A DNA stretch of 64,000 bases from assembly GCF_009754905.2 (NCBI RefSeq), contig NZ_CP066775.1, positions 620,001 through 684,000 on the forward strand, read 5' to 3'. Of the stretch, positions 1-64,000 are shown in pieces. The DNA is from Mucilaginibacter ginkgonis (GTDB lineage: Bacteria; Bacteroidota; Bacteroidia; Sphingobacteriales; Sphingobacteriaceae). Both the position numbers and the translations under genes were made by a program. The notes below the pieces were generated by a model. It saw only the letters and a list, made by a program, of their open reading frames with translations, was not told the origin of the DNA and did no database searches. Within the stretch, counting starts at the first letter, position 1, and every line of letters starts with the position of its first letter.

Positions 1-424
1 ATATCGCTTTAAGGTCAAGGCTTTCCAGTACATATTTACCTGTCCAGTTGTTGCCCCAATCTACCAAACCACCAAATGGGGTATAAACACCAAGGCCTGC
101 TTTCCACCATGAATTTTTCGGCCCGAATACAGCGTATGCTGAAAAAGGGGTAGCCACTTTATCAGCGCTTTGTGCAACGTTTACAGAGCCTGCTGCCTGG
201 AAAGCGGGTTTAAAAAATAATGGGCTGATGCCTGCCTGGATAGAATTCTCGGGCAGCATGGCTACCGCGCCGGGGTTAAAAAAGATAGACGCGCCGTCTT
301 GCACCAAGCCGGTACCTGTATGGCCCATGCCAATTTGTTTTTGGCCGGCCACGTTGACCTGGAAACCCTGCGCTAACACCATTGCCGGCGCAAATGCCAG
401 CAGCATAAGTAATAGTTTTCTCAT
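1..424 (-). CDS. FadL/OmpP1-family outer membrane transporter, 5' end only
   Basis: The reading frame starts with ATG at 424 and runs off the left edge, so only about 141 N-terminal residues are visible. They begin with a signal peptide (MRKLLLMLLAFAPAMVLAQ), followed by a stretch with GMGHTGTGLVQDGASIFFNP. That is the hallmark N-terminal segment of FadL/OmpP1 barrels, in which a hatch region precedes the strands. The family moves hydrophobic compounds such as long-chain fatty acids across the outer membrane. The substrate cannot be told from this fragment. The gene is divergent from the DUF2147 gene, with 169 nt between them. Confidence 0.8.
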   Translation of the reverse strand, partial: MRKLLLMLLAFAPAMVLAQGFQVNVAGQKQIGMGHTGTGLVQDGASIFFNPGAVAMLPENSIQAGISPLFFKPAFQAAGSVNVAQSADKVATPFSAYAVFGPKNSWWKAGLGVYTPFGGLVDWGNNWTGKYVLESLDLKAI

Positions 425-593
425 ATATAAAATTAAGTATTGGGTCGCGTGTTATAATTGGTTTTAAAACACGGGTACAACGTTATAAAAATAAAATCAA
501 TTATCTTTAAAAACTTACTGACAATTATGTCTGCTTTCAACAATGATGTGTGTTGGTAAAGTGCTCGAAACCAATTATTTACAAACTTGAAAA

Positions 594-1034
594 ATGAAAA
601 AATTATTTTTTGCGCTGATATTGTTCAGCACTATTTTTATTACAACTACAGCGATGGCCCAGGCCGATAAGATCGAAGGCTTATGGTACAACGACGTTAA
701 GAGCGGTAAGATAGAAATATTTAAAGGCCACGACGGCAAGTTTTACGGAAAGGTGGTTTGGCTTAAAGAACCGCTTAAAGATGGCAAGCCAAAATTAGAT
801 GATATGAACAGCGACCCAGCATTGCGCACCCGCCCGCGTTTAGGATTACAGGTATTGTCAGGATTTGAAAAAGACGGTGAAAATAAATACACCAACGGAA
901 CAATCTATGATCCGCTTAATGGTAAGACCTATAGCTGCAAAATAACTTATAAAGGCAAAACGCTTGATATACGCGGGTACATTGGTATATCGCTATTCGG
1001 GCGTACAACGGTATGGTCAAGAGCAGAATCTTAA
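594..1034 (+). CDS. DUF2147 domain secreted protein
   Basis: This 146-residue protein has a clear Sec signal peptide (residues 1-23, ending AMAQA). The mature part is a single DUF2147 domain: it opens GLWYNDVKSGKIEIF, has a central GKVVWLKEP, and ends with the GYIGISLFGRTTVWSR type of motif near the C-terminus. DUF2147 proteins are small, probably beta-barrel-like periplasmic or surface proteins of unknown function that are common in Bacteroidota and Proteobacteria. The gene stands alone and converges on msrA, with 23 nt between the stops; a GC-poor hairpin lies near 1020-1045. The family call is firm; no function is claimed. Confidence 0.85.
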   Translation: MKKLFFALILFSTIFITTTAMAQADKIEGLWYNDVKSGKIEIFKGHDGKFYGKVVWLKEPLKDGKPKLDDMNSDPALRTRPRLGLQVLSGFEKDGENKYTNGTIYDPLNGKTYSCKITYKGKTLDIRGYIGISLFGRTTVWSRAES

Positions 1035-1057
1035 CAGATCCTGCTCCTGATCATTAT

Positions 1058-1549
1058 CTAGCTTAACGTCCACTCCGGGCGTTCGTAGTGGCAGGTATAC
1101 CCGTAAGGGTGTTTTTGCAGGTAGTCCTGGTGCTCTTCTTCGGCGTTCCAGAAATCGCCGGCAGGCACAACTTCGGTAACTATTTTACCGGGCCATTTAC
1201 CCGATGTTTCCATCTCCTGTATCAGCGCTTCGGCAGTGGCCTTTTGTTCATCTGTTAGATAAAATATAGCCGAGCGGTAAGAAGTGCCCAGGTCATTTCC
1301 CTGGCGGTTGCGTGTTGTTGGGTCATGTATCATAAAGAAGTATTCCAACAACTTACGGTATGATAGTTTCTCGGGGTCAAAAACGATCTCTATGCCTTCG
1401 GCGTGTGTGCCGTGGTTGCGATAGGTAGCGTTTGGAACATCGCCGCCTGTGTAACCAACTACTGTTGATATTACGCCGGGTTGCTGTCTAACCAATTCTT
1501 CTACTCCCCAAAAGCAGCCTCCGGCCAAAATTGCCTTTTCTGTATTCAT
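1058..1549 (-). CDS. msrA: Peptide methionine sulfoxide reductase A
   Basis: The enzyme reduces methionine-S-sulfoxide in proteins and free methionine back to methionine. The N-terminus carries AGGCFWG with the catalytic cysteine at residue 12. Other family segments follow ([36 protein letters not shown]). At 163 residues it is about the normal size for a stand-alone MsrA. An upstream in-frame ATG at 1588 would add 13 residues of unlikely composition, so the ATG at 1549 is preferred. No signal peptide is seen, so it is probably cytoplasmic. MsrB is not in the window. It is a monocistronic neighbour of the surface operon. Confidence 0.95.
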
Positions 1550-1657
1550 AATATTATTGTGGTTCCAAGTATACGTGATAACCCACAATTATACAGAAAG
1601 GTTTATATGGCCAATGCAATATTTCGGCCGGAGGTTCACTCAAGGGGTCATCACCAA

Positions 1658-3610
1658 TCATCGATTTTCTTTCAACGCTGTAAACTCTAACCTGCGGTTC
1701 TTTTGCCGTCCTTCAGGATTATCTGCGCCATTCGGCAAACTGTTAGGCGCGACAGGGCGACTGCGGCCATAACCACGGGCGAAGATCCGCGACTCGTCTA
1801 TCCCTTTTGATGTGATATAGTTTACACAGCTTTGCGCGCGGTCTTGCGACAACTTCAAATTGTAGGCGTCGCTGCCAATAGAATCTGTGTGTGCGCTCAA
1901 TTCAACTTTTAAAGCCGGGTTGTCTTTCATAATGCCGACCAAATGGTTAAGCTCTTTCTCAGACTCGGGCCGCAGATCCGCGTGGCCGAAATCAAACAAA
2001 ATGTTCTTTAACGCGATAGGTTTGCCTACCACAAAGCTTTGCATGCAGGCATCCAGCTTGCGCAGGGTGTCTGTGCCATTGGCCAGAACCGGGAATGTCC
2101 CCGCGAAATAGCCGGGCTTCTCAAAGCTAATAACCATTGGCCGCTTAACGCGGATCTTAAATGTATAGCTGCTAACTTTTTCGAGGCTCATCACACTGAT
2201 CACATTTTTCGTCAGCGAATCTTTTAGCGATACTTTCACGCCGGTAATGGGTTTCCCTGTCTCGCAGTCCACCACGTTTCCGGCCACGGAGAAACTCTGA
2301 TCTGCAACGGTAAACAAGTCCAGGCAGCAATCAGATTCCCTGTCCGAACTGATAAAGAATTTTCTCGCATCCGCGGGGTTAGGAAAATAATAGAGGTCGT
2401 CTTTAGCAGAATTAACAGGCGATCCCATATTCAACGGCGTCTGCCATTTACCGTTTTGGCTGTAAGTTTCAAAGAGATCGAACCCGCCTAAGCCTGTAAA
2501 ACCTTTTGAGCTATAAATAAGCTTGTTGCCACTCATAAAAGGCGCCTGCTCGTCGGCTTCGGTATTTATCACGCTTCCAAGATTGAAAGAGTTTATGGAA
2601 TTGCCCGAGGGGTCCAGCTCACTCATCCAGATATCATATCCGCCATGACCGCCCGGTTTATTGCTTGCGTAGAAAATCTTTTTGCCATCAGCGGTAGCGA
2701 AAGGTTGTATAGCGTCAAAGCCATCGGCATTAACGTTTTTATTTAATGGGCGACGGGTACTCCAACTGCTGCCATTCTTTTCGCTTATGTAAATAATGTG
2801 GTGCGTTTTGTTCCCTTCGGTATACCAGCGCGTAAAGTACAAGCGGTTGCCGGCACCGTTTAATGATGGCGTACCCAACTCAACGTTCTTTTTACCATCA
2901 TCAATAGTAAGTGGCAAAATTGCAGGCTGCGATCCTTCGGCGCGCGCAACGGTGTATACTTTATTTAAATGCCGCTTATCATTGCCAACCGATCTTGAAG
3001 AAGTAAATAAATACTGATCGCCATAGGCGGTTAAAGCATAGTTAGAACCATCGCTGTTGAACTGGCTCTTAAGTTTAGCAGGCAAATACAAGCCCGGAAA
3101 CTGCATTTGCTCCAATGCAAAACGGCAATTAGCAATTTCGTGTTTCGCCAGGTTGCTGTACTGCTTATCGCCGGTGTAAGCGCTATCAAACATTTGTAAT
3201 TGCTTTATCGCTTCCTCGAAATGCTGGTTGGCACGAAGGCACACGCCATACCACAACCTTGCCAATGGGTAAGCACTATTGTCAGGCTGATTTAGCAGTT
3301 TCAGGTACCAGCCCTCTGCCTCAAGGAAGTTTTGATAAAGCCGGTATGACTCTGCCAGCCGGAACATTACATACAACCGCTCCCCGGCATTTTTTTTGTT
3401 TGGCTTCGACTTGTTCGAGCCTTCATAAGGAATCTCGCCCATGCCGGTGATCTTAAGGCCGTCGGCTAATTTTTTGTAATAATAGGCAGCCTCATAATAT
3501 TTGCCCGTGGCAAAAGCTTTATCTGCCAGCTGTTTTACATTATTTTCATACTGGGCCGACGCCGAACAGGCGATGAGGCCCATCAATAAGATAAGTAGGT
3601 ATTTTTTCAT
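1658..3610 (-). CDS. PorE-like OmpA-family protein (TPR, PD40 repeats, regulatory domain, OmpA C-terminus)
   Basis: The 650-residue protein has an export signal with LIAC, which could be a lipobox. A TPR-like region (about 25-170) is followed by WD40/PD40-type beta-propeller repeats (about 190-420, with FASSNKPGGHGGYDIW and SSKGFTGLGGFDLF). Next come a carboxypeptidase-regulatory-like domain (VAGNVVDCETGKPITGVKV) and an OmpA C-terminal peptidoglycan-binding domain (ILFDFGHADLRPES, then the AHTDSIG and LSQDRA segments). This order matches PorE of the type IX secretion system, which links the outer-membrane complex to peptidoglycan. The ATG at 3610 starts at the signal peptide; the longer frame from 3637 would overlap the upstream gene. 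It is the third gene of the adhesin operon, 11 nt after porP/sprF. It could equally be a paralogue dedicated to this adhesin rather than the core PorE. Confidence 0.85.
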   Translation of the reverse strand: MKKYLLILLMGLIACSASAQYENNVKQLADKAFATGKYYEAAYYYKKLADGLKITGMGEIPYEGSNKSKPNKKNAGERLYVMFRLAESYRLYQNFLEAEGWYLKLLNQPDNSAYPLARLWYGVCLRANQHFEEAIKQLQMFDSAYTGDKQYSNLAKHEIANCRFALEQMQFPGLYLPAKLKSQFNSDGSNYALTAYGDQYLFTSSRSVGNDKRHLNKVYTVARAEGSQPAILPLTIDDGKKNVELGTPSLNGAGNRLYFTRWYTEGNKTHHIIYISEKNGSSWSTRRPLNKNVNADGFDAIQPFATADGKKIFYASNKPGGHGGYDIWMSELDPSGNSINSFNLGSVINTEADEQAPFMSGNKLIYSSKGFTGLGGFDLFETYSQNGKWQTPLNMGSPVNSAKDDLYYFPNPADARKFFISSDRESDCCLDLFTVADQSFSVAGNVVDCETGKPITGVKVSLKDSLTKNVISVMSLEKVSSYTFKIRVKRPMVISFEKPGYFAGTFPVLANGTDTLRKLDACMQSFVVGKPIALKNILFDFGHADLRPESEKELNHLVGIMKDNPALKVELSAHTDSIGSDAYNLKLSQDRAQSCVNYITSKGIDESRIFARGYGRSRPVAPNSLPNGADNPEGRQKNRRLEFTALKENR

Positions 3611-3621
3611 GGCAACCTGGT

Positions 3622-4614
3622 TTAAAGCCTTGGGCAAATTGGTTCCGGTAGCGATAGATGTTTCAGGAATACATAACTTACAGATAACTCCAGCCCGCCG
3701 CGGCCGCCTGTTGCCTGGTTAAGTGATGAAGTATTAAAATCGTAGCTGGTGCCGATGATGAGGCTATTTACCCTAAAACCTACGTTGGCAACGGCGGCGT
3801 CGTTAACACGGTATAGTGCGCCAAGAATCAAACCCTTGTCATTGTCTATCTTAAACTCAGAATATAAGCCTGCCGCTTTTATCGAGGCCTTTTGCTGTTG
3901 AACGTACAGGAAGTTTGGCGTAAGGTCAAGGCTGTAACCTGCTTTAATCCGCACACCGCCGTGGAAAGTGTAGCGAAGCGGTATCCTGGCATCAAGTGCG
4001 TTACTGAAAGGGTCTTTGGGGCGATTAAGGTGGCCTACGCTTACCCCGCCAAAAACATTTGCAGACTTATCAGGCGTACCATCGTAATAAAACACACCAG
4101 CGTTGCTGTCAAAAACAGTAGTAACGGTATTAGTAAATGTTTCGAAGTTGTTGAGCGACGGGTCATAGCCAACGCCATTAAATTGGTTACCAAATTGCAG
4201 GTTGTTCATATTGAACGTACGGTTAACGATGCCCGCCTGCAATCCGAAACTGATTCGATGGTTACCATCATTAGAAATGGCAAAACCATAACTAAAAGAG
4301 CCGTAGCCGGTAAAGTAATTATATGAATTACTGCCTGCAGACTGGTCCAGCACGTTGATACCCAAGCCAATGTGGTCGTCGGCACGGAAATCGCCGGTAA
4401 GGCCACCCGTTTGGTAGGCGTTGTTGATGCTGGCCCACTGGTTTTTATACTGCGCGGTTAGCCTTGCATTGCCGTTGATGACCCCTGTAAGCGCGGGATT
4501 AAGCCAAAGAGGGTTAGCATAGTATTGAGAGAAATGGGCATCTACTTGTGCAAGCAATAGCTTACTGCTGCAAACCTGCAGCAGTAAGAAAATTATCAGT
4601 CTTAAGTTTTTCAT
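3622..4614 (-). CDS. PorP/SprF family type IX secretion membrane protein
   Basis: This 330-residue predicted outer-membrane beta barrel has a signal peptide (residues 1-22) and the family-typical start HFSQYYANPLWLNPALTG, followed by RLTAQYKNQW. PorP/SprF proteins act with the type IX secretion system. In Flavobacterium johnsoniae, SprF is needed to secrete the adhesin SprB, which carries a type B C-terminal domain. Here the start codon overlaps the stop of the giant adhesin gene by 4 nt (ATGA), so the two are translationally coupled. The pair therefore resembles SprB-SprF, and this protein is inferred to be the dedicated partner of the adhesin. Core T9SS genes (porV, sov/sprA, porLM) are not in the window. 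Confidence 0.9.
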   Translation of the reverse strand: MKNLRLIIFLLLQVCSSKLLLAQVDAHFSQYYANPLWLNPALTGVINGNARLTAQYKNQWASINNAYQTGGLTGDFRADDHIGLGINVLDQSAGSNSYNYFTGYGSFSYGFAISNDGNHRISFGLQAGIVNRTFNMNNLQFGNQFNGVGYDPSLNNFETFTNTVTTVFDSNAGVFYYDGTPDKSANVFGGVSVGHLNRPKDPFSNALDARIPLRYTFHGGVRIKAGYSLDLTPNFLYVQQQKASIKAAGLYSEFKIDNDKGLILGALYRVNDAAVANVGFRVNSLIIGTSYDFNTSSLNQATGGRGGLELSVSYVFLKHLSLPEPICPRL

Positions 4615-7600
4615 CGGATGAGTGTTATAGTTCCTTTTTTAGAGATAGTTGTGTTGTCTGTAAGAGTGGCTTTTACGAAGTACACATAAACGCCAACCGG
4701 TTGGGCTACGCCCTTATAGGTGCCGTCCCAGCCTTGGGTTGGATTGTCTGTGCGGAAGAGTAATTGCCCCCATTGGTTGTACACATACATGCTTACCGCG
4801 CTGATGGACGCGCCGTATACATTGAAGGTATCATTGCGGCCGTCACCGTTTGGCGAGAAAGCATTTGGTACAAAAACCCGCTCGTTGGTAGTGACCACCA
4901 CAGATGTTGTTACCACGGCAGATACCGCACCTGTTACGGGGTTCACCGCTTGTACCCAATAGGTAGCATTGGCATTGAGCTGTGGTGTTGTAAATACCGG
5001 ACCGGTAAACATCGGCGACTCCATGCCCGGCGAGCTGTACCAGTTGAACACAGCACTTGCCACCGTTGAGGATGCCGTAAACGTGGCGGTATTGCCGGCT
5101 TCGATAGTCACGGTTGTTGGGTTGACGGTAAGATCAGGCGCAGGATTAAGCGCGACTGTAGCAGTGGCCCTCGTAGTTGTTTTAGCGCCGCTTGCAGGGT
5201 CAACTGCCTCGGCGTAGTAAACGGTGGCTGCAGTAATTGCAGGGGTTTTAAAGGTTGCGCCTGTAAATACCGGCGTTCCGCCTGTTGGCGTGGTGTACCA
5301 GTTAAATGTAGCATTGGGTGTGGTAGACGTTGCCGTAAAAGTTGCGGGCTGCCCGGCATTGATGGTTACGGTTGGTGGTGTCACAGTTACATTTGGTTCG
5401 ATATTGATCACCGCTTTAGCCCGGTTATCTGATATCGCACCTGTTGTAGGATCAACGGCCGCGGCGTAGTAGGTAACGTTGCCTGTTACCGGCGGTGTTG
5501 TAAACACAGGGCCGGTGAATATTGGCGTACCGCCTGTTGGTGTGGTGTACCAGTTAAATGCCGCACCCGGGGTTGAAGAACTTGCGGTAATCGTAGCAGT
5601 CTGCCCGCTTGCAACGCTTTGAGTAGGTGGGACAACGCTTATAGATGGCGCAAGGTTTACCACGCCCGGTGCACGCGTAGCTGACGGAATGTTGGTAGCA
5701 GGGTCTACCGCTTCTGCATAATAAGTTACGTTGCCCGTTACTGGCGGCGTGGTAAACACAGGGCCTGTGAAAATAGGGGTGCCGCCCGTTGGCGTTGTAT
5801 ACCAATTAAATGTTGCACCCGGGTCTGTTGAGCTACCGGTAAATGTAGCTGTCTGGCTGGCACTCACAGTTTGCACCGGCGGGTTAACGGATATGCTTGG
5901 TGCATTACCTATGGTTACTGTCGCTGTTGCCCTGGTACCCGATGGTATGTTGGTGGTAGGGTCAACCGCTTCCGCATAATAGGTTGTATTGGCCGTAATT
6001 GCAGGTGTAGTAAACGTTGCGCCGGTGAATACCGGTGTGCCGCCTGTTGGTGTGGTGTACCAGTTGAAGATCGCGTTTGGAGTATTAGAAGATGCGGTAA
6101 AGGTCGCAGTTTGGCCGCTGTTAATTGTCCGCGACGGCGGTGTAACCGCTACACTTGGCGCATTACCAACCACAATTGTTCCGCTTGCCCTGGTTCCGGA
6201 TGGAATGTGTGTTGTCGGATCCACTGCTTCGGCATAATACGTTACGTCACCGGTTACAGGCGGGCTGGTAAAGGTGCTGCCTGTAGCGATAGGAGTGCCT
6301 CCCGTTGGGGTTGTATACCAATTAAAGGTTGCGCCGGGGTCGGTAGAGGTAGCTGTGAACGTGGCTGTTTGTCCGCTGGCAACTGTCTGGGTTGGCGGCG
6401 TAACTGTTACGCTGGGCGAATTACCGATGGCGACAGTCGCGGTAGCCCTTGACGCGGATGGCGCACCTGTAGCCGGATCAACCGCCTCTGCATAATAGGT
6501 AGTATTATTGGTCAGTGGCGGGGTTGTAAATGTTGCACCTGTTGCAACCGGGTTACCGCCTGTAGGGCTGGTGTACCAATTGAAGGTGGCATTTGGTGTG
6601 TTTGATGATGCCGTAAATGTTGCTGTTTGCCCGCTGGCGATAGTTGCCGATGGCGGATTTACAGTAATCGACGGTGCATTATTTATGGTAATGGTAGCCG
6701 ACGCCCTTGTAGAAGACGGGATATTCGTGTTAGGGTCAACCGCCTCTGCGTAATAAGTGGTATTGGTTGTTAACGGCGGCGTTGTAAACGTTGATCCTGT
6801 GAATACCGGTGTGCCGCCTGTTGGTGTGGTATACCAGTTAAAGATAGCGGCCGGATCTGTAGACGTAGCTGTGAAGGTGGCTGTCTGTCCGCTGTTTACA
6901 GATTGTGCCGGTGGGTTAACCGCTACTGATGGCGCGTTGCCGATTGTAACCGTAGCTGTTGCCCTGCTCCCTGATGGGATGTTTGTGGCAGGATCCACCG
7001 CTTCTGCATAATAAGTGGTATTAGCTGTCAGTGCAGGCGTAGTGAATGTGGCGCCGGTAAATACTGGCGTGCCGCCTGTAGGAGTAGTATACCAGTTAAA
7101 GGTTGCGTTCGCAGTCGAAGATGAGGCAGTGAATGTGGTGGTTTGCCCGCTGTTAATGGTGCGCGATGGCGGGGTTACTGTTATATCCGGCGCATTAGCG
7201 ATAGTTATGGTGCCTGTGGCCCTTGTCCCGGAAGGAATGTTGGTGGCAGGGTCTATCGCTTCGGCATAATAAGTAGTATTGGTGGTTACCGGCGGAGTTG
7301 TAAAGGTATCCCCGGTATACACAGGTGTGCCGCCCGTTGGGGTAGTGTACCAGTTAAAGGTTGCACCCGGTGTAGTTGATGACGCGGTAAAGGTAGCGGT
7401 CTGTCCGCTTTGGATAGTTACAGTCGGCGGCGTTACGGTCACGCTTGGCGCGTTGCCTATTGTCACGGCTGCACTTGCCCTTGTGGTTGATGGAGCGCCG
7501 GTGGCAGGATCGACAGCTTCAACATAATAAGTAGTGTTAGCGGTTAATGCCGGAGTGGTGAAGGTAGTGCCTGTGTAGATAGCATTACCACCTGTTGGCT

Positions 7601-10600
7601 GCGTATACCAGTTGAATGTTGCGTTTGGCGTGGTGGACGAAGCTGTAAATGTCGCTGTCTGGCCGCTGTTGACTGCCTGGCTTGGTGGTGTTACCGTAAT
7701 GCTTGGTGGTGTGGTAACAGTAACTGTTCCGGTGGCGCGGGTTGCCGATGCCAGATTGGTTGCAGGATCAACAGCTTCTGCATAATAAGTAATATCTGCG
7801 GTCAGCAGTGGCGTTGTAAACGTAGCGCCTGTAAATATTGGTGTACCGCCTGTTGGTTGGGTATACCAATTGAAGGTAGCATTCGCGGTAGGCGAGCTGG
7901 CTGTAAATGTTGCAGTTTGCCCGCTCATAACTGTTTGCGTAGGTGGCGTAACGGTTACGTTAGGCTGAGCTCCAATAGTCACTGTTCCTGTTGCCCGCGG
8001 CGATGACGCAATATGAGTTGTTGGGTCAACCGCTTCCGCATAGTAAGTTGTGTTAGACGTAAGCGGCGGGGTTGTAAATGTTGGACCGGTAAATACAGGT
8101 GTGCCGCCAGTAGGTTGCGTATACCAGTTGAACACGGCGTCAGATGTGGTTGAGGAAGCAGTGAAAGTTGCTGTTTCACCACTGGCTATGGTTTGTGTCG
8201 GCGGAGTAACCGCGATACTCGGTTGCGCACCAATGGTTACTGTACCGCTTGCACGGGGCGATGACGCTATATTGGTTGCCGGGTCTACTGCTTCCGCATA
8301 GTAAGTTGTGTTTGCGGTAAGTGCAGGCGTGGTAAAAGTTGCACCTGTAAATACAGGCGCGCCGCCGGTTGGTGTTGTATACCAGTTAAAGGTTGCATTA
8401 GGCGTAGTAGATGATGCTGTGAACGTAGCCGTTTGCCCGCTTTGGATAGCTTGTGTCGGCGGAGTAACCGCGATACTCGGTTGCGCACCAATGGTTACTG
8501 TACCGCTTGCACGGGGCGATGACGCTATATTGGTTGCCGGGTCTACTGCTTCCGCATAGTAAGTTGTGTTTGCGGTAAGTGCAGGCGTGGTAAAAGTTGC
8601 ACCTGTAAATACAGGCGCGCCGCCGGTTGGTGTCGTATACCAGTTAAAGGTTGCATTAGGCGTAGTAGATGATGCTGTGAACGTAGCCGTTTGCCCGCTT
8701 TGGATAGCTTGTGTCGGCGGAGTTACTGTGATATCCGGCGTAGTGCCGATCGTTATCGTACCGGTAGCCCTCGGAGAAGACGCGATGTTGGTGGCCGGGT
8801 CTACCGCTTCGGCATAATAGGTTGTATTAGCGGTTAACGGAGGCGTAGTAAACATTGCACCGGTAAATACAGGTGTACCGCCTGTAGGCGTTGTGTACCA
8901 GTTGAAGGTAGCATTCGGTGTTGTAGATGAAGCTGTGAAAGTAGCAGTTTGCCCGCTGGCAATGGTTTGTGCCGGTGGCGTAACTGTTATTGTTGGTGTG
9001 GCAGCTATGGTTACCGTTCCGGTTGCGCGGGTAGCAGATGGCGCGTTTGTTACCGGGTCCACAGCCTCGGCATAGTAGGTGGTGTTAGCCGTTAGCGGCG
9101 GAGTTGTAAATGTTGGTCCGGTAAAGATCGGTGCGCCGCCTGTTGGCTGTGAATACCACTTAAAGGTGGCGTTAGGTGTTGTGGACGACGCCGTAAACGT
9201 TGCGGTTTGCCCGCTGGTAATCGCCTGGGTTGGCGGAGTGACAGTTACTGATGGCGCGTTGCCGATAGTAACAGTACCTGTTGCCCTTGTGGCAGATGGG
9301 ATGTTTGTTACCGGATCGACCGCTTCTGCATAATAAGTAGTATTTGCAGTAAGCGCAGGGCTTGTAAAGGTTGAGCCTGTAAAAATTGGTGTACCGCCGG
9401 TAGGTGTTGTGTACCAATTAAAGGTTGCGCCTGCAGTAGGCGAAGACGCTGTGAATGTGGCTGTTTGCCCGCTGTTTATCGTTTGCGTTGGCGGGGTAAC
9501 AGTCACAGTTGGCGAGTTGCCAATAATGACGGCACCACTGGCGCGTGAGGTTGACACCGCTCCTGAAACAGGGTCAACAGCCTCTGCATAATAAGTGGTA
9601 TTAGTAGTGAGAGGAGGTGTTGTAAATGTTGCGCCTGTGAAGATCGATGTGCCACCTGTTGGCTGCGTATACCAATTAAATGTAGCATTTGGCGTGGTTG
9701 ACGATGCAGTAAGCGTGGCTGTTTGTCCGCTATTGATGGTTTGTGTTGGCGGCGTTACTGTAACAGAAGGTGCAGCGTTTACGGTTACCGTTACGCTGGC
9801 GCGTGCCGGCAAACTACATCCGCCCTCTGTGGCCATAACATAATAGGTAGTGGTGGCGTTTAGCGCTGGTGTAGTAAATGATAAGCCGGTGAATACCAGG
9901 TTGCCGCCTGTTGCGGCGTCATACCAGGTGTAAGTAACGCCCGCTTGCGGATTGGTAATAGTAAGTGTATTTGTTTGCCCCGGATTTATTGCCGGTGTTG
10001 CCAAAGTAATTGTCGGTGTAGCCGGAGCAGGCTGTACAGTTGCGGTTACCGCAATACGCGTTAAACTTGTACAACCGGTAGCGTTGTCAGATTCGGCATA
10101 ATAACTTGTTGTTTGTGAAAGCGCAGGGGTAGTGAATGTATTGCCAGTAAAAATTGCTGTACCGCCGGTAGCCGCTGTATACCATTTAGTGGTTATACCC
10201 GCTACGGTTGCCGCGGTAAATGTTGCGGTTTGCCCTGCGCAAACCGTTGCCGAGGTGGTTGCAATGACAGGTGCTGCCGGCGCAGGTAGCACGTTGATGG
10301 TAACAGGAGTACGTGCCGATGCGTCGGTACAACCATTGCGCATTGCTGCAACATAATAGGTTGTTGTTGCTGTAAGCGCTGGCGTTGTAAATGATGTGCC
10401 TGTAGCTACAAGTGTACCTCCGGTAGGCGCGGTATACCAACTATAAGTAGTATTGGCCGCGGCTGTTACATTTAATGTTGCAGTTGTACCTGCACACACC
10501 TGAATGTTAGCCGTGCTGCCACCATTGTATGTTACAACCGGCTGCGGGAGTATCCGCTGCGCTTCGTAAAAATCAAGGGAACTAAGCACGTTAGCCACAC

Positions 10601-11585
10601 CGCCTAATCTAAGCTGCACCCGGTCAAAAACTTTTGTAGGGACAAAAGTCACCGTAACCTTTCTGCGGTTATTGGTTAGATCAAGCAAGCGAACTGTCAG
10701 CAGGGATGAATTTAGAAACCGCGCATCATTATTATCGGTGTTGCCGTTTGCCGTTGAAACTGCAATTACATTGAACACCTGGGCGTCTATCAATGATTGG
10801 GGGATAGACAAGGTCAGTTTTACCGAATCGCCCACAACAGACGGCGAACTATATATCACGGTTTGCTGTGCATAGGCGCCTAGCGCTGATATTCCGGCGT
10901 TAAGCGTAGAGGCAGTGTTGAGGTTGCCATCGATCGCTAATTGAGGATTTGCTACGCCCCCTACGTTGACACCTAAGCCTAATATAGCAGAAGATATACC
11001 ATGCAACTCGTCTATTGCAGTGTTGCATGCCACAGGGCCGGGGCCCTCGTACCAGGCGTCATATAAATAGATACTGGATAAAGCGCCAACAAGGCCGCCG
11101 TCGAGTGTAACCCGCACCCGGTCATATGCCTGTGTCGGAGTAAGCGTAAGTTCAACCTGGTTGTTATTGCTCAAAGCGGTCACCAGCGTTGCAGCGCCCA
11201 CTGCCGGACCGGCTGCTGTAGCGCCGTTATAAGGTCTTAAAATTATACTGCCAAGAACACTCAGACTAAGGAGGTCATCGCCGGTTCCCAACTTAATGTG
11301 TACAGGTTTTCCTGCCGCGACTGCCGGAGGTGAGAAAATTATATCCTGGTAGGTTTGGACACCTGTGCCCGAGAGACCGACGCCCAGCACTACGTTGATC
11401 TGCGAATAAGTCTGCGGATTGCCATCTGCCGCGTTCGCAGGATTGTTTACGATACAGTTTACGCAGAGCGTACCGGATGTACCGGTTTGCTGGCTGCTGC
11501 CATAAATCCTTTGTGCTGATGCATCATTAAATTTGAAGAAAAAGCATAGGCATAGCAATAAAACATAAAAGGATAAATTTTTCAT
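4611..11585 (-). CDS. Giant Ig-repeat surface adhesin with type B (CHU_C) C-terminal sorting domain
   Basis: The 2324-residue protein starts with a signal peptide (residues 1-24). An N-terminal region of about 320 residues contains two related modules, ending IYLYDAWYEGPGP and LDFYEAQRI. Then come 22 Ig-like repeats of about 86 residues (about 348-2234) of the kind found in Bacteroidota surface proteins. The consensus runs TPPTQTINSGQTATFTAS, FNWYTTPTGGTP, then NTTYYAEAVDP. The last 90 residues are a gliding-motility-associated C-terminal domain (FVPNAFSPNGDGRND, then GWDGTYKG and GVYVYFVKA), a type B signal for the type IX secretion system. The first three repeats carry cysteines and differ most; the later ones are homogenised and cysteine-free. 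It is the first gene of an operon with the PorP/SprF- and PorE-like genes. A cell-surface adhesion or gliding role is inferred; the ligand is unknown. Confidence 0.92.
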   Translation of the reverse strand: MKNLSFYVLLLCLCFFFKFNDASAQRIYGSSQQTGTSGTLCVNCIVNNPANAADGNPQTYSQINVVLGVGLSGTGVQTYQDIIFSPPAVAAGKPVHIKLGTGDDLLSLSVLGSIILRPYNGATAAGPAVGAATLVTALSNNNQVELTLTPTQAYDRVRVTLDGGLVGALSSIYLYDAWYEGPGPVACNTAIDELHGISSAILGLGVNVGGVANPQLAIDGNLNTASTLNAGISALGAYAQQTVIYSSPSVVGDSVKLTLSIPQSLIDAQVFNVIAVSTANGNTDNNDARFLNSSLLTVRLLDLTNNRRKVTVTFVPTKVFDRVQLRLGGVANVLSSLDFYEAQRILPQPVVTYNGGSTANIQVCAGTTATLNVTAAANTTYSWYTAPTGGTLVATGTSFTTPALTATTTYYVAAMRNGCTDASARTPVTINVLPAPAAPVIATTSATVCAGQTATFTAATVAGITTKWYTAATGGTAIFTGNTFTTPALSQTTSYYAESDNATGCTSLTRIAVTATVQPAPATPTITLATPAINPGQTNTLTITNPQAGVTYTWYDAATGGNLVFTGLSFTTPALNATTTYYVMATEGGCSLPARASVTVTVNAAPSVTVTPPTQTINSGQTATLTASSTTPNATFNWYTQPTGGTSIFTGATFTTPPLTTNTTYYAEAVDPVSGAVSTSRASGAVIIGNSPTVTVTPPTQTINSGQTATFTASSPTAGATFNWYTTPTGGTPIFTGSTFTSPALTANTTYYAEAVDPVTNIPSATRATGTVTIGNAPSVTVTPPTQAITSGQTATFTASSTTPNATFKWYSQPTGGAPIFTGPTFTTPPLTANTTYYAEAVDPVTNAPSATRATGTVTIAATPTITVTPPAQTIASGQTATFTASSTTPNATFNWYTTPTGGTPVFTGAMFTTPPLTANTTYYAEAVDPATNIASSPRATGTITIGTTPDITVTPPTQAIQSGQTATFTASSTTPNATFNWYTTPTGGAPVFTGATFTTPALTANTTYYAEAVDPATNIASSPRASGTVTIGAQPSIAVTPPTQAIQSGQTATFTASSTTPNATFNWYTTPTGGAPVFTGATFTTPALTANTTYYAEAVDPATNIASSPRASGTVTIGAQPSIAVTPPTQTIASGETATFTASSTTSDAVFNWYTQPTGGTPVFTGPTFTTPPLTSNTTYYAEAVDPTTHIASSPRATGTVTIGAQPNVTVTPPTQTVMSGQTATFTASSPTANATFNWYTQPTGGTPIFTGATFTTPLLTADITYYAEAVDPATNLASATRATGTVTVTTPPSITVTPPSQAVNSGQTATFTASSTTPNATFNWYTQPTGGNAIYTGTTFTTPALTANTTYYVEAVDPATGAPSTTRASAAVTIGNAPSVTVTPPTVTIQSGQTATFTASSTTPGATFNWYTTPTGGTPVYTGDTFTTPPVTTNTTYYAEAIDPATNIPSGTRATGTITIANAPDITVTPPSRTINSGQTTTFTASSSTANATFNWYTTPTGGTPVFTGATFTTPALTANTTYYAEAVDPATNIPSGSRATATVTIGNAPSVAVNPPAQSVNSGQTATFTATSTDPAAIFNWYTTPTGGTPVFTGSTFTTPPLTTNTTYYAEAVDPNTNIPSSTRASATITINNAPSITVNPPSATIASGQTATFTASSNTPNATFNWYTSPTGGNPVATGATFTTPPLTNNTTYYAEAVDPATGAPSASRATATVAIGNSPSVTVTPPTQTVASGQTATFTATSTDPGATFNWYTTPTGGTPIATGSTFTSPPVTGDVTYYAEAVDPTTHIPSGTRASGTIVVGNAPSVAVTPPSRTINSGQTATFTASSNTPNAIFNWYTTPTGGTPVFTGATFTTPAITANTTYYAEAVDPTTNIPSGTRATATVTIGNAPSISVNPPVQTVSASQTATFTGSSTDPGATFNWYTTPTGGTPIFTGPVFTTPPVTGNVTYYAEAVDPATNIPSATRAPGVVNLAPSISVVPPTQSVASGQTATITASSSTPGAAFNWYTTPTGGTPIFTGPVFTTPPVTGNVTYYAAAVDPTTGAISDNRAKAVINIEPNVTVTPPTVTINAGQPATFTATSTTPNATFNWYTTPTGGTPVFTGATFKTPAITAATVYYAEAVDPASGAKTTTRATATVALNPAPDLTVNPTTVTIEAGNTATFTASSTVASAVFNWYSSPGMESPMFTGPVFTTPQLNANATYWVQAVNPVTGAVSAVVTTSVVVTTNERVFVPNAFSPNGDGRNDTFNVYGASISAVSMYVYNQWGQLLFRTDNPTQGWDGTYKGVAQPVGVYVYFVKATLTDNTTISKKGTITLIR
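4884..10541 (-). repeat. Array of 22 in-frame Ig-like coding repeats, about 258 bp each
   Basis: The array lies inside the adhesin gene. The unit is 86 codons. Repeats 4-18 are the most alike, repeats 1-3 are divergent and cysteine-containing at the N-terminal end, and repeats 19-22 drift in their linkers. Because the repeats are similar at the DNA level, the opposite strand shows a ladder of 60-84-codon open frames with the same period. Those are not genes. Confidence 0.95.
8193..8723 (-). repeat. Nearly identical 258-bp tandem duplication within the adhesin
   Basis: Positions 8193-8450 and 8451-8708 match base for base except at 8376/8634 (t versus c, a silent change in a threonine codon). 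The identity continues about 15 nt into the next unit. Flanking repeats differ at many sites, so this is a recent unit duplication or gene conversion, corresponding to Ig-like repeats 8 and 9. Confidence 0.95.
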
Positions 11586-11851
11586 AAGCAGGAAATTTTA
11601 GGGGATGTACCGTAAAATTAATCCTGCTGTATGCGGCTTTTAAAGCATCATTTAGTTCAGTTTATTGTCTTAAGGACAAATTTGTTCATCAAATCTTCAT
11701 GTTATTACCAGTGTTCATTGTAACAATTTTTGTTCATTTTGTTCAGGGTTTTTATAAATTGAAATAATATCCCAAATTGGCGAAACAAATTCTTTTTATA
11801 AGAAAAAGTATATGCTCAACACGTCCTAACATTTACCTAATCTATCGCTTT

Positions 11852-14374
11852 ATGACCCCCCACTTTGACCCCAGACATTATTATTTACTAAAAAAAAGAG
11901 TATTACAAGAAGCAGACATAAAGGATATCGTACCATCAGATTGCAAGTACTTATCACTTACTATCTTTAATAAAGTACACAAAGGAATAAGCGAAACTAC
12001 GCTAAAAAGAGTTTTTGGTTTTGCCTTTGCCGAGTTTAAGCCATCATCGTTTACCATAAACGCGCTGGCAGAATATTGCGGTTATGACAGCTGGCATGCT
12101 TTTCAGAAAGATGTATCTGTTAACAACAGCCAGCAAGGCAATGAAGTGCAATGCCGCCAGACTATAGAGCGCGCAAATGACATTACCTGGACTACCCTTC
12201 AGATACTAAAAAACAAATGCGGCATCCCTTACGAGCGTACGATAAGCCGCGATTTTATGCATGATCATTTCCAGGCATTTTTTAACGAAGATGCTATTGC
12301 TACCGCGTTGCTGGCACCATCGGGATATGGTAAAACAATTGCACTTTGCCACTGGGTAGAGGACCTGATGAAGTTTACACATTTTCCTAACCAGCGCGAT
12401 GTAATATTATTCTTTAGCGGTTCGGCACTGATCAACGCTTACGAAACGGGCCACAATCTTAACAATTGGCTGCTGGCGCTTTTAGGCCTCGATGCTGATA
12501 ATTTCTTAAACGATATGTTTATTGAAGGATCGGGTTTCGACGGCAAATTTTACCTGATCATTGACGGTCTGGACGAAGTGCATTATAAAGGCTTTCACTT
12601 CGCTAATATTTTTGAACAGCTGAACGACATCATCGCCCTGCATAACACAGAGCGGCGGCTCAAAATTGTTATTACAATGCGGTCTGCAACCTGGTGCAAC
12701 AATGAACATTACATTTTAAGTAAGCAGCACTGGTTTAAAGGCTTTGTAATGGAAAGCAATAATTGCATTAATGTTCCGCTAATGGACGTAAATGAGATAT
12801 TGAAGCTTGCCAAAAACCTAAATCCTGATGTCAAAGACCATGTATCAGAGCGTGCGGTGAAAACATTGGGATTGCCGTTGCTTACCCAGTACTACTTTAA
12901 GAAAACAGATACAAGCCATAACCTATCCGAGTTCGATGAGGCTAACGAATTTGATGTGATCACTTCCTACGTGCTAAATAAGGTCTATAAATCTAAGCAT
13001 AGCATCGATATGATCACTTTCGTAAGGGAGTTTCTGGGTTTTATAGACCAAAGCAACCTGGCGGAAGGAGTGAGTAAATTGCGTATTCAACATTTGATTA
13101 AAGGTTATCCGCAAGCGTATGATGAACTGGTAAACATAGGGTATCTCGAGAATTTAGATGCAAGCTGTGACGCGCAGCTTAACAATTATGTGAGGTTCAG
13201 TTCTTCGCGCTGGTTAGATCATTCGGTAGCAGAAAAGCTGTATTATGATAACGGCGAAATGTTCAATGAGCAACTTGTCACGAGTATTAATACTAACATG
13301 ATCGAGGAGTGCCGCAGGATAACAGTGCTGAAATGGTGTATCTATAAAACGATCAGCGCCCATAGGCATATAGACTTTAACATTCTGGCGGGCTTTGAAA
13401 CTACGCTGTCGCGAAAGTCTGACCTGATATCGTTCGTTAGTAAACTACTTAAGCGGCTGACGGATGAGCAGAGCCCTGCTTTTGATAACAAGTTTGAGGG
13501 TAAGATATCAGAATACTTTGTAGGTTTAGAATATGCCAACGTCAACTATGAACAGGCGCTTCGTACTATCCTTAAATTCAGGCTTACAACTAAAGAACAA
13601 ATATTGCTTAAATGTAGCCTGTGCGTTATCGCGATATTAGAACTTGACGTGAACAAGCTGGAAAAGTTAATGGAAGACCTGAAGAACTATTCGCCCGAAG
13701 ACTTTAGCGATTTTGTGATAGATCCACTGGTATGTATCGATACCGTTTATTATCATCTTAAATACGGCATCGTAAAACGTGAGGGCTTCTCAGAGATCAC
13801 TAAATTTTACTTTAATCCGCCGGCTGCCGCATTTGGGACCAGAAAGAACAGCTTCAACGAAGTTTTATTTATGCTGGCTACACATACGGTAACTATTTGT
13901 AAAGGCGCGCTGAAAACGCTGCGATTCATCAGAACGCTGAAGCGTATTTATCCGTCAGGATCAGAAGCTTATCAATTTTTATTGGAGATAAGCAATGTAG
14001 AGGCTTTGCTTGCAGCCGGTAGAAAAGAAGAGGCCAGGAACATTTATGAGCAGTTGTCTGTGAGGTTTGAGGAACGCCAGATTGGCTTTACCGCATTGAT
14101 GAAAGTTTGTTTTAAGGCCCTGAAGGTAAGAATTAAGGCATTGGAACCTGACGAGCCGGCTTTGATGCAACAGATAAGGGCGCTGATTAAAATGTGCGAC
14201 GAATATTCATACAAGCTGGTGAAAGTTACCACGCTTGCGTTTGTGCTGACAGAACTTAACAACGGGCCAAATACTACCGGCGACGTGTTGGAACATTTTT
14301 ATTTTGACATGGTGCGCACAGCAAGGTCTGCGGGTTGCCGCACAGAGTCTTTCTATGAAGCAAAAATACATTGA
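11852..14374 (+). CDS. STAND-type NTPase with N-terminal helical HTH-like domain and C-terminal helical repeats
   Basis: The protein has 840 residues from the ATG at 11852; an upstream ATG at 11777 would add 25 residues. Residues 1-90 form a compact domain with the pattern YLSLTIFNKV, ISETTLKRVFGF, FTINALAEYCGYDSWHAF. It is shared by many otherwise unrelated Bacteroidota proteins and looks like an HTH or helical adaptor; its function is unknown. An NTPase of NACHT/STAND type follows, with Walker A LAPSGYGKT (about 152-160) and Walker B FYLIIDGLDEV (about 233-243). The rest is helical and TPR-like (about 400-830). No transmembrane segment, signal peptide or known effector is visible. It is divergent from the adhesin operon across a 266-bp gap, so regulation of that operon or a stand-alone sensor/defence role are both possible. 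The STAND call is strong; the biological role is unknown. Confidence 0.75.
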   Translation: MTPHFDPRHYYLLKKRVLQEADIKDIVPSDCKYLSLTIFNKVHKGISETTLKRVFGFAFAEFKPSSFTINALAEYCGYDSWHAFQKDVSVNNSQQGNEVQCRQTIERANDITWTTLQILKNKCGIPYERTISRDFMHDHFQAFFNEDAIATALLAPSGYGKTIALCHWVEDLMKFTHFPNQRDVILFFSGSALINAYETGHNLNNWLLALLGLDADNFLNDMFIEGSGFDGKFYLIIDGLDEVHYKGFHFANIFEQLNDIIALHNTERRLKIVITMRSATWCNNEHYILSKQHWFKGFVMESNNCINVPLMDVNEILKLAKNLNPDVKDHVSERAVKTLGLPLLTQYYFKKTDTSHNLSEFDEANEFDVITSYVLNKVYKSKHSIDMITFVREFLGFIDQSNLAEGVSKLRIQHLIKGYPQAYDELVNIGYLENLDASCDAQLNNYVRFSSSRWLDHSVAEKLYYDNGEMFNEQLVTSINTNMIEECRRITVLKWCIYKTISAHRHIDFNILAGFETTLSRKSDLISFVSKLLKRLTDEQSPAFDNKFEGKISEYFVGLEYANVNYEQALRTILKFRLTTKEQILLKCSLCVIAILELDVNKLEKLMEDLKNYSPEDFSDFVIDPLVCIDTVYYHLKYGIVKREGFSEITKFYFNPPAAAFGTRKNSFNEVLFMLATHTVTICKGALKTLRFIRTLKRIYPSGSEAYQFLLEISNVEALLAAGRKEEARNIYEQLSVRFEERQIGFTALMKVCFKALKVRIKALEPDEPALMQQIRALIKMCDEYSYKLVKVTTLAFVLTELNNGPNTTGDVLEHFYFDMVRTARSAGCRTESFYEAKIH

Positions 14375-14388
14375 GTAAGATTGGCTAA

Positions 14389-14422
14389 CGCCTGCCATAA
14401 TGGTTATTAATAGTGGCAGGCG
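14389..14422 (+). terminator. Hairpin after the STAND gene
   Basis: A perfect 9-bp stem (CGCCTGCCA with TGGCAGGCG) has a 16-nt AT-rich loop and lies 15 nt after the stop codon at 14374. Only a short T stretch follows, so it may be a weak terminator separating the STAND gene from mnmE. Confidence 0.55.
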
Positions 14423-14473
14423 TTTATCACATGGCGCAGATGCCGCTCCGGATTTCTTTACAGTCCGTTGTGC

Positions 14474-14481
14474 TATCTTTG
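14474..14481 (+). promoter_or_regulatory. -7 promoter element (TATCTTTG) directly before mnmE
   Basis: This is an exact match to the Bacteroidota -7 consensus TAnnTTTG. It ends 4 nt before the GTG start of mnmE, so transcription should begin at or next to the start codon. The -33 region (TTTC near 14454) is weak. It supports the GTG at 14486 over the more upstream TTG at 14468, which would lie inside the promoter. Confidence 0.6.
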
Positions 14482-14485
14482 CACT

Positions 14486-15856
14486 GTGAATTACCTTACT
14501 AACGACACCATTGTGGCGCTGGCTACTCCGGCAGGAAGCGGGGCTATAGGTGTGATACGCCTGTCGGGCCCCGATGCGTTAATAATTACCCAAAAAGTTT
14601 TTAAGGGTAAGGACCTTTTTGTACAAGCATCTCACACTGTACATTTTGGGCATATTGCAGATGGCGATATCATTTTGGACGAAGTGTTGGTGTCGCTATT
14701 TATCGCCCCAAGATCATACACACGAGAGAATGTCGTCGAGATTTCTTGTCACGGGTCGGCATATATTATCGAGTCTGTGATAAAATTGCTGATCAGGCAA
14801 GGTGCCCGTGCAGCGCAGCCAGGGGAATTTACGTTACGCGCTTTTTTAAACGGTCAGCTGGACCTGTCGCAGGCCGAAGCGGTGGCCGATCTGATCGCTT
14901 CTAACTCAAAAGCGTCTCAGCATGCAGCGATGAACCAATTGCGGGGCGGTTTTAGTAATCAGCTTAGCGCGTTGCGCCAACAACTGGTCAATTTTGCATC
15001 GCTTATAGAACTCGAACTTGATTTCGCCGAAGAGGATGTAGAATTCGCCAACCGAGGGCAGTTAAAACAAGCGGTGGTTGATACGCTGAATATCCTTACC
15101 AGGCTTATCAAATCTTTCGAGTTAGGTAATGCGATAAAGCAGGGGATAAGCACAGTTATCGCCGGACGGCCTAACGCGGGTAAATCAACCTTATTAAATG
15201 CCTTATTAAATGAAGAACGTGCCATTGTGAGCGACATTGCCGGCACTACACGCGACACAATCGAAGAGGTATTGAACATCAACGGGGTAAACTTCCGGCT
15301 GGTGGATACTGCAGGCCTGCGCGAAGCTACAGACACCATCGAAGCGATCGGAGTTGAAAAGGCATATGAGAAGATCAGGCAGTCGGCCATGCTGATTTAT
15401 GTGTTTGACGTTACTGCCACCACAAAGGAGCAGTTGGCGGCAGACCTTGCTAACCTGCAGCGCGGCGACTTGCCAACACTTATAGTGGCCAACAAAACGG
15501 ATCTGCTGCAAGCAGATGTTTCTGATGATATTCCCAAAATATCCAACATGCTTTATGTGTCTGCCAAAGAAAAACAACACATAGACGAGTTAAAACAGCG
15601 GATATACCACACCGCCATTAGCGACGGTATAGATGAAAATGAAACGCTGATTACCAACGTTCGCCATCTGGAAGCACTCCAAAAAACAGAAGCCTCGCTT
15701 ATAAAAGTATTGGAAGGAATAGATAACCCCATAACGTCAGACTTCCTCGCTATGGATATCAAGCAAGCACTGCACTACCTGGGCGAGATAACCGGCACCG
15801 TCACTACAGATGATTTGCTGGAGAATATCTTCAGCAAGTTCTGTATCGGCAAGTAA
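14486..15856 (+). CDS. mnmE: tRNA modification GTPase MnmE
   Basis: MnmE works with MnmG to install the cmnm5 group on wobble uridine 34 of several tRNAs. The start is taken as GTG at 14486, giving the family-typical opening NYLTNDTIVALATPAGSGAI and 456 residues. The order is an N-terminal formyl-THF-binding domain (about 1-118), a helical domain, an inserted G domain with AGRPNAGKS (P-loop, 226-234), DTAG (switch II) and NKTD (G4), and the C-terminal CIGK whose cysteine is essential. Everything expected is intact. The gene converges on the DUF72 gene, with only 5 nt between the two stops, and its mRNA is probably leaderless. Confidence 0.96.
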   Translation: MNYLTNDTIVALATPAGSGAIGVIRLSGPDALIITQKVFKGKDLFVQASHTVHFGHIADGDIILDEVLVSLFIAPRSYTRENVVEISCHGSAYIIESVIKLLIRQGARAAQPGEFTLRAFLNGQLDLSQAEAVADLIASNSKASQHAAMNQLRGGFSNQLSALRQQLVNFASLIELELDFAEEDVEFANRGQLKQAVVDTLNILTRLIKSFELGNAIKQGISTVIAGRPNAGKSTLLNALLNEERAIVSDIAGTTRDTIEEVLNINGVNFRLVDTAGLREATDTIEAIGVEKAYEKIRQSAMLIYVFDVTATTKEQLAADLANLQRGDLPTLIVANKTDLLQADVSDDIPKISNMLYVSAKEKQHIDELKQRIYHTAISDGIDENETLITNVRHLEALQKTEASLIKVLEGIDNPITSDFLAMDIKQALHYLGEITGTVTTDDLLENIFSKFCIGK

Positions 15857-15861
15857 CATTT

Positions 15862-16587
15862 TTATTTCTCTACAGCCAGCTCCATCATCTTTTGCGCATT
15901 GGGTATGGCAGCTACAGCGGCGTCATTGTTAAAGTAAAACCAGGCACTTTTAATTTTTAAATTTTGCTTTACGCGTTGCACAACGGCACTAAGTTCGTCG
16001 TCGGTGTAAGAAGAGCTATACAAGTTTGGTACGCCGTGAAAGCGGTAATAAACTACATCTGTATTAACGATCACATCTTGAGGCAGATCGGGGTGACTCA
16101 TTCCACAGAACGATACCTGCCGATTAGCTAGCCTATCATAAACATCCTTGCGCCACCAGCTTGGGTGCCTGAACTCTAGCACGTTGTCAAATGCCGAATC
16201 CAATTGATCGAGCACCCGTTGCAGACGGTCTTCGGCATAAATAAAACGTGGCGGGAACTGGAACAATACCGGGCCGAGTTTATCGCCTAGCCCTTCGCGG
16301 ATGGTTGCATAAAAGCTTGTGAGCATATCCGTAGTATTGTCGAACTGCTTGAAGTGGGTGATCGCTTTTGGCGCCTTTACAGAAAACTTGAAGTCCGCAG
16401 GACAATCGGCGTACCATTTCTTTAAAAACTCAACTCTTGGAAAACGGTAAAAAGTAACGTTAAGTTCAAGTGTACGAAAATGATCTGCATAAAATTCAAA
16501 CCACTTGCGTTGCGGAATATCTTCGGGATAGAAAGTGCCCTTCCAATGCTTATAGTGAAAACCCGAACATCCGATATGCCACCTCAT
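15862..16587 (-). CDS. DUF72 (YecE-like) TIM-barrel protein
   Basis: The 241 residues span one DUF72 domain: WHIGCSGFHYKHWKGTFYP at the N-terminus, then TLELNVTFYRFP, FKFSVKAPKAITH, GPVLFQFPP, and VYYRFHG followed by WFYFNND near the C-terminus. These are the conserved blocks of the family, whose fold is a TIM barrel. Its biochemical role is not established. There is no signal peptide. The stop is 5 nt from the convergent mnmE stop, so the two genes must share or overlap their 3' ends. It is a single gene with no functional partner nearby. Confidence 0.9.
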   Translation of the reverse strand: MRWHIGCSGFHYKHWKGTFYPEDIPQRKWFEFYADHFRTLELNVTFYRFPRVEFLKKWYADCPADFKFSVKAPKAITHFKQFDNTTDMLTSFYATIREGLGDKLGPVLFQFPPRFIYAEDRLQRVLDQLDSAFDNVLEFRHPSWWRKDVYDRLANRQVSFCGMSHPDLPQDVIVNTDVVYYRFHGVPNLYSSSYTDDELSAVVQRVKQNLKIKSAWFYFNNDAAVAAIPNAQKMMELAVEK

Positions 16588-16642
16588 TACAATAATTTTT
16601 TAGTCTAACATGGCATTCAAGAAATCGGTTCTAAACATTAAC

Positions 16643-16650
16643 TACTTTTG
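16643..16650 (+). promoter_or_regulatory. -7 promoter element (TACTTTTG) for the SDR gene
   Basis: It matches TAnnTTTG exactly, about 72 nt upstream of the SDR start at 16722, in the divergent gap with the DUF72 gene. No convincing -33 element is seen at the usual distance. Confidence 0.4.
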
Positions 16651-16721
16651 TAAAACTTTTAAGTGTAAAGAACCAGTCGGCGTATGCTATGTTGTATCTG
16701 ATGTCATACATATTATTTAAA

Positions 16722-17579
16722 ATGGAACAACAAAATAACAACCCGGTGTGGTTTATCACCGGTTGCTCTACCGGCTTTGGCCGCGAACTAGTAAAACTGG
16801 TCCTTAACCGTGGATGGAACGCGGTGATCACCGCCCGGGATACAGAAAAGGTAAACGAGCTTGCAGACGGGTACGCAGAAAATGCCCTCGTGCTGCCTTT
16901 GGATGTTACCGACAAAGGGCAGGTTAAATCTGCAATTGAACAGGCGCAGCAAAAATTTGGTAAAATAGATGTGCTGGTAAACAATGCAGGCTACGGATAT
17001 TTTACCAGCATTGAGGAGGGCGAAGAAGATAAGATCAGGGCGCAATTTGAGACTAACGTTTTCGGACTCATAAATGTTACCCAGCAGGTGTTACCCATGA
17101 TGCGCAAGCAGCGCAGCGGCCACATCGTAAATATATCTTCAATCGGTGGTTTGCGTGCCTTCACGGCCACAGGTTATTACCACGCGACCAAATTCGCGGT
17201 TGAGGGATTTTCAGAATCCTTATCGCAAGAAGTTGCGTCTCTGGGCATTAAAGTTTTAATTGTGGAACCGGGCCCGTTTCGCACAGATTGGGCAGGTAGG
17301 TCAACCTCGCGTACAGAAACCAAACTCGACGATTACAAAGAAGCAGTTGGCAAACGTATGGATCAAAGCTTGGCAGGCAGCGGTAAGCAGGTTGGCGACC
17401 CGGTTCGCGGATGTGAGGCTATCATCAAGGCCGTGGAAAATCCTGACCAGCCTTTGAGGTTACTTTTAGGCGAGATGGCATACAACATGGCCAAAGAAAA
17501 AGTAAACACGCTTACAAAGAACTTCGACGATTGTAAAGAACTCAGCATCAGTGCCGATTTCCCTCCAAATGAACGCTAG
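16722..17579 (+). CDS. SDR-family oxidoreductase
   Basis: This is a classical short-chain dehydrogenase/reductase of 285 residues from the ATG at 16722; a weaker ATG lies at 16689. The nucleotide-binding motif is TGCSTGFG near the N-terminus. NNAGYG follows the fourth strand. The catalytic set is a Ser in VNISSIGG and the YHATK motif (Tyr and Lys). The GCSTGFGRE variant places it among NAD(P)-dependent SDRs of the type often annotated as oxidoreductase or 3-ketoacyl reductase-like, but the substrate cannot be read from the sequence. No signal peptide. It stands alone in the plus orientation, with an AT-rich gap downstream. Confidence 0.9.
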   Translation: MEQQNNNPVWFITGCSTGFGRELVKLVLNRGWNAVITARDTEKVNELADGYAENALVLPLDVTDKGQVKSAIEQAQQKFGKIDVLVNNAGYGYFTSIEEGEEDKIRAQFETNVFGLINVTQQVLPMMRKQRSGHIVNISSIGGLRAFTATGYYHATKFAVEGFSESLSQEVASLGIKVLIVEPGPFRTDWAGRSTSRTETKLDDYKEAVGKRMDQSLAGSGKQVGDPVRGCEAIIKAVENPDQPLRLLLGEMAYNMAKEKVNTLTKNFDDCKELSISADFPPNER

Positions 17580-17675
17580 TTCACTGTGACTTAGAAAAAT
17601 CTTGTTTCGAAAAGGGCAAGACTTTTTATTTATCACCAATTATTTAACATTAGACAAACACAATTCTAATACTTA

Positions 17676-17740
17676 TTGTAAATTATACACTAAGTGTTAT
17701 GTTTGATCATTGCCATATTGTAAAAAATACACTAAGTATT
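17676..17740 (+). repeat. Two 23-nt imperfect direct repeats, possible operator
   Basis: The units at 17676-17698 and 17718-17740 agree at 20 of 23 positions and are offset by 42 nt, close to four helical turns. Both contain TACACTAAGT. They sit in a very AT-rich 286-bp gap, 126-190 nt before the secreted protein gene at 17866. The spacing suits a protein binding the same face of the DNA; no regulator is assigned. Confidence 0.45.
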
Positions 17741-17865
17741 GGTTTGTTTTTTTCAAGATGTTTAAAAAACTCACTTTTATTATCAAATTTTCATAAAAGT
17801 TAAATTTTATTTTAATTATTTATATTTCATACTGAACTTTGTTGTGGATTTAAAAATTAAAGAAA

Positions 17866-18351
17866 ATGAAAAAGATATTTTTAACCGCAGCATTAACTGC
17901 TACATTATTTACAGGCGCTTTTGCTGCCGACGCTATTAAAGTTACCAAAGCATCATACCAACTACAGGCAGAACTATACAACCAATTTGCCGGCGCAGAA
18001 AACATTATCTGGATACCAACCAGCACAGGACAAAAGGCTTCTTTTGATATTGACGGTGTTAAAATGAGCGCGTACTTCAACAATCAAGGTCAATTTTTAG
18101 GGCATACAGAAGCGGTTACCTTTAGGCAATTACCTTCTGCAGCCAAAAAACAACTTGCAGAAACTTACAAAGGTTACATGGTAAATGAAGTGTTAAGGTT
18201 CCAGCCAAGCCGTGTTATCAGCACTTATGAGCGTGTTGTAGGCGACGGTCAGGACGGTGCATATTACGTTGACCTTAAAGGTGATGCGCAAGAGGTATTG
18301 GTAAAAGTAACTCCTGAAGCAGACGTTACCATCGAAAAAACGATCAAATAA
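17866..18351 (+). CDS. Small secreted protein, PepSY-like fold suspected
   Basis: The 161-residue protein has a signal peptide (residues 1-20, ending GAFAAD). The mature part has a repeated pattern of alternating strands and a helix, with LPSAAKKQLAETYKGYMVNE in the middle and DGAYYVDLKGDAQEVLVKV near the end. That resembles the beta-lactamase-inhibitor-like/PepSY-like proteins frequent in Bacteroidota, which are exported and of unknown function. It is a single gene with a long AT-rich upstream region holding direct repeats and a strong terminator behind it, which suggests an independently regulated and well-transcribed unit. The family assignment is tentative. Confidence 0.75.
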   Translation: MKKIFLTAALTATLFTGAFAADAIKVTKASYQLQAELYNQFAGAENIIWIPTSTGQKASFDIDGVKMSAYFNNQGQFLGHTEAVTFRQLPSAAKKQLAETYKGYMVNEVLRFQPSRVISTYERVVGDGQDGAYYVDLKGDAQEVLVKVTPEADVTIEKTIK

Positions 18352-18372
18352 TTCGGGACATTAATTAAGCCC

Positions 18373-18408
18373 AAAAAGGCGGTTATCTTAATGATAGCCG
18401 CCTTTTTT
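18373..18408 (+). terminator. Rho-independent terminator
   Basis: The stem is GGCGGTTATC with GATAGCCGCC (10 bp with one G-T pair) and a 5-nt loop. It is preceded by A5 and followed by T6, 21 nt after the stop of the secreted protein gene at 18351. Confidence 0.9.
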
Positions 18409-18475
18409 ATTTTCTACGGTTCAACATTCCGGGCGGTTTTGTGTTGTACAGGTCAACAAAGAGAGAGACCCCCGT

Positions 18476-20653
18476 ATGTCTAAAACCATTATAGCAGCAA
18501 ACAGGTTACCCGTTAAAATAGTAAACGACACAGGCGAATTTAAACTGCACACCAGCGAAGGCGGACTTGCTACCGGCTTAGGCTCTATCTATAAAAGCAA
18601 AGACAACGTTTGGATAGGCTGGCCCGGTTTGGAAGTAGAAGGCGAAGAGCAGCAACAGAAGATCACAGAAGAATTAAGAGAGCAAAATTTGCTGCCGGTG
18701 TTTTTGGATAAGGATGAGATCACGCGGTTTTACGAAGGATTCTCTAACGAAGTGCTTTGGCCGGTATTTCATTATTACGCCTCCACCTATGCGCACTACG
18801 AACAGCAAAATTGGGAATGCTACAAGGAAGTAAACCAGAAATTTTGTGACCAGATATTAAAGATAGCTCAACCGGGCGATATGGTATGGGTGCATGACTA
18901 TCAATTGTTGCTGCTACCTAAAATGATACGCGATGCGCAGCGCGATATTTCAATAGGTTTCTTTCTGCATATCCCGTTTCCATCACATGAAATGTTCAGG
19001 CTCATTCCATGGCGTAAGCAACTTTTAGAAGGCATGCTTGGTGCGGACCTGATAGGCTTTCACACTTTTGACGATGTACGGCACTTTTTAAGCTCGGTGA
19101 CCCGGGTGCTTGCATTGCAAACATCGGCCAACGTGATCACCAATAACCGCAGGGTAGTGGTGGCCGAATCATTCCCCATGGGTATCGATGATAAAAAGTA
19201 TGCTTCACTGGCAACAGACGCGGCAGTTAAAAAGGAAGTAGCTGCTATCTGCAAGACCTTTAATCGTCAAAAACTTATTCTGTCTATAGACAGGCTCGAT
19301 TATAGTAAAGGCATCCTGCAGCGTCTGAGGGCGTTCGAGCAGTTGCTGATCAGTCACCCCGAACTGCTTACCCATATCACATTCTATATGATCGTGGTAC
19401 CATCGCGCGACCAGGTGGCCCAATACAAAGAACTGCGCGACCAGATCGATAAAAAAGTTGGCAACATCAACGCGCGATACCGTACGCTGGAGTGGTCGCC
19501 TATCCAATATTTTTACCGCTCATTCCCGATCGAAACACTCTCTGCCCTTTACAGCGCTGCCGACGTTTGTCTGGTAACGCCCATGCGCGATGGGATGAAC
19601 CTGGTAAGCAAAGAATACGTGGCCAGCCGTGTCAACAACGATGGTGTATTGATATTGAGCGAGATGGCTGGCGCGTCAAAAGAATTGATAGATGCCATCA
19701 TTGTAAATCCAAATAATGAATATGAGGTTAGCGAAGCGATGTTTGTGGCGCTTAATATGCCCTTAGCCGAACAAAAGCGACGCATGACCTTAATGCGAAA
19801 CAATGTGGGAAAATTTAATATCGGCCATTGGGTTAAAATATTTAAAGAGCGGTTGGACGAAGTTAAGCAGATGCAAAGGTCACTGCTGACAAGGCATGTA
19901 CAGAACGGCACCCGCCAGTCCATCATCAACAGGTATCGTAAAACAGAGAAACGGCTTGTATTTTTAGATTATGACGGTACGCTTGTAGATTTTGCGCCAT
20001 CTGCAGAAGAAGCAAAGCCCGATAAAGATCTGTTTGACCTGCTGGAAGCGCTGAGTGCTGACGAAAAGAATGATGTAGTGATCATCAGCGGCCGTAAGCA
20101 TGAAAACCTGGAGAAATGGTTTGGGCATTTACCAATAAACCTTGTTGCAGAGCATGGCGCCTGGTTAAAACATGTGGGTAAACACTGGCATAAATTAGGT
20201 GGCATGTCGAGCACCTGGAAAACAGAGATCTCGCCTATACTGGAAACATTTGTTGACCGCACACCGGGTACATTTATTGAAGAGAAAACATTTTCGCTGG
20301 CCTGGCACTACAGGCAGTCGCAAAGCGGGTTAGGAGAGATGCGGGCTAACGAGCTGATGAATACGCTTAAATATCTTGTTGCGGATAAAGGGCTGCAACT
20401 GCTGCCCGGTAACAAGGTGGTAGAGGTGAAGAATATGGAGATCAATAAGGGGAAGGCGGCATTAACATTCTCAGAAAATGAAGATTATGACCTGATCATT
20501 GCTTTTGGCGACGATTATACTGACGAAGATATTTTTAAGAGCCTGCCAGACAACGCTGTTACCATCAAAGTCGGAAGCAATATATCCGCTGCCAAGTTTT
20601 ACCTGCATAACCCCGCCGAGGTACGCGGCTTGTTGCACAGTTTTGTAGTTTAG
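18476..20653 (+). CDS. Fused trehalose-6-phosphate synthase / trehalose-phosphatase
   Basis: The 725-residue protein carries both steps of trehalose synthesis. Residues 1-475 are a GT20 synthase (EGGLATGLGSIY, HIPFPSHEMFR, RLDYSKGI, and MRDGMNLVSKEY at the nucleotide-sugar site), which joins glucose from UDP-glucose to glucose-6-P. Residues about 495-725 are a HAD-type phosphatase (LDYDGTLVDF with the nucleophile Asp, IISGRK, FGDDYTDED), which releases free trehalose. Both active sites look complete. The synthase-phosphatase fusion is common in Bacteroidota. Trehalose is a stress and osmotic protectant. The MFS transporter gene starts 37 nt downstream on the same strand but may have its own promoter. 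Confidence 0.95.
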   Translation: MSKTIIAANRLPVKIVNDTGEFKLHTSEGGLATGLGSIYKSKDNVWIGWPGLEVEGEEQQQKITEELREQNLLPVFLDKDEITRFYEGFSNEVLWPVFHYYASTYAHYEQQNWECYKEVNQKFCDQILKIAQPGDMVWVHDYQLLLLPKMIRDAQRDISIGFFLHIPFPSHEMFRLIPWRKQLLEGMLGADLIGFHTFDDVRHFLSSVTRVLALQTSANVITNNRRVVVAESFPMGIDDKKYASLATDAAVKKEVAAICKTFNRQKLILSIDRLDYSKGILQRLRAFEQLLISHPELLTHITFYMIVVPSRDQVAQYKELRDQIDKKVGNINARYRTLEWSPIQYFYRSFPIETLSALYSAADVCLVTPMRDGMNLVSKEYVASRVNNDGVLILSEMAGASKELIDAIIVNPNNEYEVSEAMFVALNMPLAEQKRRMTLMRNNVGKFNIGHWVKIFKERLDEVKQMQRSLLTRHVQNGTRQSIINRYRKTEKRLVFLDYDGTLVDFAPSAEEAKPDKDLFDLLEALSADEKNDVVIISGRKHENLEKWFGHLPINLVAEHGAWLKHVGKHWHKLGGMSSTWKTEISPILETFVDRTPGTFIEEKTFSLAWHYRQSQSGLGEMRANELMNTLKYLVADKGLQLLPGNKVVEVKNMEINKGKAALTFSENEDYDLIIAFGDDYTDEDIFKSLPDNAVTIKVGSNISAAKFYLHNPAEVRGLLHSFVV

Positions 20654-20678
20654 CCGGCATCTTACGGCAATAAATTGC

Positions 20679-20686
20679 TTTCTTTG
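20679..20686 (+). promoter_or_regulatory. Candidate -7 element (TTTCTTTG) directly before the MFS gene
   Basis: The box differs from TAnnTTTG by one base and ends 4 nt before the GTG start at 20691, the same spacing as at mnmE. A clear -33 element is not seen. If used, the transcript would be leaderless. Confidence 0.4.
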
Positions 20687-20690
20687 CCGC

Positions 20691-21884
20691 GTGGCACCAT
20701 CAGCTGTTAAACAATTGTCTCCGCGCCGGATGCGTATCGCTAACGCGGTGTTTTTCTTTATCTCCGGCTTTGGTTACTCGGCGTGGGCGTCGCGCATACC
20801 TACAGTTAAACACAATCTGCACCTAAGCGAAGCGGGTTTAGGAACAGTCTTGTTTGCCCTGCCCATCGGCCTTATGCTCACCATGCCGCTTACTAATTAT
20901 TTGCTGAGCAAATATAGCGGCAAAGGCGTGTTGCTGTTTGGAGCTTTGTTTTTCAATGTGATGCTCTGCTTCGCAGGTTTTGCTGCCGCGCCATGGCAAA
21001 TCGCCATCATCATGTTTGGATTCGGTTCGTCGCGCAATATTTTCAACATTAGCGCCAACGCACAGGCTGTGGGTGTGCAGCAGCTTTATACAAAGTCTAT
21101 CATGACTACGTTTCACGGAATCTGGAGCCTTGCGGGTTTTGCCGGTGCGGGCCTGGGTTATATAATGGTAGATCATAACATTGCTGTGCGGTGGCATTTA
21201 CCGGCGGTTGGTATCGCAATGATCGTTTTATCGCTAGCCTTTTACCGTTATGCCTTATATGCGCCACCGGTTAAAACCACTGAGCGTAAACCCATATTTG
21301 CGTTGCCGGATAAATACCTGCTCAAATTTTCATTTATCACCTTCGCCAGCATGGCCTGCGAAAATACCATGTATGACTGGAGCGGTGTATATTTCCTTAA
21401 GGCCGTACATTCAACCCGGCAGATGGCGGTAGCAGCATTTGTATTTTACATGGTTGCCATGACGCTAAGCCGCTTTGCCGGCGACGCGCTGGTAAACCGC
21501 ATCGGCATTAAAAAAATATTGGGTTGCAGCGGCTTGCTCATTACCGCCGGACTGTTTATAGCCGTCCTTTTTCCATATAATATTCCGGCAGTATTGGGTT
21601 TTATTTTGGTGGGCTTCGGTGTATCATGTGTGGTCCCTTTGGTATTTAGTTTAGCCGGCAAGTCGCCTACAATGAGCGGCGCGCGCGCTTTGGCTTCCAT
21701 TTCAACCGTAGGTTATCTGGGATTCTTATTGGTGCCGCCATTGGTTGGTTTTGTGGCACAGATTGTAGGCATAAGGGTGTCATTTGGCATCATAGCATCT
21801 TTAGGATTGGTCATCGTTTGGATGGTATCTAAAATAGATGATAGCGGGCATTCAGTAGTTGCTCCAGCGACCGTAAAGTATTAA
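20691..21884 (+). CDS. MFS transporter, YbjJ-like
   Basis: This 397-residue membrane protein has about 12 hydrophobic segments. The start is a GTG at 20691. The early segment SAWASRIPTVKHNLHLSEAGLG, followed by LFALPIGLMLTMPL, is typical of the YbjJ-like branch of the major facilitator superfamily, whose members have no well-established substrate. The second half carries the usual SRFAGD motif after TM7-TM8. It follows the trehalose gene by 37 nt, so co-transcription is possible, and precedes a small coiled-coil-like protein by 21 nt. A link to sugar efflux or uptake is inference from position only. Confidence 0.85.
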   Translation: MAPSAVKQLSPRRMRIANAVFFFISGFGYSAWASRIPTVKHNLHLSEAGLGTVLFALPIGLMLTMPLTNYLLSKYSGKGVLLFGALFFNVMLCFAGFAAAPWQIAIIMFGFGSSRNIFNISANAQAVGVQQLYTKSIMTTFHGIWSLAGFAGAGLGYIMVDHNIAVRWHLPAVGIAMIVLSLAFYRYALYAPPVKTTERKPIFALPDKYLLKFSFITFASMACENTMYDWSGVYFLKAVHSTRQMAVAAFVFYMVAMTLSRFAGDALVNRIGIKKILGCSGLLITAGLFIAVLFPYNIPAVLGFILVGFGVSCVVPLVFSLAGKSPTMSGARALASISTVGYLGFLLVPPLVGFVAQIVGIRVSFGIIASLGLVIVWMVSKIDDSGHSVVAPATVKY

Positions 21885-21905
21885 AATCTAAACAAAATAT
21901 CTGCA

Positions 21906-22232
21906 ATGACGTTACCAATAGGTAATACAAATTCAGATACTATGGACAAGATCAAGAAGTTTGACTTGATGGAGAAGATCACCCACGAGTTAGAAGATTT
22001 AAAGAATAGTCAGCAGGCCATTATTCAAAAGCTGGCCAAAATAGAAGTAGACAATATTGATCTGGGAGATAAGAAACTGGATAAAGACCTGCCGGATATG
22101 CACCAGCGTGTGTCAGACAATCTGGATACCATTGCCGGCATCCTGGAATATTTTGCAGGTCAGAAAGATAACTTCGGCGACAGCAATAACATCGCTGCGT
22201 TAAAAGAGCAAGAAGCTTTGAATAACCACTAA
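21906..22232 (+). CDS. Small acidic hypothetical protein
   Basis: The frame has 108 codons from the ATG at 21906, or 96 from the ATG at 21942 (MDKIKKFDLMEK), which could be the true start. The sequence is charged and predicted helical (KITHELEDLKNSQQAIIQKL), with no signal peptide, membrane segment or recognised domain. It starts 21 nt after the MFS gene and ends before a strong terminator, so it is probably the last gene of that unit. No function can be assigned. Confidence 0.7.
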   Translation: MTLPIGNTNSDTMDKIKKFDLMEKITHELEDLKNSQQAIIQKLAKIEVDNIDLGDKKLDKDLPDMHQRVSDNLDTIAGILEYFAGQKDNFGDSNNIAALKEQEALNNH

Positions 22233-22250
22233 TCGCTTATTCAACGAAGA

Positions 22251-22286
22251 AACGCCCCGCCTGCTGAGAAGCACGCGGGGCGTTTT
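22251..22286 (+). terminator. Rho-independent terminator
   Basis: A perfect 10-bp stem, AACGCCCCGC with GCGGGGCGTT, has a 14-nt loop and a short T tract. It lies 18 nt after the stop at 22232. Confidence 0.85.
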
Positions 22287-22297
22287 GTGTTTGGCAA

Positions 22298-22544
22298 TAA
22301 TGCTCTTTGAGCGCGTGTATTATTATATCGCCGTATGCTACTTCTTATATAATTCGGTGCTCGCGATTAATTCTACGAGACCACAGTCCGGAAAGATTAT
22401 GTTTTAGAGGTTCGGGTTTGCCAATACCCTTAAACGGGTCTTGTTCTATAGCCTTAAGTAGTTGGTTTATTCTGAGCAGAATGGTTAGATCGTTTCCACC
22501 ATGCTATGTCTTCGCGCGCACTTGGAGAAAAAAAATATTTCCAT
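22298..22544 (-). pseudogene. Decayed YoeB-type toxin
   Basis: On the minus strand an ATG at 22544 is followed by a T8 run that puts the start out of frame. The intended protein continues [17 protein letters not shown], then, in another frame, [44 protein letters not shown], stop, EVAYGDIIIHALKEHY. This follows a YoeB/Txe mRNA-interferase from end to end ([24 protein letters not shown]). There are at least three lesions: a frameshift at the T run, a frameshift near 22476, and a nonsense codon where the family has Tyr (HRIIY to HRII-stop). The toxin should be inactive unless recoded. Confidence 0.75.
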
Positions 22545-22720
22545 AGATCGTTGAGCGGAATTTTTACACCTTTCCCCTCACTGATTTGCCGACGGCTTTC
22601 TTCAAGTCGTTCAATCATCGCAGGACTTTCAATTTTTAAAGATTTGCTTTTGGGCTGTAAAATACACCTCACTTTTATCAACACGGTTTCGCTATCAATA
22701 TCAGCTATCAACCTTATCAA
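22454..22720 (-). pseudogene. Antitoxin remnant read through into the broken toxin
   Basis: The 88-codon frame starts with TTG at 22720. Its last native part is MIERLEESRRQISEGKGVKI followed by PLNDLWK, which looks like the C-terminal end of a YoeB-partner antitoxin. It then continues, in frame, into toxin residues ([14 protein letters not shown]). In working loci the antitoxin stops about here and the toxin ATG overlaps it (CTATGG). The fusion is explained by the extra T in the T8 run. The antitoxin part may still fold, but with the toxin dead it has no clear job. Confidence 0.6.
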
Positions 22721-22862
22721 TTCTAACTTCTCTGCCTAGATGTCCATACTCAAATTTATAACTATTTAAATTCAATTCAAACTGCCAACCTGTCACCGCA
22801 ATCTCATGTGGTGCTGACGATTTGATATAAATCTGCCACAACAATATTTTCTTTTCTGCCAA
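22701..22862 (-). other. Short open frame upstream of the antitoxin remnant
   Basis: A TTG-started frame of 53 codons (AEKKILLWQIYIKSS, then TGWQFELNLNSYKFEYGHLG) overlaps the start of the antitoxin remnant by 20 nt in another frame. The composition looks protein-like, so it may be the 5' part of the same decayed gene after a frameshift. No family is recognised. It lies in the divergent gap before dnaK. Confidence 0.3.
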
Positions 22863-22934
22863 TTACTGCTTGGTACAACGTTTGTTAAATAAGGGTGTCT
22901 AACTAATCAATTACAAAAGATAAAATCAATCATA

Positions 22935-24842
22935 ATGGCTAAAATAATCGGAATCGACTTAGGAACAACAAACTCTTGCGTCGCGGTAATGGAGGGTAAT
23001 GAGCCCGTAGTTATTGCGAATAGCGAGGGTAAACGCACCACCCCATCGGTAGTGGCGTTTGTTGATAATGGCGAGCGTAAAGTGGGCGACCCTGCCAAGC
23101 GTCAGGCTATTACCAACCCTACAAAAACTATTTATTCTATCAAACGCTTCATGGGTAACCAGTTCAGCGATGTTACAAAAGAAGCTGAGCGTGTACCATA
23201 TAATGTAGTGAAAGGCGACAACAATACACCACGTGTGGAAATTGGCGACCGCAAATATACCCCGCAAGAAATTTCTGCAATGATCTTGCAGAAAATGAAA
23301 AAAACTGCTGAGGATTTCCTGGGTACAGAAGTTACAGAAGCGGTTATAACTGTACCGGCTTACTTTAATGACGCGCAACGCCAGGCTACTAAAGAAGCCG
23401 GTGAAATTGCAGGTTTAACTGTTAAACGTATCATTAACGAGCCTACTGCTGCTGCCCTGGCTTATGGCTTAGACAAAGCCCACAAAGACATGAAAATTGT
23501 GGTATTTGACTGCGGTGGTGGTACACATGACGTTTCTGTGCTCGATCTTGGAGATGGCGTATTCGAAGTAAAATCTACCGATGGTGATACCCACCTTGGT
23601 GGCGACGACTTTGACCAGGTAATTATAGACTGGCTGGCAGATGAGTTTAAAAACGACGAAGGTATAGACCTGCGTAAAGACCCTATGGCTTTACAACGTT
23701 TAAAAGAATCTGCAGAAAAGGCTAAGATCGAACTTTCAAGTACAGCACAAAGCGAGATTAACCTGCCATACATCACTGCTGCCGACGGTATGCCTAAGCA
23801 CCTGGTTAAAACTTTAACCCGTGCAAAATTTGAGCAACTGGCAGACAGCCTGATCAAACGTACCATTGAGCCTTGCCGTACCGCGTTGAAGAATGCAGGT
23901 TACAGCACTTCAGATATCGATGAGATCATCCTGGTAGGTGGTTCAACCCGTATCCCTGCTATACAAGAAGCAGTACAAAAATTCTTTGGTAAAGCGCCTT
24001 CTAAAGGTGTTAACCCTGATGAGGTGGTGGCTATCGGTGCTGCTATTCAAGGTGGTGTGTTAACCGGCGAGGTTAAAGATGTATTATTGCTTGATGTTAC
24101 CCCGCTTTCTTTAGGTATCGAAACAATGGGCGGTGTAATGACCAAACTGATCGAGAGCAACACTACCATCCCAAGCAAAAAATCTGAGGTGTTCTCTACC
24201 GCGTCTGACAACCAGCCGTCTGTTGAAATCCACATCTTACAAGGCGAGCGCCCGATGGCCGCGCAAAACCGCACTATAGGCCGTTTCCACCTGGATGGTA
24301 TCCCGCCTGCACCTCGCGGTGTGCCGCAGATCGAAGTAACATTTGATATTGATGCTAACGGTATTTTACACGTTGCCGCTAAAGATAAGGCTACCGGTAA
24401 AGAGCAAAAGATCCGTATCGAGGCATCTTCCGGCTTGACCGATGCTGAGATCAAAAAGATGAAAGACGAGGCGGAAGCAAACGCTGACGCGGATAAAAAA
24501 GCAAAAGAAGAAGTTGAAAAGCTGAATTCTGCCGATGCTTTGATTTTCTCTACAGAGAAACAGTTGAAAGAATATGGTGATAAGATCTCTGCTGATAAAA
24601 AGGCGCCTATCGAATCTTCATTAGAGAAACTTAAAACTGCTTACTCTGCAAAAGATCATGACGCTATCGAGGCTGCACAAACAGAATTGAATGCTGCATG
24701 GGCTGCCGCGTCAGAAGAGATGTACAAAGCAACCGGCGATGCCGGCGCGCAAGGTGGTGCCGACCAGGGCCCGCAAGGTGGCGCAAACGCCGAAGGTAAC
24801 GCAGATTCTGTTACCGACGTAGACTTCGAAGAAGTTAAATAA
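22935..24842 (+). CDS. dnaK: Molecular chaperone DnaK (Hsp70)
   Basis: This 635-residue Hsp70 binds exposed hydrophobic peptides in an ATP-driven cycle with DnaJ and GrpE. The N-terminus is [14 protein letters not shown] (phosphate 1). [16 protein letters not shown] is phosphate 2, with cysteine in place of the usual leucine. [10 protein letters not shown] is the adenosine motif. The linker [15 protein letters not shown] leads to the substrate-binding domain, and the tail is rich in Gly/Gln and ends DVDFEEVK, the normal EEVK-like end. No dnaJ or grpE gene is nearby. No CIRCE-like inverted repeat was recognised upstream. A strong terminator follows. Confidence 0.97.
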
Positions 24843-24861
24843 TTTAGTGTTTCTATAAGAG

Positions 24862-24895
24862 AAAGCCCTGCTGAGCAATTAGCAGGGCTTTTTTT
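24862..24895 (+). terminator. Rho-independent terminator of dnaK
   Basis: The stem AAAGCCCTGCT with AGCAGGGCTTT and an 8-nt loop is followed by a run of T7. It lies 20 nt after the dnaK stop. Confidence 0.92.
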
Positions 24896-24931
24896 GTTGC
24901 ACTTTAAATGTACCACAGGTCAATAAGTGTT

Positions 24932-25110
24932 GTCGTTGCGAGGTACGAAGCAATCTTAGCTTACAATTCTATCAGTCATAATAAGTATGTCGAAGCATTT
25001 TTGTATCGTTATTTTGGGCGTTGCCCTCTCCCGATACATATCGGGAGAGGGCCCGCGCTATCCGCTTTATCTGCTTCGCAGGATGCCGCTGCTATCGCTA
25101 ACGCATTAAC
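24932..25110. repeat. Intergenic repeat DNA between dnaK and the carboxylase gene
   Basis: The 346-bp gap has no gene. At 24932-24956 lies a copy of the dispersed GTCATTGCGAGG...CGAAGCAATCT element (with one G). At 25016-25110 lies a second element starting GGGCGTTGCCCTC. It contains a perfect 14-bp hairpin (25023-25052, GCCCTCTCCCGATA and its complement around CA) and continues GCGCTATCCGCTTTATCTGC. A related sequence occurs at 37590-37681. Confidence 0.75.
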
Positions 25111-25188
25111 GCCTTTGTTAGCGGAAATAATAACCCCATTTTCCCTCAACATTCCTTACTTTTAGCCAATACCAATTATAAACCAGTA

Positions 25189-26730
25189 GTGGACCAGAAG
25201 ATAGAAACCCTTAATCAGAAACGCTTGCAAGCGTTGGCAGGCGGTGGCCAGGCACGTGTAGACAGTCAGCATAAAAAAGGCAAACTAACTGCCAGAGAAC
25301 GGTTGCACTTTTTGATGGATGAGGGTTCGTTTCAGGAAATTGGTATGCTGGTCAGCCATCGTTCTACCGACTTTGGGATGGAGAAGGAAAACTATCCCGG
25401 TGATGGCGTAGTTACAGGCTATGGTACTATTAACGGTAGGCCTGTTTACGTCTTTTCGCAGGATTTTACCGTCTTTGGCGGCTCACTGTCGGAAACGCAT
25501 GCCGAGAAGATCTGCAAGATCATGGACCTGGCAATGCAAAACGGCGCACCTGTTATTGGCCTGAATGACTCGGGAGGCGCGCGTATCCAGGAGGGAGTTG
25601 TATCGTTAGGTGGCTATGCTGATATTTTTTACCGCAATACGCGCGCATCCGGCGTGATACCTCAACTGTCGGCTATCATGGGACCATGCGCGGGAGGGGC
25701 AGTTTATTCGCCTGCCATTACCGATTTTATCTTAATGGTGGAGAACACTTCTTACATGTTTGTTACAGGGCCTAACGTGGTTAAAACGGTAACCCATGAA
25801 GAGGTAACATCCGAAGAACTTGGCGGCGCAAACACTCATGCCACCAAATCGGGCGTAACACATTTCGCGTGTGCAAATGAGATAGATGCCATTCAGCATA
25901 TTAAAAAATTGCTAAGCTATATGCCGCAGAATTGTGAGGAAACCGCACCTGCAATCCCGTACCAACCAGGCAACGAATCCCGACCGGATTTAAATAGTTT
26001 ACTCCCAGAAAACGTGCAGCAGCCTTACGATATGCGCGACGTTATTGAGCAGGTTGCAGACGGCGGCAGCTTTTTAGAAGTACAAAAAGATTTTGCACCA
26101 AATATTGTGGTCGGCTTTGCGCGGCTGGCCGGCAGAAGCATCGGTGTTGTAGCCAATCAGCCTGCGTATTTGGCGGGCGTGTTAGACAGGCACTCATCAG
26201 TGAAAGGCGCCCGTTTTGTACGTTTCTGCGATAGCTTTAATATTCCGCTTTTAGTATTCGAAGATGTTCCCGGTTTCTTACCCGGTACCGATCAGGAGTG
26301 GAATGCCATTATCACCAACGGCGCTAAACTGCTGTACGCTTTCAGCGAAGCAACAGTACCACGCATTACCGTGATCACCCGTAAAGCCTACGGCGGTGCT
26401 TATGATGTAATGAACTCTAAGCATATTGGCGCGGATATGAATTACGCGTGGCCATCGGCAGAGATAGCTGTGATGGGGGCGAAGGGTGCTGCCGAGATCA
26501 TCTTTAAAAGAGAGATCACCGCCGCAGCCGATCCTGAAGCCAAATGGAAGGAGATGGAGCAGTTATACTCAGACAAGTTTGCTAATCCGTACCGTGCTGC
26601 AGAGCGTGGCTTTGTTGACGAGGTAATAGAACCATCGGAAACCCGCAGCAAGTTGATCCACGCCTTTAAAATGCTGGAGAACAAAGTGGTAAACCTACCA
26701 CGCAAAAAGCACGGGAATATTCCGTTGTAA
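25189..26730 (+). CDS. Acyl-CoA carboxylase carboxyltransferase (beta) subunit
   Basis: The 513-residue protein starts with GTG at 25189. It has the two-half crotonase-like carboxyltransferase fold: [12 protein letters not shown] and [20 protein letters not shown] in the first half, and [15 protein letters not shown] and [18 protein letters not shown] in the second. This is the carboxyltransferase of propionyl-CoA carboxylase or of methylmalonyl-CoA decarboxylase; both share this subunit type, and the biotin carrier genes that would distinguish them are not adjacent. It acts in propionate and branched-chain metabolism. A candidate -7 element (TTACTTTT, about 25156) lies 25 nt upstream of the start. 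Confidence 0.9.
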
Positions 26731-26780
26731 GAGAATCAAGAATCAAGTGCCAAGAATCAAGACGGCAGCAAAATCATGAA

Positions 26781-27123
26781 GTGTCAGCCTGAGCCTGTCG
26801 AAGGCCCTTAACCCCCTTGTCATTTCGAGTGCAGCGAGAAATCTTCTTGGGATAAAGGCACAGCGAAGAAGATCTCTCACGTAGGTTCGAGATGACACCA
26901 ACGGTTGTGTCAGCCTGAGCCTGTCGAAGGCCCTTATCCCCCTTGTCATTTCGAGTGCAGCGAGAAATCTTCTGCTGTATAATGGCGCGGTGAGGAAGAT
27001 CTCTCACATGTGTTCGAGATTACAAATTTTACAATTTGTCATTGCGAGGAGCGTAGCGACGAAGCAATCTTTAGGACATTTTTATGCAAGGATTGCCACG
27101 TCGCTTTCAGCGGATCGCAAGGA
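26781..27123. repeat. Cluster of dispersed palindromic repeats
   Basis: The gap between the convergent carboxylase and GH31 genes has no gene. Two tandem copies of a ~117-nt unit (26781-26897 and 26907-27023, period 126) start GTGTCAGCCTGAGCCTGTCG. Each contains an imperfect palindrome beginning GTCATTTCGAGTGCAGCGAG and ending TCGAGATGAC (26819-26896; 26945-27023, where it ends in TTAC). A third palindrome of different sequence (27038-27123) begins GTCATTGCGAGGAGCGTAGC and ends with the near-inverse TCGCAAGGAC. The three share one architecture: ~80-nt imperfect inverted repeats with GTCAT-like ends. Confidence 0.85.
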
Positions 27124-27127
27124 CAAG

Positions 27128-29386
27128 TTATAGAGTGAATATCACTTGGTCTTTAATATTGTCAAGTGTCGCGGTGTGTTCTAACCCCTCAAACCCATGC
27201 ATCACTACTTGTACTTTATCAAATCTTGAAACAAAACTTCCTTCAACTTCGCCAAAAATGATCTGCCTTGACGACGGGTCGAATGTTATGTCACGCTTGT
27301 AATAAACGCCTTGTTCATTGTCATAACTTAAGCCGTCATCCTCGTAATAAGTGAATGTATTTGTTTCCTCACCGTTCCAAATGTGTATGAGCAAAATGCC
27401 ATCACCTTTTTCATTAGTGTTTTGAACGATATTTTGTATTGGAATTATGGCGCCGGCCTTTGCGAACACAGGCAAGTTGTTGAGCGGCGCTTCAACGGTA
27501 TATTCAGCGCTCCCCATGAAGTGCTCGTCGGTACCAAAACGGTACCAGTTGCCTTGTGGCAGGTAAACCCTTGCAGTATCAGCAGCACTTGCCACAGGAG
27601 CCACCAACAATGAATCGCCAAACATAAATTGGTTTTGGAATTCTGACTTGTAAACCGCAGCATCAAAGGTGTGCCCGATAGCTAAAGACCTTGCGACCGG
27701 CAAGCCGGTTTGTGCCGACTGATAAAAAGTTGAATAAACATATGGCAACAGTTGGTACCTCAACTCTATATCCTTCCGGATGATGGCTTCATTGTCCGCA
27801 CCCCATTCCCAAGGCTCGCGCATAACAGTGCCCTGCTGCGCATGGTTGCGGTACATCGGTGTATAAACGCCAAGAGAATTCCAGCGCACCATCAACTCAG
27901 GAGTAGGGTTATAGCTAAAACCGCCGATATCTACCCCGGTGAAGGACATACCACTCAACCCTAAGCTATTTACCAAACGCTGTCCCAAAAGCATGTGCTC
28001 ATCATACGCCGAATTATCGCCGGTCCATACAGCGGAATAGCGTTGCGTGCCGCTATAAGCAGCGCGGGTAAGCACAAATGGGCGCTTGCCCAATATCTTT
28101 TTAGTGCCTTCGTAAGTAGCGCGGGCCATTTGCATGCCGTACACATTCCGCACTTCGGGCATGTACTTATCGCCAAACTTAACCATCCATGGTAGATTTT
28201 GTCCCCACGCGGCAGGCTCATTCATATCGTTCCAAAAACCCTCGACACCGGGTTCGGTCAATGCGGTAAAGGATGCGCCCCACCATTCGCGAACGTCATC
28301 CCTAAAGAAATCGGGGAAATGGCAGCGGCCCGGCCAAACCTCGCCAACAAAGTTTTCGCCGTTAGGGTATTTGGCAAAGTATTCGTTTTCGACACCCTCA
28401 TCATATTGCTTATAGCCTTCTTCCATTTTGATTCCCGGGTCAACAATGGTCACCAGCCGGAACCCCATTTCTTTCAACTTGTCTATAAAAGACTTAGGGT
28501 CGGGGAAGGTCTCGTTATTCCAGGTGAATATCTTGAAGCCATCCATGTAATCGATGTCGCAATACATTACATCGGCCGGGATGTTATGATCGCGAAACGT
28601 TTTGGCGATATCTAAAATTTCCTGCGCGCTCATGTAGCTCCAGCGGCACTGCTGATATCCCAGCGACCATAGCGGCGGCATTTCCATGCGGCCGGTAAGC
28701 CAGGTATAGTCTTTAATGATCTCGGCAACAGATTGTGCGCCAAAAAAGTAATAATTCATATCGCCACCATCAGCGCCAAACCAGCTCATCTTGTGATCGG
28801 TAGTGGCACCAAAATCAAAAAAGCTGCGATGGGTGTTGTCGAAAAATAATCCGTATGTGGCGCCGCTATGTATGCCAATAAAGAACGGAAAGGTTTGATA
28901 TAATGGATCCGACTTTTCGGTATAGAAAGGCACGTCGCTGTTCCAGTTTATATAGTTGCAACCGCGGCGGTCAAGATCCCCGGTTTTTTCACCCAACCCT
29001 ATGAAACGTTCGTCGGCGTATACTTTGCGATAGTTAACCACACGCTCGCCTTGCCAGTTAATGCCAAAGCGTTCGTCGTCGCGGCTTAGTTCTTTACCAT
29101 CAGCGGTGTAAAAGTTGAACCTAAGGAGATCTTTCTCGATGACCAGCTTAAGGGCCGAAGTTCTTATCTCAAAGCCGGCATCATCTTCGGTAAAATCAAA
29201 ATTGCTTCCTGCCTGTTGTATAACAGCATAAGAATGATCTTTGGCATCAGGGTTTCGCATTACCTGCACCCGTATGATCGTGGGGCTATAAACGCTGATC
29301 TTTGCTGTGGCTATTTCCGACTTTATAATCAGTGTATTGTCTTGCTTGTTAATCTCGCCCGCTTGGCCTAATATTTCTACCTGCAT
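27128..29386 (-). CDS. GH31 alpha-glucosidase
   Basis: The 752-residue glycoside hydrolase of family 31 has an N-terminal beta-sandwich (about 1-190), a catalytic TIM barrel with GFWNDMNEPA (nucleophile Asp at about 387) and WTGDNSAYD (acid/base Asp), and C-terminal beta domains. PPLWSLGYQQCRWSY and YCDIDYMDG are further family blocks. It should hydrolyse alpha-linked glucose from oligosaccharide ends. No signal peptide is visible, so a cytoplasmic role on imported maltose- or trehalose-like sugars is likely. It stands alone on the minus strand: a terminator lies upstream, between it and the nucleotidyltransferase, and repeat DNA lies downstream. Confidence 0.94.
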   Translation of the reverse strand: MQVEILGQAGEINKQDNTLIIKSEIATAKISVYSPTIIRVQVMRNPDAKDHSYAVIQQAGSNFDFTEDDAGFEIRTSALKLVIEKDLLRFNFYTADGKELSRDDERFGINWQGERVVNYRKVYADERFIGLGEKTGDLDRRGCNYINWNSDVPFYTEKSDPLYQTFPFFIGIHSGATYGLFFDNTHRSFFDFGATTDHKMSWFGADGGDMNYYFFGAQSVAEIIKDYTWLTGRMEMPPLWSLGYQQCRWSYMSAQEILDIAKTFRDHNIPADVMYCDIDYMDGFKIFTWNNETFPDPKSFIDKLKEMGFRLVTIVDPGIKMEEGYKQYDEGVENEYFAKYPNGENFVGEVWPGRCHFPDFFRDDVREWWGASFTALTEPGVEGFWNDMNEPAAWGQNLPWMVKFGDKYMPEVRNVYGMQMARATYEGTKKILGKRPFVLTRAAYSGTQRYSAVWTGDNSAYDEHMLLGQRLVNSLGLSGMSFTGVDIGGFSYNPTPELMVRWNSLGVYTPMYRNHAQQGTVMREPWEWGADNEAIIRKDIELRYQLLPYVYSTFYQSAQTGLPVARSLAIGHTFDAAVYKSEFQNQFMFGDSLLVAPVASAADTARVYLPQGNWYRFGTDEHFMGSAEYTVEAPLNNLPVFAKAGAIIPIQNIVQNTNEKGDGILLIHIWNGEETNTFTYYEDDGLSYDNEQGVYYKRDITFDPSSRQIIFGEVEGSFVSRFDKVQVVMHGFEGLEHTATLDNIKDQVIFTL

Positions 29387-29462
29387 TTGGTGGTGTTTTA
29401 TACCATAAACGCAGGCACAAGTATATCGTTTCCGGGAATGTATAATTAGGGCGAGGGCGCGA

Positions 29463-29500
29463 TAAACAAAGAACCCCGCTTTTGCGGGGTTCTTTGTTTA
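29463..29500 (-). terminator. Terminator after the nucleotidyltransferase gene
   Basis: A long perfect stem (AAAGAACCCCGC with GCGGGGTTCTTT, extended by AAC/GTT) has a TTTT loop and A/T-rich ends on both sides. It can act in either direction; on the minus strand it terminates the 29567-30466 gene. Confidence 0.88.
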
Positions 29501-29566
29501 TTATTGCTTGTCATCCCCAACTTTGTTTCGGGATCCCAAAGGGAGGTTTTAGTAAGTAATTAAAAC

Positions 29567-30466
29567 TTAATCCCAAAGTTTAGTAGGATAGGTGCCGCTC
29601 TCAACCAGTTTGGCAATGCTATCCTGAACGATAGGTTTGTCTTCTTTATAAGTTACACCGAACCATTTTGACGAGGTAGGGATCACTTTAAATTCTGCAA
29701 TGCCAGATTTGATCAGTTCGTCGGCAACAAGCGGAATAAAAAATTCTGCTTTTGGATTATCTTTATTCTCCTGCACAAATTTTTGGAACATGGGAAGGCT
29801 CTGCTCAAAAACAGCAGGCGTGAAGCCCCAAAAGTTCATAGATACACGAGTGTCTGTAGGCAGCTGCGTTTCGCCGTTGGCATCTTTGTAAAATACGTCG
29901 CCATCCTTAAAATAAACTTCTGTACGTTCATTGATCTCAACCATGTTGCCTTGGTCGTTCACTTTACAAACACCGCGCGATACAGAACCATAGTCTGATA
30001 AAGTTTTATCTATCTGGTAACCTACCAGCGAATATTTGTCATCAGCCACTTCAGTGGTTAAAAACTTGGCCATCTTCTCGAACGCATCATAACCATAGTA
30101 GTCATCAGCGTTGATCACGCAAAAAGGCTCGTGCACCTGGTTGCGGGCAGATAACACCGCGTGAGCGGTGCCCCATGGTTTTGCACGTTCTATCTCTTCG
30201 TCTATGCCAAATGGCTTAAGGTCGAAGTTTTGGAAAACGTAATCGGTTTCTACTTTACCTTTCAGTTTAGGCTCAAAGATGCTCTTAAAGCTATCCAGAA
30301 ATTCTTCGCGGATGATAAAGCTGATCTTACCGAAACCGGCTTTAATAGCATCATGTATAGAATAGTCGATGATGGTTTCGCCATTAGGGCCAAAGCCGTC
30401 AACTTGTTTCATGCTGCCATAGCGACTGGCCATACCGGCAGCTAAGATCAATAATGTAGGTTTCAT
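29567..30466 (-). CDS. Sugar-phosphate nucleotidyltransferase-like protein
   Basis: The 299-residue protein opens LILAAGMASRYGSMKQVDGF, the nucleotide-binding signature of NTP transferases. INADDYYGYDAF holds the metal-binding aspartates. The family makes NDP-sugars from a sugar-1-phosphate and an NTP (UTP- or dTTP-glucose-1-phosphate type). The substrate is not determined by what is visible. It begins 15 nt after the M42 peptidase gene, so the two probably form an operon. A strong terminator follows. Confidence 0.85.
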   Translation of the reverse strand: MKPTLLILAAGMASRYGSMKQVDGFGPNGETIIDYSIHDAIKAGFGKISFIIREEFLDSFKSIFEPKLKGKVETDYVFQNFDLKPFGIDEEIERAKPWGTAHAVLSARNQVHEPFCVINADDYYGYDAFEKMAKFLTTEVADDKYSLVGYQIDKTLSDYGSVSRGVCKVNDQGNMVEINERTEVYFKDGDVFYKDANGETQLPTDTRVSMNFWGFTPAVFEQSLPMFQKFVQENKDNPKAEFFIPLVADELIKSGIAEFKVIPTSSKWFGVTYKEDKPIVQDSIAKLVESGTYPTKLWD

Positions 30467-30481
30467 TGTGTTAAAGGAAGT

Positions 30482-31597
30482 TTATTTGAAATATTTAAAA
30501 TCTTGTCCGTTGCTGATATTTAACAAGCACTCATAAATTAACCTGATCACGTTATCAACATCTTCTTTATGGATCATCTCTACAGTTGTATGCATGTACC
30601 GTAACGGCAACGATATTAATGCAGACGGTACACCATCGTTTGAGTATGCAAACGCGTCGGTATCTGTCCCTGTCGACCGCGAAGATGCCTGCCGCTGAAA
30701 CGGTATATCATTCTTCTGTGCAGTTTCAACCAATAACTTATTTAGATTGTTTTGCACGGCAGGCGCGTAAGATACTACGGGGCCTTTGCCGCATGCAAGG
30801 TCGCCCTGAATGATCTTATTGATCATTGGGGTAGTGGTATCATGCGTTACGTCTGTTATGATGGCCACATTTGGTTTGATGTGATGGGCTATCATCTCTG
30901 CACCGCGAAGCCCTATCTCTTCCTGCACCGCGTTAACGATGTATAGGCCGAAAGGTAAAGTCTTGTTGTTTTCCTTCAGCAAGCGTGCAACCTCGGCTAT
31001 CATAAATCCGCCGGCACGGTTATCCAGTGCGCGGCCTACGTAGTAGCGGTCGTGCAGTACCATAAACTCATCTTCGTACGTGATCACACAGCCTACATGG
31101 ATGCCCAACTTCTCTACTTCTTCTTTAGAAGTTGCGCCGCAATCCAGGAAGATGTTCTTTAAAGTTGGTGCCTCTTCTTTTTCGCCGCCCGTGCGGGTAT
31201 GTATCGCCGGCCAGCCGAAAACCGCTTTAACTATGCCATTGTCCGTATGGATATCAACGCGTTTCGAAGGGGCTATCTGGTGGTCGGAGCCGCCATTACG
31301 TATCACGTAGATCAACCCATCGCTGGTAATATAATTTACAAACCAGGATATCTCGTCGGCATGGGCCTCTATCACCACTTTGTAATCGGCCCCGGGGTTG
31401 ATTATACCTACTGTAGTGCCGTAGTTATCTACGTAATGGTCATCAATGTATGGCTTCAAATATTCAAGCCACATTTGCTGGCCTTTCCATTCAAAACCGG
31501 TAGGCGAGGGGTTGTTTATATATTTTTCAAAAAACGCTAAAGACGTTTCTGTAACCACCGGAACGTGTGGTTTTTTCTCTTTTTTATCCTGGGGCAT
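30482..31597 (-). CDS. M42-family metallo-aminopeptidase
   Basis: The 371-residue protein has the M42 metal ligands in order: His and Asp in EAHADEISWFV, the bridging Asp in GRALDNRAGGF, Glu-Glu in NAVQEEIGLRGA, Asp in TDVTHDTT and a late His in YMHTTVEMIH. These enzymes (glutamyl aminopeptidase or deblocking aminopeptidase type) form large cytosolic complexes and finish peptide breakdown; some were long annotated as endoglucanase. A PSPTGFEWKGQQMW segment near the N-terminus matches the family. It is upstream of the nucleotidyltransferase and 76 nt after the GNAT gene on the same strand. Confidence 0.92.
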   Translation of the reverse strand: MPQDKKEKKPHVPVVTETSLAFFEKYINNPSPTGFEWKGQQMWLEYLKPYIDDHYVDNYGTTVGIINPGADYKVVIEAHADEISWFVNYITSDGLIYVIRNGGSDHQIAPSKRVDIHTDNGIVKAVFGWPAIHTRTGGEKEEAPTLKNIFLDCGATSKEEVEKLGIHVGCVITYEDEFMVLHDRYYVGRALDNRAGGFMIAEVARLLKENNKTLPFGLYIVNAVQEEIGLRGAEMIAHHIKPNVAIITDVTHDTTTPMINKIIQGDLACGKGPVVSYAPAVQNNLNKLLVETAQKNDIPFQRQASSRSTGTDTDAFAYSNDGVPSALISLPLRYMHTTVEMIHKEDVDNVIRLIYECLLNISNGQDFKYFK

Positions 31598-31673
31598 ATA
31601 TTAAAAATAACATGCTGCCAAGGGCAGCTCAACACAAATTTTGTAAAAATATGAAGGTAAAGATTATTGGCAT

Positions 31674-32093
31674 TTAGTAAGTAAAGCCCATAAGTTTTTT
31701 CTCCATCACGGTGTAATTTATTCCCTTGCGTTCAAAAGTTTCGCCTTTAGAAATAAAGCCGAAGCGGCTGTAAAAACCAATGGCGCTTTCCCTGGCGTTA
31801 CACCATAAACGTTGGGCACCTTCTCCCGTCGAAAAGTTAACAAGAAATTCAAGCAGCTGTTTTCCATAGTCTTTGCCCTGTGCCTCATGCTGAACGGCAA
31901 ACTTTCGGAATTGGAAGTCTTTGCCATTCATAAACAGCGACACCACCGCGATAAGCCGCCCGTTATGAAAGCCGCCAAAATGCATACCTGTCTCATCTTC
32001 GGGCATGGCCATATCCGCCGGTTGCTCATTGGGATAGAGTACATCCCTGCGCAGCCACCATGTTACCTGCGGGCGTATTTGTTCTATGATCAT
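31674..32093 (-). CDS. GNAT-family N-acetyltransferase
   Basis: The 139-residue protein is a single GNAT domain. RKFAVQHEAQGKDYGKQLLE is the acetyl-CoA-binding motif A (Q-x-x-G-x-G/A type), and CNARESAIGFYSRFGFIS is motif B. The substrate is unknown. A candidate -7 box (TATATTCG, 32108-32101) ends 7 nt before the ATG, so the transcript may be nearly leaderless. The gene is divergent from hicB, with 69 nt between the start codons. Confidence 0.88.
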   Translation of the reverse strand: MIIEQIRPQVTWWLRRDVLYPNEQPADMAMPEDETGMHFGGFHNGRLIAVVSLFMNGKDFQFRKFAVQHEAQGKDYGKQLLEFLVNFSTGEGAQRLWCNARESAIGFYSRFGFISKGETFERKGINYTVMEKKLMGFTY

Positions 32094-32128
32094 TATCTGC
32101 CGAATATAGCATTAGGCGCGTGAAATTA

Positions 32129-32159
32129 TTGTCGTTTAACATTACAATCCTTAACTTTA
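32129..32159 (+). promoter_or_regulatory. hicBA promoter
   Basis: A TTG at 32129-32131 and a TAACTTTA box at 32152-32159 (one base off TAnnTTTG) are 20 nt apart, the usual Bacteroidota spacing. The box ends 3 nt before the hicB ATG. HicB-type antitoxins commonly repress their own promoter, but no clear inverted repeat was identified here. Confidence 0.55.
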
Positions 32160-32162
32160 GCT

Positions 32163-32384
32163 ATGTCTTTGTCTTATAAAGTATTATTGAAACCAGAACC
32201 AGAGGGTGGCTTCACGGTTAATGTGCCGGCCTTGCCCGGTTGCATAAGTTATGGTGAAACACTTGAAGAGGCGAGAACTAATGCCCAGGAAGCGATAGAA
32301 CTATATATTGAAAGTCTACGAGCCCATGGCGAAGAGATTCCTTCAGACGAAAACGTGCTGGAATATAATATCCAGCTGTCTTAA
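32163..32384 (+). CDS. hicB: HicB-family antitoxin
   Basis: The 73-residue protein has the HicB fold opening YKVLLKPEPEGGFTVNVPAL, then PGCISYGETLEEARTNAQEA, a partly RNase H-like domain that binds and neutralises HicA. It lacks the C-terminal DNA-binding domain (RHH or HTH) found in longer HicB proteins, so repression would have to come from this domain, from an oligomer, or not at all. The stop codon directly abuts the hicA ATG, with zero spacing. The order antitoxin-first is the less common one. Confidence 0.92.
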   Translation: MSLSYKVLLKPEPEGGFTVNVPALPGCISYGETLEEARTNAQEAIELYIESLRAHGEEIPSDENVLEYNIQLS

Positions 32385-32582
32385 ATGCCCAAGCAAAGCT
32401 ATAGCTCCAGGGAAATAATAAAATTACTGGAAGACGGTGGTTTTATACTCGACCAGGTTAAAGGAAGCCACCATATTTACTATCATCCGGTTGATAAAAA
32501 GCGTGCGGTTGTGCCCCATCCTAAAAAAGAGCTGCCATATGGTACGGCGCGTAGCATACTTAAACAAGCCGGCTTTCTATAG
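32385..32582 (+). CDS. hicA: HicA-family mRNA-interferase toxin
   Basis: The 65-residue protein is a small dsRBD-like HicA. SREIIKLLEDGGF is the first helix and strand, VKGSHHIYYHP contains the catalytic His of the GSHH motif, and PHPKKELPYGTARSILKQAG is the C-terminal helix. HicA cleaves mRNA and is held inactive by HicB. It is intact and follows hicB with no gap, so the module looks functional, in contrast with the decayed YoeB locus at 22.3-22.9 kb. Confidence 0.92.
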   Translation: MPKQSYSSREIIKLLEDGGFILDQVKGSHHIYYHPVDKKRAVVPHPKKELPYGTARSILKQAGFL

Positions 32583-32626
32583 TTTCTGTTTCATACGAAA
32601 TCACTACCTTAAGCTATAGTAATTTT

Positions 32627-33355
32627 ATGGCTAATCACTTCCTAGAACAACACGACCCTGATAGAAGGGAATTTCAAATAGACCGTTTGATCCTATTTAC
32701 GGACGCGGTTTTCGCTATCGCGATAACGCTGCTTATCATTGAAATCAAGCCGCCTTATGTACCCGATAATTCCACGCCGGCAGACCAACTGAATCAGCTG
32801 CACCATCTGGTGGGTAAATTCATTGGCTTTATACTTAGCTTTTTTGTGATAGCAACCTATTGGCGCGGGCACCACCGCATTTTTGGTTTTGTTACCAATT
32901 ACGATGAAAAGCTAATATGGCTAAACTTCAGGTTTTTGCTTACCATAGTGTTGATGCCATTTTCATCGGCCTATTACAGCGAAAGCGGTGCTTATAGCGT
33001 TCCTTTTTATTTCTACCATGCCAACATCATCCTCACCAGCATTGCCAATTACATGCTGATAAAGTATGTGTTCGATCCAAAGAACAACGTTGTTGAGCAC
33101 CAGCCAAGCCCGCTGCTCAAAAAAATGTTCCTTACCCGCGGTTTTGCCATACCTGCCATATTTCTGTTAGGGGTGCTGTTGTCATTTTTGCCTTTTTCTC
33201 CGTCATGGACCATTACCATCAGCCGCATGTGCCCCATCCTGATCTGGCCTGTGTTTTATTTCATAAGGCGCTATTATTCAAGGGACATAAAGCAACACGA
33301 ACTGAAAAACACCGAGGAGCGCTTGGCTGATGAAGAGGAGAGCAGGTTGTCTTGA
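32627..33355 (+). CDS. TMEM175-family (DUF1211) potassium channel-like protein
   Basis: The 242-residue protein has six predicted transmembrane segments. The first holds RLILFTDAVFAIAITLLIIE, which matches the TMEM175 signature RxxxFSDxVFAIxxTLL with Thr in place of the usual Ser. Bacterial TMEM175 proteins form tetrameric cation channels with modest potassium selectivity. A TAATTTTA stretch overlaps the start codon and may be a -7 box. It is 44 nt downstream of hicA on the same strand and could share its transcript, although a functional link is not implied. Confidence 0.85.
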   Translation: MANHFLEQHDPDRREFQIDRLILFTDAVFAIAITLLIIEIKPPYVPDNSTPADQLNQLHHLVGKFIGFILSFFVIATYWRGHHRIFGFVTNYDEKLIWLNFRFLLTIVLMPFSSAYYSESGAYSVPFYFYHANIILTSIANYMLIKYVFDPKNNVVEHQPSPLLKKMFLTRGFAIPAIFLLGVLLSFLPFSPSWTITISRMCPILIWPVFYFIRRYYSRDIKQHELKNTEERLADEEESRLS

Positions 33356-33387
33356 TTAATTAAGAAATACAGTGTGCTTCTCAACTT

Positions 33388-33411
33388 GTCATTGCGAGGA
33401 ACGAAGCAATC
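33388..33411. repeat. Short dispersed repeat (GTCATTGCGAGG type)
   Basis: The stretch reads GTCATTGCGAGGAACGAAGC followed by AATC. It is the same element as at 27038 and 24932, here as a half-unit in the gap after the TMEM175 gene. Confidence 0.7.
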
Positions 33412-33486
33412 CGAGCATGCATGTGTTATTCAGTCCAATAGCTATCGGAATTAAGCCGCCATCTCATTTTATTACAATACCATTCC

Positions 33487-33664
33487 GCTCATTCGCCGCG
33501 GAGGCTCGTTACTTTGTCTTGGCAACAAAGTAACCAAAATGCCAAGTCAGCGAAAGGCTTCTTTTCCGCACAGGCATTTGCCCTGCAAAACACTCGCATG
33601 GCCCTCATCACACAAGCCCTCAGTAGCGGCTCATGTTTTCATCCGAAGCTGCCCGCTGACCTGA
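33487..33664 (+). repeat. Dispersed ~180-nt intergenic element, copy A
   Basis: It begins CGCTCATTCGCCGCGGAGGC, contains a hairpin (TTACTTTGT, loop, ACAAAGTAA), then AAGTCAGCGAAAGGCTTCTT, CACTCGCATGGCCCTCATCA and CACAAGCCCTCAGTAGCGGC, ending with CGAAGCTGCCCGC. The same sequence occurs inverted at 37757-37939 at roughly 80% identity, with a changed but still complementary hairpin. No open frame is conserved between the copies. Function unknown. Confidence 0.8.
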
Positions 33665-33701
33665 TTCGCATCGTCGTAATTTGGACGTTACAGAGTAACA
33701 C

Positions 33702-33735
33702 AAAAAAAGCCGCCCGTTAAGAACCGGGCGGCTTT
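33702..33735 (-). terminator. Terminator of the pfkA-gap operon
   Basis: The stem AAAGCCGCCCG with CGGGCGGCTTT is 11 bp, with an 8-nt loop. On the minus strand it is followed by T7. It lies about 20 nt after the gap stop codon. Confidence 0.92.
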
Positions 33736-33754
33736 CATATTTAGCAACAGGCTA

Positions 33755-34756
<1,002 letters not shown>

Positions 34757-35605
34757 TTAATTTTTATTTGAATAGTATGTTAGCAAATTATTTATGGGTT
34801 CTCTTAAAATGCTCTCTACCTGCAAACCTGCTGCAGTGGTAACCTCTTTTAATTCGGTTTGAAACAATGCCGCGACAGACCCGGTAAAGTGAACATTGGC
34901 ACGCGGATGTTTCTCTTTAAGCGGTACCAGGTAAGTGTCTGTCAATAATGTAAAACCTTTGGTTATGGTTTGCCTAATGAACGGATCGTTATAGTTTTCG
35001 CTGTAAAAATCTGTAAAAGAACTTAAGAACAAGGCCGGCTGGCGCGAGCGGTAAACCTTCTCGAGCATAGTTTTCCGGTCGGCATCATATCGGTGCTGAA
35101 AGCTTTTTTTCAGATGTTCCGGCAACGTCTCGTTCATGTATGCTTTTATCAACTGACGGCCCAGCCAATTGGCAGAGCCTTCATCGGCCAGTACATAACC
35201 TAAACCATAATTGTTTACTGCAAGTTTCCTGCCATCGTACCACGCCGCGTTGCTGCCGCTGCCGCAAATGCAAACAATGCCTTCCTGGCTCTTACAACAG
35301 GCTATTGCCGCCGCCAGCATGTCATGCCCAACGGTAATTTTGGCAAACTTAAAAAAAGCCGACATAGCCTTGCTGATCAGTTCTTTAAGTTCGGGCGTTG
35401 AGGCACCCGCGCTAAAAAAATAAACACGCTTTACTTCTTCGGCGTGGTGGATAAGGTTTATGTTTTTATTAAGCAGCTGTTGGATATGTTTCTCATCATT
35501 AAACTGCGGATTAATGCTGCTGGTTTTAAATGATGCAATAGTTTTCCCTTTGTTTGATAATCGCCAATCGGCAATATGCGAACCGCTGTAAACTACTGCT
35601 ATCAT
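34757..35605 (-). CDS. BadF/BadG-type kinase homologue with degenerate phosphate-1 loop
   Basis: The 282-residue protein belongs to the BadF/BadG/BcrA/BcrD or N-acetylglucosamine-kinase-like family of the ASKHA fold. CGSGSNAAWYDG (phosphate 2) and DEGSANWLG are kept, as is the C-terminal EPINNLLTYY helix. The N-terminal phosphate-1 loop, normally an Asp then GGSTKT (as in the paralogue at 39429), reads YSGSHIADW. The essential Asp and the Lys-Thr are missing, so kinase activity is doubtful. It lies between pfkA (4 nt upstream) and gap (6 nt downstream). It could be a sugar-binding regulator of this operon or an altered enzyme. Confidence 0.85.
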   Translation of the reverse strand: MIAVVYSGSHIADWRLSNKGKTIASFKTSSINPQFNDEKHIQQLLNKNINLIHHAEEVKRVYFFSAGASTPELKELISKAMSAFFKFAKITVGHDMLAAAIACCKSQEGIVCICGSGSNAAWYDGRKLAVNNYGLGYVLADEGSANWLGRQLIKAYMNETLPEHLKKSFQHRYDADRKTMLEKVYRSRQPALFLSSFTDFYSENYNDPFIRQTITKGFTLLTDTYLVPLKEKHPRANVHFTGSVAALFQTELKEVTTAAGLQVESILREPINNLLTYYSNKN

Positions 35606-35609
35606 CCTT

Positions 35610-36590
35610 TTATATCGACAATATATCAGACATCAGCATCAGGTCGTCTTCCAACTTAAACTGATGTGTAAGCGCCTGTTCAATCTTGGTTAGTTCTATT
35701 TTGTTGCCTCTAAGGCCAACCATCTTTTGCGTTTCGCCTTGTATCAGCGCGTTTACTGCGCTAAACCCAAGCCTGCTGCCCAGCACACGGTCAAAGGCGC
35801 TTGGGCTGCCGCCGCGCTGCAGGTGGCCTAATATGGTCACCTTTACATCGTAAGATTTTACCTCTGCTTTAACCTTTTGCGCAACATCATAGGCGCCGCC
35901 GTTTTTATCACCTTCTGCAACGATAACAATGCTTGATGATTTTTTTGCCTGGTTAGATTTAACCGATGCGATAAGATCTGCAATAGCGGTGTCTTTCTCG
36001 GGAAGCATAATCGCTTCGGCGCCGCACGAAATACCTGCGCGTAAAGCGATACAACCTGCGTCGCGGCCCATTACTTCTATAAAGAATAATCGGTCGTGCG
36101 CGTCTGCGGTGTCGCGGATCTTATCCAGGGCATCCACAACGGTATTGGTCGCAGTGTCAAAGCCTAAAGTAAAGTCGGATCCGAAAAGATCATTATCTAT
36201 AGTCCCCGGCACGCCCATTATGGCCATATCGGGGTATTGTTTAGAGAAGCGCAAGGCACCGGTAAAAGTACCATCGCCGCCAATTACTACCAGGGCATCA
36301 ACGCCGCGTTTTTTAAGGTTATTGTAAGCAGTTTCCATACCTTCGGGCGTGCGGAACTCGGCACAACGGGCGGTTTTGAGAATGGTGCCCCCAAGGTTTA
36401 GGATATTACTCACAGAACGGCTGTCCATGTCGTAAATATCATCCTCTATAAGCCCTTTATAGCCTTGCCTTACACCCACCATTTTAACATTGTTGTACAT
36501 AGCAGTACGTACAACCGCCCTTATACAAGGGTTCATGCCGGGGGCATCGCCACCGGATGTTAAAACAGCAATCTTAGAAACTTTGCTCAT
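35610..36590 (-). CDS. pfkA: 6-phosphofructokinase
   Basis: The 326-residue group A phosphofructokinase converts fructose-6-P to fructose-1,6-bisphosphate. GGDAPGMNPCIRAVVR is the N-terminal ATP site, GGDGTFTGALRF the nucleotide/phosphate motif, GTIDNDLFGSDFTLGFDTA holds the catalytic Asp, and EVMGRDAGCIAL is the substrate site. It is the first gene of the operon with the kinase homologue and gap. The 129-bp divergent region upstream is shared with a Nudix-type regulator, a likely controller. ATP is the likely donor, but this was not tested. Confidence 0.95.
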   Translation of the reverse strand: MSKVSKIAVLTSGGDAPGMNPCIRAVVRTAMYNNVKMVGVRQGYKGLIEDDIYDMDSRSVSNILNLGGTILKTARCAEFRTPEGMETAYNNLKKRGVDALVVIGGDGTFTGALRFSKQYPDMAIMGVPGTIDNDLFGSDFTLGFDTATNTVVDALDKIRDTADAHDRLFFIEVMGRDAGCIALRAGISCGAEAIMLPEKDTAIADLIASVKSNQAKKSSSIVIVAEGDKNGGAYDVAQKVKAEVKSYDVKVTILGHLQRGGSPSAFDRVLGSRLGFSAVNALIQGETQKMVGLRGNKIELTKIEQALTHQFKLEDDLMLMSDILSI

Positions 36591-36689
36591 TTAGAAAGGG
36601 AAGCATTCAAAAACTGGCCTAAGATAATGTGTATATTTAACACGATAGAATTTTTATTTCTTTTTTTGCATTTCGAAATAAGACCTATA

Positions 36690-36716
36690 TTTAAATCGTT
36701 ACTTTAAGTTTAAATT
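36690..36716 (+). promoter_or_regulatory. Candidate operator: two TTTAAAT boxes 20 nt apart
   Basis: The boxes at 36690-36696 and 36710-36716 are two helical turns apart in the divergent region between pfkA and the Nudix/winged-helix regulator, just before the regulator's TTG start. A degenerate -7 box (TTACTTTA, about 36699) lies between them. A site for the regulator itself is an inference; the AT-rich context makes chance matches possible. Confidence 0.3.
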
Positions 36717-36719
36717 CTT

Positions 36720-37415
36720 TTGGACGAACTACTACCTAAGTTTGAGTCGGTTTTTTCTATCGACTGTGTGATATTCGGTTTCGATGCCGGCGAGTTAAAA
36801 GTACTGCTCATAGAACGTAACGAAGAGCCTTTTAAAGACTGGTTTGCCCTGCCGGGCTACATAGTTGGCCAGCAGGAAAGCATTGACGACGCTGCCGAGC
36901 GTATCCTTAACGAGCTTACAGGTTTGCGCGGCCTGCACATGGAGCAATTCCACACCTTCGGCGAAGTTAACCGCCACCCGCAAGGCCGTGTGGTAACAGT
37001 TGCCTACTACGCGCTCATTCGTATCAACGGACAAAAGGAGCTGCGCCCGGTGACCCAGTACGCGCGTAAAGCATTCTGGCACCCGGTTAACGAGTTGCCT
37101 AAACTGGCATTTGACCATAGCGAGATCTTCAACACAGGTTTCAATAAAATTCGCCGTAGGTTAAGCTATCAGCCTATAGCGTTTGAACTGCTACCGGAAA
37201 AGTTTACACTTACACAGCTGCAAATGCTTTATGAAGCCATCCTGAACAAAAAATTGGACAAGCGCAACTTCCGCAAAAAGATGCTGAGCTATGGTTTCCT
37301 GAAAGAGCTTGACGAAAAACAACGCGGTGTATCATACCGTGCCGCCAAGCTTTACAAATTCGACAAGCGTAAATACACCAAGATTTTTCAAAACGAACTG
37401 ACTGTAGAAGGGTAA
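36720..37415 (+). CDS. NrtR/AraR-like transcriptional regulator (Nudix plus winged helix)
   Basis: The 231-residue protein has a Nudix fold (about 10-150) followed by a C-terminal winged-helix domain (about 160-231), with KLDKRNFRKKMLSYGFLKEL as its core. The Nudix box is degenerate: where hydrolases have the REUxEExGU glutamates, this has AERILNELTGL, so it probably senses a ligand rather than hydrolysing one. In Bacteroidota such proteins control sugar (AraR, XylR) or NAD genes. No in-frame ATG gives a full domain; the start is TTG at 36720. It is divergent from pfkA, which suggests control of the glycolytic operon. Confidence 0.85.
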   Translation: MDELLPKFESVFSIDCVIFGFDAGELKVLLIERNEEPFKDWFALPGYIVGQQESIDDAAERILNELTGLRGLHMEQFHTFGEVNRHPQGRVVTVAYYALIRINGQKELRPVTQYARKAFWHPVNELPKLAFDHSEIFNTGFNKIRRRLSYQPIAFELLPEKFTLTQLQMLYEAILNKKLDKRNFRKKMLSYGFLKELDEKQRGVSYRAAKLYKFDKRKYTKIFQNELTVEG

Positions 37416-37433
37416 AAAGTTACCAACGAAAGT

Positions 37434-37541
37434 TGTCATTCAGAGCGCAGCGAAGAATCTCTTTGGAGCCTCACCCCAACCCCTCTCCAGAAGGAGAGGG
37501 GCTAAAAGTATTTTATCATTCAGAGCCTGGCGAAGAATCTT
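37434..37541. repeat. Dispersed GTCATTCAGAG-type repeats and CCCCTCTCC hairpin
   Basis: Two copies of a short element (GTCATTCAGAGCGCAGCGAA then GAATCT, 37434-37459; a variant with CCTGGCGAAGAATCT at 37515-37541) flank a hairpin (CCCCTCTCC and GGAGAGGGG around AGAA). Similar CTCTCC/GGAGAGGGG stretches occur at 47894-48002. No gene is visible. Confidence 0.7.
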
Positions 37542-37589
37542 ATCGATTTTTGCAATAGGAGTGGAGAAAATTGCATTGCCTTAGATTAC

Positions 37590-37681
37590 TGGGCGTTACC
37601 CTCATTCGTCGGGTCGGGCTATCCACTACAAGTCCTCATTTCGGTACGCTCACTCCGGGCTTTTCGTTTCTATCCTTAACG
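37590..37681. repeat. GGGCGTTACCCTC-type repeat
   Basis: The stretch reads GGGCGTTACCCTC, then GGGTCGGGCTATCCACTACA and GGTACGCTCACTCCGGGC. It shares the start GGGCGTTnCCCTC and the GCTATCC block with the element at 25016-25110. The region 37416-38083 (668 bp) between the regulator and the channel gene holds only repeats and a possible short promoter, with no supported gene. Confidence 0.55.
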
Positions 37682-37756
37682 CATTTGTCTGAACCTGACT
37701 TTTTGCAATTTAAGAATTTTCAGAATCATAGATTCAAAGCATATCGTATTTGGGTT

Positions 37757-37939
37757 TTTAACGCCAGCGGGCAGCTTCGGGTGAAAGCACGAGCCGCTAC
37801 TGAGGGCTTGTGTGATGAGGTCCATGCGAGTGCTTTGCAGGATGGGCCCTGTGCGAAAGAAGCCTTTCGCTGGCTTGGCCTTTTTGGACACTTTTGTGGC
37901 TAAGACAAAAGTGTCGAGCCTTAGCGGCGAATGAGCGTA
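37757..37939 (-). repeat. Dispersed ~180-nt intergenic element, copy B (inverted)
   Basis: The reverse complement aligns with copy A at 33487-33664 along its whole length. Its hairpin stem reads ACACTTTTGT with ACAAAAGTGT, where copy A has TTACTTTGT with ACAAAGTAA. The loop is similar (CTTAGCC versus CTTGGCA). Both arms have changed together, which points to selection on the structure. Confidence 0.8.
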
Positions 37940-38083
37940 AAAGATAGTCTCCTTTGAGATACCAATAATCCCCATAATTGTTGGAACAGCATGCCTTGAA
38001 TGGCATCGGCCTCCATAATACTAGTATCATCACCCCAGAACATTTCCCGCTTTCATATGTATTTACCGCAATCCCAACGGTCT

Positions 38084-39046
38084 ATGAACAAACTACTTGC
38101 AAAAATATTAATCACGTTTACCGCGCTTTTTGTTACCGGTATCACCTACGCTCAAAAGCCTAAGCCAGATACCGTAACCGCCGGCTTGTACATTACCAGC
38201 ATTCACGATATAAACTTTAAGGACAAGGAATACACCGCCGATATGTGGCTTTGGCTGCGATACAAAAAGAAGGAATTCGACTTTATCAAAAACCTGGAAG
38301 TGCCGCAGGCTAAAACGGTAACCAAGTCTTTTACCACGGTCGATTCATCTAACAATAAGATCTTCATCCTGATGAAACTGCAGTGTGTGATGAAGGATTC
38401 GTGGGCGATAAATAATTTCCCGTTTGACAGTCAGAAACTGCGTTTCTCCATCGAAAACTCCCAGTTTGACTCTAAGGCGATAATATTTAAGATAGATAAC
38501 CGCGGGCAGCACTTCGACCCGAGGTTCACGCTTAATGGTTGGGCCATTGACAGCATTAGCCTGACCAGCGGTATCAAAAAATATGAAACAGCCTTTGGCG
38601 ACAGTATTGTGCCGCCGCACACAGAGTACAGCAACTTCAAAGCAGTACTGAGGATACACCGCGACGCGATGGGCCTGTTCTGGAAAATGTTTTTGGGTAT
38701 GTATGTGGCGTTCCTGATCGCTTACATGTGTTTCTACATCCATGCAGATAGCATCGACTCGCGCTTTGGGCTTAGCGTTGGTGCCTTGTTTGCCGTGATA
38801 GGTAATAAATACATCATAGATAATACCTTACCGGAGAGCACAACCTTTACCCTTGTAGACACCCTGCACGGACTTACATTGCTGTTTATCCTTGCGACGA
38901 TCATTTGCAATACGTTTTCGCTAAGACTTATAAAAACCAACAAATTAAAAGAAGGCCGCCGCTTCGATTTTATTTCAGCTCAGGTGGTACTGGTAGCTTA
39001 CCTTGTACTGAATGGCTGGTTTATCTACACCGCAAGCAGGGGATAA
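38084..39046 (+). CDS. Pentameric ligand-gated ion channel (Cys-loop superfamily) homologue
   Basis: This 320-residue protein starts with ATG at 38084, at a signal peptide (residues 1-20). The extracellular part opens GLYITSIHDINFKDKEYTAD then MWLWLRYK, as in bacterial channels of the GLIC/ELIC type. It has the Pro-loop FPFDSQKLRFSIE (F112-P113-F114-D115) but no cysteine loop. Four transmembrane segments follow (about 200-221, 226-248, 258-283, 298-317), with a short TM3-TM4 link. TM2, expected to line the pore, reads RFGLSVGALFAVIGNKYIID. The ligand is unknown. The ATG at 38000 lies in unlikely sequence. It is a single gene between repeat DNA and a cluster of palindromes. Confidence 0.85.
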   Translation: MNKLLAKILITFTALFVTGITYAQKPKPDTVTAGLYITSIHDINFKDKEYTADMWLWLRYKKKEFDFIKNLEVPQAKTVTKSFTTVDSSNNKIFILMKLQCVMKDSWAINNFPFDSQKLRFSIENSQFDSKAIIFKIDNRGQHFDPRFTLNGWAIDSISLTSGIKKYETAFGDSIVPPHTEYSNFKAVLRIHRDAMGLFWKMFLGMYVAFLIAYMCFYIHADSIDSRFGLSVGALFAVIGNKYIIDNTLPESTTFTLVDTLHGLTLLFILATIICNTFSLRLIKTNKLKEGRRFDFISAQVVLVAYLVLNGWFIYTASRG

Positions 39047-39059
39047 GCATCTATGCCGC

Positions 39060-39373
39060 TGTTGGTGTTGTCACCAACAGCTCACAGCCTATTACTATTG
39101 TTGGTGACAACACCAACAATGGCGTAAAATCAACGTGTAAAATTGTTAGACGCAATTCCAGCAATGGCCCCGAAGCCTCGGCAGAACAATGACAACTTTG
39201 TGCAGTACTGCACCCAATTGTCAGCAATTTGGTGTTTCACAGCCCCACTACTGACAAAGTAGTGCTTGCAGGTAAACGCTGTAATAAATTGAAAAAGAAC
39301 AATAAGCAACATTTTGTCACATACTTAAAAGTATGGAACAGCTGTTTCACTGTTTCAGGTGAAACAGTGAAAC
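39060..39373. repeat. Cluster of perfect palindromes in a convergent gap
   Basis: (1) 39060-39079 and 39099-39118 are exact 20-nt inverted repeats, and each arm is itself a TGTTGGTG/CACCAACA hairpin. (2) 39190-39223: TGACAA and TTGTCA flank a perfect 14-nt palindrome GTGCAGTACTGCAC. (3) 39246-39264: CACTACT with AGTAGTG. (4) 39321-39334: ATACTTAAAAGTAT. (5) 39344-39373: GTTTCACTGTTTCA with its exact complement around GG. None has a T tract. The gap otherwise holds no gene. Confidence 0.9.
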
Positions 39374-39378
39374 ACCAC

Positions 39379-39406
39379 CAAAAAAGGCAGCCTGATCTGG
39401 CTGCCT
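39379..39406 (-). terminator. Terminator of the BadF-type kinase gene
   Basis: The stem AGGCAGCC with GGCTGCCT has a 6-nt loop. On the minus strand it is followed by T6. It lies 23 nt after the kinase stop. Confidence 0.85.
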
Positions 39407-39428
39407 GCAATATCTTGTTTCATGAAAT

Positions 39429-40289
39429 TTACAATTGACTTGGCGCCAATTCCAGGTGATACTTCACCAGGTTATCTATAGGTGAGCGGATAATGTTACC
39501 TACCATCATGCCGTGCGCGGTTACTACCTCTTCTAATACATTACGGAAGTTGTAACCAACAGAACCAATACAGTTAAAGCTGTATTTCTGATAATCGGGG
39601 TAGTGGGTAACCAGGTTTCTAAAGAAGTCTTCGAACGATGATTGCACCAGGTTGCGTGAGTACTCTATATTCACGTTGTTGTCGTAAACAAACTTGCTAA
39701 AGCTGGCGCAAAAACGGTTAGCCAACGGCTGAGAGTACACGCGATCGTTAACCTCGTCTGGCGTTAATTTAAATGTTTCCCAAAAGCTGTTGCGAACAGC
39801 CTCTGGCATGTAGCCGCGCAGGTAATCTATCAGTAATTTCTTACCGATAGCACAGCCGCTGCCTTCATCGCCAAGGATGTAAGCGCCTGAGTCGATGTTG
39901 TTGGTGATCTTTTTGCCATCATAGATACAAGTGTTGGTACCGGTGCCCAAAATGGCAGCAAAACCCTCGTTGTTACCCAATAAAGCACGTGCGGCGGCAA
40001 GCAGATCGTGACCTACGCTTACGCGCGAGCTGCTGAATACCTTGCGCATCGCACTTGCAACTATCTCGTTCTTCTCCGGAACGGAGCAGCCTGCGCCATA
40101 ATAATTTACTTCTGTGATCTTGCTCTTGTCGAGGTCGGTAGGCAGGCTTTCATTCAATGAGTTAATGATATATTCTTCACCAACAAAGTATGGATTGTAG
40201 CCTTCTGTGTTAAAATAAATTTTCTTCTCGTCCTCTGTAACCAAACACCAGTTGGTCTTGGTTGAGCCGCCATCAGCGATAATTATCAT
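39429..40289 (-). CDS. BadF/BadG-type sugar kinase, N-acetylglucosamine-kinase-like
   Basis: The 286-residue ASKHA-fold kinase has an intact phosphate-1 loop (IIADGGSTKTNW), phosphate 2 (ILGTGTNTCIYDGKK) and the DEGSGCAIGKKLL helix. Members phosphorylate N-acetylglucosamine, glucosamine or similar sugars with ATP. It is a paralogue of the 34757-35605 protein: the two share the layout and the blocks GHDLLAAA/GHDMLAAA and SPIDNLVKYH/EPINNLLTYY. It is a single gene with its own terminator, next to but not clearly part of the uronate cluster. Confidence 0.9.
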   Translation of the reverse strand: MIIIADGGSTKTNWCLVTEDEKKIYFNTEGYNPYFVGEEYIINSLNESLPTDLDKSKITEVNYYGAGCSVPEKNEIVASAMRKVFSSSRVSVGHDLLAAARALLGNNEGFAAILGTGTNTCIYDGKKITNNIDSGAYILGDEGSGCAIGKKLLIDYLRGYMPEAVRNSFWETFKLTPDEVNDRVYSQPLANRFCASFSKFVYDNNVNIEYSRNLVQSSFEDFFRNLVTHYPDYQKYSFNCIGSVGYNFRNVLEEVVTAHGMMVGNIIRSPIDNLVKYHLELAPSQL

Positions 40290-40460
40290 GATCTATAATT
40301 TAAAAGTCGTGTTAAAAGTATGATTTAGTAATTGCAAATAAAAAAGAATGCAGGTTTTTTAATAGTGTATAATTAACAATTTATTAAATCAGGCTTTATT
40401 CTGATGGTTGTGTTGCAAAAATGGCAAAGAATGTCACTATATGTTGGTTATGCAGAATTA

Positions 40461-41264
40461 TTAATGCCGGTTGCGTCTGGCCGTTTTGGTTTTTGCTATC
40501 AGCCACTTACTCAATTCTATAGCCGCATTATTGTTTTCAAAGCCGGCGGGCAGGCGACCATTCACATACTCGTTGTATAACCATGGGTCGCCCACAGCGA
40601 ACACTGTGCCTTTGCCATATTTTAAACTTACGGCAATTGCAAGGCCGCCCTTGTTCGATCGTAAAACCGCACTTGCGCTTTTCGGTGCGGATATGCTGCA
40701 AGCGTCTTTAATGAAGAATTTATCTGCTGGTTTAAAAATTGAGCTGCCAGTACCGATTACCGGAACACCATCCTCGAAGTGGCTATCATCAATCACATGG
40801 TTCTGCAGATCATTATTAAAATGCAACCCAAATTTGGCCGCCAGGATGTTGAAGTGCTGTAAGTCAACATTGGCACTGTCATTGGCCATCATCACCAATA
40901 CGCCTCCACTTTTAACCCATTTCGCGATTACGTCGGCATCTTTTGGTGTGATGTAATGCGGGTTGGGATTTTCTTTTTTTGAATCGGGATCTACAATGAT
41001 ATAGATTGCAGTGCCTTGAAGGTTTGTTGCAGTTGGCGCCTCGCCTACTGTATCTAAGGTTGCGCCAAGCGACTTGAAAGTATCTCCCCAGATGGAAAAG
41101 CCCGTGTTGCCTTTCTCGTCCCACAGGTAATGGTAGCGCATGGTTTTGCCTTCGGCGTTTGTATGAACTTCGTGATTGAAATAATAATCAAGCGTTACTT
41201 TCTGACCCAAAGCCGCGGCTGACAGTCCGGCGAAAACCAGTAACGACAGCAAAAATTTATACAT
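40461..41264 (-). CDS. Exported DUF4350 protein
   Basis: The 267-residue protein has a signal peptide (residues 1-20) and a DUF4350-like fold: SIWGDTFKSLGATLDTV, an IYIIVDPDSKKENPNPHYI block, AKWVKSGGVLVMMAND and a late GKGTVFAVGDPWLYNEYV. It resembles a glutamine-amidotransferase-like Rossmann domain without a clear catalytic triad. Such proteins are often found next to unsaturated rhamnogalacturonyl hydrolases and pectin genes. Here it overlaps the hexuronate transporter gene by 8 nt at the end of the uronate operon, which supports a role in uronate or pectin use. The activity is unknown. Confidence 0.8.
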   Translation of the reverse strand: MYKFLLSLLVFAGLSAAALGQKVTLDYYFNHEVHTNAEGKTMRYHYLWDEKGNTGFSIWGDTFKSLGATLDTVGEAPTATNLQGTAIYIIVDPDSKKENPNPHYITPKDADVIAKWVKSGGVLVMMANDSANVDLQHFNILAAKFGLHFNNDLQNHVIDDSHFEDGVPVIGTGSSIFKPADKFFIKDACSISAPKSASAVLRSNKGGLAIAVSLKYGKGTVFAVGDPWLYNEYVNGRLPAGFENNNAAIELSKWLIAKTKTARRNRH

Positions 41265-42546
41265 GGGCTTGTTCCATTTTTGGTGTCAGCAAATGCATGA
41301 TGAGCCAGGCCAGCAAGTAGGCGAAGCCGCAGATAATAAAGAGGATGTTATAGCCCGCGGTAATATTTCCGGCCGATTTAGCAGTGTCGAGAATGATACC
41401 GATGAGCAGCGGAAAAAATATGCCGCCTACAGAACCGGCCATACCGCCAATGCCCACCACAGAACTTACCGCCTTTTTAGGAAACATGTCCGACGCAGTA
41501 GTTAAAATGTTAGCGCTCCAAGCCTGGTGGGCAGCAGCAGCTAAGCTTATCAGGGCGACAGCCTGCCATATGTTGGTTGCATACCTTGCCGAAACAATTG
41601 GCACCACACATAGGGCAAATATCAGCATGGCGGTTTTGCGGGCTTTGTAAACGGGCCAGCCTTTTTTTATGAAGTATGAGGATAAGTAGCCGCCGCCGAT
41701 ACTGCCGATGGTTGTCGCGGTATAGACGATAACCAATGGCAAACTGGGCTTTTTAAGGTCGAGGTGAAAGGTTGATGAGAAGTACGATGGCAGCCAAAAC
41801 AGAAAGAAGTACCAAACCGGGTCGCACAGTAGTTTGCCTGTGATAAATGTCCACGTTTGTTTATAACCAAACAATTTGCCCCAGTTTACTTTACTGTCTG
41901 CGTCGCCGGCTGCAACAGGCTCGTCGGTGTCACTGGCGATATAGGCTAACTCTGCCTGGTTTACTTTGGCATGCCGCGACGGTATTTCATAAAATATCAG
42001 CCAAAATACCAGCCACACAAAACCAATGGCGCCGGTGATAACGAATGCCATTTTCCAGCCGTAAATGCCTAAGATAAACGGCACCATGATTGGGGCAGCA
42101 ACCGCGCCAATATTCGCTCCCGAATTAAATATGCCCGTAGCCAAAGCGCGTTCGCGCTTTGGAAACCATTCTGCAACCGATTTGATTGCCGCCGGAAAAT
42201 TACCCGATTCACCAATGCCTAATAATCCCCGCACCGCTCCAAAGCCTAAGGTACTAGTCACCAAGGCGTGCAGCATAGCCGCGCCACTCCATACCATCAT
42301 GGAAATAGCATAACCGATCTTTGTTCCTATCTTATCTATGAAACTACCGAAGGCTAAAAAACCGATCGCGTAACATGCCTGAAAAGCCATCACAATGGCG
42401 CTGTAATCTTTCTCTGTCCATTTAAATTGCATTTCCAGTACAGGTTTCAGCAAGCCGATCACCTGCCTGTCGAGGTAATTTATCGTGGTGGCAAAAAACA
42501 GCAGCGCCACTACCACCCATCGGTAGCCGGTCTTTTTTTCTTCCAT
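41257..42546 (-). CDS. Hexuronate transporter of the MFS anion:cation symporter type (ExuT-like)
   Basis: The 429-residue permease has 12 predicted transmembrane segments. INYLDRQVIGLLKP near the N-terminus, GIGESGNFPAAIKSVAEWFP and GIFNSGANIGAVAAPI are characteristic of the ACS family that includes ExuT. It would carry glucuronate or galacturonate into the cytoplasm. It overlaps the DUF4350 gene by 8 nt and follows the KDPG aldolase gene by 17 nt, inside the uronate operon. Substrate specificity is inferred from context and family. Confidence 0.9.
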   Translation of the reverse strand: MEEKKTGYRWVVVALLFFATTINYLDRQVIGLLKPVLEMQFKWTEKDYSAIVMAFQACYAIGFLAFGSFIDKIGTKIGYAISMMVWSGAAMLHALVTSTLGFGAVRGLLGIGESGNFPAAIKSVAEWFPKRERALATGIFNSGANIGAVAAPIMVPFILGIYGWKMAFVITGAIGFVWLVFWLIFYEIPSRHAKVNQAELAYIASDTDEPVAAGDADSKVNWGKLFGYKQTWTFITGKLLCDPVWYFFLFWLPSYFSSTFHLDLKKPSLPLVIVYTATTIGSIGGGYLSSYFIKKGWPVYKARKTAMLIFALCVVPIVSARYATNIWQAVALISLAAAAHQAWSANILTTASDMFPKKAVSSVVGIGGMAGSVGGIFFPLLIGIILDTAKSAGNITAGYNILFIICGFAYLLAWLIMHLLTPKMEQAHV

Positions 42547-42563
42547 AAACAGGTTTATAAAAT

Positions 42564-43223
42564 CTATCTGCCCGCTATTACCAGACGCATGGCAGTTAAA
42601 GTATCGTTATAAAGTTTATCGTAATTGGCGGTGTCCATTACCTCGGCGCTAATGAGTTTGCTGCCTAATCCCACAGCACATACACCCGACTTAAACCAGG
42701 CTGTGATATTTTTTTGTTCCAATTCTACTCCGCCGGTCGGCATAAACAACTGCCCCGAGAATAATTCCTTTACCGCTGATACAAAGCCGGGGCCTAATAT
42801 ATTTGCCGGAAATATCTTGATCAATTGCGCGCCAAAGTGCTGTGCAGTATGTATTTCTGTGGGCGTCATGCAACCCGGGATCCACACCATGCTGTTCTTC
42901 GCAGCAACAGCGGCAACCTCGGGGTTAACGATAGGGGCAACTATAAATTCTGCACCGGCTTCAACAAAATCATTTGCCTGTTTGGAGGACCGGATGGTAC
43001 CCGCGCCTATGATCATGCCCGGCATTTCTGATTCCTGAACGGTCTTTAGTATCCTGAAATTTTTCAGTGCCGCTTCGCCTCGATTGGTGTACTCGATAAT
43101 ACGTATACCGGCGCTGTAAAGCGTGCGCGCAACTTCGACAGTCACCTGCTTGCTGCGGTGGTAGTATAGCGGCAGCATGCCCTGCTGAATAATAGCATCA
43201 ATTACTTGTTGTTTATCCGGCAT
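42564..43223 (-). CDS. KDPG/KHG aldolase
   Basis: The 219-residue class I aldolase cleaves 2-keto-3-deoxy-6-phosphogluconate to pyruvate and glyceraldehyde-3-P. It has the family order EYTNRGEAALKNF (Glu), IIGAGTIRSSKQANDF, FIVAPIVNPEVA, WIPGCMTPTEI, LIKIFPANILGPGF with the Schiff-base Lys in KIFPA, and PTGGVELEQKN. The start overlaps the stop of the KDG kinase gene by 11 nt. It is the last catabolic step of the uronate pathway; the products feed the gap-containing lower glycolysis. Confidence 0.93.
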   Translation of the reverse strand: MPDKQQVIDAIIQQGMLPLYYHRSKQVTVEVARTLYSAGIRIIEYTNRGEAALKNFRILKTVQESEMPGMIIGAGTIRSSKQANDFVEAGAEFIVAPIVNPEVAAVAAKNSMVWIPGCMTPTEIHTAQHFGAQLIKIFPANILGPGFVSAVKELFSGQLFMPTGGVELEQKNITAWFKSGVCAVGLGSKLISAEVMDTANYDKLYNDTLTAMRLVIAGR

Positions 43224-44250
43224 TTTTCATGGTCTTAATTATTTGATCGGCCTTAATAGTTGTCGCGTCGCTTGGTACAAACAACTTGGTAAATGCCGCG
43301 GCCGAGGCGTATTCAGCAATTTGCGCCGGGTTATAGTTATTGCAATATCCGTAAATCAAACCAGCCATAAAAGCGTCGCCGCTGCCAACCTTGTCAACCG
43401 CTTCATCGGTATGGTATTCTTCCGAATGATACAAATGCCCGTCTGTATATAGCGTTCCGTAATAATCTATCCTTTCGTTGTTGCCGAACCTGAAAGTATT
43501 TGCCACCGCTTTACATTTTGGAAACCATTTCATTATCTGCTCAGACGCGTATTGCGCTTCTTTTAAATACAAGCTTTTCTGCCCCGTTTCTGTCAGGTCT
43601 GTGCTGATGTCTGTACCAAGCATGGTGTTCATCGCCCACACGTTACCCATTATCAAATCGCAGTGCTGCACAAGCGCAGGCATAACGTCTTTTGGCAATT
43701 TACCGTACTGCCATAGCTTTGCACGATAGTTCAGGTCGAGAGAAATGGTGATGCCTTTGGCCGATGCCGCCTCAAGTGCTTCCAGGCAAACGTCAGCTGT
43801 TTGTTGCGACAGGGCAGGACTGATAGCACTGAAGTGAAACCAGTTAACGCCGTCGAGTGCATTGTCCCAGTCGATCGTATTTGGTTGCAAAGAAGCAAAT
43901 GACGAACCTGCGCGGTCATAGATCAAAGCGTCATGCTTCATATCCTGTCCCTTCGTCAAAAAGAACAACCCTATACGTTCACCGCTTTTTTGAATTGCGG
44001 AAGTATCTATGCCTTTTTGCTGAAGATGATCTGTTAGCTGTGCAGTCAGGCCATTATCGGGCATGGCGGTAAAATAGCGGGTTTCAACTTCCCATAAGGC
44101 CAGTGCTGTAGCGACGTTAAGTTCCGCTCCCCCAATGAAAAATGGCAGCGAGTTGTGCCGGAGCCAATCGCCACCCGCATCCGGTGTTATCCTTAAAAGA
44201 ATTTCGCCAAAGGTTAATATCTTCCCTTTATTTGCTACCTGTATGCCCAT
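43213..44250 (-). CDS. kdgK: 2-Keto-3-deoxygluconate kinase, PfkB family
   Basis: The 345-residue ribokinase-like kinase phosphorylates KDG to KDPG. ITFSLDLNYRAKLW is the central strand and helix block; DKVGSGDAFMAGLIYG near the C-terminus is the PfkB signature with the catalytic Asp. FIGGAELNVATALALWE near the N-terminus is the substrate site typical of KDG kinases. It overlaps the SDR stop by 1 nt (TAATG) and the aldolase start by 11 nt, so the three genes are translationally coupled. KDG kinase is strongly favoured by the neighbours. Confidence 0.92.
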   Translation of the reverse strand: MGIQVANKGKILTFGEILLRITPDAGGDWLRHNSLPFFIGGAELNVATALALWEVETRYFTAMPDNGLTAQLTDHLQQKGIDTSAIQKSGERIGLFFLTKGQDMKHDALIYDRAGSSFASLQPNTIDWDNALDGVNWFHFSAISPALSQQTADVCLEALEAASAKGITISLDLNYRAKLWQYGKLPKDVMPALVQHCDLIMGNVWAMNTMLGTDISTDLTETGQKSLYLKEAQYASEQIMKWFPKCKAVANTFRFGNNERIDYYGTLYTDGHLYHSEEYHTDEAVDKVGSGDAFMAGLIYGYCNNYNPAQIAEYASAAAFTKLFVPSDATTIKADQIIKTMKNAG

Positions 44251-45068
44251 TACACACCACTGAATATAGAAAAACCACCGTCAACGCAGATCATAGATCC
44301 GGTTACAAATTTCGAAGCATCACTCAAAAGCCAAACTAAAGCACCTATCAATTCGTCCGGGTCACCAAAACGTTTGAAAGGTGTTTGCCTCACCACCGAT
44401 TCGCCACGTGGAGTGTAACCACCCTCGGGTTTAGTCAGCAGGTTTCGGTTCTGCTCGGTCAAAAAGAAGCCCGGTGCCAGCGCGTTCATCCGTATCTTGT
44501 CGCCATAACGATTGGCCAGTTCAACCGCGAACCATTGGTTATAGCAATCTACCGCGGCTTTACCCATATTGTAGCCCAACACTTTAGTAACCGCGCGTTT
44601 AGAGTTCATGGATGATATATTGACGATACTGCCGCCGCCATTTTCTGCAATGGCCTCACCGAATATCTGGGTTGGCAAAAGCGTTCCCCACAGGTTAAGG
44701 TCGAGCACTTTGCGCATACCATCGAGGTCCATTTTAAAAATATCTTCATCATTTTGCAAAACACCCTCGGGCATGTTGCCGCCGGCCGCGTTAACTAAGC
44801 CGTCTATCCGCCCAAAGGCATCGGTCATCTTTTGTTTAGTAGCGATGAGATCGTTCTCATTGAGCACATCTGCGATAAGGGCAATTGCTTTTCCACCTGC
44901 CTGTTTAATGGCTTCCGCGCGTTCTTCGGCTACTTGCTGGTTACGGCCAAGTATGCCCACTGCGCCGCCCGCGGCCGCAATGCCGTTCACGAACGAATTG
45001 CCCAGAATGCCGGTGCCGCCTGTAACGACGATAACCTTTCCTTCAAGCGAAAAAATATTTTGTTCCAT
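44250..45068 (-). CDS. SDR oxidoreductase, probable D-mannonate oxidoreductase
   Basis: The 272-residue classical SDR starts with ATG at 45068. VVTGGTGILGNSF is the dinucleotide motif, NAAGGN follows strand 4, and a Ser in NISSMNS and YNMGK (Tyr, Lys) form the catalytic set. NQWFAVELANRYGDKIRMNA then LAPGFFLTEQNR is typical of the Bacteroidota SDRs found next to uxuA, which reduce fructuronate to mannonate. A KduD-like role (to KDG after KduI) is the alternative. Its start overlaps the kduI stop by 1 nt (TAATG). Confidence 0.85.
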   Translation of the reverse strand: MEQNIFSLEGKVIVVTGGTGILGNSFVNGIAAAGGAVGILGRNQQVAEERAEAIKQAGGKAIALIADVLNENDLIATKQKMTDAFGRIDGLVNAAGGNMPEGVLQNDEDIFKMDLDGMRKVLDLNLWGTLLPTQIFGEAIAENGGGSIVNISSMNSKRAVTKVLGYNMGKAAVDCYNQWFAVELANRYGDKIRMNALAPGFFLTEQNRNLLTKPEGGYTPRGESVVRQTPFKRFGDPDELIGALVWLLSDASKFVTGSMICVDGGFSIFSGV

Positions 45069-45952
45069 TACCTGATGTCTGTTAGTGCGATGGGATCCAT
45101 ATCGGTATAATCCTGGTTTTCGCCGCCCATACCCCAAATAAAACTGTAGCTGGCCGTACCCGCGCCGGAATGGATGCTCCAGGGCGGAGAAATAACAGCC
45201 TCATGGTTGCCCATCACAATATGCCTTGTTTCTGTACCCTCACCCATAAAATGAAAAACGCGCTGATCTTGCGGCAGGTCGAAATAAAAATAGGCCTCCA
45301 TTCGGCGGTCATGCACATGTGCCGGCATAGTGTTCCACACACTGCCGCTATGTAAAATGGTTAAGCCCATAACCAGCTGGCAGCTTTTAATGCCTTGCGC
45401 GTGGATGTATTTGTTAATGGTGCGATGATTTGCTGTCGCGGCGTCGCCGAGGGTAACCTTAACTGCTGCGGCATGTGTCATTAAAGTTGTAGGATAATTC
45501 ACATGTGCGGGTGCCGATACTAAATAGAAAACGGGCGGATTTGCGGCACCTTTTGCTTTGAAACTTACCCCCTTAGTACCCTTGCCTAAGTACAAGCAAT
45601 CAAGCTTGCCTAACGTGTGTACCTTACCATCAGCACTAATTTCGCCCTCGCCGCCTACGTTAATGATGCCTAATTCACGGCGCTCCAAAAAATAACCCGC
45701 ACGAAGTATTGGATAGGTGCCTAAAGCCAGATCGTGATTTACGGGATTGGCTATGCCTAAGATCATCCGGTCATGATGGGTGTAAACCAAATTGATCTGA
45801 TCGGCCTGCACAAGCCCGTCTGCCAGAAAGCGTTCGCGGATGAGGGCTGTATCGTATCCCTTAAAGTCGGCGGGATGTACGCTGTTTAAAACTTTCAAAA
45901 CGGTAATATTAGGTAGGTAAATAATCGTTTTAACAATGGTACGATTAAGCAT
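45068..45952 (-). CDS. kduI: 5-Dehydro-4-deoxy-D-glucuronate isomerase
   Basis: The cupin-fold isomerase converts 4-deoxy-5-ketouronate, from unsaturated uronates, to 2,5-diketo-3-deoxygluconate. Family blocks are VHPADFKGYDTALIRERFL, HAAAVKVTLGDAATANHRTI, NTMPAHVHDRRMEAYFYFD (metal His/His/Glu) and VISPPWSIHSGAGT. The open frame starts with ATG at 45952 (294 residues), but the first 18 residues look non-coding. A TTG at 45898 would give the usual length, 276 residues beginning KVLNSVHPADF, and would have a TACCGTTTTG-like box right before it. It is the first gene of the uronate operon. Confidence 0.93.
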   Translation of the reverse strand: MLNRTIVKTIIYLPNITVLKVLNSVHPADFKGYDTALIRERFLADGLVQADQINLVYTHHDRMILGIANPVNHDLALGTYPILRAGYFLERRELGIINVGGEGEISADGKVHTLGKLDCLYLGKGTKGVSFKAKGAANPPVFYLVSAPAHVNYPTTLMTHAAAVKVTLGDAATANHRTINKYIHAQGIKSCQLVMGLTILHSGSVWNTMPAHVHDRRMEAYFYFDLPQDQRVFHFMGEGTETRHIVMGNHEAVISPPWSIHSGAGTASYSFIWGMGGENQDYTDMDPIALTDIR

Positions 45953-46065
45953 GTTTAAACGAAAGGCCTGGCAGTAATTTTTCTGTTGCCGGCCGTGATT
46001 TTATGTTGATTATAACGAAATGCGCCGGATAGATTGTAATATTGGATCCCGACATTTAGCATTAC

Positions 46066-46689
46066 ATGAAAAATCAAAAGCTATTCTTGCAGACTTTTTT
46101 AATTGCTGTATTCTCATTATTACTTTTCGCGGGTTCCACTGTTTATGCTCAAAAAAGTGTGGTAACGCAAAGGCAAGCAGAGCAATGGGTTAAAAGCCGT
46201 GCCTGGGCAGGTGGTTTGAGCCTCAAATTATATGGCGATGTAAACGCGGTTACTTTTTATAAGCAATATCACGCAAATCCTGCGTTATGGCAAAAAGTGT
46301 TTGCATGGCTTAAAACAACTAAACTGGACACACTTTATGCCGGAAAGCATATTATCGACGGCGATAAGGCTTACGCTAATGTCACCCTTGCGCCCTCCAA
46401 GGCTTTTGATGATACCAGGTGGGAATCGCATCGTAATTATATCGACTTGCAATATGTGATAAGCGGTGCGGAAAAAATTGGTCGTGCTGATATTGATAAA
46501 GCTACGGTAACCATGCAGTACGATGACAAACGCGACTTGGCTAATTATACCGCCGAGGGCAAATTTTATACCGCAACACCGGGGACTTTCTATCTATTTT
46601 TCCCGCAGGACGCGCACAGGCCTTCTATAAAAGTTGATGGGTACGATATGGTAAAAAAGCTTGTTGTCAAAATCCGCGTAGCAAACTAA
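46066..46689 (+). CDS. Exported YhcH/YjgK/YiaL-family protein
   Basis: The 207-residue protein has a signal peptide (residues 1-29, ending STVYAQ) before a YhcH/YjgK/YiaL (DUF386) domain: HIIDGDKAYANV, WESHRNYIDLQYVISGAE, FYLFFPQDAHRPSI and VKKLVVKI at the end, with the metal-site His of WESHRNYID and AHRPSI present. Standard members are cytoplasmic and linked to sialic-acid or uronate sugars; an exported one is less usual. It is divergent from kduI across a 113-bp control region and 4 nt before uxuA. Confidence 0.85.
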   Translation: MKNQKLFLQTFLIAVFSLLLFAGSTVYAQKSVVTQRQAEQWVKSRAWAGGLSLKLYGDVNAVTFYKQYHANPALWQKVFAWLKTTKLDTLYAGKHIIDGDKAYANVTLAPSKAFDDTRWESHRNYIDLQYVISGAEKIGRADIDKATVTMQYDDKRDLANYTAEGKFYTATPGTFYLFFPQDAHRPSIKVDGYDMVKKLVVKIRVAN

Positions 46690-46693
46690 ACTT

Positions 46694-47887
46694 ATGATTC
46701 CGAACTTAGAACAAACGTTCAGGTGGTTTGGTCCCGGCGACCCTGTAACCTTAAGTGCCATAAAACAAACCGGCGCGACAGGTATAGTCACCGCCCTGCA
46801 CCAGATCCCAGTAGGAGAGGTTTGGGGCCTGGCCGATATATTTGAACGCAAAGAAATGATCGAAAACGCCGGCTTGCGCTGGTCTGTTGTGGAAAGCGTT
46901 AACGTACATGAGCAGATCAAAACCGCGGGCCCGAAGCGCGATGAGCTTATCGAAAACTACCTCGCTACACTCAAGAACCTCGTAGCCGCGAACATCACTA
47001 CTGTCTGCTACAATTTTATGCCTGTTCTCGACTGGACGCGGACTAATCTGGACTATTTGATGCCCGACGGAACTTCGGCTTTGCGATACGAGGCGGCGGC
47101 TATGGCGGCATTCGACCTGTACATTTTAGAGCGTGAAGGCGCTTCGGCAGAGTACTCACCCGAACAACAAAAAGCCGCTAAGAGGTTCTTAGAAAGTCTA
47201 TCCAGAGAAGAAGCTGAACAGTTGAGCCGCAACATCATGGCCGGTGTGCCCGGAACGAATGACGTATATGGAATGGCCGACTTTAAAGCTCACCTTGCGC
47301 GCTACGCGGACATTGACGCTGTTGGCTTGAAAGCGAACCTGAAGTATTTTTTGCAGGCCGTAATACCGGAAGCAGAGAAAGCAGGCGTAAAATTATGTAT
47401 CCATCCCGACGACCCGCCTTTTCCTATCCTCGGTTTGCCGCGTGTGGTATCAACAGAGGAAGATTTGCAGTTTGTGGTTAATGCAAGCCCGTCGTCGGCC
47501 AATGGTTTAACATTTTGTACAGGTTCTTTAGGAGCTAGGGCAGACAATGATCTTCCCGGAATGATAGAACGGCTTGGCGGCCACATTCACTTTTTGCACC
47601 TGCGCAACGTAAAGCGCGAAGCCGACGGCAGTTTCTTTGAAGACAACCACCTGGAAGGCAGCACAGACATGTTTGCGGTAATGAAAGCGCTGGTGCTGGA
47701 ACAGCAAAAGCGTGCCAAAACCGGCCGCGAAGACGTAGCCATTCCCATGCGCCCCGACCACGGGCATAAAATGCTGGATGATGTAAATTACAATACTTTC
47801 CCAGGCTATTCTGTTACCGGGCGTATGAAAGGTCTGGCCGAGTTAAGGGGCCTGGAGATGGGGGTGAAAAGAAGTTTAGAGAATTAA
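46694..47887 (+). CDS. uxuA: Mannonate dehydratase
   Basis: The 397-residue TIM-barrel enzyme dehydrates D-mannonate to KDG. WFGPGDPVTLSAIKQTGATG opens the barrel, TVCYNFMPVLDWTRT is a family block, KLCIHPDDPPFPILGLPRVV contains metal ligands (His, Asp), FCTGSLGA and IHFLHLRNVKR follow, and MRPDHGHKMLDD holds the last His ligands. It starts 4 nt after the YhcH-type gene. Together with the divergent SDR, KDG kinase and KDPG aldolase it completes fructuronate breakdown; uxaC (uronate isomerase) is not in the window. Confidence 0.95.
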   Translation: MIPNLEQTFRWFGPGDPVTLSAIKQTGATGIVTALHQIPVGEVWGLADIFERKEMIENAGLRWSVVESVNVHEQIKTAGPKRDELIENYLATLKNLVAANITTVCYNFMPVLDWTRTNLDYLMPDGTSALRYEAAAMAAFDLYILEREGASAEYSPEQQKAAKRFLESLSREEAEQLSRNIMAGVPGTNDVYGMADFKAHLARYADIDAVGLKANLKYFLQAVIPEAEKAGVKLCIHPDDPPFPILGLPRVVSTEEDLQFVVNASPSSANGLTFCTGSLGARADNDLPGMIERLGGHIHFLHLRNVKREADGSFFEDNHLEGSTDMFAVMKALVLEQQKRAKTGREDVAIPMRPDHGHKMLDDVNYNTFPGYSVTGRMKGLAELRGLEMGVKRSLEN

Positions 47888-47893
47888 CTCTCC

Positions 47894-48002
47894 CCAATCC
47901 ATCTCCGAAGGAGAGGGGCTATAGAAACAAAGAGCCCCACGAGATTTCTTGAAGGGCTCTTGCTTTTTACGTTCTCGTTTCCCTCCCCGAAGGAGAGGGG
48001 CA
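47894..48002. repeat. CTCTCC/GGAGAGGGG short repeats
   Basis: The 15-mer CCGAAGGAGAGGGGC occurs at 47905-47919 and 47987-48001, each preceded by a pyrimidine-rich partial complement (CTCTCCCC, CCTCCCC), in the convergent gap between uxuA and the epimerase-type gene. The uxuA terminator hairpin lies between the two. Confidence 0.6.
47929..47968 (+). terminator. Terminator of uxuA
   Basis: The stem AAGAGCCC with GGGCTCTT has a 16-nt loop and a nearby T5. It lies 42 nt after the uxuA stop. Confidence 0.7.
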
Positions 48003-48014
48003 ATAATGAGATTT

Positions 48015-48917
48015 TTACTTTTGATCAAAATAATCACCTGTTTCCAGGTCTTCTAACAAGCCGATGTGCGTGGCTTTCCACCCTGTGCGCTCTTGTGATA
48101 TTTTAGCAGATGCAGGGAAATCTCCTGCAAAGAAGTCTGTGATCCAGCCAAAGTGTTCGGGTGCTTCTTCGGCAGAAATGCTTTTAACGGGAATGTTTAA
48201 ATGCTTGCCAATCGATTCGGCAATTTCACGGGTAGGTATTTCTGTGTCGCCTACCGCGTGGTAAGTGGCTGATATGCCTTTCTCGAGCGCCAAACGATAT
48301 AAACTTGCCACATCTAAACGGTGCACTGCCGGCCAGCGGTTAGCGCCTTCGCCAATGTAGGCAGATATGCCTTTCTCACGTGCAAGATTTATTAGCATTG
48401 GTATAAAGCCGTGATCGCCGCGATCATGCACAGATGGCGGGAGTCGCATTATGGATACATTGATACCTTGTTGTTTTGCTAATGCAGCGGCTTCTTCAGA
48501 CGCTACCCGCGGATGGTGAGTAGTTTCAGATGTCGCTACAAAATCTTCTGTGGCCACGTCGCCGGGTTTAGCAGCACCCAATACAGTCCCCGATGTGACG
48601 ATGAGCGGTTTGTCCGTTCCGGCCAGGGCCGATGCAAGCGCCGCAACTACTCCTCTGTCTGTTTCGCAATTCTTTTTAAAGTCAGAAAAGTCATGGATAA
48701 ACGCGGTATGGATCACGCCATCACATTGTAAAGCCCCGCTGCGCAGGCTATCCAAATCTTCCAGAGTGCCATGATGCACGTCGGCACCAGCGGCCCTTAA
48801 ATCTTCGGCGCCTTTTTCTGAACGGGTCATGCCCAAAACCTGGTGACCCGCGTTGATCAATTCTTTCACTACGGCCGAGCCTACAAAGCCCGTTGCGCCG
48901 GTAACAAATACACGCAT
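48015..48917 (-). CDS. Extended SDR / NAD(P)-dependent epimerase-type protein
   Basis: The 300-residue protein opens VFVTGATGFVGSAVVKELIN (Rossmann TGxxGFxG). VIHTAFIHDFSDF, IVTSGTVLGA and SIMRLPPSVHDRGDHGFIP are the usual later blocks, and the C-terminal part binds substrate. The canonical YxxxK is not evident: the segment after the Ser region reads TTHHPRVASEEAA, so it may be an atypical member. The substrate is unknown. A Crp/Fnr-type regulator lies 104 nt upstream on the same strand. Confidence 0.85.
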   Translation of the reverse strand: MRVFVTGATGFVGSAVVKELINAGHQVLGMTRSEKGAEDLRAAGADVHHGTLEDLDSLRSGALQCDGVIHTAFIHDFSDFKKNCETDRGVVAALASALAGTDKPLIVTSGTVLGAAKPGDVATEDFVATSETTHHPRVASEEAAALAKQQGINVSIMRLPPSVHDRGDHGFIPMLINLAREKGISAYIGEGANRWPAVHRLDVASLYRLALEKGISATYHAVGDTEIPTREIAESIGKHLNIPVKSISAEEAPEHFGWITDFFAGDFPASAKISQERTGWKATHIGLLEDLETGDYFDQK

Positions 48918-49021
48918 GTTTTAAATTTTTTTGGTAAACGGAAAATGTTCTCTAATCACTGAACACTGCAAAGGTGCTCAACATACAAGCCTCAAACGAG
49001 GACATTTGTCACTGTTTACAA

Positions 49022-49600
49022 TTACTGCTTTACCTGCGCGTGTCGTATACGGCTCAACGTTTCGCGCGTAACGCCTAAAAAGGAAGCTACCATATGCAAA
49101 GGCACGCGGTTGATGATGCCGGGATATTGCACCAAAAATTCGTCGTAACGCTGTTCTGCACTCGCACTTATGGCACTGAATACACGCTCGCGGGTGTGGA
49201 ACAGGTTTCTTTGGATCAATTGCTCTGTATGTTTACGCAGCTCGGGCAAGCGCTCGAACAGGTAATTGAAGTCGTTACGTGTCCACATCAACACCTCCGT
49301 GGTTTCAAGCGCATCAATGTTATACCGCGATGGGGTGCCGTTATTGTAGCTTTCGGGATCCGTACACCAGGAGTCTTCAGGCGAAAACTGCATAATGTGC
49401 TCGCTGCCGTCTGGAGTGGTGCGGTAACTTCGCAGCATTCCTTTGGCTACAAATACTTTATGCCGGGCAATTTCGCCATCGCGTAAAAGAAACTCTTTGC
49501 GGCGTATGGTACGGGTTATAGCCGTCTTTTCAAAAAGGTCGATCTCCTCGGCAGTTAAGGGCGTATTCTGTTGTAAATACTTTTCAAATTCGGCAAACAT
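49022..49600 (-). CDS. Crp/Fnr-family transcriptional regulator
   Basis: The protein has 192 residues from the ATG at 49600; an in-frame ATG at 49609 is possible. A cyclic-nucleotide-binding-like beta domain (about 25-115: RRKEFLLRDGEIARHKVFVA then SYRTTPDGSEHIMQFSPEDS) is followed by a dimer helix and a C-terminal HTH (VASFLGVTRETLSRIRHAQ). No iron-sulfur cysteine set is seen, so it is not a classic FNR. The ligand is unknown. It may control the downstream epimerase-type gene. Confidence 0.88.
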   Translation of the reverse strand: MFAEFEKYLQQNTPLTAEEIDLFEKTAITRTIRRKEFLLRDGEIARHKVFVAKGMLRSYRTTPDGSEHIMQFSPEDSWCTDPESYNNGTPSRYNIDALETTEVLMWTRNDFNYLFERLPELRKHTEQLIQRNLFHTRERVFSAISASAEQRYDEFLVQYPGIINRVPLHMVASFLGVTRETLSRIRHAQVKQ

Positions 49601-49735
49601 GCATAGCAAACATAATAAATAATCAAAAGTTCAGTCGCGGTATACGTGCATCAAAAACTATTTGCATATATGAAACTATCCAAATACATTTATTGTGTCG
49701 GGATAACACATCTCATAACCAATTAAACCAAACAA

Positions 49736-50119
49736 ATGAAAAAGACTTTCGCAATGCTGGCCGTAGTTGCCGCGTTACTATTCTCACTTAATGTAAAAGC
49801 ACAATCATCGGGCACCTATTTTATCGGCAAATGGAACGTAACCGTATTTGGTACGCCTAATGGCGATGCTAAACTTACCTTTAACTTTAGCCGCGGCACG
49901 GATGGTAAACTGGTTGGCGGAGCTATCCAGGATTCTACCGGGAAAGAAGTTTCTAAAGTGACGTCGTTAGAAGAAAAAGACAAAACCATTAACGCGGCTT
50001 TCAACATCCAGGGATATGATGTAACCTTGTTTTTAGAGCCTGTTGACGAGCAAAACGTTAAAGGTAACCTGATGAACATGTTCGACGCAAAAGGCGTGCG
50101 TGTTAAAGAAGGTAAATAA
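49736..50119 (+). CDS. Small secreted hypothetical protein
   Basis: The 127-residue protein has a signal peptide (residues 1-22, ending VKAQ). The mature part is all-beta in character: GKWNVTVFGTPNGDAKLTFN, LVGGAIQDSTGKEVSKV, GYDVTLFLEPVDEQNVKGNL. It resembles small lipocalin-like or calycin-like Bacteroidota proteins, but no family is assigned. It is a single gene, divergent from the Crp/Fnr regulator and followed by a strong terminator. Confidence 0.75.
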   Translation: MKKTFAMLAVVAALLFSLNVKAQSSGTYFIGKWNVTVFGTPNGDAKLTFNFSRGTDGKLVGGAIQDSTGKEVSKVTSLEEKDKTINAAFNIQGYDVTLFLEPVDEQNVKGNLMNMFDAKGVRVKEGK

Positions 50120-50139
50120 CCGGTATTAAAAAATTTTAG

Positions 50140-50172
50140 AAGCCCTGCCGGATTTCCGGCGGGGCTTTTTTG
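50140..50172 (+). terminator. Rho-independent terminator
   Basis: The stem AGCCCTGCCGG with CCGGCGGGGCT (one G-T pair), an ATTT loop and T6 lie 20 nt after the stop at 50119. Confidence 0.93.
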
Positions 50173-50251
50173 TTTAACGGTCTCGGTTAATTCATTTGTC
50201 TTTCCTTAAACTATACGCCCTAAATCATGTTGCCTTAGAAAGCGAATCATT

Positions 50252-51529
50252 ATGGAGCGGCGGGATTTTATAACTAAAACAACTACAGGGATCATGGCAG
50301 CGGGAATTTTAAACAGTGTGCCGGCATCTGCAATGGGCAGCGGAACCAATTTGCCGGATAAATCTATCAACGATGTTATCAGCATAAAACTGCCGCCGCT
50401 GGAGCAGCCTACAGAAAAGGAGCAGGCCGTTTCTTCTGTCAGTATGCCCAAAGATAAACGCATAGGTTATGCGATAGTAGGCCTAGGCAACCTGTCGTTA
50501 GGGCAGATACTTCCCGGTTTTGGTGCAAGCAAATATGGTAAGCCGGTTGCGCTGGTAAGCGGCGATGCCGATAAAGCCAAAAAAGTAGCCGCTCAATATG
50601 GTATCAACCCTAAGAACATTTATAACTATCAGAATTTTGATAACATAAAGAGTAATCCCGAGGTAGACGCCGTGTACATTGTGCTGCCAAATTCTATGCA
50701 TGAAGAATACGTGGTGCGCGCCGCTAAAGCAGGAAAGCACGTTTTGTGCGAGAAACCTATGGCAACATCTGCAGCTGCATGCCAGCGAATGATAGACGCG
50801 TGTAAACAAGCCGGCAAAAAACTGATGGTTGCTTACCGTATTCAGTACGAACCGCACAACCGCCTGGCAATGGAGTGGGTGCGCAGCCAGAAATTCGGTA
50901 AGGTAAAGGTGATAGATATGATGAATTCGCAGAACATTGGCGACCCTTCGCAATGGCGTCTGAAGAAGGCGTTATCAGGCGGCGGGTCGCTGCCCGACAT
51001 CGGACTGTACTGCCTTAACACCGCACGGTTTGTATTAGGCGAAGAACCGCATACGGTAATAGCGTCGACCTACAGCACTCCCGGCGACGAACGTTTTAAA
51101 GAAGTAGAAGAGACAGTGTCCTGGCAAATGCATTTCCCGGGCGGGGCTGTTGTAAGCGCAGCTACGAGTTATGGGGTACACCAGTCGCGCAGGTACCGCT
51201 GTTATGCAGACAAAGGCGGGTGGTTTGGCCTGGACCCTGCGTTTGAGTATTCGCGACTGCAGATGGAAGGCTCACATGCCGAAGGGAACCAGGAAATTAA
51301 AATAGCGCCGTCTATAAAAGAAGTGCAGCAATTTGCATTGGAGTTAGACCACTTTGCGCAGTGCATCCTCGATAACAAAACGCCATTTACTCCCGGCGAA
51401 GAAGGGTTGCAAGATCAAAAGATAATGGAGGCAATATATGAGTCGGCCAAAACAGGCAAACCTGTAAAACTGCAAACCATAACCACTATAGATACTTTCA
51501 GAGGGACACCGCCAAAAGGTGACAGTTAG
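50252..51529 (+). CDS. Gfo/Idh/MocA oxidoreductase with Tat-type leader
   Basis: The 425-residue protein starts with a twin-arginine leader (MERRDFITKTTTGIMAAGIL) and is probably periplasmic. After a Pro/Glu linker comes the Rossmann domain YAIVGLGNLSLGQILPGF (about 70-190) with AGKHVLCEKPMA carrying the EKP motif. The C-terminal alpha/beta domain has GGGSLPDIGLYCLN and a late EGLQDQKIMEAIYESAKTG. It resembles glucose-fructose oxidoreductase-type enzymes, which keep NADP bound. The substrate is unknown. It converges on the five-gene TonB operon, with 29 nt between the stops. Confidence 0.9.
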   Translation: MERRDFITKTTTGIMAAGILNSVPASAMGSGTNLPDKSINDVISIKLPPLEQPTEKEQAVSSVSMPKDKRIGYAIVGLGNLSLGQILPGFGASKYGKPVALVSGDADKAKKVAAQYGINPKNIYNYQNFDNIKSNPEVDAVYIVLPNSMHEEYVVRAAKAGKHVLCEKPMATSAAACQRMIDACKQAGKKLMVAYRIQYEPHNRLAMEWVRSQKFGKVKVIDMMNSQNIGDPSQWRLKKALSGGGSLPDIGLYCLNTARFVLGEEPHTVIASTYSTPGDERFKEVEETVSWQMHFPGGAVVSAATSYGVHQSRRYRCYADKGGWFGLDPAFEYSRLQMEGSHAEGNQEIKIAPSIKEVQQFALELDHFAQCILDNKTPFTPGEEGLQDQKIMEAIYESAKTGKPVKLQTITTIDTFRGTPPKGDS

Positions 51530-51558
51530 CAAATTATTGCCACCGAAAATATTGCCAG

Positions 51559-53916
51559 CTATTTAACTTCAAAATAAGAATAGCTGCTACCACATGTACC
51601 ATCGGGCGTAATGCCTTGTACTACGATAACATATTTGCCGGGCTGATCCCCTGTGTAAAAGCTTAATTGGTTTCTGCCGCTTGCATCTGTGCCTGCGTTA
51701 GCATTCCAATAAAGTACGTTGCGATAGTCGGGTATCGTACTGCTCTGTTTGTCAGGCGTATCATAAACAGGAGAGTAGAATTTGCGTTCTAACTGCATGC
51801 CTTCATAATCTACAACCAGCGCATGCGGGTCAAGCTCGATACCACCCATGTCGCCCATGTAAGTCTTAAAATTCAGAACACCTTGGGTATTTGATGGTCC
51901 GTAGAAATACTGCATAGGAATTACGTCTAACTTTTGGACCTTTAACGGATCCATAGCCACTATTTTATCGAAATTAAAGACAGGAACGCCATCAACCATT
52001 ATCAGTTGGGGGCCGTCGTCAAGTATGCCGCTTTCGCCAGACGAAATATGGATGGCGAAATGGCCGCGCGACCGGTATACAAGTGTTTGACGTACATATT
52101 CGCGCAAAACTTCTTCCATAGTCGTAAAACGGGTATAATCATCCAGATTATAAGTTTTGTAGGGCTTATAATAAAATGCGGTAGAATCAACTCCCGGATT
52201 AAAATATTGCCTAAGCATATTACCGGCGTAAATATTTTGTACTTGCATTTCAACACTATGTTTTTTTAACGCATCTGCTTTTTTATTGTCGAAATCAAAA
52301 GGTGCTGATGGTATTGCGGTTGAATAGCGATCTGCAAAGGGGCTTAAAAGTTTAATTACATATGCAGAATCTTTTACAGGCTTTGGTTCTATAACCAATT
52401 CTTCGTTACCGATAAAATCTTTAGTGTTAAAAAGCAATTCGCCGTTGTTGTCGCTTTCAGCGGCATAAGTTTGAGTGCGTAGGCCGGGCATAGCCAGATA
52501 CGCCAGTACATTTTTTGCGGGCGCTCCGGTAATACTATCCGTAACCATTGCCCTTACAACATGGCCTGTAAACTCCGGCAAAAATTTCAGAACAGGGAGG
52601 GTTGATGTTTCATCGAGTTGCCGCCAGCCTTGCGTTAGTAAGAGATTGTCAAGGGCTTCGTCAACCTGCGGAGTTACATTATTAAAATAATATCCCGGCG
52701 ACTGTATATTTCCTTTTAATTCGCTTTTTAGCCACAAATAGCTTTTAATGTCGATACCAGGGCCTTTTTGCAATGAATCTGTCTGATAAACAGAAACAGA
52801 AAGATCTGCAGATGTGGCAGGCGTTTGGCCCTGACTTAAAAGGTCCAGAGCTACCTTTGCGCGTTGGCCATAAACAGGCTTGTCTGTTTTACTTGTAATA
52901 TTTAAATCTGCTTGCGGGCGTTTAAATAAAAGCCTTTCGCAAACCGGCTTTTTTTGCGCGTTAAATATGGTGATGCGATTAACCCCGTTGCTCAAAACAT
53001 CCCTGTTAACAATAAATAGCGCTTTCCCTCTTTGCAACGGCGAAGCTTTTGCAACCTTCAATGTTGCGGCGTTGGTTGCCAAAAGGTATACCTCATTATC
53101 AGAAACCCCGGTAGTGCTTACCTGCACTTGAACTTCGCCGCTGTGCAATGCACTTACCTGCATTGTATAACCGGTTTCTTTTACCGCCGGTAAAGCAGTA
53201 TTAATAGTATTGCCATTAACATACACTACCGCACGATAAGATGAAGTTACCGGTAACAAAAAATTACCCATGCCAAACATCATGGGTTTAAAGCGGGCGA
53301 TGGTATCATTCCGCTGATCAAGGATTGCGCCGCGGGCATTATCAACGCCGTTACCAAAGCTGTCCGTTATTTTAAATCCAACTTTTGCTTCTACGCCATT
53401 GATCAGGTTACCGCCTTCGGGAAAAAACTGCACGTCGTATTTAATGGGGGCTTTGTCTTTGGCAAGTTCGGCGCTATTTAACGGATTAACGATGGTGATG
53501 GCTTTTTCAAAAAACAGTTCCGGACTGAAGTTTTTCATCCAGTTTGTATATGCCCTTACTGTATAGGTACCGTCATTTAAAGTTAGGGGAATATTGAGCG
53601 AACCACTGCCGGTGCTATTTTTCAGTGCAATTTTAGCTTGTATTACAGGCGTTTGTTGTTTGTCCAATACTTCTACGTATGCAACCTTACTTACATCCAG
53701 TGGCTTGTTCTCTGCAGCGTCTGTATTATAAATCTTAAGCCATAACAATTCGCCCGCCAGGTAAACCTCTTTATCTGTATGCACAAAGACCTTTTCGCGG
53801 GGATGGCTTTTAGCAAAGTCGGTATAACTTTTTTCAATGTCCTGTAAAGACTGTGCATGTAATTGCAACGTACCCAGGCACAACACAAATAAGATATAGG
53901 TAATTGTCAATTTCAT
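51559..53916 (-). CDS. MG2-domain exported protein with a TonB-plug-like segment
   Basis: The 785-residue protein has a signal peptide (residues 1-21). KVFVHTDKEVYLAGELLWLK is an alpha-2-macroglobulin MG2-type beta domain, and more MG-like domains follow. A later part (VDGVPVFNFDKIVAMDPLKV then QKLDVIPMQYFYGPSNTQGV) looks like the plug of a TonB-dependent receptor, but no barrel follows. Such proteins are regular companions of DUF4249 lipoproteins and TonB receptors in Bacteroidota. It is the last gene of the operon, 2 nt after the second DUF4249 gene. It probably acts at the outer membrane; function unknown. Confidence 0.8.
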   Translation of the reverse strand: MKLTITYILFVLCLGTLQLHAQSLQDIEKSYTDFAKSHPREKVFVHTDKEVYLAGELLWLKIYNTDAAENKPLDVSKVAYVEVLDKQQTPVIQAKIALKNSTGSGSLNIPLTLNDGTYTVRAYTNWMKNFSPELFFEKAITIVNPLNSAELAKDKAPIKYDVQFFPEGGNLINGVEAKVGFKITDSFGNGVDNARGAILDQRNDTIARFKPMMFGMGNFLLPVTSSYRAVVYVNGNTINTALPAVKETGYTMQVSALHSGEVQVQVSTTGVSDNEVYLLATNAATLKVAKASPLQRGKALFIVNRDVLSNGVNRITIFNAQKKPVCERLLFKRPQADLNITSKTDKPVYGQRAKVALDLLSQGQTPATSADLSVSVYQTDSLQKGPGIDIKSYLWLKSELKGNIQSPGYYFNNVTPQVDEALDNLLLTQGWRQLDETSTLPVLKFLPEFTGHVVRAMVTDSITGAPAKNVLAYLAMPGLRTQTYAAESDNNGELLFNTKDFIGNEELVIEPKPVKDSAYVIKLLSPFADRYSTAIPSAPFDFDNKKADALKKHSVEMQVQNIYAGNMLRQYFNPGVDSTAFYYKPYKTYNLDDYTRFTTMEEVLREYVRQTLVYRSRGHFAIHISSGESGILDDGPQLIMVDGVPVFNFDKIVAMDPLKVQKLDVIPMQYFYGPSNTQGVLNFKTYMGDMGGIELDPHALVVDYEGMQLERKFYSPVYDTPDKQSSTIPDYRNVLYWNANAGTDASGRNQLSFYTGDQPGKYVIVVQGITPDGTCGSSYSYFEVK

Positions 53917-53918
53917 AT

Positions 53919-55076
53919 CTACCAGAAAGTTGGTTTATTGTTAACACCACGCAAGGTACAGTCTGCACATTCATGTGTGGTAGCGATGTATCCCGTCAGC
54001 GGGCTTCCATATCCCCTAAGCGGGATCAATAAATTTGTATAAATAAACTCCTCTACCGGCCTGCGGCCCCCCATCGCGACGAAGGGAATCGAATCTTCAG
54101 AACACTCAAATTGTCGGTTAATAATATAATTGGCGGGCAATTGGGTTTTATTAATAAAAATACGCGTGGCGCTTACAGTGCCTGCGCTTATGTACCCAAC
54201 TACAACTTCTGCCGGGTCATTGGTGTTATGAATATTGCCGCTCAATACAGAGGGCTGAGCGTCAAAAATGCTGCCCAGTTGTTCTGTGTTTTTCTTTAAG
54301 TTGGTCCAAAAATCAAATGCCTCTTTAGTTAACGCGTATTGCTTAACCAACGTGCTGTATCTTATACCCAATTTTTCAGAATCATAAGAGATAGTAGTTA
54401 TAGGATTCTGAAAGATAACATCCTGCGTTAGCTTGGCAGATGAAGCCAGGTTAATGAGCGTAGAGTTTGCATTAGCCCAGCAGGTATATATTTCTTCTGC
54501 AGCAGGGCGGCTGACGACAATATTGACACCGGTTTTTAAAAACGACTCTGAAGCAGAATGAAATTCCCAGGTTTCGGCGTATGAATATTTGTAATAAGTG
54601 GTAGCATTTTGCGTATCATGTGTATTCGCGTAAATAGTTAATTTATCTGGTGCTGCTTTCCAATTAATGCTATCTATAGGCGGTGAAATTTTTGCTTGTA
54701 CATAATCCGACAGGTAGGCTTTACCATCGGCAGTTTTGATACGCAATCTGTATTTAGCGCTCGCGGGCAAGGGATGATTAACGGCATAATACCGGCCCTT
54801 TCCCATAGCGGTAAGATTATAATTGGCACCGGCATCATTCTCAACAGATAATTGCGCGTTAAGCTCTGGCTTTATCGATACTGTATCTGTAAGTTTAACC
54901 GTCCTGCTCAGCTGTATAAGCGTACTATCGGCACTTACGTTGATCAGACCCTCAACAACCAGGCTGTTTGTCGTTGCAGACGAAACCGGCGGCACATACG
55001 CCTGCCTGCATGCAGTAACCGTCAAAGCCACCACAGCAAATAATAAATTGCGATATGTAGATAGTTTGATCGTCAT
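53919..55076 (-). CDS. DUF4249 lipoprotein, second copy
   Basis: The 385-residue lipoprotein has the lipobox LTVTAC in its leader. The domain shows SLVVEGLINVSADSTLIQLS, IKTADGKAYLSDYVQAKIS, PSVLSGNIHNTNDPAEVVVG and a C-terminal CADCTLRGVNNKP. It abuts the preceding DUF4249 gene directly (0 nt) and is clearly its paralogue, with long matching blocks across the whole length. The cysteines of CADCTLRG are conserved in both. DUF4249 proteins occur beside TonB-dependent receptors and are thought to be surface partners, as SusD is for SusC. The ligand is unknown. Confidence 0.88.
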   Translation of the reverse strand: MTIKLSTYRNLLFAVVALTVTACRQAYVPPVSSATTNSLVVEGLINVSADSTLIQLSRTVKLTDTVSIKPELNAQLSVENDAGANYNLTAMGKGRYYAVNHPLPASAKYRLRIKTADGKAYLSDYVQAKISPPIDSINWKAAPDKLTIYANTHDTQNATTYYKYSYAETWEFHSASESFLKTGVNIVVSRPAAEEIYTCWANANSTLINLASSAKLTQDVIFQNPITTISYDSEKLGIRYSTLVKQYALTKEAFDFWTNLKKNTEQLGSIFDAQPSVLSGNIHNTNDPAEVVVGYISAGTVSATRIFINKTQLPANYIINRQFECSEDSIPFVAMGGRRPVEEFIYTNLLIPLRGYGSPLTGYIATTHECADCTLRGVNNKPTFW

Positions 55077-56240
55077 TTACCAATAGGATGGTTTTGCTTT
55101 GGTGCCACGTAAAGTGCAATCTGCACAAATGGGTGGCGCACCAATTATGCCCTGTGCAGGAAGGTTAAAGCCACTTATGGGTATCTGCTGATTGGTAAGA
55201 ATATATTCCTGCACCTCATGGATACCGCTTAATGGGTTATAGTAAAGCAAAGAATCTGTTGCACAGTGATTTGGATCTGCCTTGTGGTAAGATATCGGAA
55301 GCTGCGACCTGTTAATGAAAATACGTTGGGTGGCCTCTGTTCCGGCAGTAACGTAACCTACCACAACCTCGTTGGCATCATTAATATTATGTATATTACC
55401 ACTTAGTACAGAGGGTTGCGCGTCAAAAATGCTGCCCAGTTTTTCAGTGTTTTTTTGCAGGTTGGTCCAAAAGTCGAATTCCTCTTTTGTAAGCACACGT
55501 TGTTTCACTAAAATGCTATACCGCACGCTTATTTTTTCGGCGTCAGAAGGTATAGTGTTAACCCGATTTTGATAGATGACATCCTGTGAAAGTTTGGCTG
55601 ATGATGCCAGATTAATCAAAGTTGACGAACTGTTAGACCAGCATGTGAAGATGTCGTCGGCCGGCAAATTTCTTGTTACTATGGTGCTGCCAACCACTTT
55701 TAACTGTGATTGAAAGGCAGCATGAAATTCCCACGCATCAGTATAGTCATATTTATAGTAAGTGCTGGCCTTATTAGGATCATGTGTAGTTGCGTATATC
55801 TCAATCCGGTCAGAGAACGCCTTCCATGATACACTATCAATCGGTGGTGATATCTTTGCCTCCACGTAGTCTGACAAATAGGTCTTGCCGTCTGCAGTTT
55901 TAATACGCAACCTATATTTACTGGTGGATGGTAGGGGATGTCCGGTTGCATAATACCGCCCTTTGCCCAGCGATGTAAGGTTATAGGTTGCACCGGCATC
56001 ATTCTCAACAGACAATTGCGCGTTAAGCTCGGGTTTAACAGATGTGGTGTCTGTCAATTTTACCGTTCTGCTAAGCCTGATGACGGTACTATCAGCACTT
56101 ACGTTGATCATCCCTTCAACAACTAAATTGTTGGTTGTCCCGCCAACCGGGGTCGGCGGCACGTAGGATTCTTTACAGCTGCAGATCATCGCAACAGCCG
56201 TCATGAAAATTAACCCTGCTTTTAAACTTTTGATCTTCAT
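55077..56240 (-). CDS. DUF4249 lipoprotein, first copy
   Basis: The 387-residue lipoprotein has the leader ending MICSC (lipobox). It matches the 53919-55076 protein closely: NLVVEGMINVSADSTVIRLS, LRIKTADGKTYLSDYVEAKI, PSVLSGNIHNINDANEVVVG and ADCTLRGTKAKPSYW. It lies 2 nt after the TonB receptor gene. The two copies differ most in the middle (about 170-215) and in the region before the C-terminus, where ligand contacts may lie. It is expected to sit on the outer membrane with the receptor. Confidence 0.88.
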   Translation of the reverse strand: MKIKSLKAGLIFMTAVAMICSCKESYVPPTPVGGTTNNLVVEGMINVSADSTVIRLSRTVKLTDTTSVKPELNAQLSVENDAGATYNLTSLGKGRYYATGHPLPSTSKYRLRIKTADGKTYLSDYVEAKISPPIDSVSWKAFSDRIEIYATTHDPNKASTYYKYDYTDAWEFHAAFQSQLKVVGSTIVTRNLPADDIFTCWSNSSSTLINLASSAKLSQDVIYQNRVNTIPSDAEKISVRYSILVKQRVLTKEEFDFWTNLQKNTEKLGSIFDAQPSVLSGNIHNINDANEVVVGYVTAGTEATQRIFINRSQLPISYHKADPNHCATDSLLYYNPLSGIHEVQEYILTNQQIPISGFNLPAQGIIGAPPICADCTLRGTKAKPSYW

Positions 56241-56242
56241 TC

Positions 56243-59002
56243 TTAAAATTTGATATTGAAGTTTATAAAAGGGATAGGGTTGGCAAATATGGATAGCTTA
56301 TAAGCATTTACAACTCCGTTTTCTTGTAAGAAATATGTTGAATAAGCGTTTTTTCGCCCCGTTAAATTATACACGCCGAATGACCAGGAATTATGAAAGC
56401 GCTGATGCACTTTATGATTACCATCTATGTTGAAAGAAAGGTCTGTACGGAAGTAATCAGGTATGCGGTACTGGTTACGGTCTGAATATAAAATTCGCTG
56501 TCCGCCGTCATAATAAAACCGCGAAATAGGCAATGTTATTGGCCGGCCGGTACTGTATGTGGCGTTTAAGGACATGCTGTATCTGTGCTTAAACCTGTAA
56601 TTACCCGTAAAATTTACCGCGTGTGGTTTGTCAAAATTAGCAGGGTAATACGCGCCGCCGTTTATTAATGTACCGAGAGAAGGATCATCTTGCCGCAGGA
56701 AGGTACGGGAGTAGGTATAGCTTAGCCAGCCGTTTAATTTACCTGCGGTTTTCTTCACAAAAAATTCAACACCGTAGGCTTTGCCTTGCGTTGGTAAAAC
56801 ATCAGTTTCAATGTGGTGGTTTAAGACCAAAACCGCGCCGCTTTTATAATCGAGATAGTCTGTGAGTTTTTTATAGTAAACCTCTACTGACGTTTCAATG
56901 GTATTGTTCTCCAGGTTTTTGTACAAGCCTAATGATAGTTGCTGGCCAAATTGCGGTTTAATATTAGGATCACTCAGCTGGTAAACATCAGTTGGAGAGA
57001 TAGCTGTCGTATTTGACAGCAAGTGTATGTATTGTCTTAAAGTATTGTAACCTGCCTTTACAGAAAAGTTATCGCCAAACGCATATCGCGCAGATAGCCT
57101 TACTTCCGGGCCGTGATAGGTATTGATGACCTTGCCGCTGCCGTAAGTTGTGCTATTTAGCAGGTTAACGGTTTCCTTCGGCAAATTTGGCGCATAATTA
57201 TTTACCGTATACGGCCCCAGGAAATTATAAAGCGAATACCTTACACCCGCGTTAATGGTAAAGTTTGGCGTTATGTCGTACTTATCGCCAAGGTATAAGG
57301 CGCTTTCTAACGCCTGCTCTGGCGGCACCACATCGGGCGTCAGCAATGAAGCAGACCCAAGAGGCTGATTAGAACCGGGATTAAGTTTGTAATAGATAGA
57401 GCTAAGGCCGAAACCTACAGTATGCTTAGGATTTGGATAATAAGTGAAATCGGCCTTAAAATTAGACTGATTTATGTTGAAGTTTAGGTTGTAGGCATTA
57501 ACCGGGTTTACATCGCTTTTAACGTTATAATCATAACGGTCATACCCCGTGGTTAATACACTGTATAACTTGTTGTTGTAATTGTGTTTCCATTTTAAAG
57601 CGATGTTTTTATTGTTATAACCGTAAGCTGTATCGCTGTTTAATTTAAAATTGTCGTGGCTTAAGTAACTGGTCAGGTACAGGTCGTTCTTAGCATCAAT
57701 TTTATGGCTTAGGTTGAAACTTACGTCATAGAATGATACCCGGCTATTCCTGTAATCGCGCGGGAGGGTGCTTAAAAGCCAGTTAGCATAAGTTGTACGC
57801 GCACCAAAGATGAAAGATGTGCGGCCGGAGTCTATAGGTCCTTCCAGGTTTATACGGCTGGTTATAAGACCTATGCCTGCAGATCCTTCAAACTTCTTCT
57901 TGTTCCCTTCGCGGTCTGTAACATCCAATACAGAAGACAGCCTGCCTCCGTACTTCTCCGGGATGCTGCTTTTGTACAATTCTATATCCTTAACAATGTC
58001 GGGGTCAAAGGCAGAGAAAAATCCAAAGAAATGCGACGGATTATAGATCGTCATATCATTAAGTAATATCAGGTTCTGATCTGCCGCGCCGCCGCGAACA
58101 TTGAACCCAGTGGTAGCTTCGCCTACCGATTGTACGCCCGGCAAGGTGAGCACAACACGTAACACATCAGACTCTCCGAATGCTGTTGGCACCTGCTTTA
58201 TACTTGATATATCTAAGCGGTTTACCCCAAGTTCTGTACTGCGGACATTTGCTACCCGTTCTGAAGATATTTTTACTTCCTTAAGGGTGGTTACCTGTTC
58301 TTGCAGGTCTATATCCAGTTTGCCATCGCTGTAAAGCGCAATTTGCCGGCGCGCGTCTTTCATGCCAATACCCTTAATTACAAGGGTGTGCATACCACGG
58401 GGCAGTGTAAAGCTGTAATACCCAAATTGGTCTGATGCCACACCCGCCTTCAATTCGGGTACATAGATACTGGCACCAACTATTGCTTCCCCTGACTTTA
58501 CGTCGCGGAGATAACCTGCCAGTACAGCATTCCCCGTTTTAAACTCATTGGTTTTGAGGCCAATGTCATATGTTTTGTTGGCGGTTGTAGCTACCACTGT
58601 TTTGCCGCCATCGGTCATTGAATTATTTAGCGTTGAAATATTCGCACTTTGGGCAGGCTGTTTAAAGCCGGCAGCGCCATAACTCTTAGCCAATTGCGTA
58701 ATAATGATCTTTCCTTTAGTAAGAAAGACACGTTTGCCGTCAATAGCGAAATTGTAAGAAGTGTTTTTGAACACTGTTTTAAGAACACTATCTACCGGTA
58801 ACGCGTTGGCAGTAAAGGTTACCCGCAAACTATCCATTTGGATAGGGTCATAGAAAAATTTATAAGCGGTTTGGCGTTCTATCTCGGTTGTAAATTGCTT
58901 TACGCCCGCATTATCGAATTTAGCAGTAACTACGGCCACCTGTGCAGAGGCAGCAGCATTCTTAAAAATGAAGAAAAGCATGATCAGGTAAAATTTCTTC
59001 AT
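56243..59002 (-). CDS. TonB-dependent receptor with STN and carboxypeptidase-regulatory domains
   Basis: The 919-residue protein has a signal peptide (1-20), then an STN domain (about 22-100: FTTEIERQTAYKFFYDPI), a CarboxypepD_reg-like domain (about 163-240: AGYLRDVKSGEAIVGASIYV), a plug (about 250-360, FNVRGGAADQNLILLNDMTI and KYGGRLSSVLDV) and a 22-strand barrel ending in Phe (PFINFNIKF). An STN domain usually means signalling through a FecR-type anti-sigma factor, but none is in the window. It is the second gene of the operon, overlapping the upstream gene by 4 nt. The substrate is unknown. Confidence 0.93.
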   Translation of the reverse strand: MKKFYLIMLFFIFKNAAASAQVAVVTAKFDNAGVKQFTTEIERQTAYKFFYDPIQMDSLRVTFTANALPVDSVLKTVFKNTSYNFAIDGKRVFLTKGKIIITQLAKSYGAAGFKQPAQSANISTLNNSMTDGGKTVVATTANKTYDIGLKTNEFKTGNAVLAGYLRDVKSGEAIVGASIYVPELKAGVASDQFGYYSFTLPRGMHTLVIKGIGMKDARRQIALYSDGKLDIDLQEQVTTLKEVKISSERVANVRSTELGVNRLDISSIKQVPTAFGESDVLRVVLTLPGVQSVGEATTGFNVRGGAADQNLILLNDMTIYNPSHFFGFFSAFDPDIVKDIELYKSSIPEKYGGRLSSVLDVTDREGNKKKFEGSAGIGLITSRINLEGPIDSGRTSFIFGARTTYANWLLSTLPRDYRNSRVSFYDVSFNLSHKIDAKNDLYLTSYLSHDNFKLNSDTAYGYNNKNIALKWKHNYNNKLYSVLTTGYDRYDYNVKSDVNPVNAYNLNFNINQSNFKADFTYYPNPKHTVGFGLSSIYYKLNPGSNQPLGSASLLTPDVVPPEQALESALYLGDKYDITPNFTINAGVRYSLYNFLGPYTVNNYAPNLPKETVNLLNSTTYGSGKVINTYHGPEVRLSARYAFGDNFSVKAGYNTLRQYIHLLSNTTAISPTDVYQLSDPNIKPQFGQQLSLGLYKNLENNTIETSVEVYYKKLTDYLDYKSGAVLVLNHHIETDVLPTQGKAYGVEFFVKKTAGKLNGWLSYTYSRTFLRQDDPSLGTLINGGAYYPANFDKPHAVNFTGNYRFKHRYSMSLNATYSTGRPITLPISRFYYDGGQRILYSDRNQYRIPDYFRTDLSFNIDGNHKVHQRFHNSWSFGVYNLTGRKNAYSTYFLQENGVVNAYKLSIFANPIPFINFNIKF

Positions 59003-59730
59003 TTGGTGTTGTTTATGCTGTCGTAATAAGAAACGGCACTTATCAACGCACGTTCTTTGTCTTCTTTAAATTTTATGTTACGAGATTTGAGATATGCGTT
59101 TATCTCTTTTTTACGCGTTTTAAACAGCGATGTAACGTCACTTATATTGCTTACGCCGGTATAGCGGCCGTTGGCGAACACGTAAAATTCTGTCTTATAT
59201 TCATAAACATTCCCGGCTTCAGAGATACCGCTAATTGCCTGTACAACCATTTTTCTTTTAACAAGCAACCTGCTTTGGCCATTATACAGTTCATCGAAGT
59301 ATCCTTCCATTTCCGCATTGCCGGGGACCGTTATGAAGTGGTGTCCGCTTAGGTCTACAGCCGCTACACGATGCTCTATAAAGCTGTAATCAGAAAAACT
59401 ATCATACCATAAGGCTGCAAATTCGTCTTTAAACATATCATACTTTAATGGCACGTTGGTATATAAAACACCATCATAAACGATGCTGCCTTTCACCCAG
59501 CCCGCGTTTAAAAAGTATGGGCTTCCTTTAACATAGGCGCTGTTAGGATCATAAGCCCTGCCGTTATATAAACCAGATTGGTGGCCAATCTCGGAATGGT
59601 ACTTTGCTATCAGCCTGTTCCTGGTGAGATTGTTTGCAGAACTATCCGCGGTTACAGATTGAGCTAACGCCGAGGCAGAAATACAAAATGCCAACGCACA
59701 AATTTGTGTTATCCGTAAAAAGCGAATCAT
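58999..59730 (-). CDS. Exported hypothetical protein heading the TonB-receptor operon
   Basis: The protein has 243 residues from the ATG at 59730; a longer start at 59769 is less likely because a signal peptide begins here (MIRFLRITQICALAFCISAS, then ALAQS). The mature part is beta-rich: GSPYFLNAGWVKGSIVYDGV, LYTNVPLKYDMFKDEFAALW, GYFDELYNGQSRLLVKRKMV, ending with a charged helical tail. No family is recognised. Its stop overlaps the TonB-receptor start by 4 nt (ATGA), so it is translationally coupled and probably part of the same system. Confidence 0.78.
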   Translation of the reverse strand: MIRFLRITQICALAFCISASALAQSVTADSSANNLTRNRLIAKYHSEIGHQSGLYNGRAYDPNSAYVKGSPYFLNAGWVKGSIVYDGVLYTNVPLKYDMFKDEFAALWYDSFSDYSFIEHRVAAVDLSGHHFITVPGNAEMEGYFDELYNGQSRLLVKRKMVVQAISGISEAGNVYEYKTEFYVFANGRYTGVSNISDVTSLFKTRKKEINAYLKSRNIKFKEDKERALISAVSYYDSINNTK

Positions 59731-59905
59731 TTTCTTAGGAGTATAATTAATCCAATGTATACAATACATTTTATTGCACGCCCATTACTGTGTAAGAAAG
59801 TTATTACAAAGGTGGTTGCGATGCCAACATGGGAGGATTTTAAATGGATTGACCCATCGAATAGCCATAAAAAAACCTCTTGGCAACACCAAAAGGTCTT
59901 TTGAG

Positions 59906-59979
59906 TGATCTCATCAGGATTCGAACCTGAGACCGACAGATTAGAAATCTGTTGCTCTATCCAGCTGAGCTATGAGACC
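59906..59979 (-). tRNA. tRNA-Arg (anticodon UCU)
   Basis: The minus strand folds into a full cloverleaf: acceptor GGTCTCA with TGAGATC (one G-T), D arm AGCTCAGCTGGATAGAGC, anticodon stem ACAGA/TCTGT with loop TTTCTAA (anticodon TCT), and T arm with GGTTCGAATCC. The discriminator is A; CCA is not encoded. It decodes AGA/AGG arginine codons. Confidence 0.96.
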
Positions 59980-60232
59980 ATTGGTATTTAACCACTCTGC
60001 GCCAAATGTGCGCCAAATAGTTACCGGCCCAAAGATAGTCACAAGCGACGACTTCACAAAACACACTTACACAACCTTCAATACCGTGGTTGTGTAGCGT
60101 GTAATAATTTTTTGCCCCGCAACAAAACTCAGTCAAAATTTAGCCGCATTTACACGAGGGCATAGCTAAGATCCAACCACAAGGACTAGGTTCAGCGACT
60201 CTGAAATGTTCAATCCTTCATTGATGAAAAAT

Positions 60233-60321
60233 TGTCGCTGCGGCGCTTTTAAAGCAAGCAACTTGGGAAGTACTATGAATGCGCTAAGTGTAAGAACCGG
60301 TCAGCATCTACATTAAAGTAA
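60233..60321 (+). pseudogene. Possible zinc-ribbon transposase remnant
   Basis: One frame reads NCRCGAFKAS and, after a frameshift, another reads KQLGKYYECAKCKNRSAST then a stop. Together they resemble the N-terminal CxCG...CxxC zinc ribbon of ISXO2/IS1595-like transposases. No catalytic domain or inverted ends are visible nearby. The 500-bp gap (59980-60479) between the tRNA and tolC holds nothing else that can be supported. Confidence 0.25.
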
Positions 60322-60479
60322 ATAAAATCTCAAAGTTGTTCATGGCCATGTTGTATGTCTCCAATCTCATTCAAAATGGCGTTTAAATTATTCTTACTCC
60401 AATTAGGTGATTCGCCTTATTAACCCAAACTAAACCAATTGGTTATAGTTCTATAAAACCTGTAAACACAACAAGGCTT

Positions 60480-61919
60480 ATGAAAATCTCTACTTCTGTA
60501 ATTAATGTCCTATTCGCAATATTCTTTCTTGCACCAATTTACTGTAAAGCACAAACAGACACCACCGCGCAAGTGCTTACCTTATCGCAGGCCATAGATA
60601 GCGCGCTAACTAATAACCTAAACGTTAAAAAGGCGCAGTTTGATGAAGGTATAAATGACGCGAACCTTACGCTGGCTAAAGCTGCCTTGCTGCCATCTAT
60701 CACCGGTACGGTTGCCGCTTACAAGGTATTTGGCCGTGTGCTCGACCCAACAACCAACACATTTACAGACGCCTCTGTTAAATTAGCCCAGGGAAATTTA
60801 TATGCCGATGTTACGCTGTTTCAGGGTTTTCAACGCATTAACCAGATAAAAGCGAATAAGTATTTGCTAGAAGCCGGTAAAAACAATACCCGCAAGGTAA
60901 AGAATGACCTGGTGCTATCTATTTTGACCACCTATCTGCAATTGTTGTCCAACCAGGAATTGTTAAAAGTAGCCAAACAGCAACTGATCGTATCGCGCGA
61001 GGAGTTAAGGCAACAGGAAAAGTTTTTCAAGGTGAAACAAAAAACCGTAGCCGACCTGGCTATGGCGAAGTCGGTTTACGCAGGCTCTGACCTGAACGTG
61101 ATCAATGCGCAGAATGAAGTAGAGCGAACATATTTGCTGTTGTCGCAGCTAATGGAGCGCAACCCGGCCCACAGATTTGTGGCCGTAAGCCCGTCTGATG
61201 ATGAGTTGAATATCCTTAATACCAGGTATACCCCTGCAGATATTTATACGCGGTCTTTGCAAAACTTTCCGGATGTGTTGCTCAGCCTTAACAGGCGATT
61301 GGCAACAGAGAAAGCAGTTAGCGTGGCAAGGGGAAAATTGCTGCCTACACTATCAATGGGTGGTACAATAAACACCAGTTACTCCAGTAATTTACGTACA
61401 AGTGTAACTACGCAGATAACAGGTTTGGCGCCGATAGGGGTGGTGTCTACCAGCGGCGACCAGGTGGTAACGCCCGTGTATCAAAGCAGCGTATTGAGCT
61501 TTGGTGAGCAGCTTAAACAGAATTTTAACCAGGCTGTAGGTTTTACATTGGTAATACCTGTGCTTAATGGTTTACAGTCGAGAGTGAATTTAAGAAAGGC
61601 TAAGATCTTGAATCAGGAAGCCAGGTTAGATGAACAGATCGTAAAAACTAACCTTAATAAAGTAATCAATGAAGCCGTTCTTGACCTTGAGGCCGCAAAT
61701 AAGAAATATAAGGCGGCCCAGGCCAACTTCACCTCGGCGAAAGAGGCGTTCAGCGCAATGTCCGACCGTTACACTGTAGGATTGGCAGACGGCGTAGATG
61801 TTTTAGTGGCAGTAACCGGCCGTAATGTTGCCGAGTTTAATGTGATACAGGCTAAGTACGACCTTGTTTTCAAAAGCAAGCTGATAGATTATTATCTGGG
61901 TAACCCTTTGAGCTTGTAG
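60480..61919 (+). CDS. TolC-family outer membrane protein
   Basis: The 479-residue protein has a signal peptide (residues 1-24). Two homologous halves of the OEP/TolC type follow, rich in long helices: VLTLSQAIDSALTNNLNVKK begins the first, QNFNQAVGFTLVIPVLNG and NKVINEAVLDLEAANKKYKA belong to the second, and the end MSDRYTVGLADGVDVLVAVT is typical. It forms the trimeric exit duct of an efflux pump or type I secretion system. The ABC exporter gene downstream is convergent, so the two are not co-transcribed, but they could work together. No periplasmic adaptor gene is visible before the window ends. Confidence 0.9.
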   Translation: MKISTSVINVLFAIFFLAPIYCKAQTDTTAQVLTLSQAIDSALTNNLNVKKAQFDEGINDANLTLAKAALLPSITGTVAAYKVFGRVLDPTTNTFTDASVKLAQGNLYADVTLFQGFQRINQIKANKYLLEAGKNNTRKVKNDLVLSILTTYLQLLSNQELLKVAKQQLIVSREELRQQEKFFKVKQKTVADLAMAKSVYAGSDLNVINAQNEVERTYLLLSQLMERNPAHRFVAVSPSDDELNILNTRYTPADIYTRSLQNFPDVLLSLNRRLATEKAVSVARGKLLPTLSMGGTINTSYSSNLRTSVTTQITGLAPIGVVSTSGDQVVTPVYQSSVLSFGEQLKQNFNQAVGFTLVIPVLNGLQSRVNLRKAKILNQEARLDEQIVKTNLNKVINEAVLDLEAANKKYKAAQANFTSAKEAFSAMSDRYTVGLADGVDVLVAVTGRNVAEFNVIQAKYDLVFKSKLIDYYLGNPLSL

Positions 61920-61973
61920 GGTTTTAGATCTACTTTAATTCGATCACTGATAAGTTCATTGTGAGTTATGTTG

Positions 61974-62138
61974 CTGTCACACCATGTGACAGTGTGTGAC
62001 ACTTTTTGGGTTAAAATTCGCGGACCTGTGACACTGACATACTTATGCACCCTTGATAAACAGGGCGTTACATCGCTGACAAAATTCTGTCAGATACTAA
62101 TAAGTAGGTATTTATAGAGAAAGTGTAACATGTGACAC
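61974..62138. repeat. TGTGACA repeats and palindromes in a convergent gap
   Basis: 61974-61992 is a hairpin CTGTCACA-CCA-TGTGACAG, and 62076-62093 is CTGACA-AAATTC-TGTCAG. TGTGACAC recurs at 61995-62002, 62027-62034 and 62131-62138. The gap between tolC and the ABC exporter otherwise holds no gene and no classical terminator. Confidence 0.8.
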
Positions 62139-62182
62139 CCGCGCCTCAACTGACGGATCAGCAGTTTCTTAAACCTCTAAAC

Positions 62183-64000
62183 TCATTTTTTGGTTGCAGT
62201 CGCCTTGTCTGCTATAACTTTACCCGCGGCCTTTTTAACAGTTGCATCTTTGGTCTTTTTGATGACGTCCTTCCGGCTTTCGTCAGCATCCGGTGCAACC
62301 CTTGATTTTGCTCCCTTTTTGCTTACCGCGGCACTATCCCGCTCAACAGCAGCATGGCTTTGCTCAAAAGACTGCTCGGCTTCTTTGGCCATTTCATAAA
62401 TGCGCTTCTCTGAAGGGAATTGCTTTTGCCACATGTTATAGTAGTAACCCTTTTTCTTCAACAACTCATCATGTGTGCCTTCTTCTACCAGTTTGCCGAT
62501 GTGGAGCGCGGATATTTTATCGGCATTCATCACGGTGCTTAGGCGGTGAGCAATGATGATGATGGTCTTTTGTTTTTCGCGAAGCAACGCTATGGCATTT
62601 TGAACGTGTTGCTCAGACTCCGAGTCGAGGGATGACGTGGCCTCATCAAGGATCAGTATTTCGGGGTCGCGGTATAACGCACGTGCTATGGCCAAACGCT
62701 GCCGTTGCCCGCCGGATAAACTTGTGCCGTTCTCCCCCAAAAATGTATTGAACCCGTTTGGCAGCCGCTCTATAAAATCTGTTATCTGCAGCTCGCTGCA
62801 TATCTGTACCACACGGCGCATATCAGGTTCCAATTCGCCAACGGCAATATTTTCGGTAACGTTGCCCGCGAATAGGTGAACATCCTGGGGTACTACACTC
62901 ACTATTTTCCGAAGGCTTTCGTTGGTGATGTATTTGATGTCAAAGTCGCCAATAAATATCGACCCCGACATTAGCGGATAGATATTCTGCATCAGCGACA
63001 GAAGGGTAGTTTTACCGGAACCGCTCTCACCAACAATCGCGGTAATTTGTCCTTTCTTAATTTCAAGGTCTAATCCCTCAAATACATTGGCACGGGTGCC
63101 GTATCTGAAGTGAACATCTTTAAAGTGGATATCCCCAACCATATCAGGTGTCATCTCTGCGCGGTTTTCAACCGACTCCTGCTCCAGGTCCATGATCTCG
63201 AACAAACGATCGGCAGCGATCCTGGCATCCTGTAAAGTTTTATTCATACCAATGAGCCCGGCCACCGGTGCCATAAAATAACCAATGATGGAATAAAAGG
63301 AGAGGAGCTCGCCCGGGGTGATGATCTTGTTCAATACAAATAAAGAACCGGACCATAGTAGTATCACTGTAAAACTGCTGGATATTAAGGTACTGCCATT
63401 GCCTATCCACAAACTGTTTGTGGCCGAGCGGTAAATGGTTTGCAGCATTTGGATGAAGCGCGTTTCGGTTTTAAAATTAGCATAGCTTTCTAATCCAAAG
63501 CGCTTAATAGTTGGGATGGCATTAACAGATTCTACCAGTTGTGTTTGCAGGTCTGCAGCGTTTTCCATCAGCTTACGCTGGGTAAGCCTGTTCACTTTGT
63601 TTGAGAAGTAATAAATAACCCCAAACAGCGGGACTATCGTGAGCATGATGATAGCCAGTTTCCAGTAATAACTGAACATCAGCATAAAAGAAAAGATCAG
63701 GATAAAGATATTCACCGCGAAGGTTACCAGAACCTCATTTATAAACAGCCTGATCTTTACCGCGTCATTTATCCGCGAGATGATCTCGCCCACTCGCATG
63801 CTGTCGAAAAATTGTTGCGGCAGGCGCAGCAAGTGTTTGTAGTAGCCTAATATCAAACGCGCATCAATCTGCTGGCCTGTTTTCAGCGTAATCAGCGTCC
63901 GCGCGTGGTTAATAAAGATCTGCAGGAAGATGATCACTACCATTGTTAAACCCATCAGGTTTAGCAGGTTGCGGTTGTCCTCCGGCAATACGTGGTCGAT
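62183..64000 (-). CDS. ABC exporter (permease plus ATPase), 3' part; probable peptidase-containing type
   Basis: The visible frame is about 605 residues and is open past the window edge, so the start and any N-terminal peptidase domain are missing. A transmembrane domain (FINHARTLITLKTGQQIDAR, LRLPQQFFDSMRVGEIISRI) is followed by an ATPase with Walker A VGESGSGKTTLL, signature LSGGQRQRLAIARAL, Walker B ILILDEATSSLD and the H-loop IIAHRLS. The N-terminal part and its order match Bacteroidota C39-peptidase ABC exporters of peptides. The C-terminal 65 residues (AEQSFEQSHAAVE, then a Lys/Ala-rich stretch) form an unusual charged tail. Substrate unknown. Confidence 0.88.
   Translation of the reverse strand: MDHVLPEDNRNLLNLMGLTMVVIIFLQIFINHARTLITLKTGQQIDARLILGYYKHLLRLPQQFFDSMRVGEIISRINDAVKIRLFINEVLVTFAVNIFILIFSFMLMFSYYWKLAIIMLTIVPLFGVIYYFSNKVNRLTQRKLMENAADLQTQLVESVNAIPTIKRFGLESYANFKTETRFIQMLQTIYRSATNSLWIGNGSTLISSSFTVILLWSGSLFVLNKIITPGELLSFYSIIGYFMAPVAGLIGMNKTLQDARIAADRLFEIMDLEQESVENRAEMTPDMVGDIHFKDVHFRYGTRANVFEGLDLEIKKGQITAIVGESGSGKTTLLSLMQNIYPLMSGSIFIGDFDIKYITNESLRKIVSVVPQDVHLFAGNVTENIAVGELEPDMRRVVQICSELQITDFIERLPNGFNTFLGENGTSLSGGQRQRLAIARALYRDPEILILDEATSSLDSESEQHVQNAIALLREKQKTIIIIAHRLSTVMNADKISALHIGKLVEEGTHDELLKKKGYYYNMWQKQFPSEKRIYEMAKEAEQSFEQSHAAVERDSAAVSKKGAKSRVAPDADESRKDVIKKTKDATVKKAAGKVIADKATATKK

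Follow-up and report, generated by a model that had tools for sequence, protein, structure and literature searches.

A pentameric ligand-gated ion channel subunit of Mucilaginibacter ginkgonis with a conserved and distinctive pore lining

The reading frame and its superfamily

Does the open reading frame at 38084-39046 encode a genuine pentameric ligand-gated ion channel (pLGIC) subunit, and if so, what might open its pore and what might pass through it? The frame was analyzed in the window, the whole stretch of 64,000 nucleotides, whose numbering is used throughout. It lies on the plus strand and runs from the ATG at 38084 for 320 residues; extension upstream to the ATG at 38000 would give 348 residues. 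The features used below are the following.

38084-39046, plus strand: pLGIC subunit gene, 320 amino acids plus stop; Pfam, NCBIfam, PDB, and fold matches
38084-38155, plus strand: signal-peptide-like N terminus, residues 1-24; read directly from the sequence, poorly conserved, helix 2-18 in the model
38162-38665, plus strand: extracytoplasmic ligand-binding domain, residues 27-194; PF02931, beta strands in the model
38312-38314, plus strand: K77 in loop A, invariant (78/78); equivalent to GLIC R77 by profile, not by MAFFT
38375-38377, plus strand: K98, invariant (78/78); at the place of R105 in GLIC and of an Arg in the glycine receptor
38417-38428, plus strand: Pro-loop FPFD, residues 112-115; P, F114, and D invariant (78/78)
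38453-38455, plus strand: E124 in loop B, invariant (78/78); at the place of Glu131 in ELIC and of a Glu in the glycine receptor
38582-38629, plus strand: loop C region, residues 167-182; Y167, T169, F171, G172, and Y182 invariant
38669-38737, plus strand: M1, residues 196-218, from model and alignment; G205 in place of the kink Pro
38756-38833, plus strand: M2 from -2' to 23', residues 225-250; D-2', R0', G2', G6', F9', G13', K15', Y16', D19', P23'
38852-38935, plus strand: M3, residues 257-284, from the AlphaFold2 (AF2) model
38945-39040, plus strand: M4, residues 288-319, from the AF2 model; the least conserved helix

Two bacterial channels serve as references: GLIC, the proton-gated channel of Gloeobacter violaceus, and ELIC, the amine- and GABA-gated cation channel of Erwinia/Dickeya. 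The window protein scored 27.4 bits with PF02931 (ligand-binding domain; cut-off 26). The NCBIfam models LIC and LGIC_1 matched with E values of 5e-14 and 7e-14, both far under their own cut-offs. Searched against the PDB with phmmer, the protein matched a GLIC/GLRA1 chimera (1.4e-08) and GLIC mutants (from 9e-06), and a profile of 40 relatives matched the same chimera with an E value of 2.9e-16, GLIC with about 1e-12, and the glycine receptor with 2e-10. PF02931 matched all 40 aligned family members at E values up to 10, and PF02932 (membrane region) matched 4 of the 40, with a best E value of 0.022. A six-frame search with PF02931 found 2 of 395 genomes of the phylum; the window's own genome was not among them, even though the window protein scores above the cut-off of this model.

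Six of the seven superfamily-wide residues listed in Table 1 of PMC4795631 are kept, the exception being the M1 kink proline. They were scored in a 78-row alignment from which three short rows (L068, L069, and L076), duplicates, and the window's own copy had been removed; L062, dropped from alignment A1 for a stop codon within its translated stretch, was retained among the 78 rows. The Pro-loop pattern [F/Y]PxD is present as F112 P113 F114 D115. The beta-9 core tryptophan W153, the pre-M1 arginine R193, and the M2-M3 loop proline P250 occur in all 78 sequences and align with GLIC W160, R192, and P247. At the M1 kink, all 78 sequences have glycine (G205). Because Table 1 of PMC4795631 counts proline here in only 77% of pLGICs (glycine in 5%), we do not regard it as a defining feature. 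The disulfide-forming cysteine pair around the Pro-loop is absent, with D105 and L119 in its places as counted from the Pro-loop Asp of a glycine receptor fragment. Section 7 of PMC4795631 describes both cysteines as missing from bacterial members, and the lack is ordinary for a bacterial pLGIC.

An AF2 monomer model was built from 40 sequences and was of moderate confidence (pLDDT 82.3, pTM 0.64). It contains a beta domain followed by helices at residues 196-218, 224-248, 257-284, and 288-319. The combination of a beta-sandwich and a four-helix membrane domain was found in the model and by both Foldseek and VIA-align, the VIA match extending over residues 24-320. Foldseek returned 1106 matches with E ≤ 0.001; the 50 listed were all pLGICs, with query TM scores of 0.71-0.79. 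Among the matches listed, the Foldseek and VIA-align partners were chains of glycine and GABA-A receptors and of GLIC. The best VIA-align match listed was 6x3s_A (Z 24.1, 281 residues, rmsd 2.7), and a GLIC-GABA-A chimera gave Z 23.4 over 281 residues with an rmsd of 2.4. ELIC was not among the 50 VIA-align matches listed, which is uninformative on likeness to ELIC. The majority residue had a mean share of 0.92 in both M1 and M2, compared with 0.79 for the extracytoplasmic domain, 0.77 for M3, 0.57 for M4, and 0.32 for residues 1-24.

The original prediction of a pLGIC homologue with a signal peptide, an FPFD Pro-loop, and four membrane segments, and with no Cys-loop, was confirmed, the N terminus being signal-peptide-like; the homology is borne out by PF02931, the PDB profile, the fold matches, and relatives elsewhere. 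The gene encodes a genuine, intact pLGIC subunit, and the resemblance is not due to chance. Membership in the superfamily is unsurprising; the surprising part is the pore, which is distinctive and strongly conserved.

Distribution of the gene

The window's own genome (3.70 Mb, one contig) holds one copy, with two further matches at E values of about 0.3. Relatives in other genomes were found at 73 loci, chiefly in Mucilaginibacter and Pedobacter and also in Chitinophagaceae, Sporocytophaga, and unclassified Bacteroidota. In the same genus, 47 of 149 genomes gave a match, 42 with an orthologue of at least 68% identity and 5 with distant relatives only; the gene is therefore patchy even within the genus (42/149). 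The same family gave matches in 43 of 301 genomes, one of them through a 33% relative only, and a search with the family profile gave hits in 24 of 395 genomes of the phylum. Relatives of 25-31% identity occurred in 10 plasmid records (8 from Azospirillum and 2 from Streptomyces), and no match to the channel was found among phages.

A tree was calculated from 53 rows, made up of 27 of the 78 family rows and 26 others, and was rooted at the midpoint. The family rows formed one group of 42 with those of Azospirillum and Streptomyces (support 100/98 among the 53 rows). We claim no relation to animal receptors because long branches meet in the tree and its root is a midpoint root. The channel belongs to an uncharacterised bacterial branch that reaches plasmids of Azospirillum and Streptomyces.

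The pore lining and ion selectivity

M2 was numbered with R227 as 0'; the numbering follows from an alignment with GLIC, ELIC, and the glycine receptor that has no gaps as far as the M2-M3 proline. M2 is among the most conserved parts of the protein, with 13 of 26 positions invariant. Among the 78 sequences, position -2' (D225) is Asp in 75 and Glu in 3, 0' (R227) is Arg in 75, Lys in 2, and Ser in 1, and 2' is Gly in 75 and Ser in 3. Gly at 6', Phe at 9', Gly at 13', Lys at 15' (K242), and Tyr at 16' are invariant, and 19' (D246) is again Asp in 75 and Glu in 3. At 9', Leu is found in 75% of pLGICs and Phe in 13% (PMC4795631, section 7 with Table 1).

Section 8 of PMC3119659 describes a cation-selective pore as three hydrophobic layers, followed by two polar layers and one negative layer. 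We assigned 9', 13', and 16' to the hydrophobic layers, 2' and 6' to the polar layers, and -2' to the negative layer. The negative ring at the intracellular end is present, with Asp or Glu at residue 225 in 78/78 sequences and at the position of GLIC E222. The two polar rings of the intracellular half are missing and glycine stands in their place, while the hydrophobic positions are Phe, Gly, and Tyr in 78/78 sequences, giving two aromatic layers with glycine in the middle. Acidic rings at both -2' and 19' in all 78 sequences, together with the always acidic residue 222, would favor cations, and the pore sequence points to a cation preference, although R0' is shared with anion channels. The original prediction had called selectivity hard to predict from an M2 with few charged residues, quoting residues 233-246. 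The unusual character of M2 was confirmed, and the loss of the polar rings agrees with that caution; however, D225 and D246 place acidic residues at both pore ends in 78/78 sequences, which allows a guess in favor of cations.

A glycine-rich M2 plugged by aromatic residues could also form no ion pathway, in which case the protein would be a non-conducting receptor that signals by other means. Both polar rings and the M1 kink proline have been lost, as this explanation would have it, but the high conservation of M2, with the acidic end rings and the 0' charge kept, is what would be expected of a working pore, and neither a signalling domain nor a partner gene was found. We consider a non-conducting receptor improbable. 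Similarly little credence is given to a bolder proposal, in which the glycine-backbone inner half, the double aromatic gate (F9' and Y16'), and the M1 glycine make up a pore type undescribed in the literature examined; such a pore may open wide enough for solutes bigger than simple ions, for instance amines or organic cations, on exposure to a periplasmic amino acid, which would make the channel a ligand-gated solute port with the fold of the neurotransmitter receptors.

The pore pattern extends into the wider branch. Counted by eye, 28 of 38 aligned rows (all except L120-L129) have Phe at 9' and Gly at 2'. Position 6' is Gly in 25 of these 28, the exceptions being Azospirillum sp. B510 with Ala and two Streptomyces rows with Ala and Thr. 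The remaining 10 rows, L120-L129, have Leu at 9'. Two genomes from the phylum-level set, G599 and G564, each carry two distinct branch members (L116/L117 and L130/L131), with M2 ASQY and M2 GNKY.

A candidate ligand pocket

E124 and K98 are both invariant (78/78). E124 lies opposite a Glu in ELIC and the glycine receptor and opposite Ile131 in GLIC, and K98 is paired with R105 of GLIC and an Arg of the glycine receptor. According to section 7 of PMC3119659, ELIC Glu131 is near the amine of bound bromopropylamine, and all principal-side mutants investigated there, Glu131 included, gave no response to cysteamine. For GLIC, PMC7336382 gives Arg77, Glu181, and Arg105 of the neighbouring subunit as carboxylate contacts. 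The HMMER profile alignment pairs K77 with GLIC R77, while the MAFFT alignment pairs it with GLIC R85 and sets GLIC R77 on E72. The MAFFT alignment gives no family counterpart for GLIC E181, nor does the family retain the vestibule residue Y102. Loop C is longer in the family than in GLIC. Compared with the other 43 representatives, the window protein alone lacks one residue in this loop, after D173.

Among the contact positions, 3 of 5 are invariant, a weak enrichment over the whole domain, where 33 of 168 positions are (p 0.05). With K77 included, whose placement depends on the alignment, the count is 4 of 6 (p 0.014). The retention of the loop-B Glu together with a basic residue suggests an amino-acid-like agonist, which we treat strictly as a working hypothesis because the pocket enrichment is weak.

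The same residues bear on whether the channel could be proton-gated and ligand-independent, as GLIC is. Low or high periplasmic pH would then open it, with conserved acidic residues as proton sensors. Of the natural bacterial channels with a solved structure, GLIC is the nearest in sequence, sTeLIC is opened by high pH, and residues 222, 225, 246, and 251 are acidic in every one of the 78 sequences. However, the loop-B Glu of ligand-gated members is invariant here where GLIC has Ile131, and loop C exceeds that of GLIC in length. Proton gating is accordingly held to be unlikely, though less so than a non-conducting receptor.

Gene neighbourhood

Open reading frames around the channel gene were clustered by blastp at 74 loci (the 73 relatives and the window), 58 of the 73 having more than 5 kb on both sides. 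No conserved partner gene was found across the 74 loci. Two clusters, present at 65 and 35 loci, consisted only of minus-strand frames whose representatives overlap the channel gene, and were read as shadow ORFs. The largest other cluster (21/74 loci, single-linkage) is represented by a two-component hybrid kinase and was judged to be background; its members lie less than 200 bp from the channel in 5 of 9 rows listed, in mixed orientation. Because no neighbour is conserved, those in the window were not read as indicating function, and a uronate ligand, considered from the nearby GAPDH, PFK, KDPG-aldolase, and MFS genes, was dropped for the same reason. The earlier statement that no ligand-producing gene is adjacent agrees with these results, as no obvious one lies nearby.

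Genes with a BadF/BadG-like ATPase fold flank the channel at 34757-35605 (282 aa) and 39429-40289 (286 aa), near the PFK, GAPDH, and KDPG aldolase genes. Both matches fall just below the Pfam cut-off; the products are possibly sugar kinases. Rfam gave no match in 37400-39440, and a promoter and terminator scan gave no signal above chance. Just past the channel stop, the palindrome GTTGGTG-NNNN-CACCAAC occurs twice (39060-39079 and 39099-39118). Its 18-base form has 10 sites in the genome, compared with 0 for the reversed control, and its appearance is that of a dispersed REP-like or hairpin element with convergent genes on its two sides. A perfect 15-bp inverted repeat with a 2-base gap, TGTTTCACTGTTTCA / TGAAACAGTGAAACA, lies at 39343-39374 and is single in the window. 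The intergenic stretch 37430-37545, read by eye, holds two similar copies of TCATTCAGAGC...GCGAAGAATC and a CCCCTCTCC/GGAGAGGGG hairpin, and looks like dispersed repeats.

The chemotaxis question

Bacterial pLGICs were proposed as chemotactic receptors in the 2004 inventory (PMC549065). The complete genome of the window's organism gave 0 MCPsignal and 0 CheW matches, in searches whose controls were positive in 7 of 14 genomes each. The lack of both domains rules out a chemotaxis receptor of the MCP pathway in this organism. With neither present, the channel must have another output, the simplest being a change in membrane potential or cation entry.

A plasmid of Azospirillum sp. B510 (L132, 3779-8861) carries a tight same-strand run of a channel relative, a CheW-domain protein (470 aa), a four-helix-bundle MCP, and a mechanosensitive channel. 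This distant relative has the GNKY M2 and lies 19 bp upstream of the CheW-domain gene, which the MCP gene follows; the run is a possible channel-coupled chemotaxis operon. It is the observation in favor of a chemotaxis receptor acting through ion flux. Against such a role stand the MCPsignal- and CheW-free genome of the window, the distribution of MCPsignal within the genus (3 of 42 orthologue-bearing genomes compared with 5 of 107 others), and the neighbours of the A. brasilense relative, which are T6SS, UPF0114, and SIMPL genes and do not fit chemotaxis. We regard this role as very improbable, the least probable of the explanations weighed here.

Proposed mechanism and significance

The gene product is probably an inner-membrane, homopentameric, cation-conducting pLGIC with its agonist pocket facing the periplasm. 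This reading draws on the superfamily sequence and fold, the single copy, the acidic rings at both pore ends, the pocket residues, and the lack of a partner gene. Five subunits would assemble around M2, and a small ligand would bind between them, its amine held by E124 and the loop-C aromatics and a probable carboxylate placed near K98 and perhaps K77. Binding would tilt M2 and open a gate at F9' and Y16', and cations would pass the Asp rings to depolarise the membrane or to bring in a cation that acts as a signal. In the lower half of the pore, glycine backbone would form the lining rather than Ser/Thr side chains, so that this half may be wide or may rely on water and backbone carbonyls. In the window's organism, chemotaxis of the MCP type is not the output.

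The original prediction had stated that few Bacteroidota members have been studied. No functional study of a Bacteroidota pLGIC was found in the open-licence literature, and no pairing of Mucilaginibacter with a ligand-gated ion channel was found there either; members from Cytophaga hutchinsonii had, however, been listed in 2004 (PMC549065). None of the model bacterial channels described in the literature examined (GLIC, ELIC, sTeLIC, and DeCLIC) comes from Bacteroidota, and there are few tested answers so far as to what pLGICs do for their bacterial hosts. The genes of this branch are small and single-copy, and they encode a strongly conserved yet atypical pore and a pocket of amino-acid-like appearance. 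Two questions thereby become testable: whether a pLGIC can conduct without the polar rings of 2' and 6', and which purpose pLGICs serve in bacteria that lack chemotaxis receptors. The branch is a sound new test case and not a new type of system.

Comparison with known systems

GLIC resembles the window protein in its two domains without extras, the Pro-loop, the acidic -2' residue, the basic residue at R105, and the profile E value of about 1e-12. In contrast, its M2 has T2', S6', I9', A13', and I16' where the family has G, G, F, G, and Y; it has the M1 proline in place of glycine, Ile131 in place of the loop-B Glu, and a shorter loop C. ELIC shares the loop-B Glu (Glu131, equivalent to E124), an aromatic ring at 16' (Phe in ELIC, Tyr in the family), and R0'. 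It differs in Q2', T6', and L9' (G, G, and F in the family), in its M1 proline, and in Ser at -2', with a Glu at -1' according to the ELIC fragment.

Glycine and GABA-A receptors gave the best structural matches among those listed (Z 23-24), and the glycine receptor fragment shares the loop-B Glu, an Arg in the place of K98, R0', and G2', with T6' and L9' in its M2. Unlike the animal Cys-loop receptors, the window protein has no Cys pair, its M3-M4 loop is of 5 to 6 residues and not long, and it has Asp where they have Pro at -2'.

The inventory of 2004 includes three pLGICs from C. hutchinsonii. In that paper (PMC549065), other listed pLGICs have operon partners or carry a PBP, Cache, or MCP-N domain, whereas the window gene has none of these. 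One C. hutchinsonii form, compared by description only, has the same simple two-domain architecture and, by this analogy, may be an early-seen relative of the channel described here.
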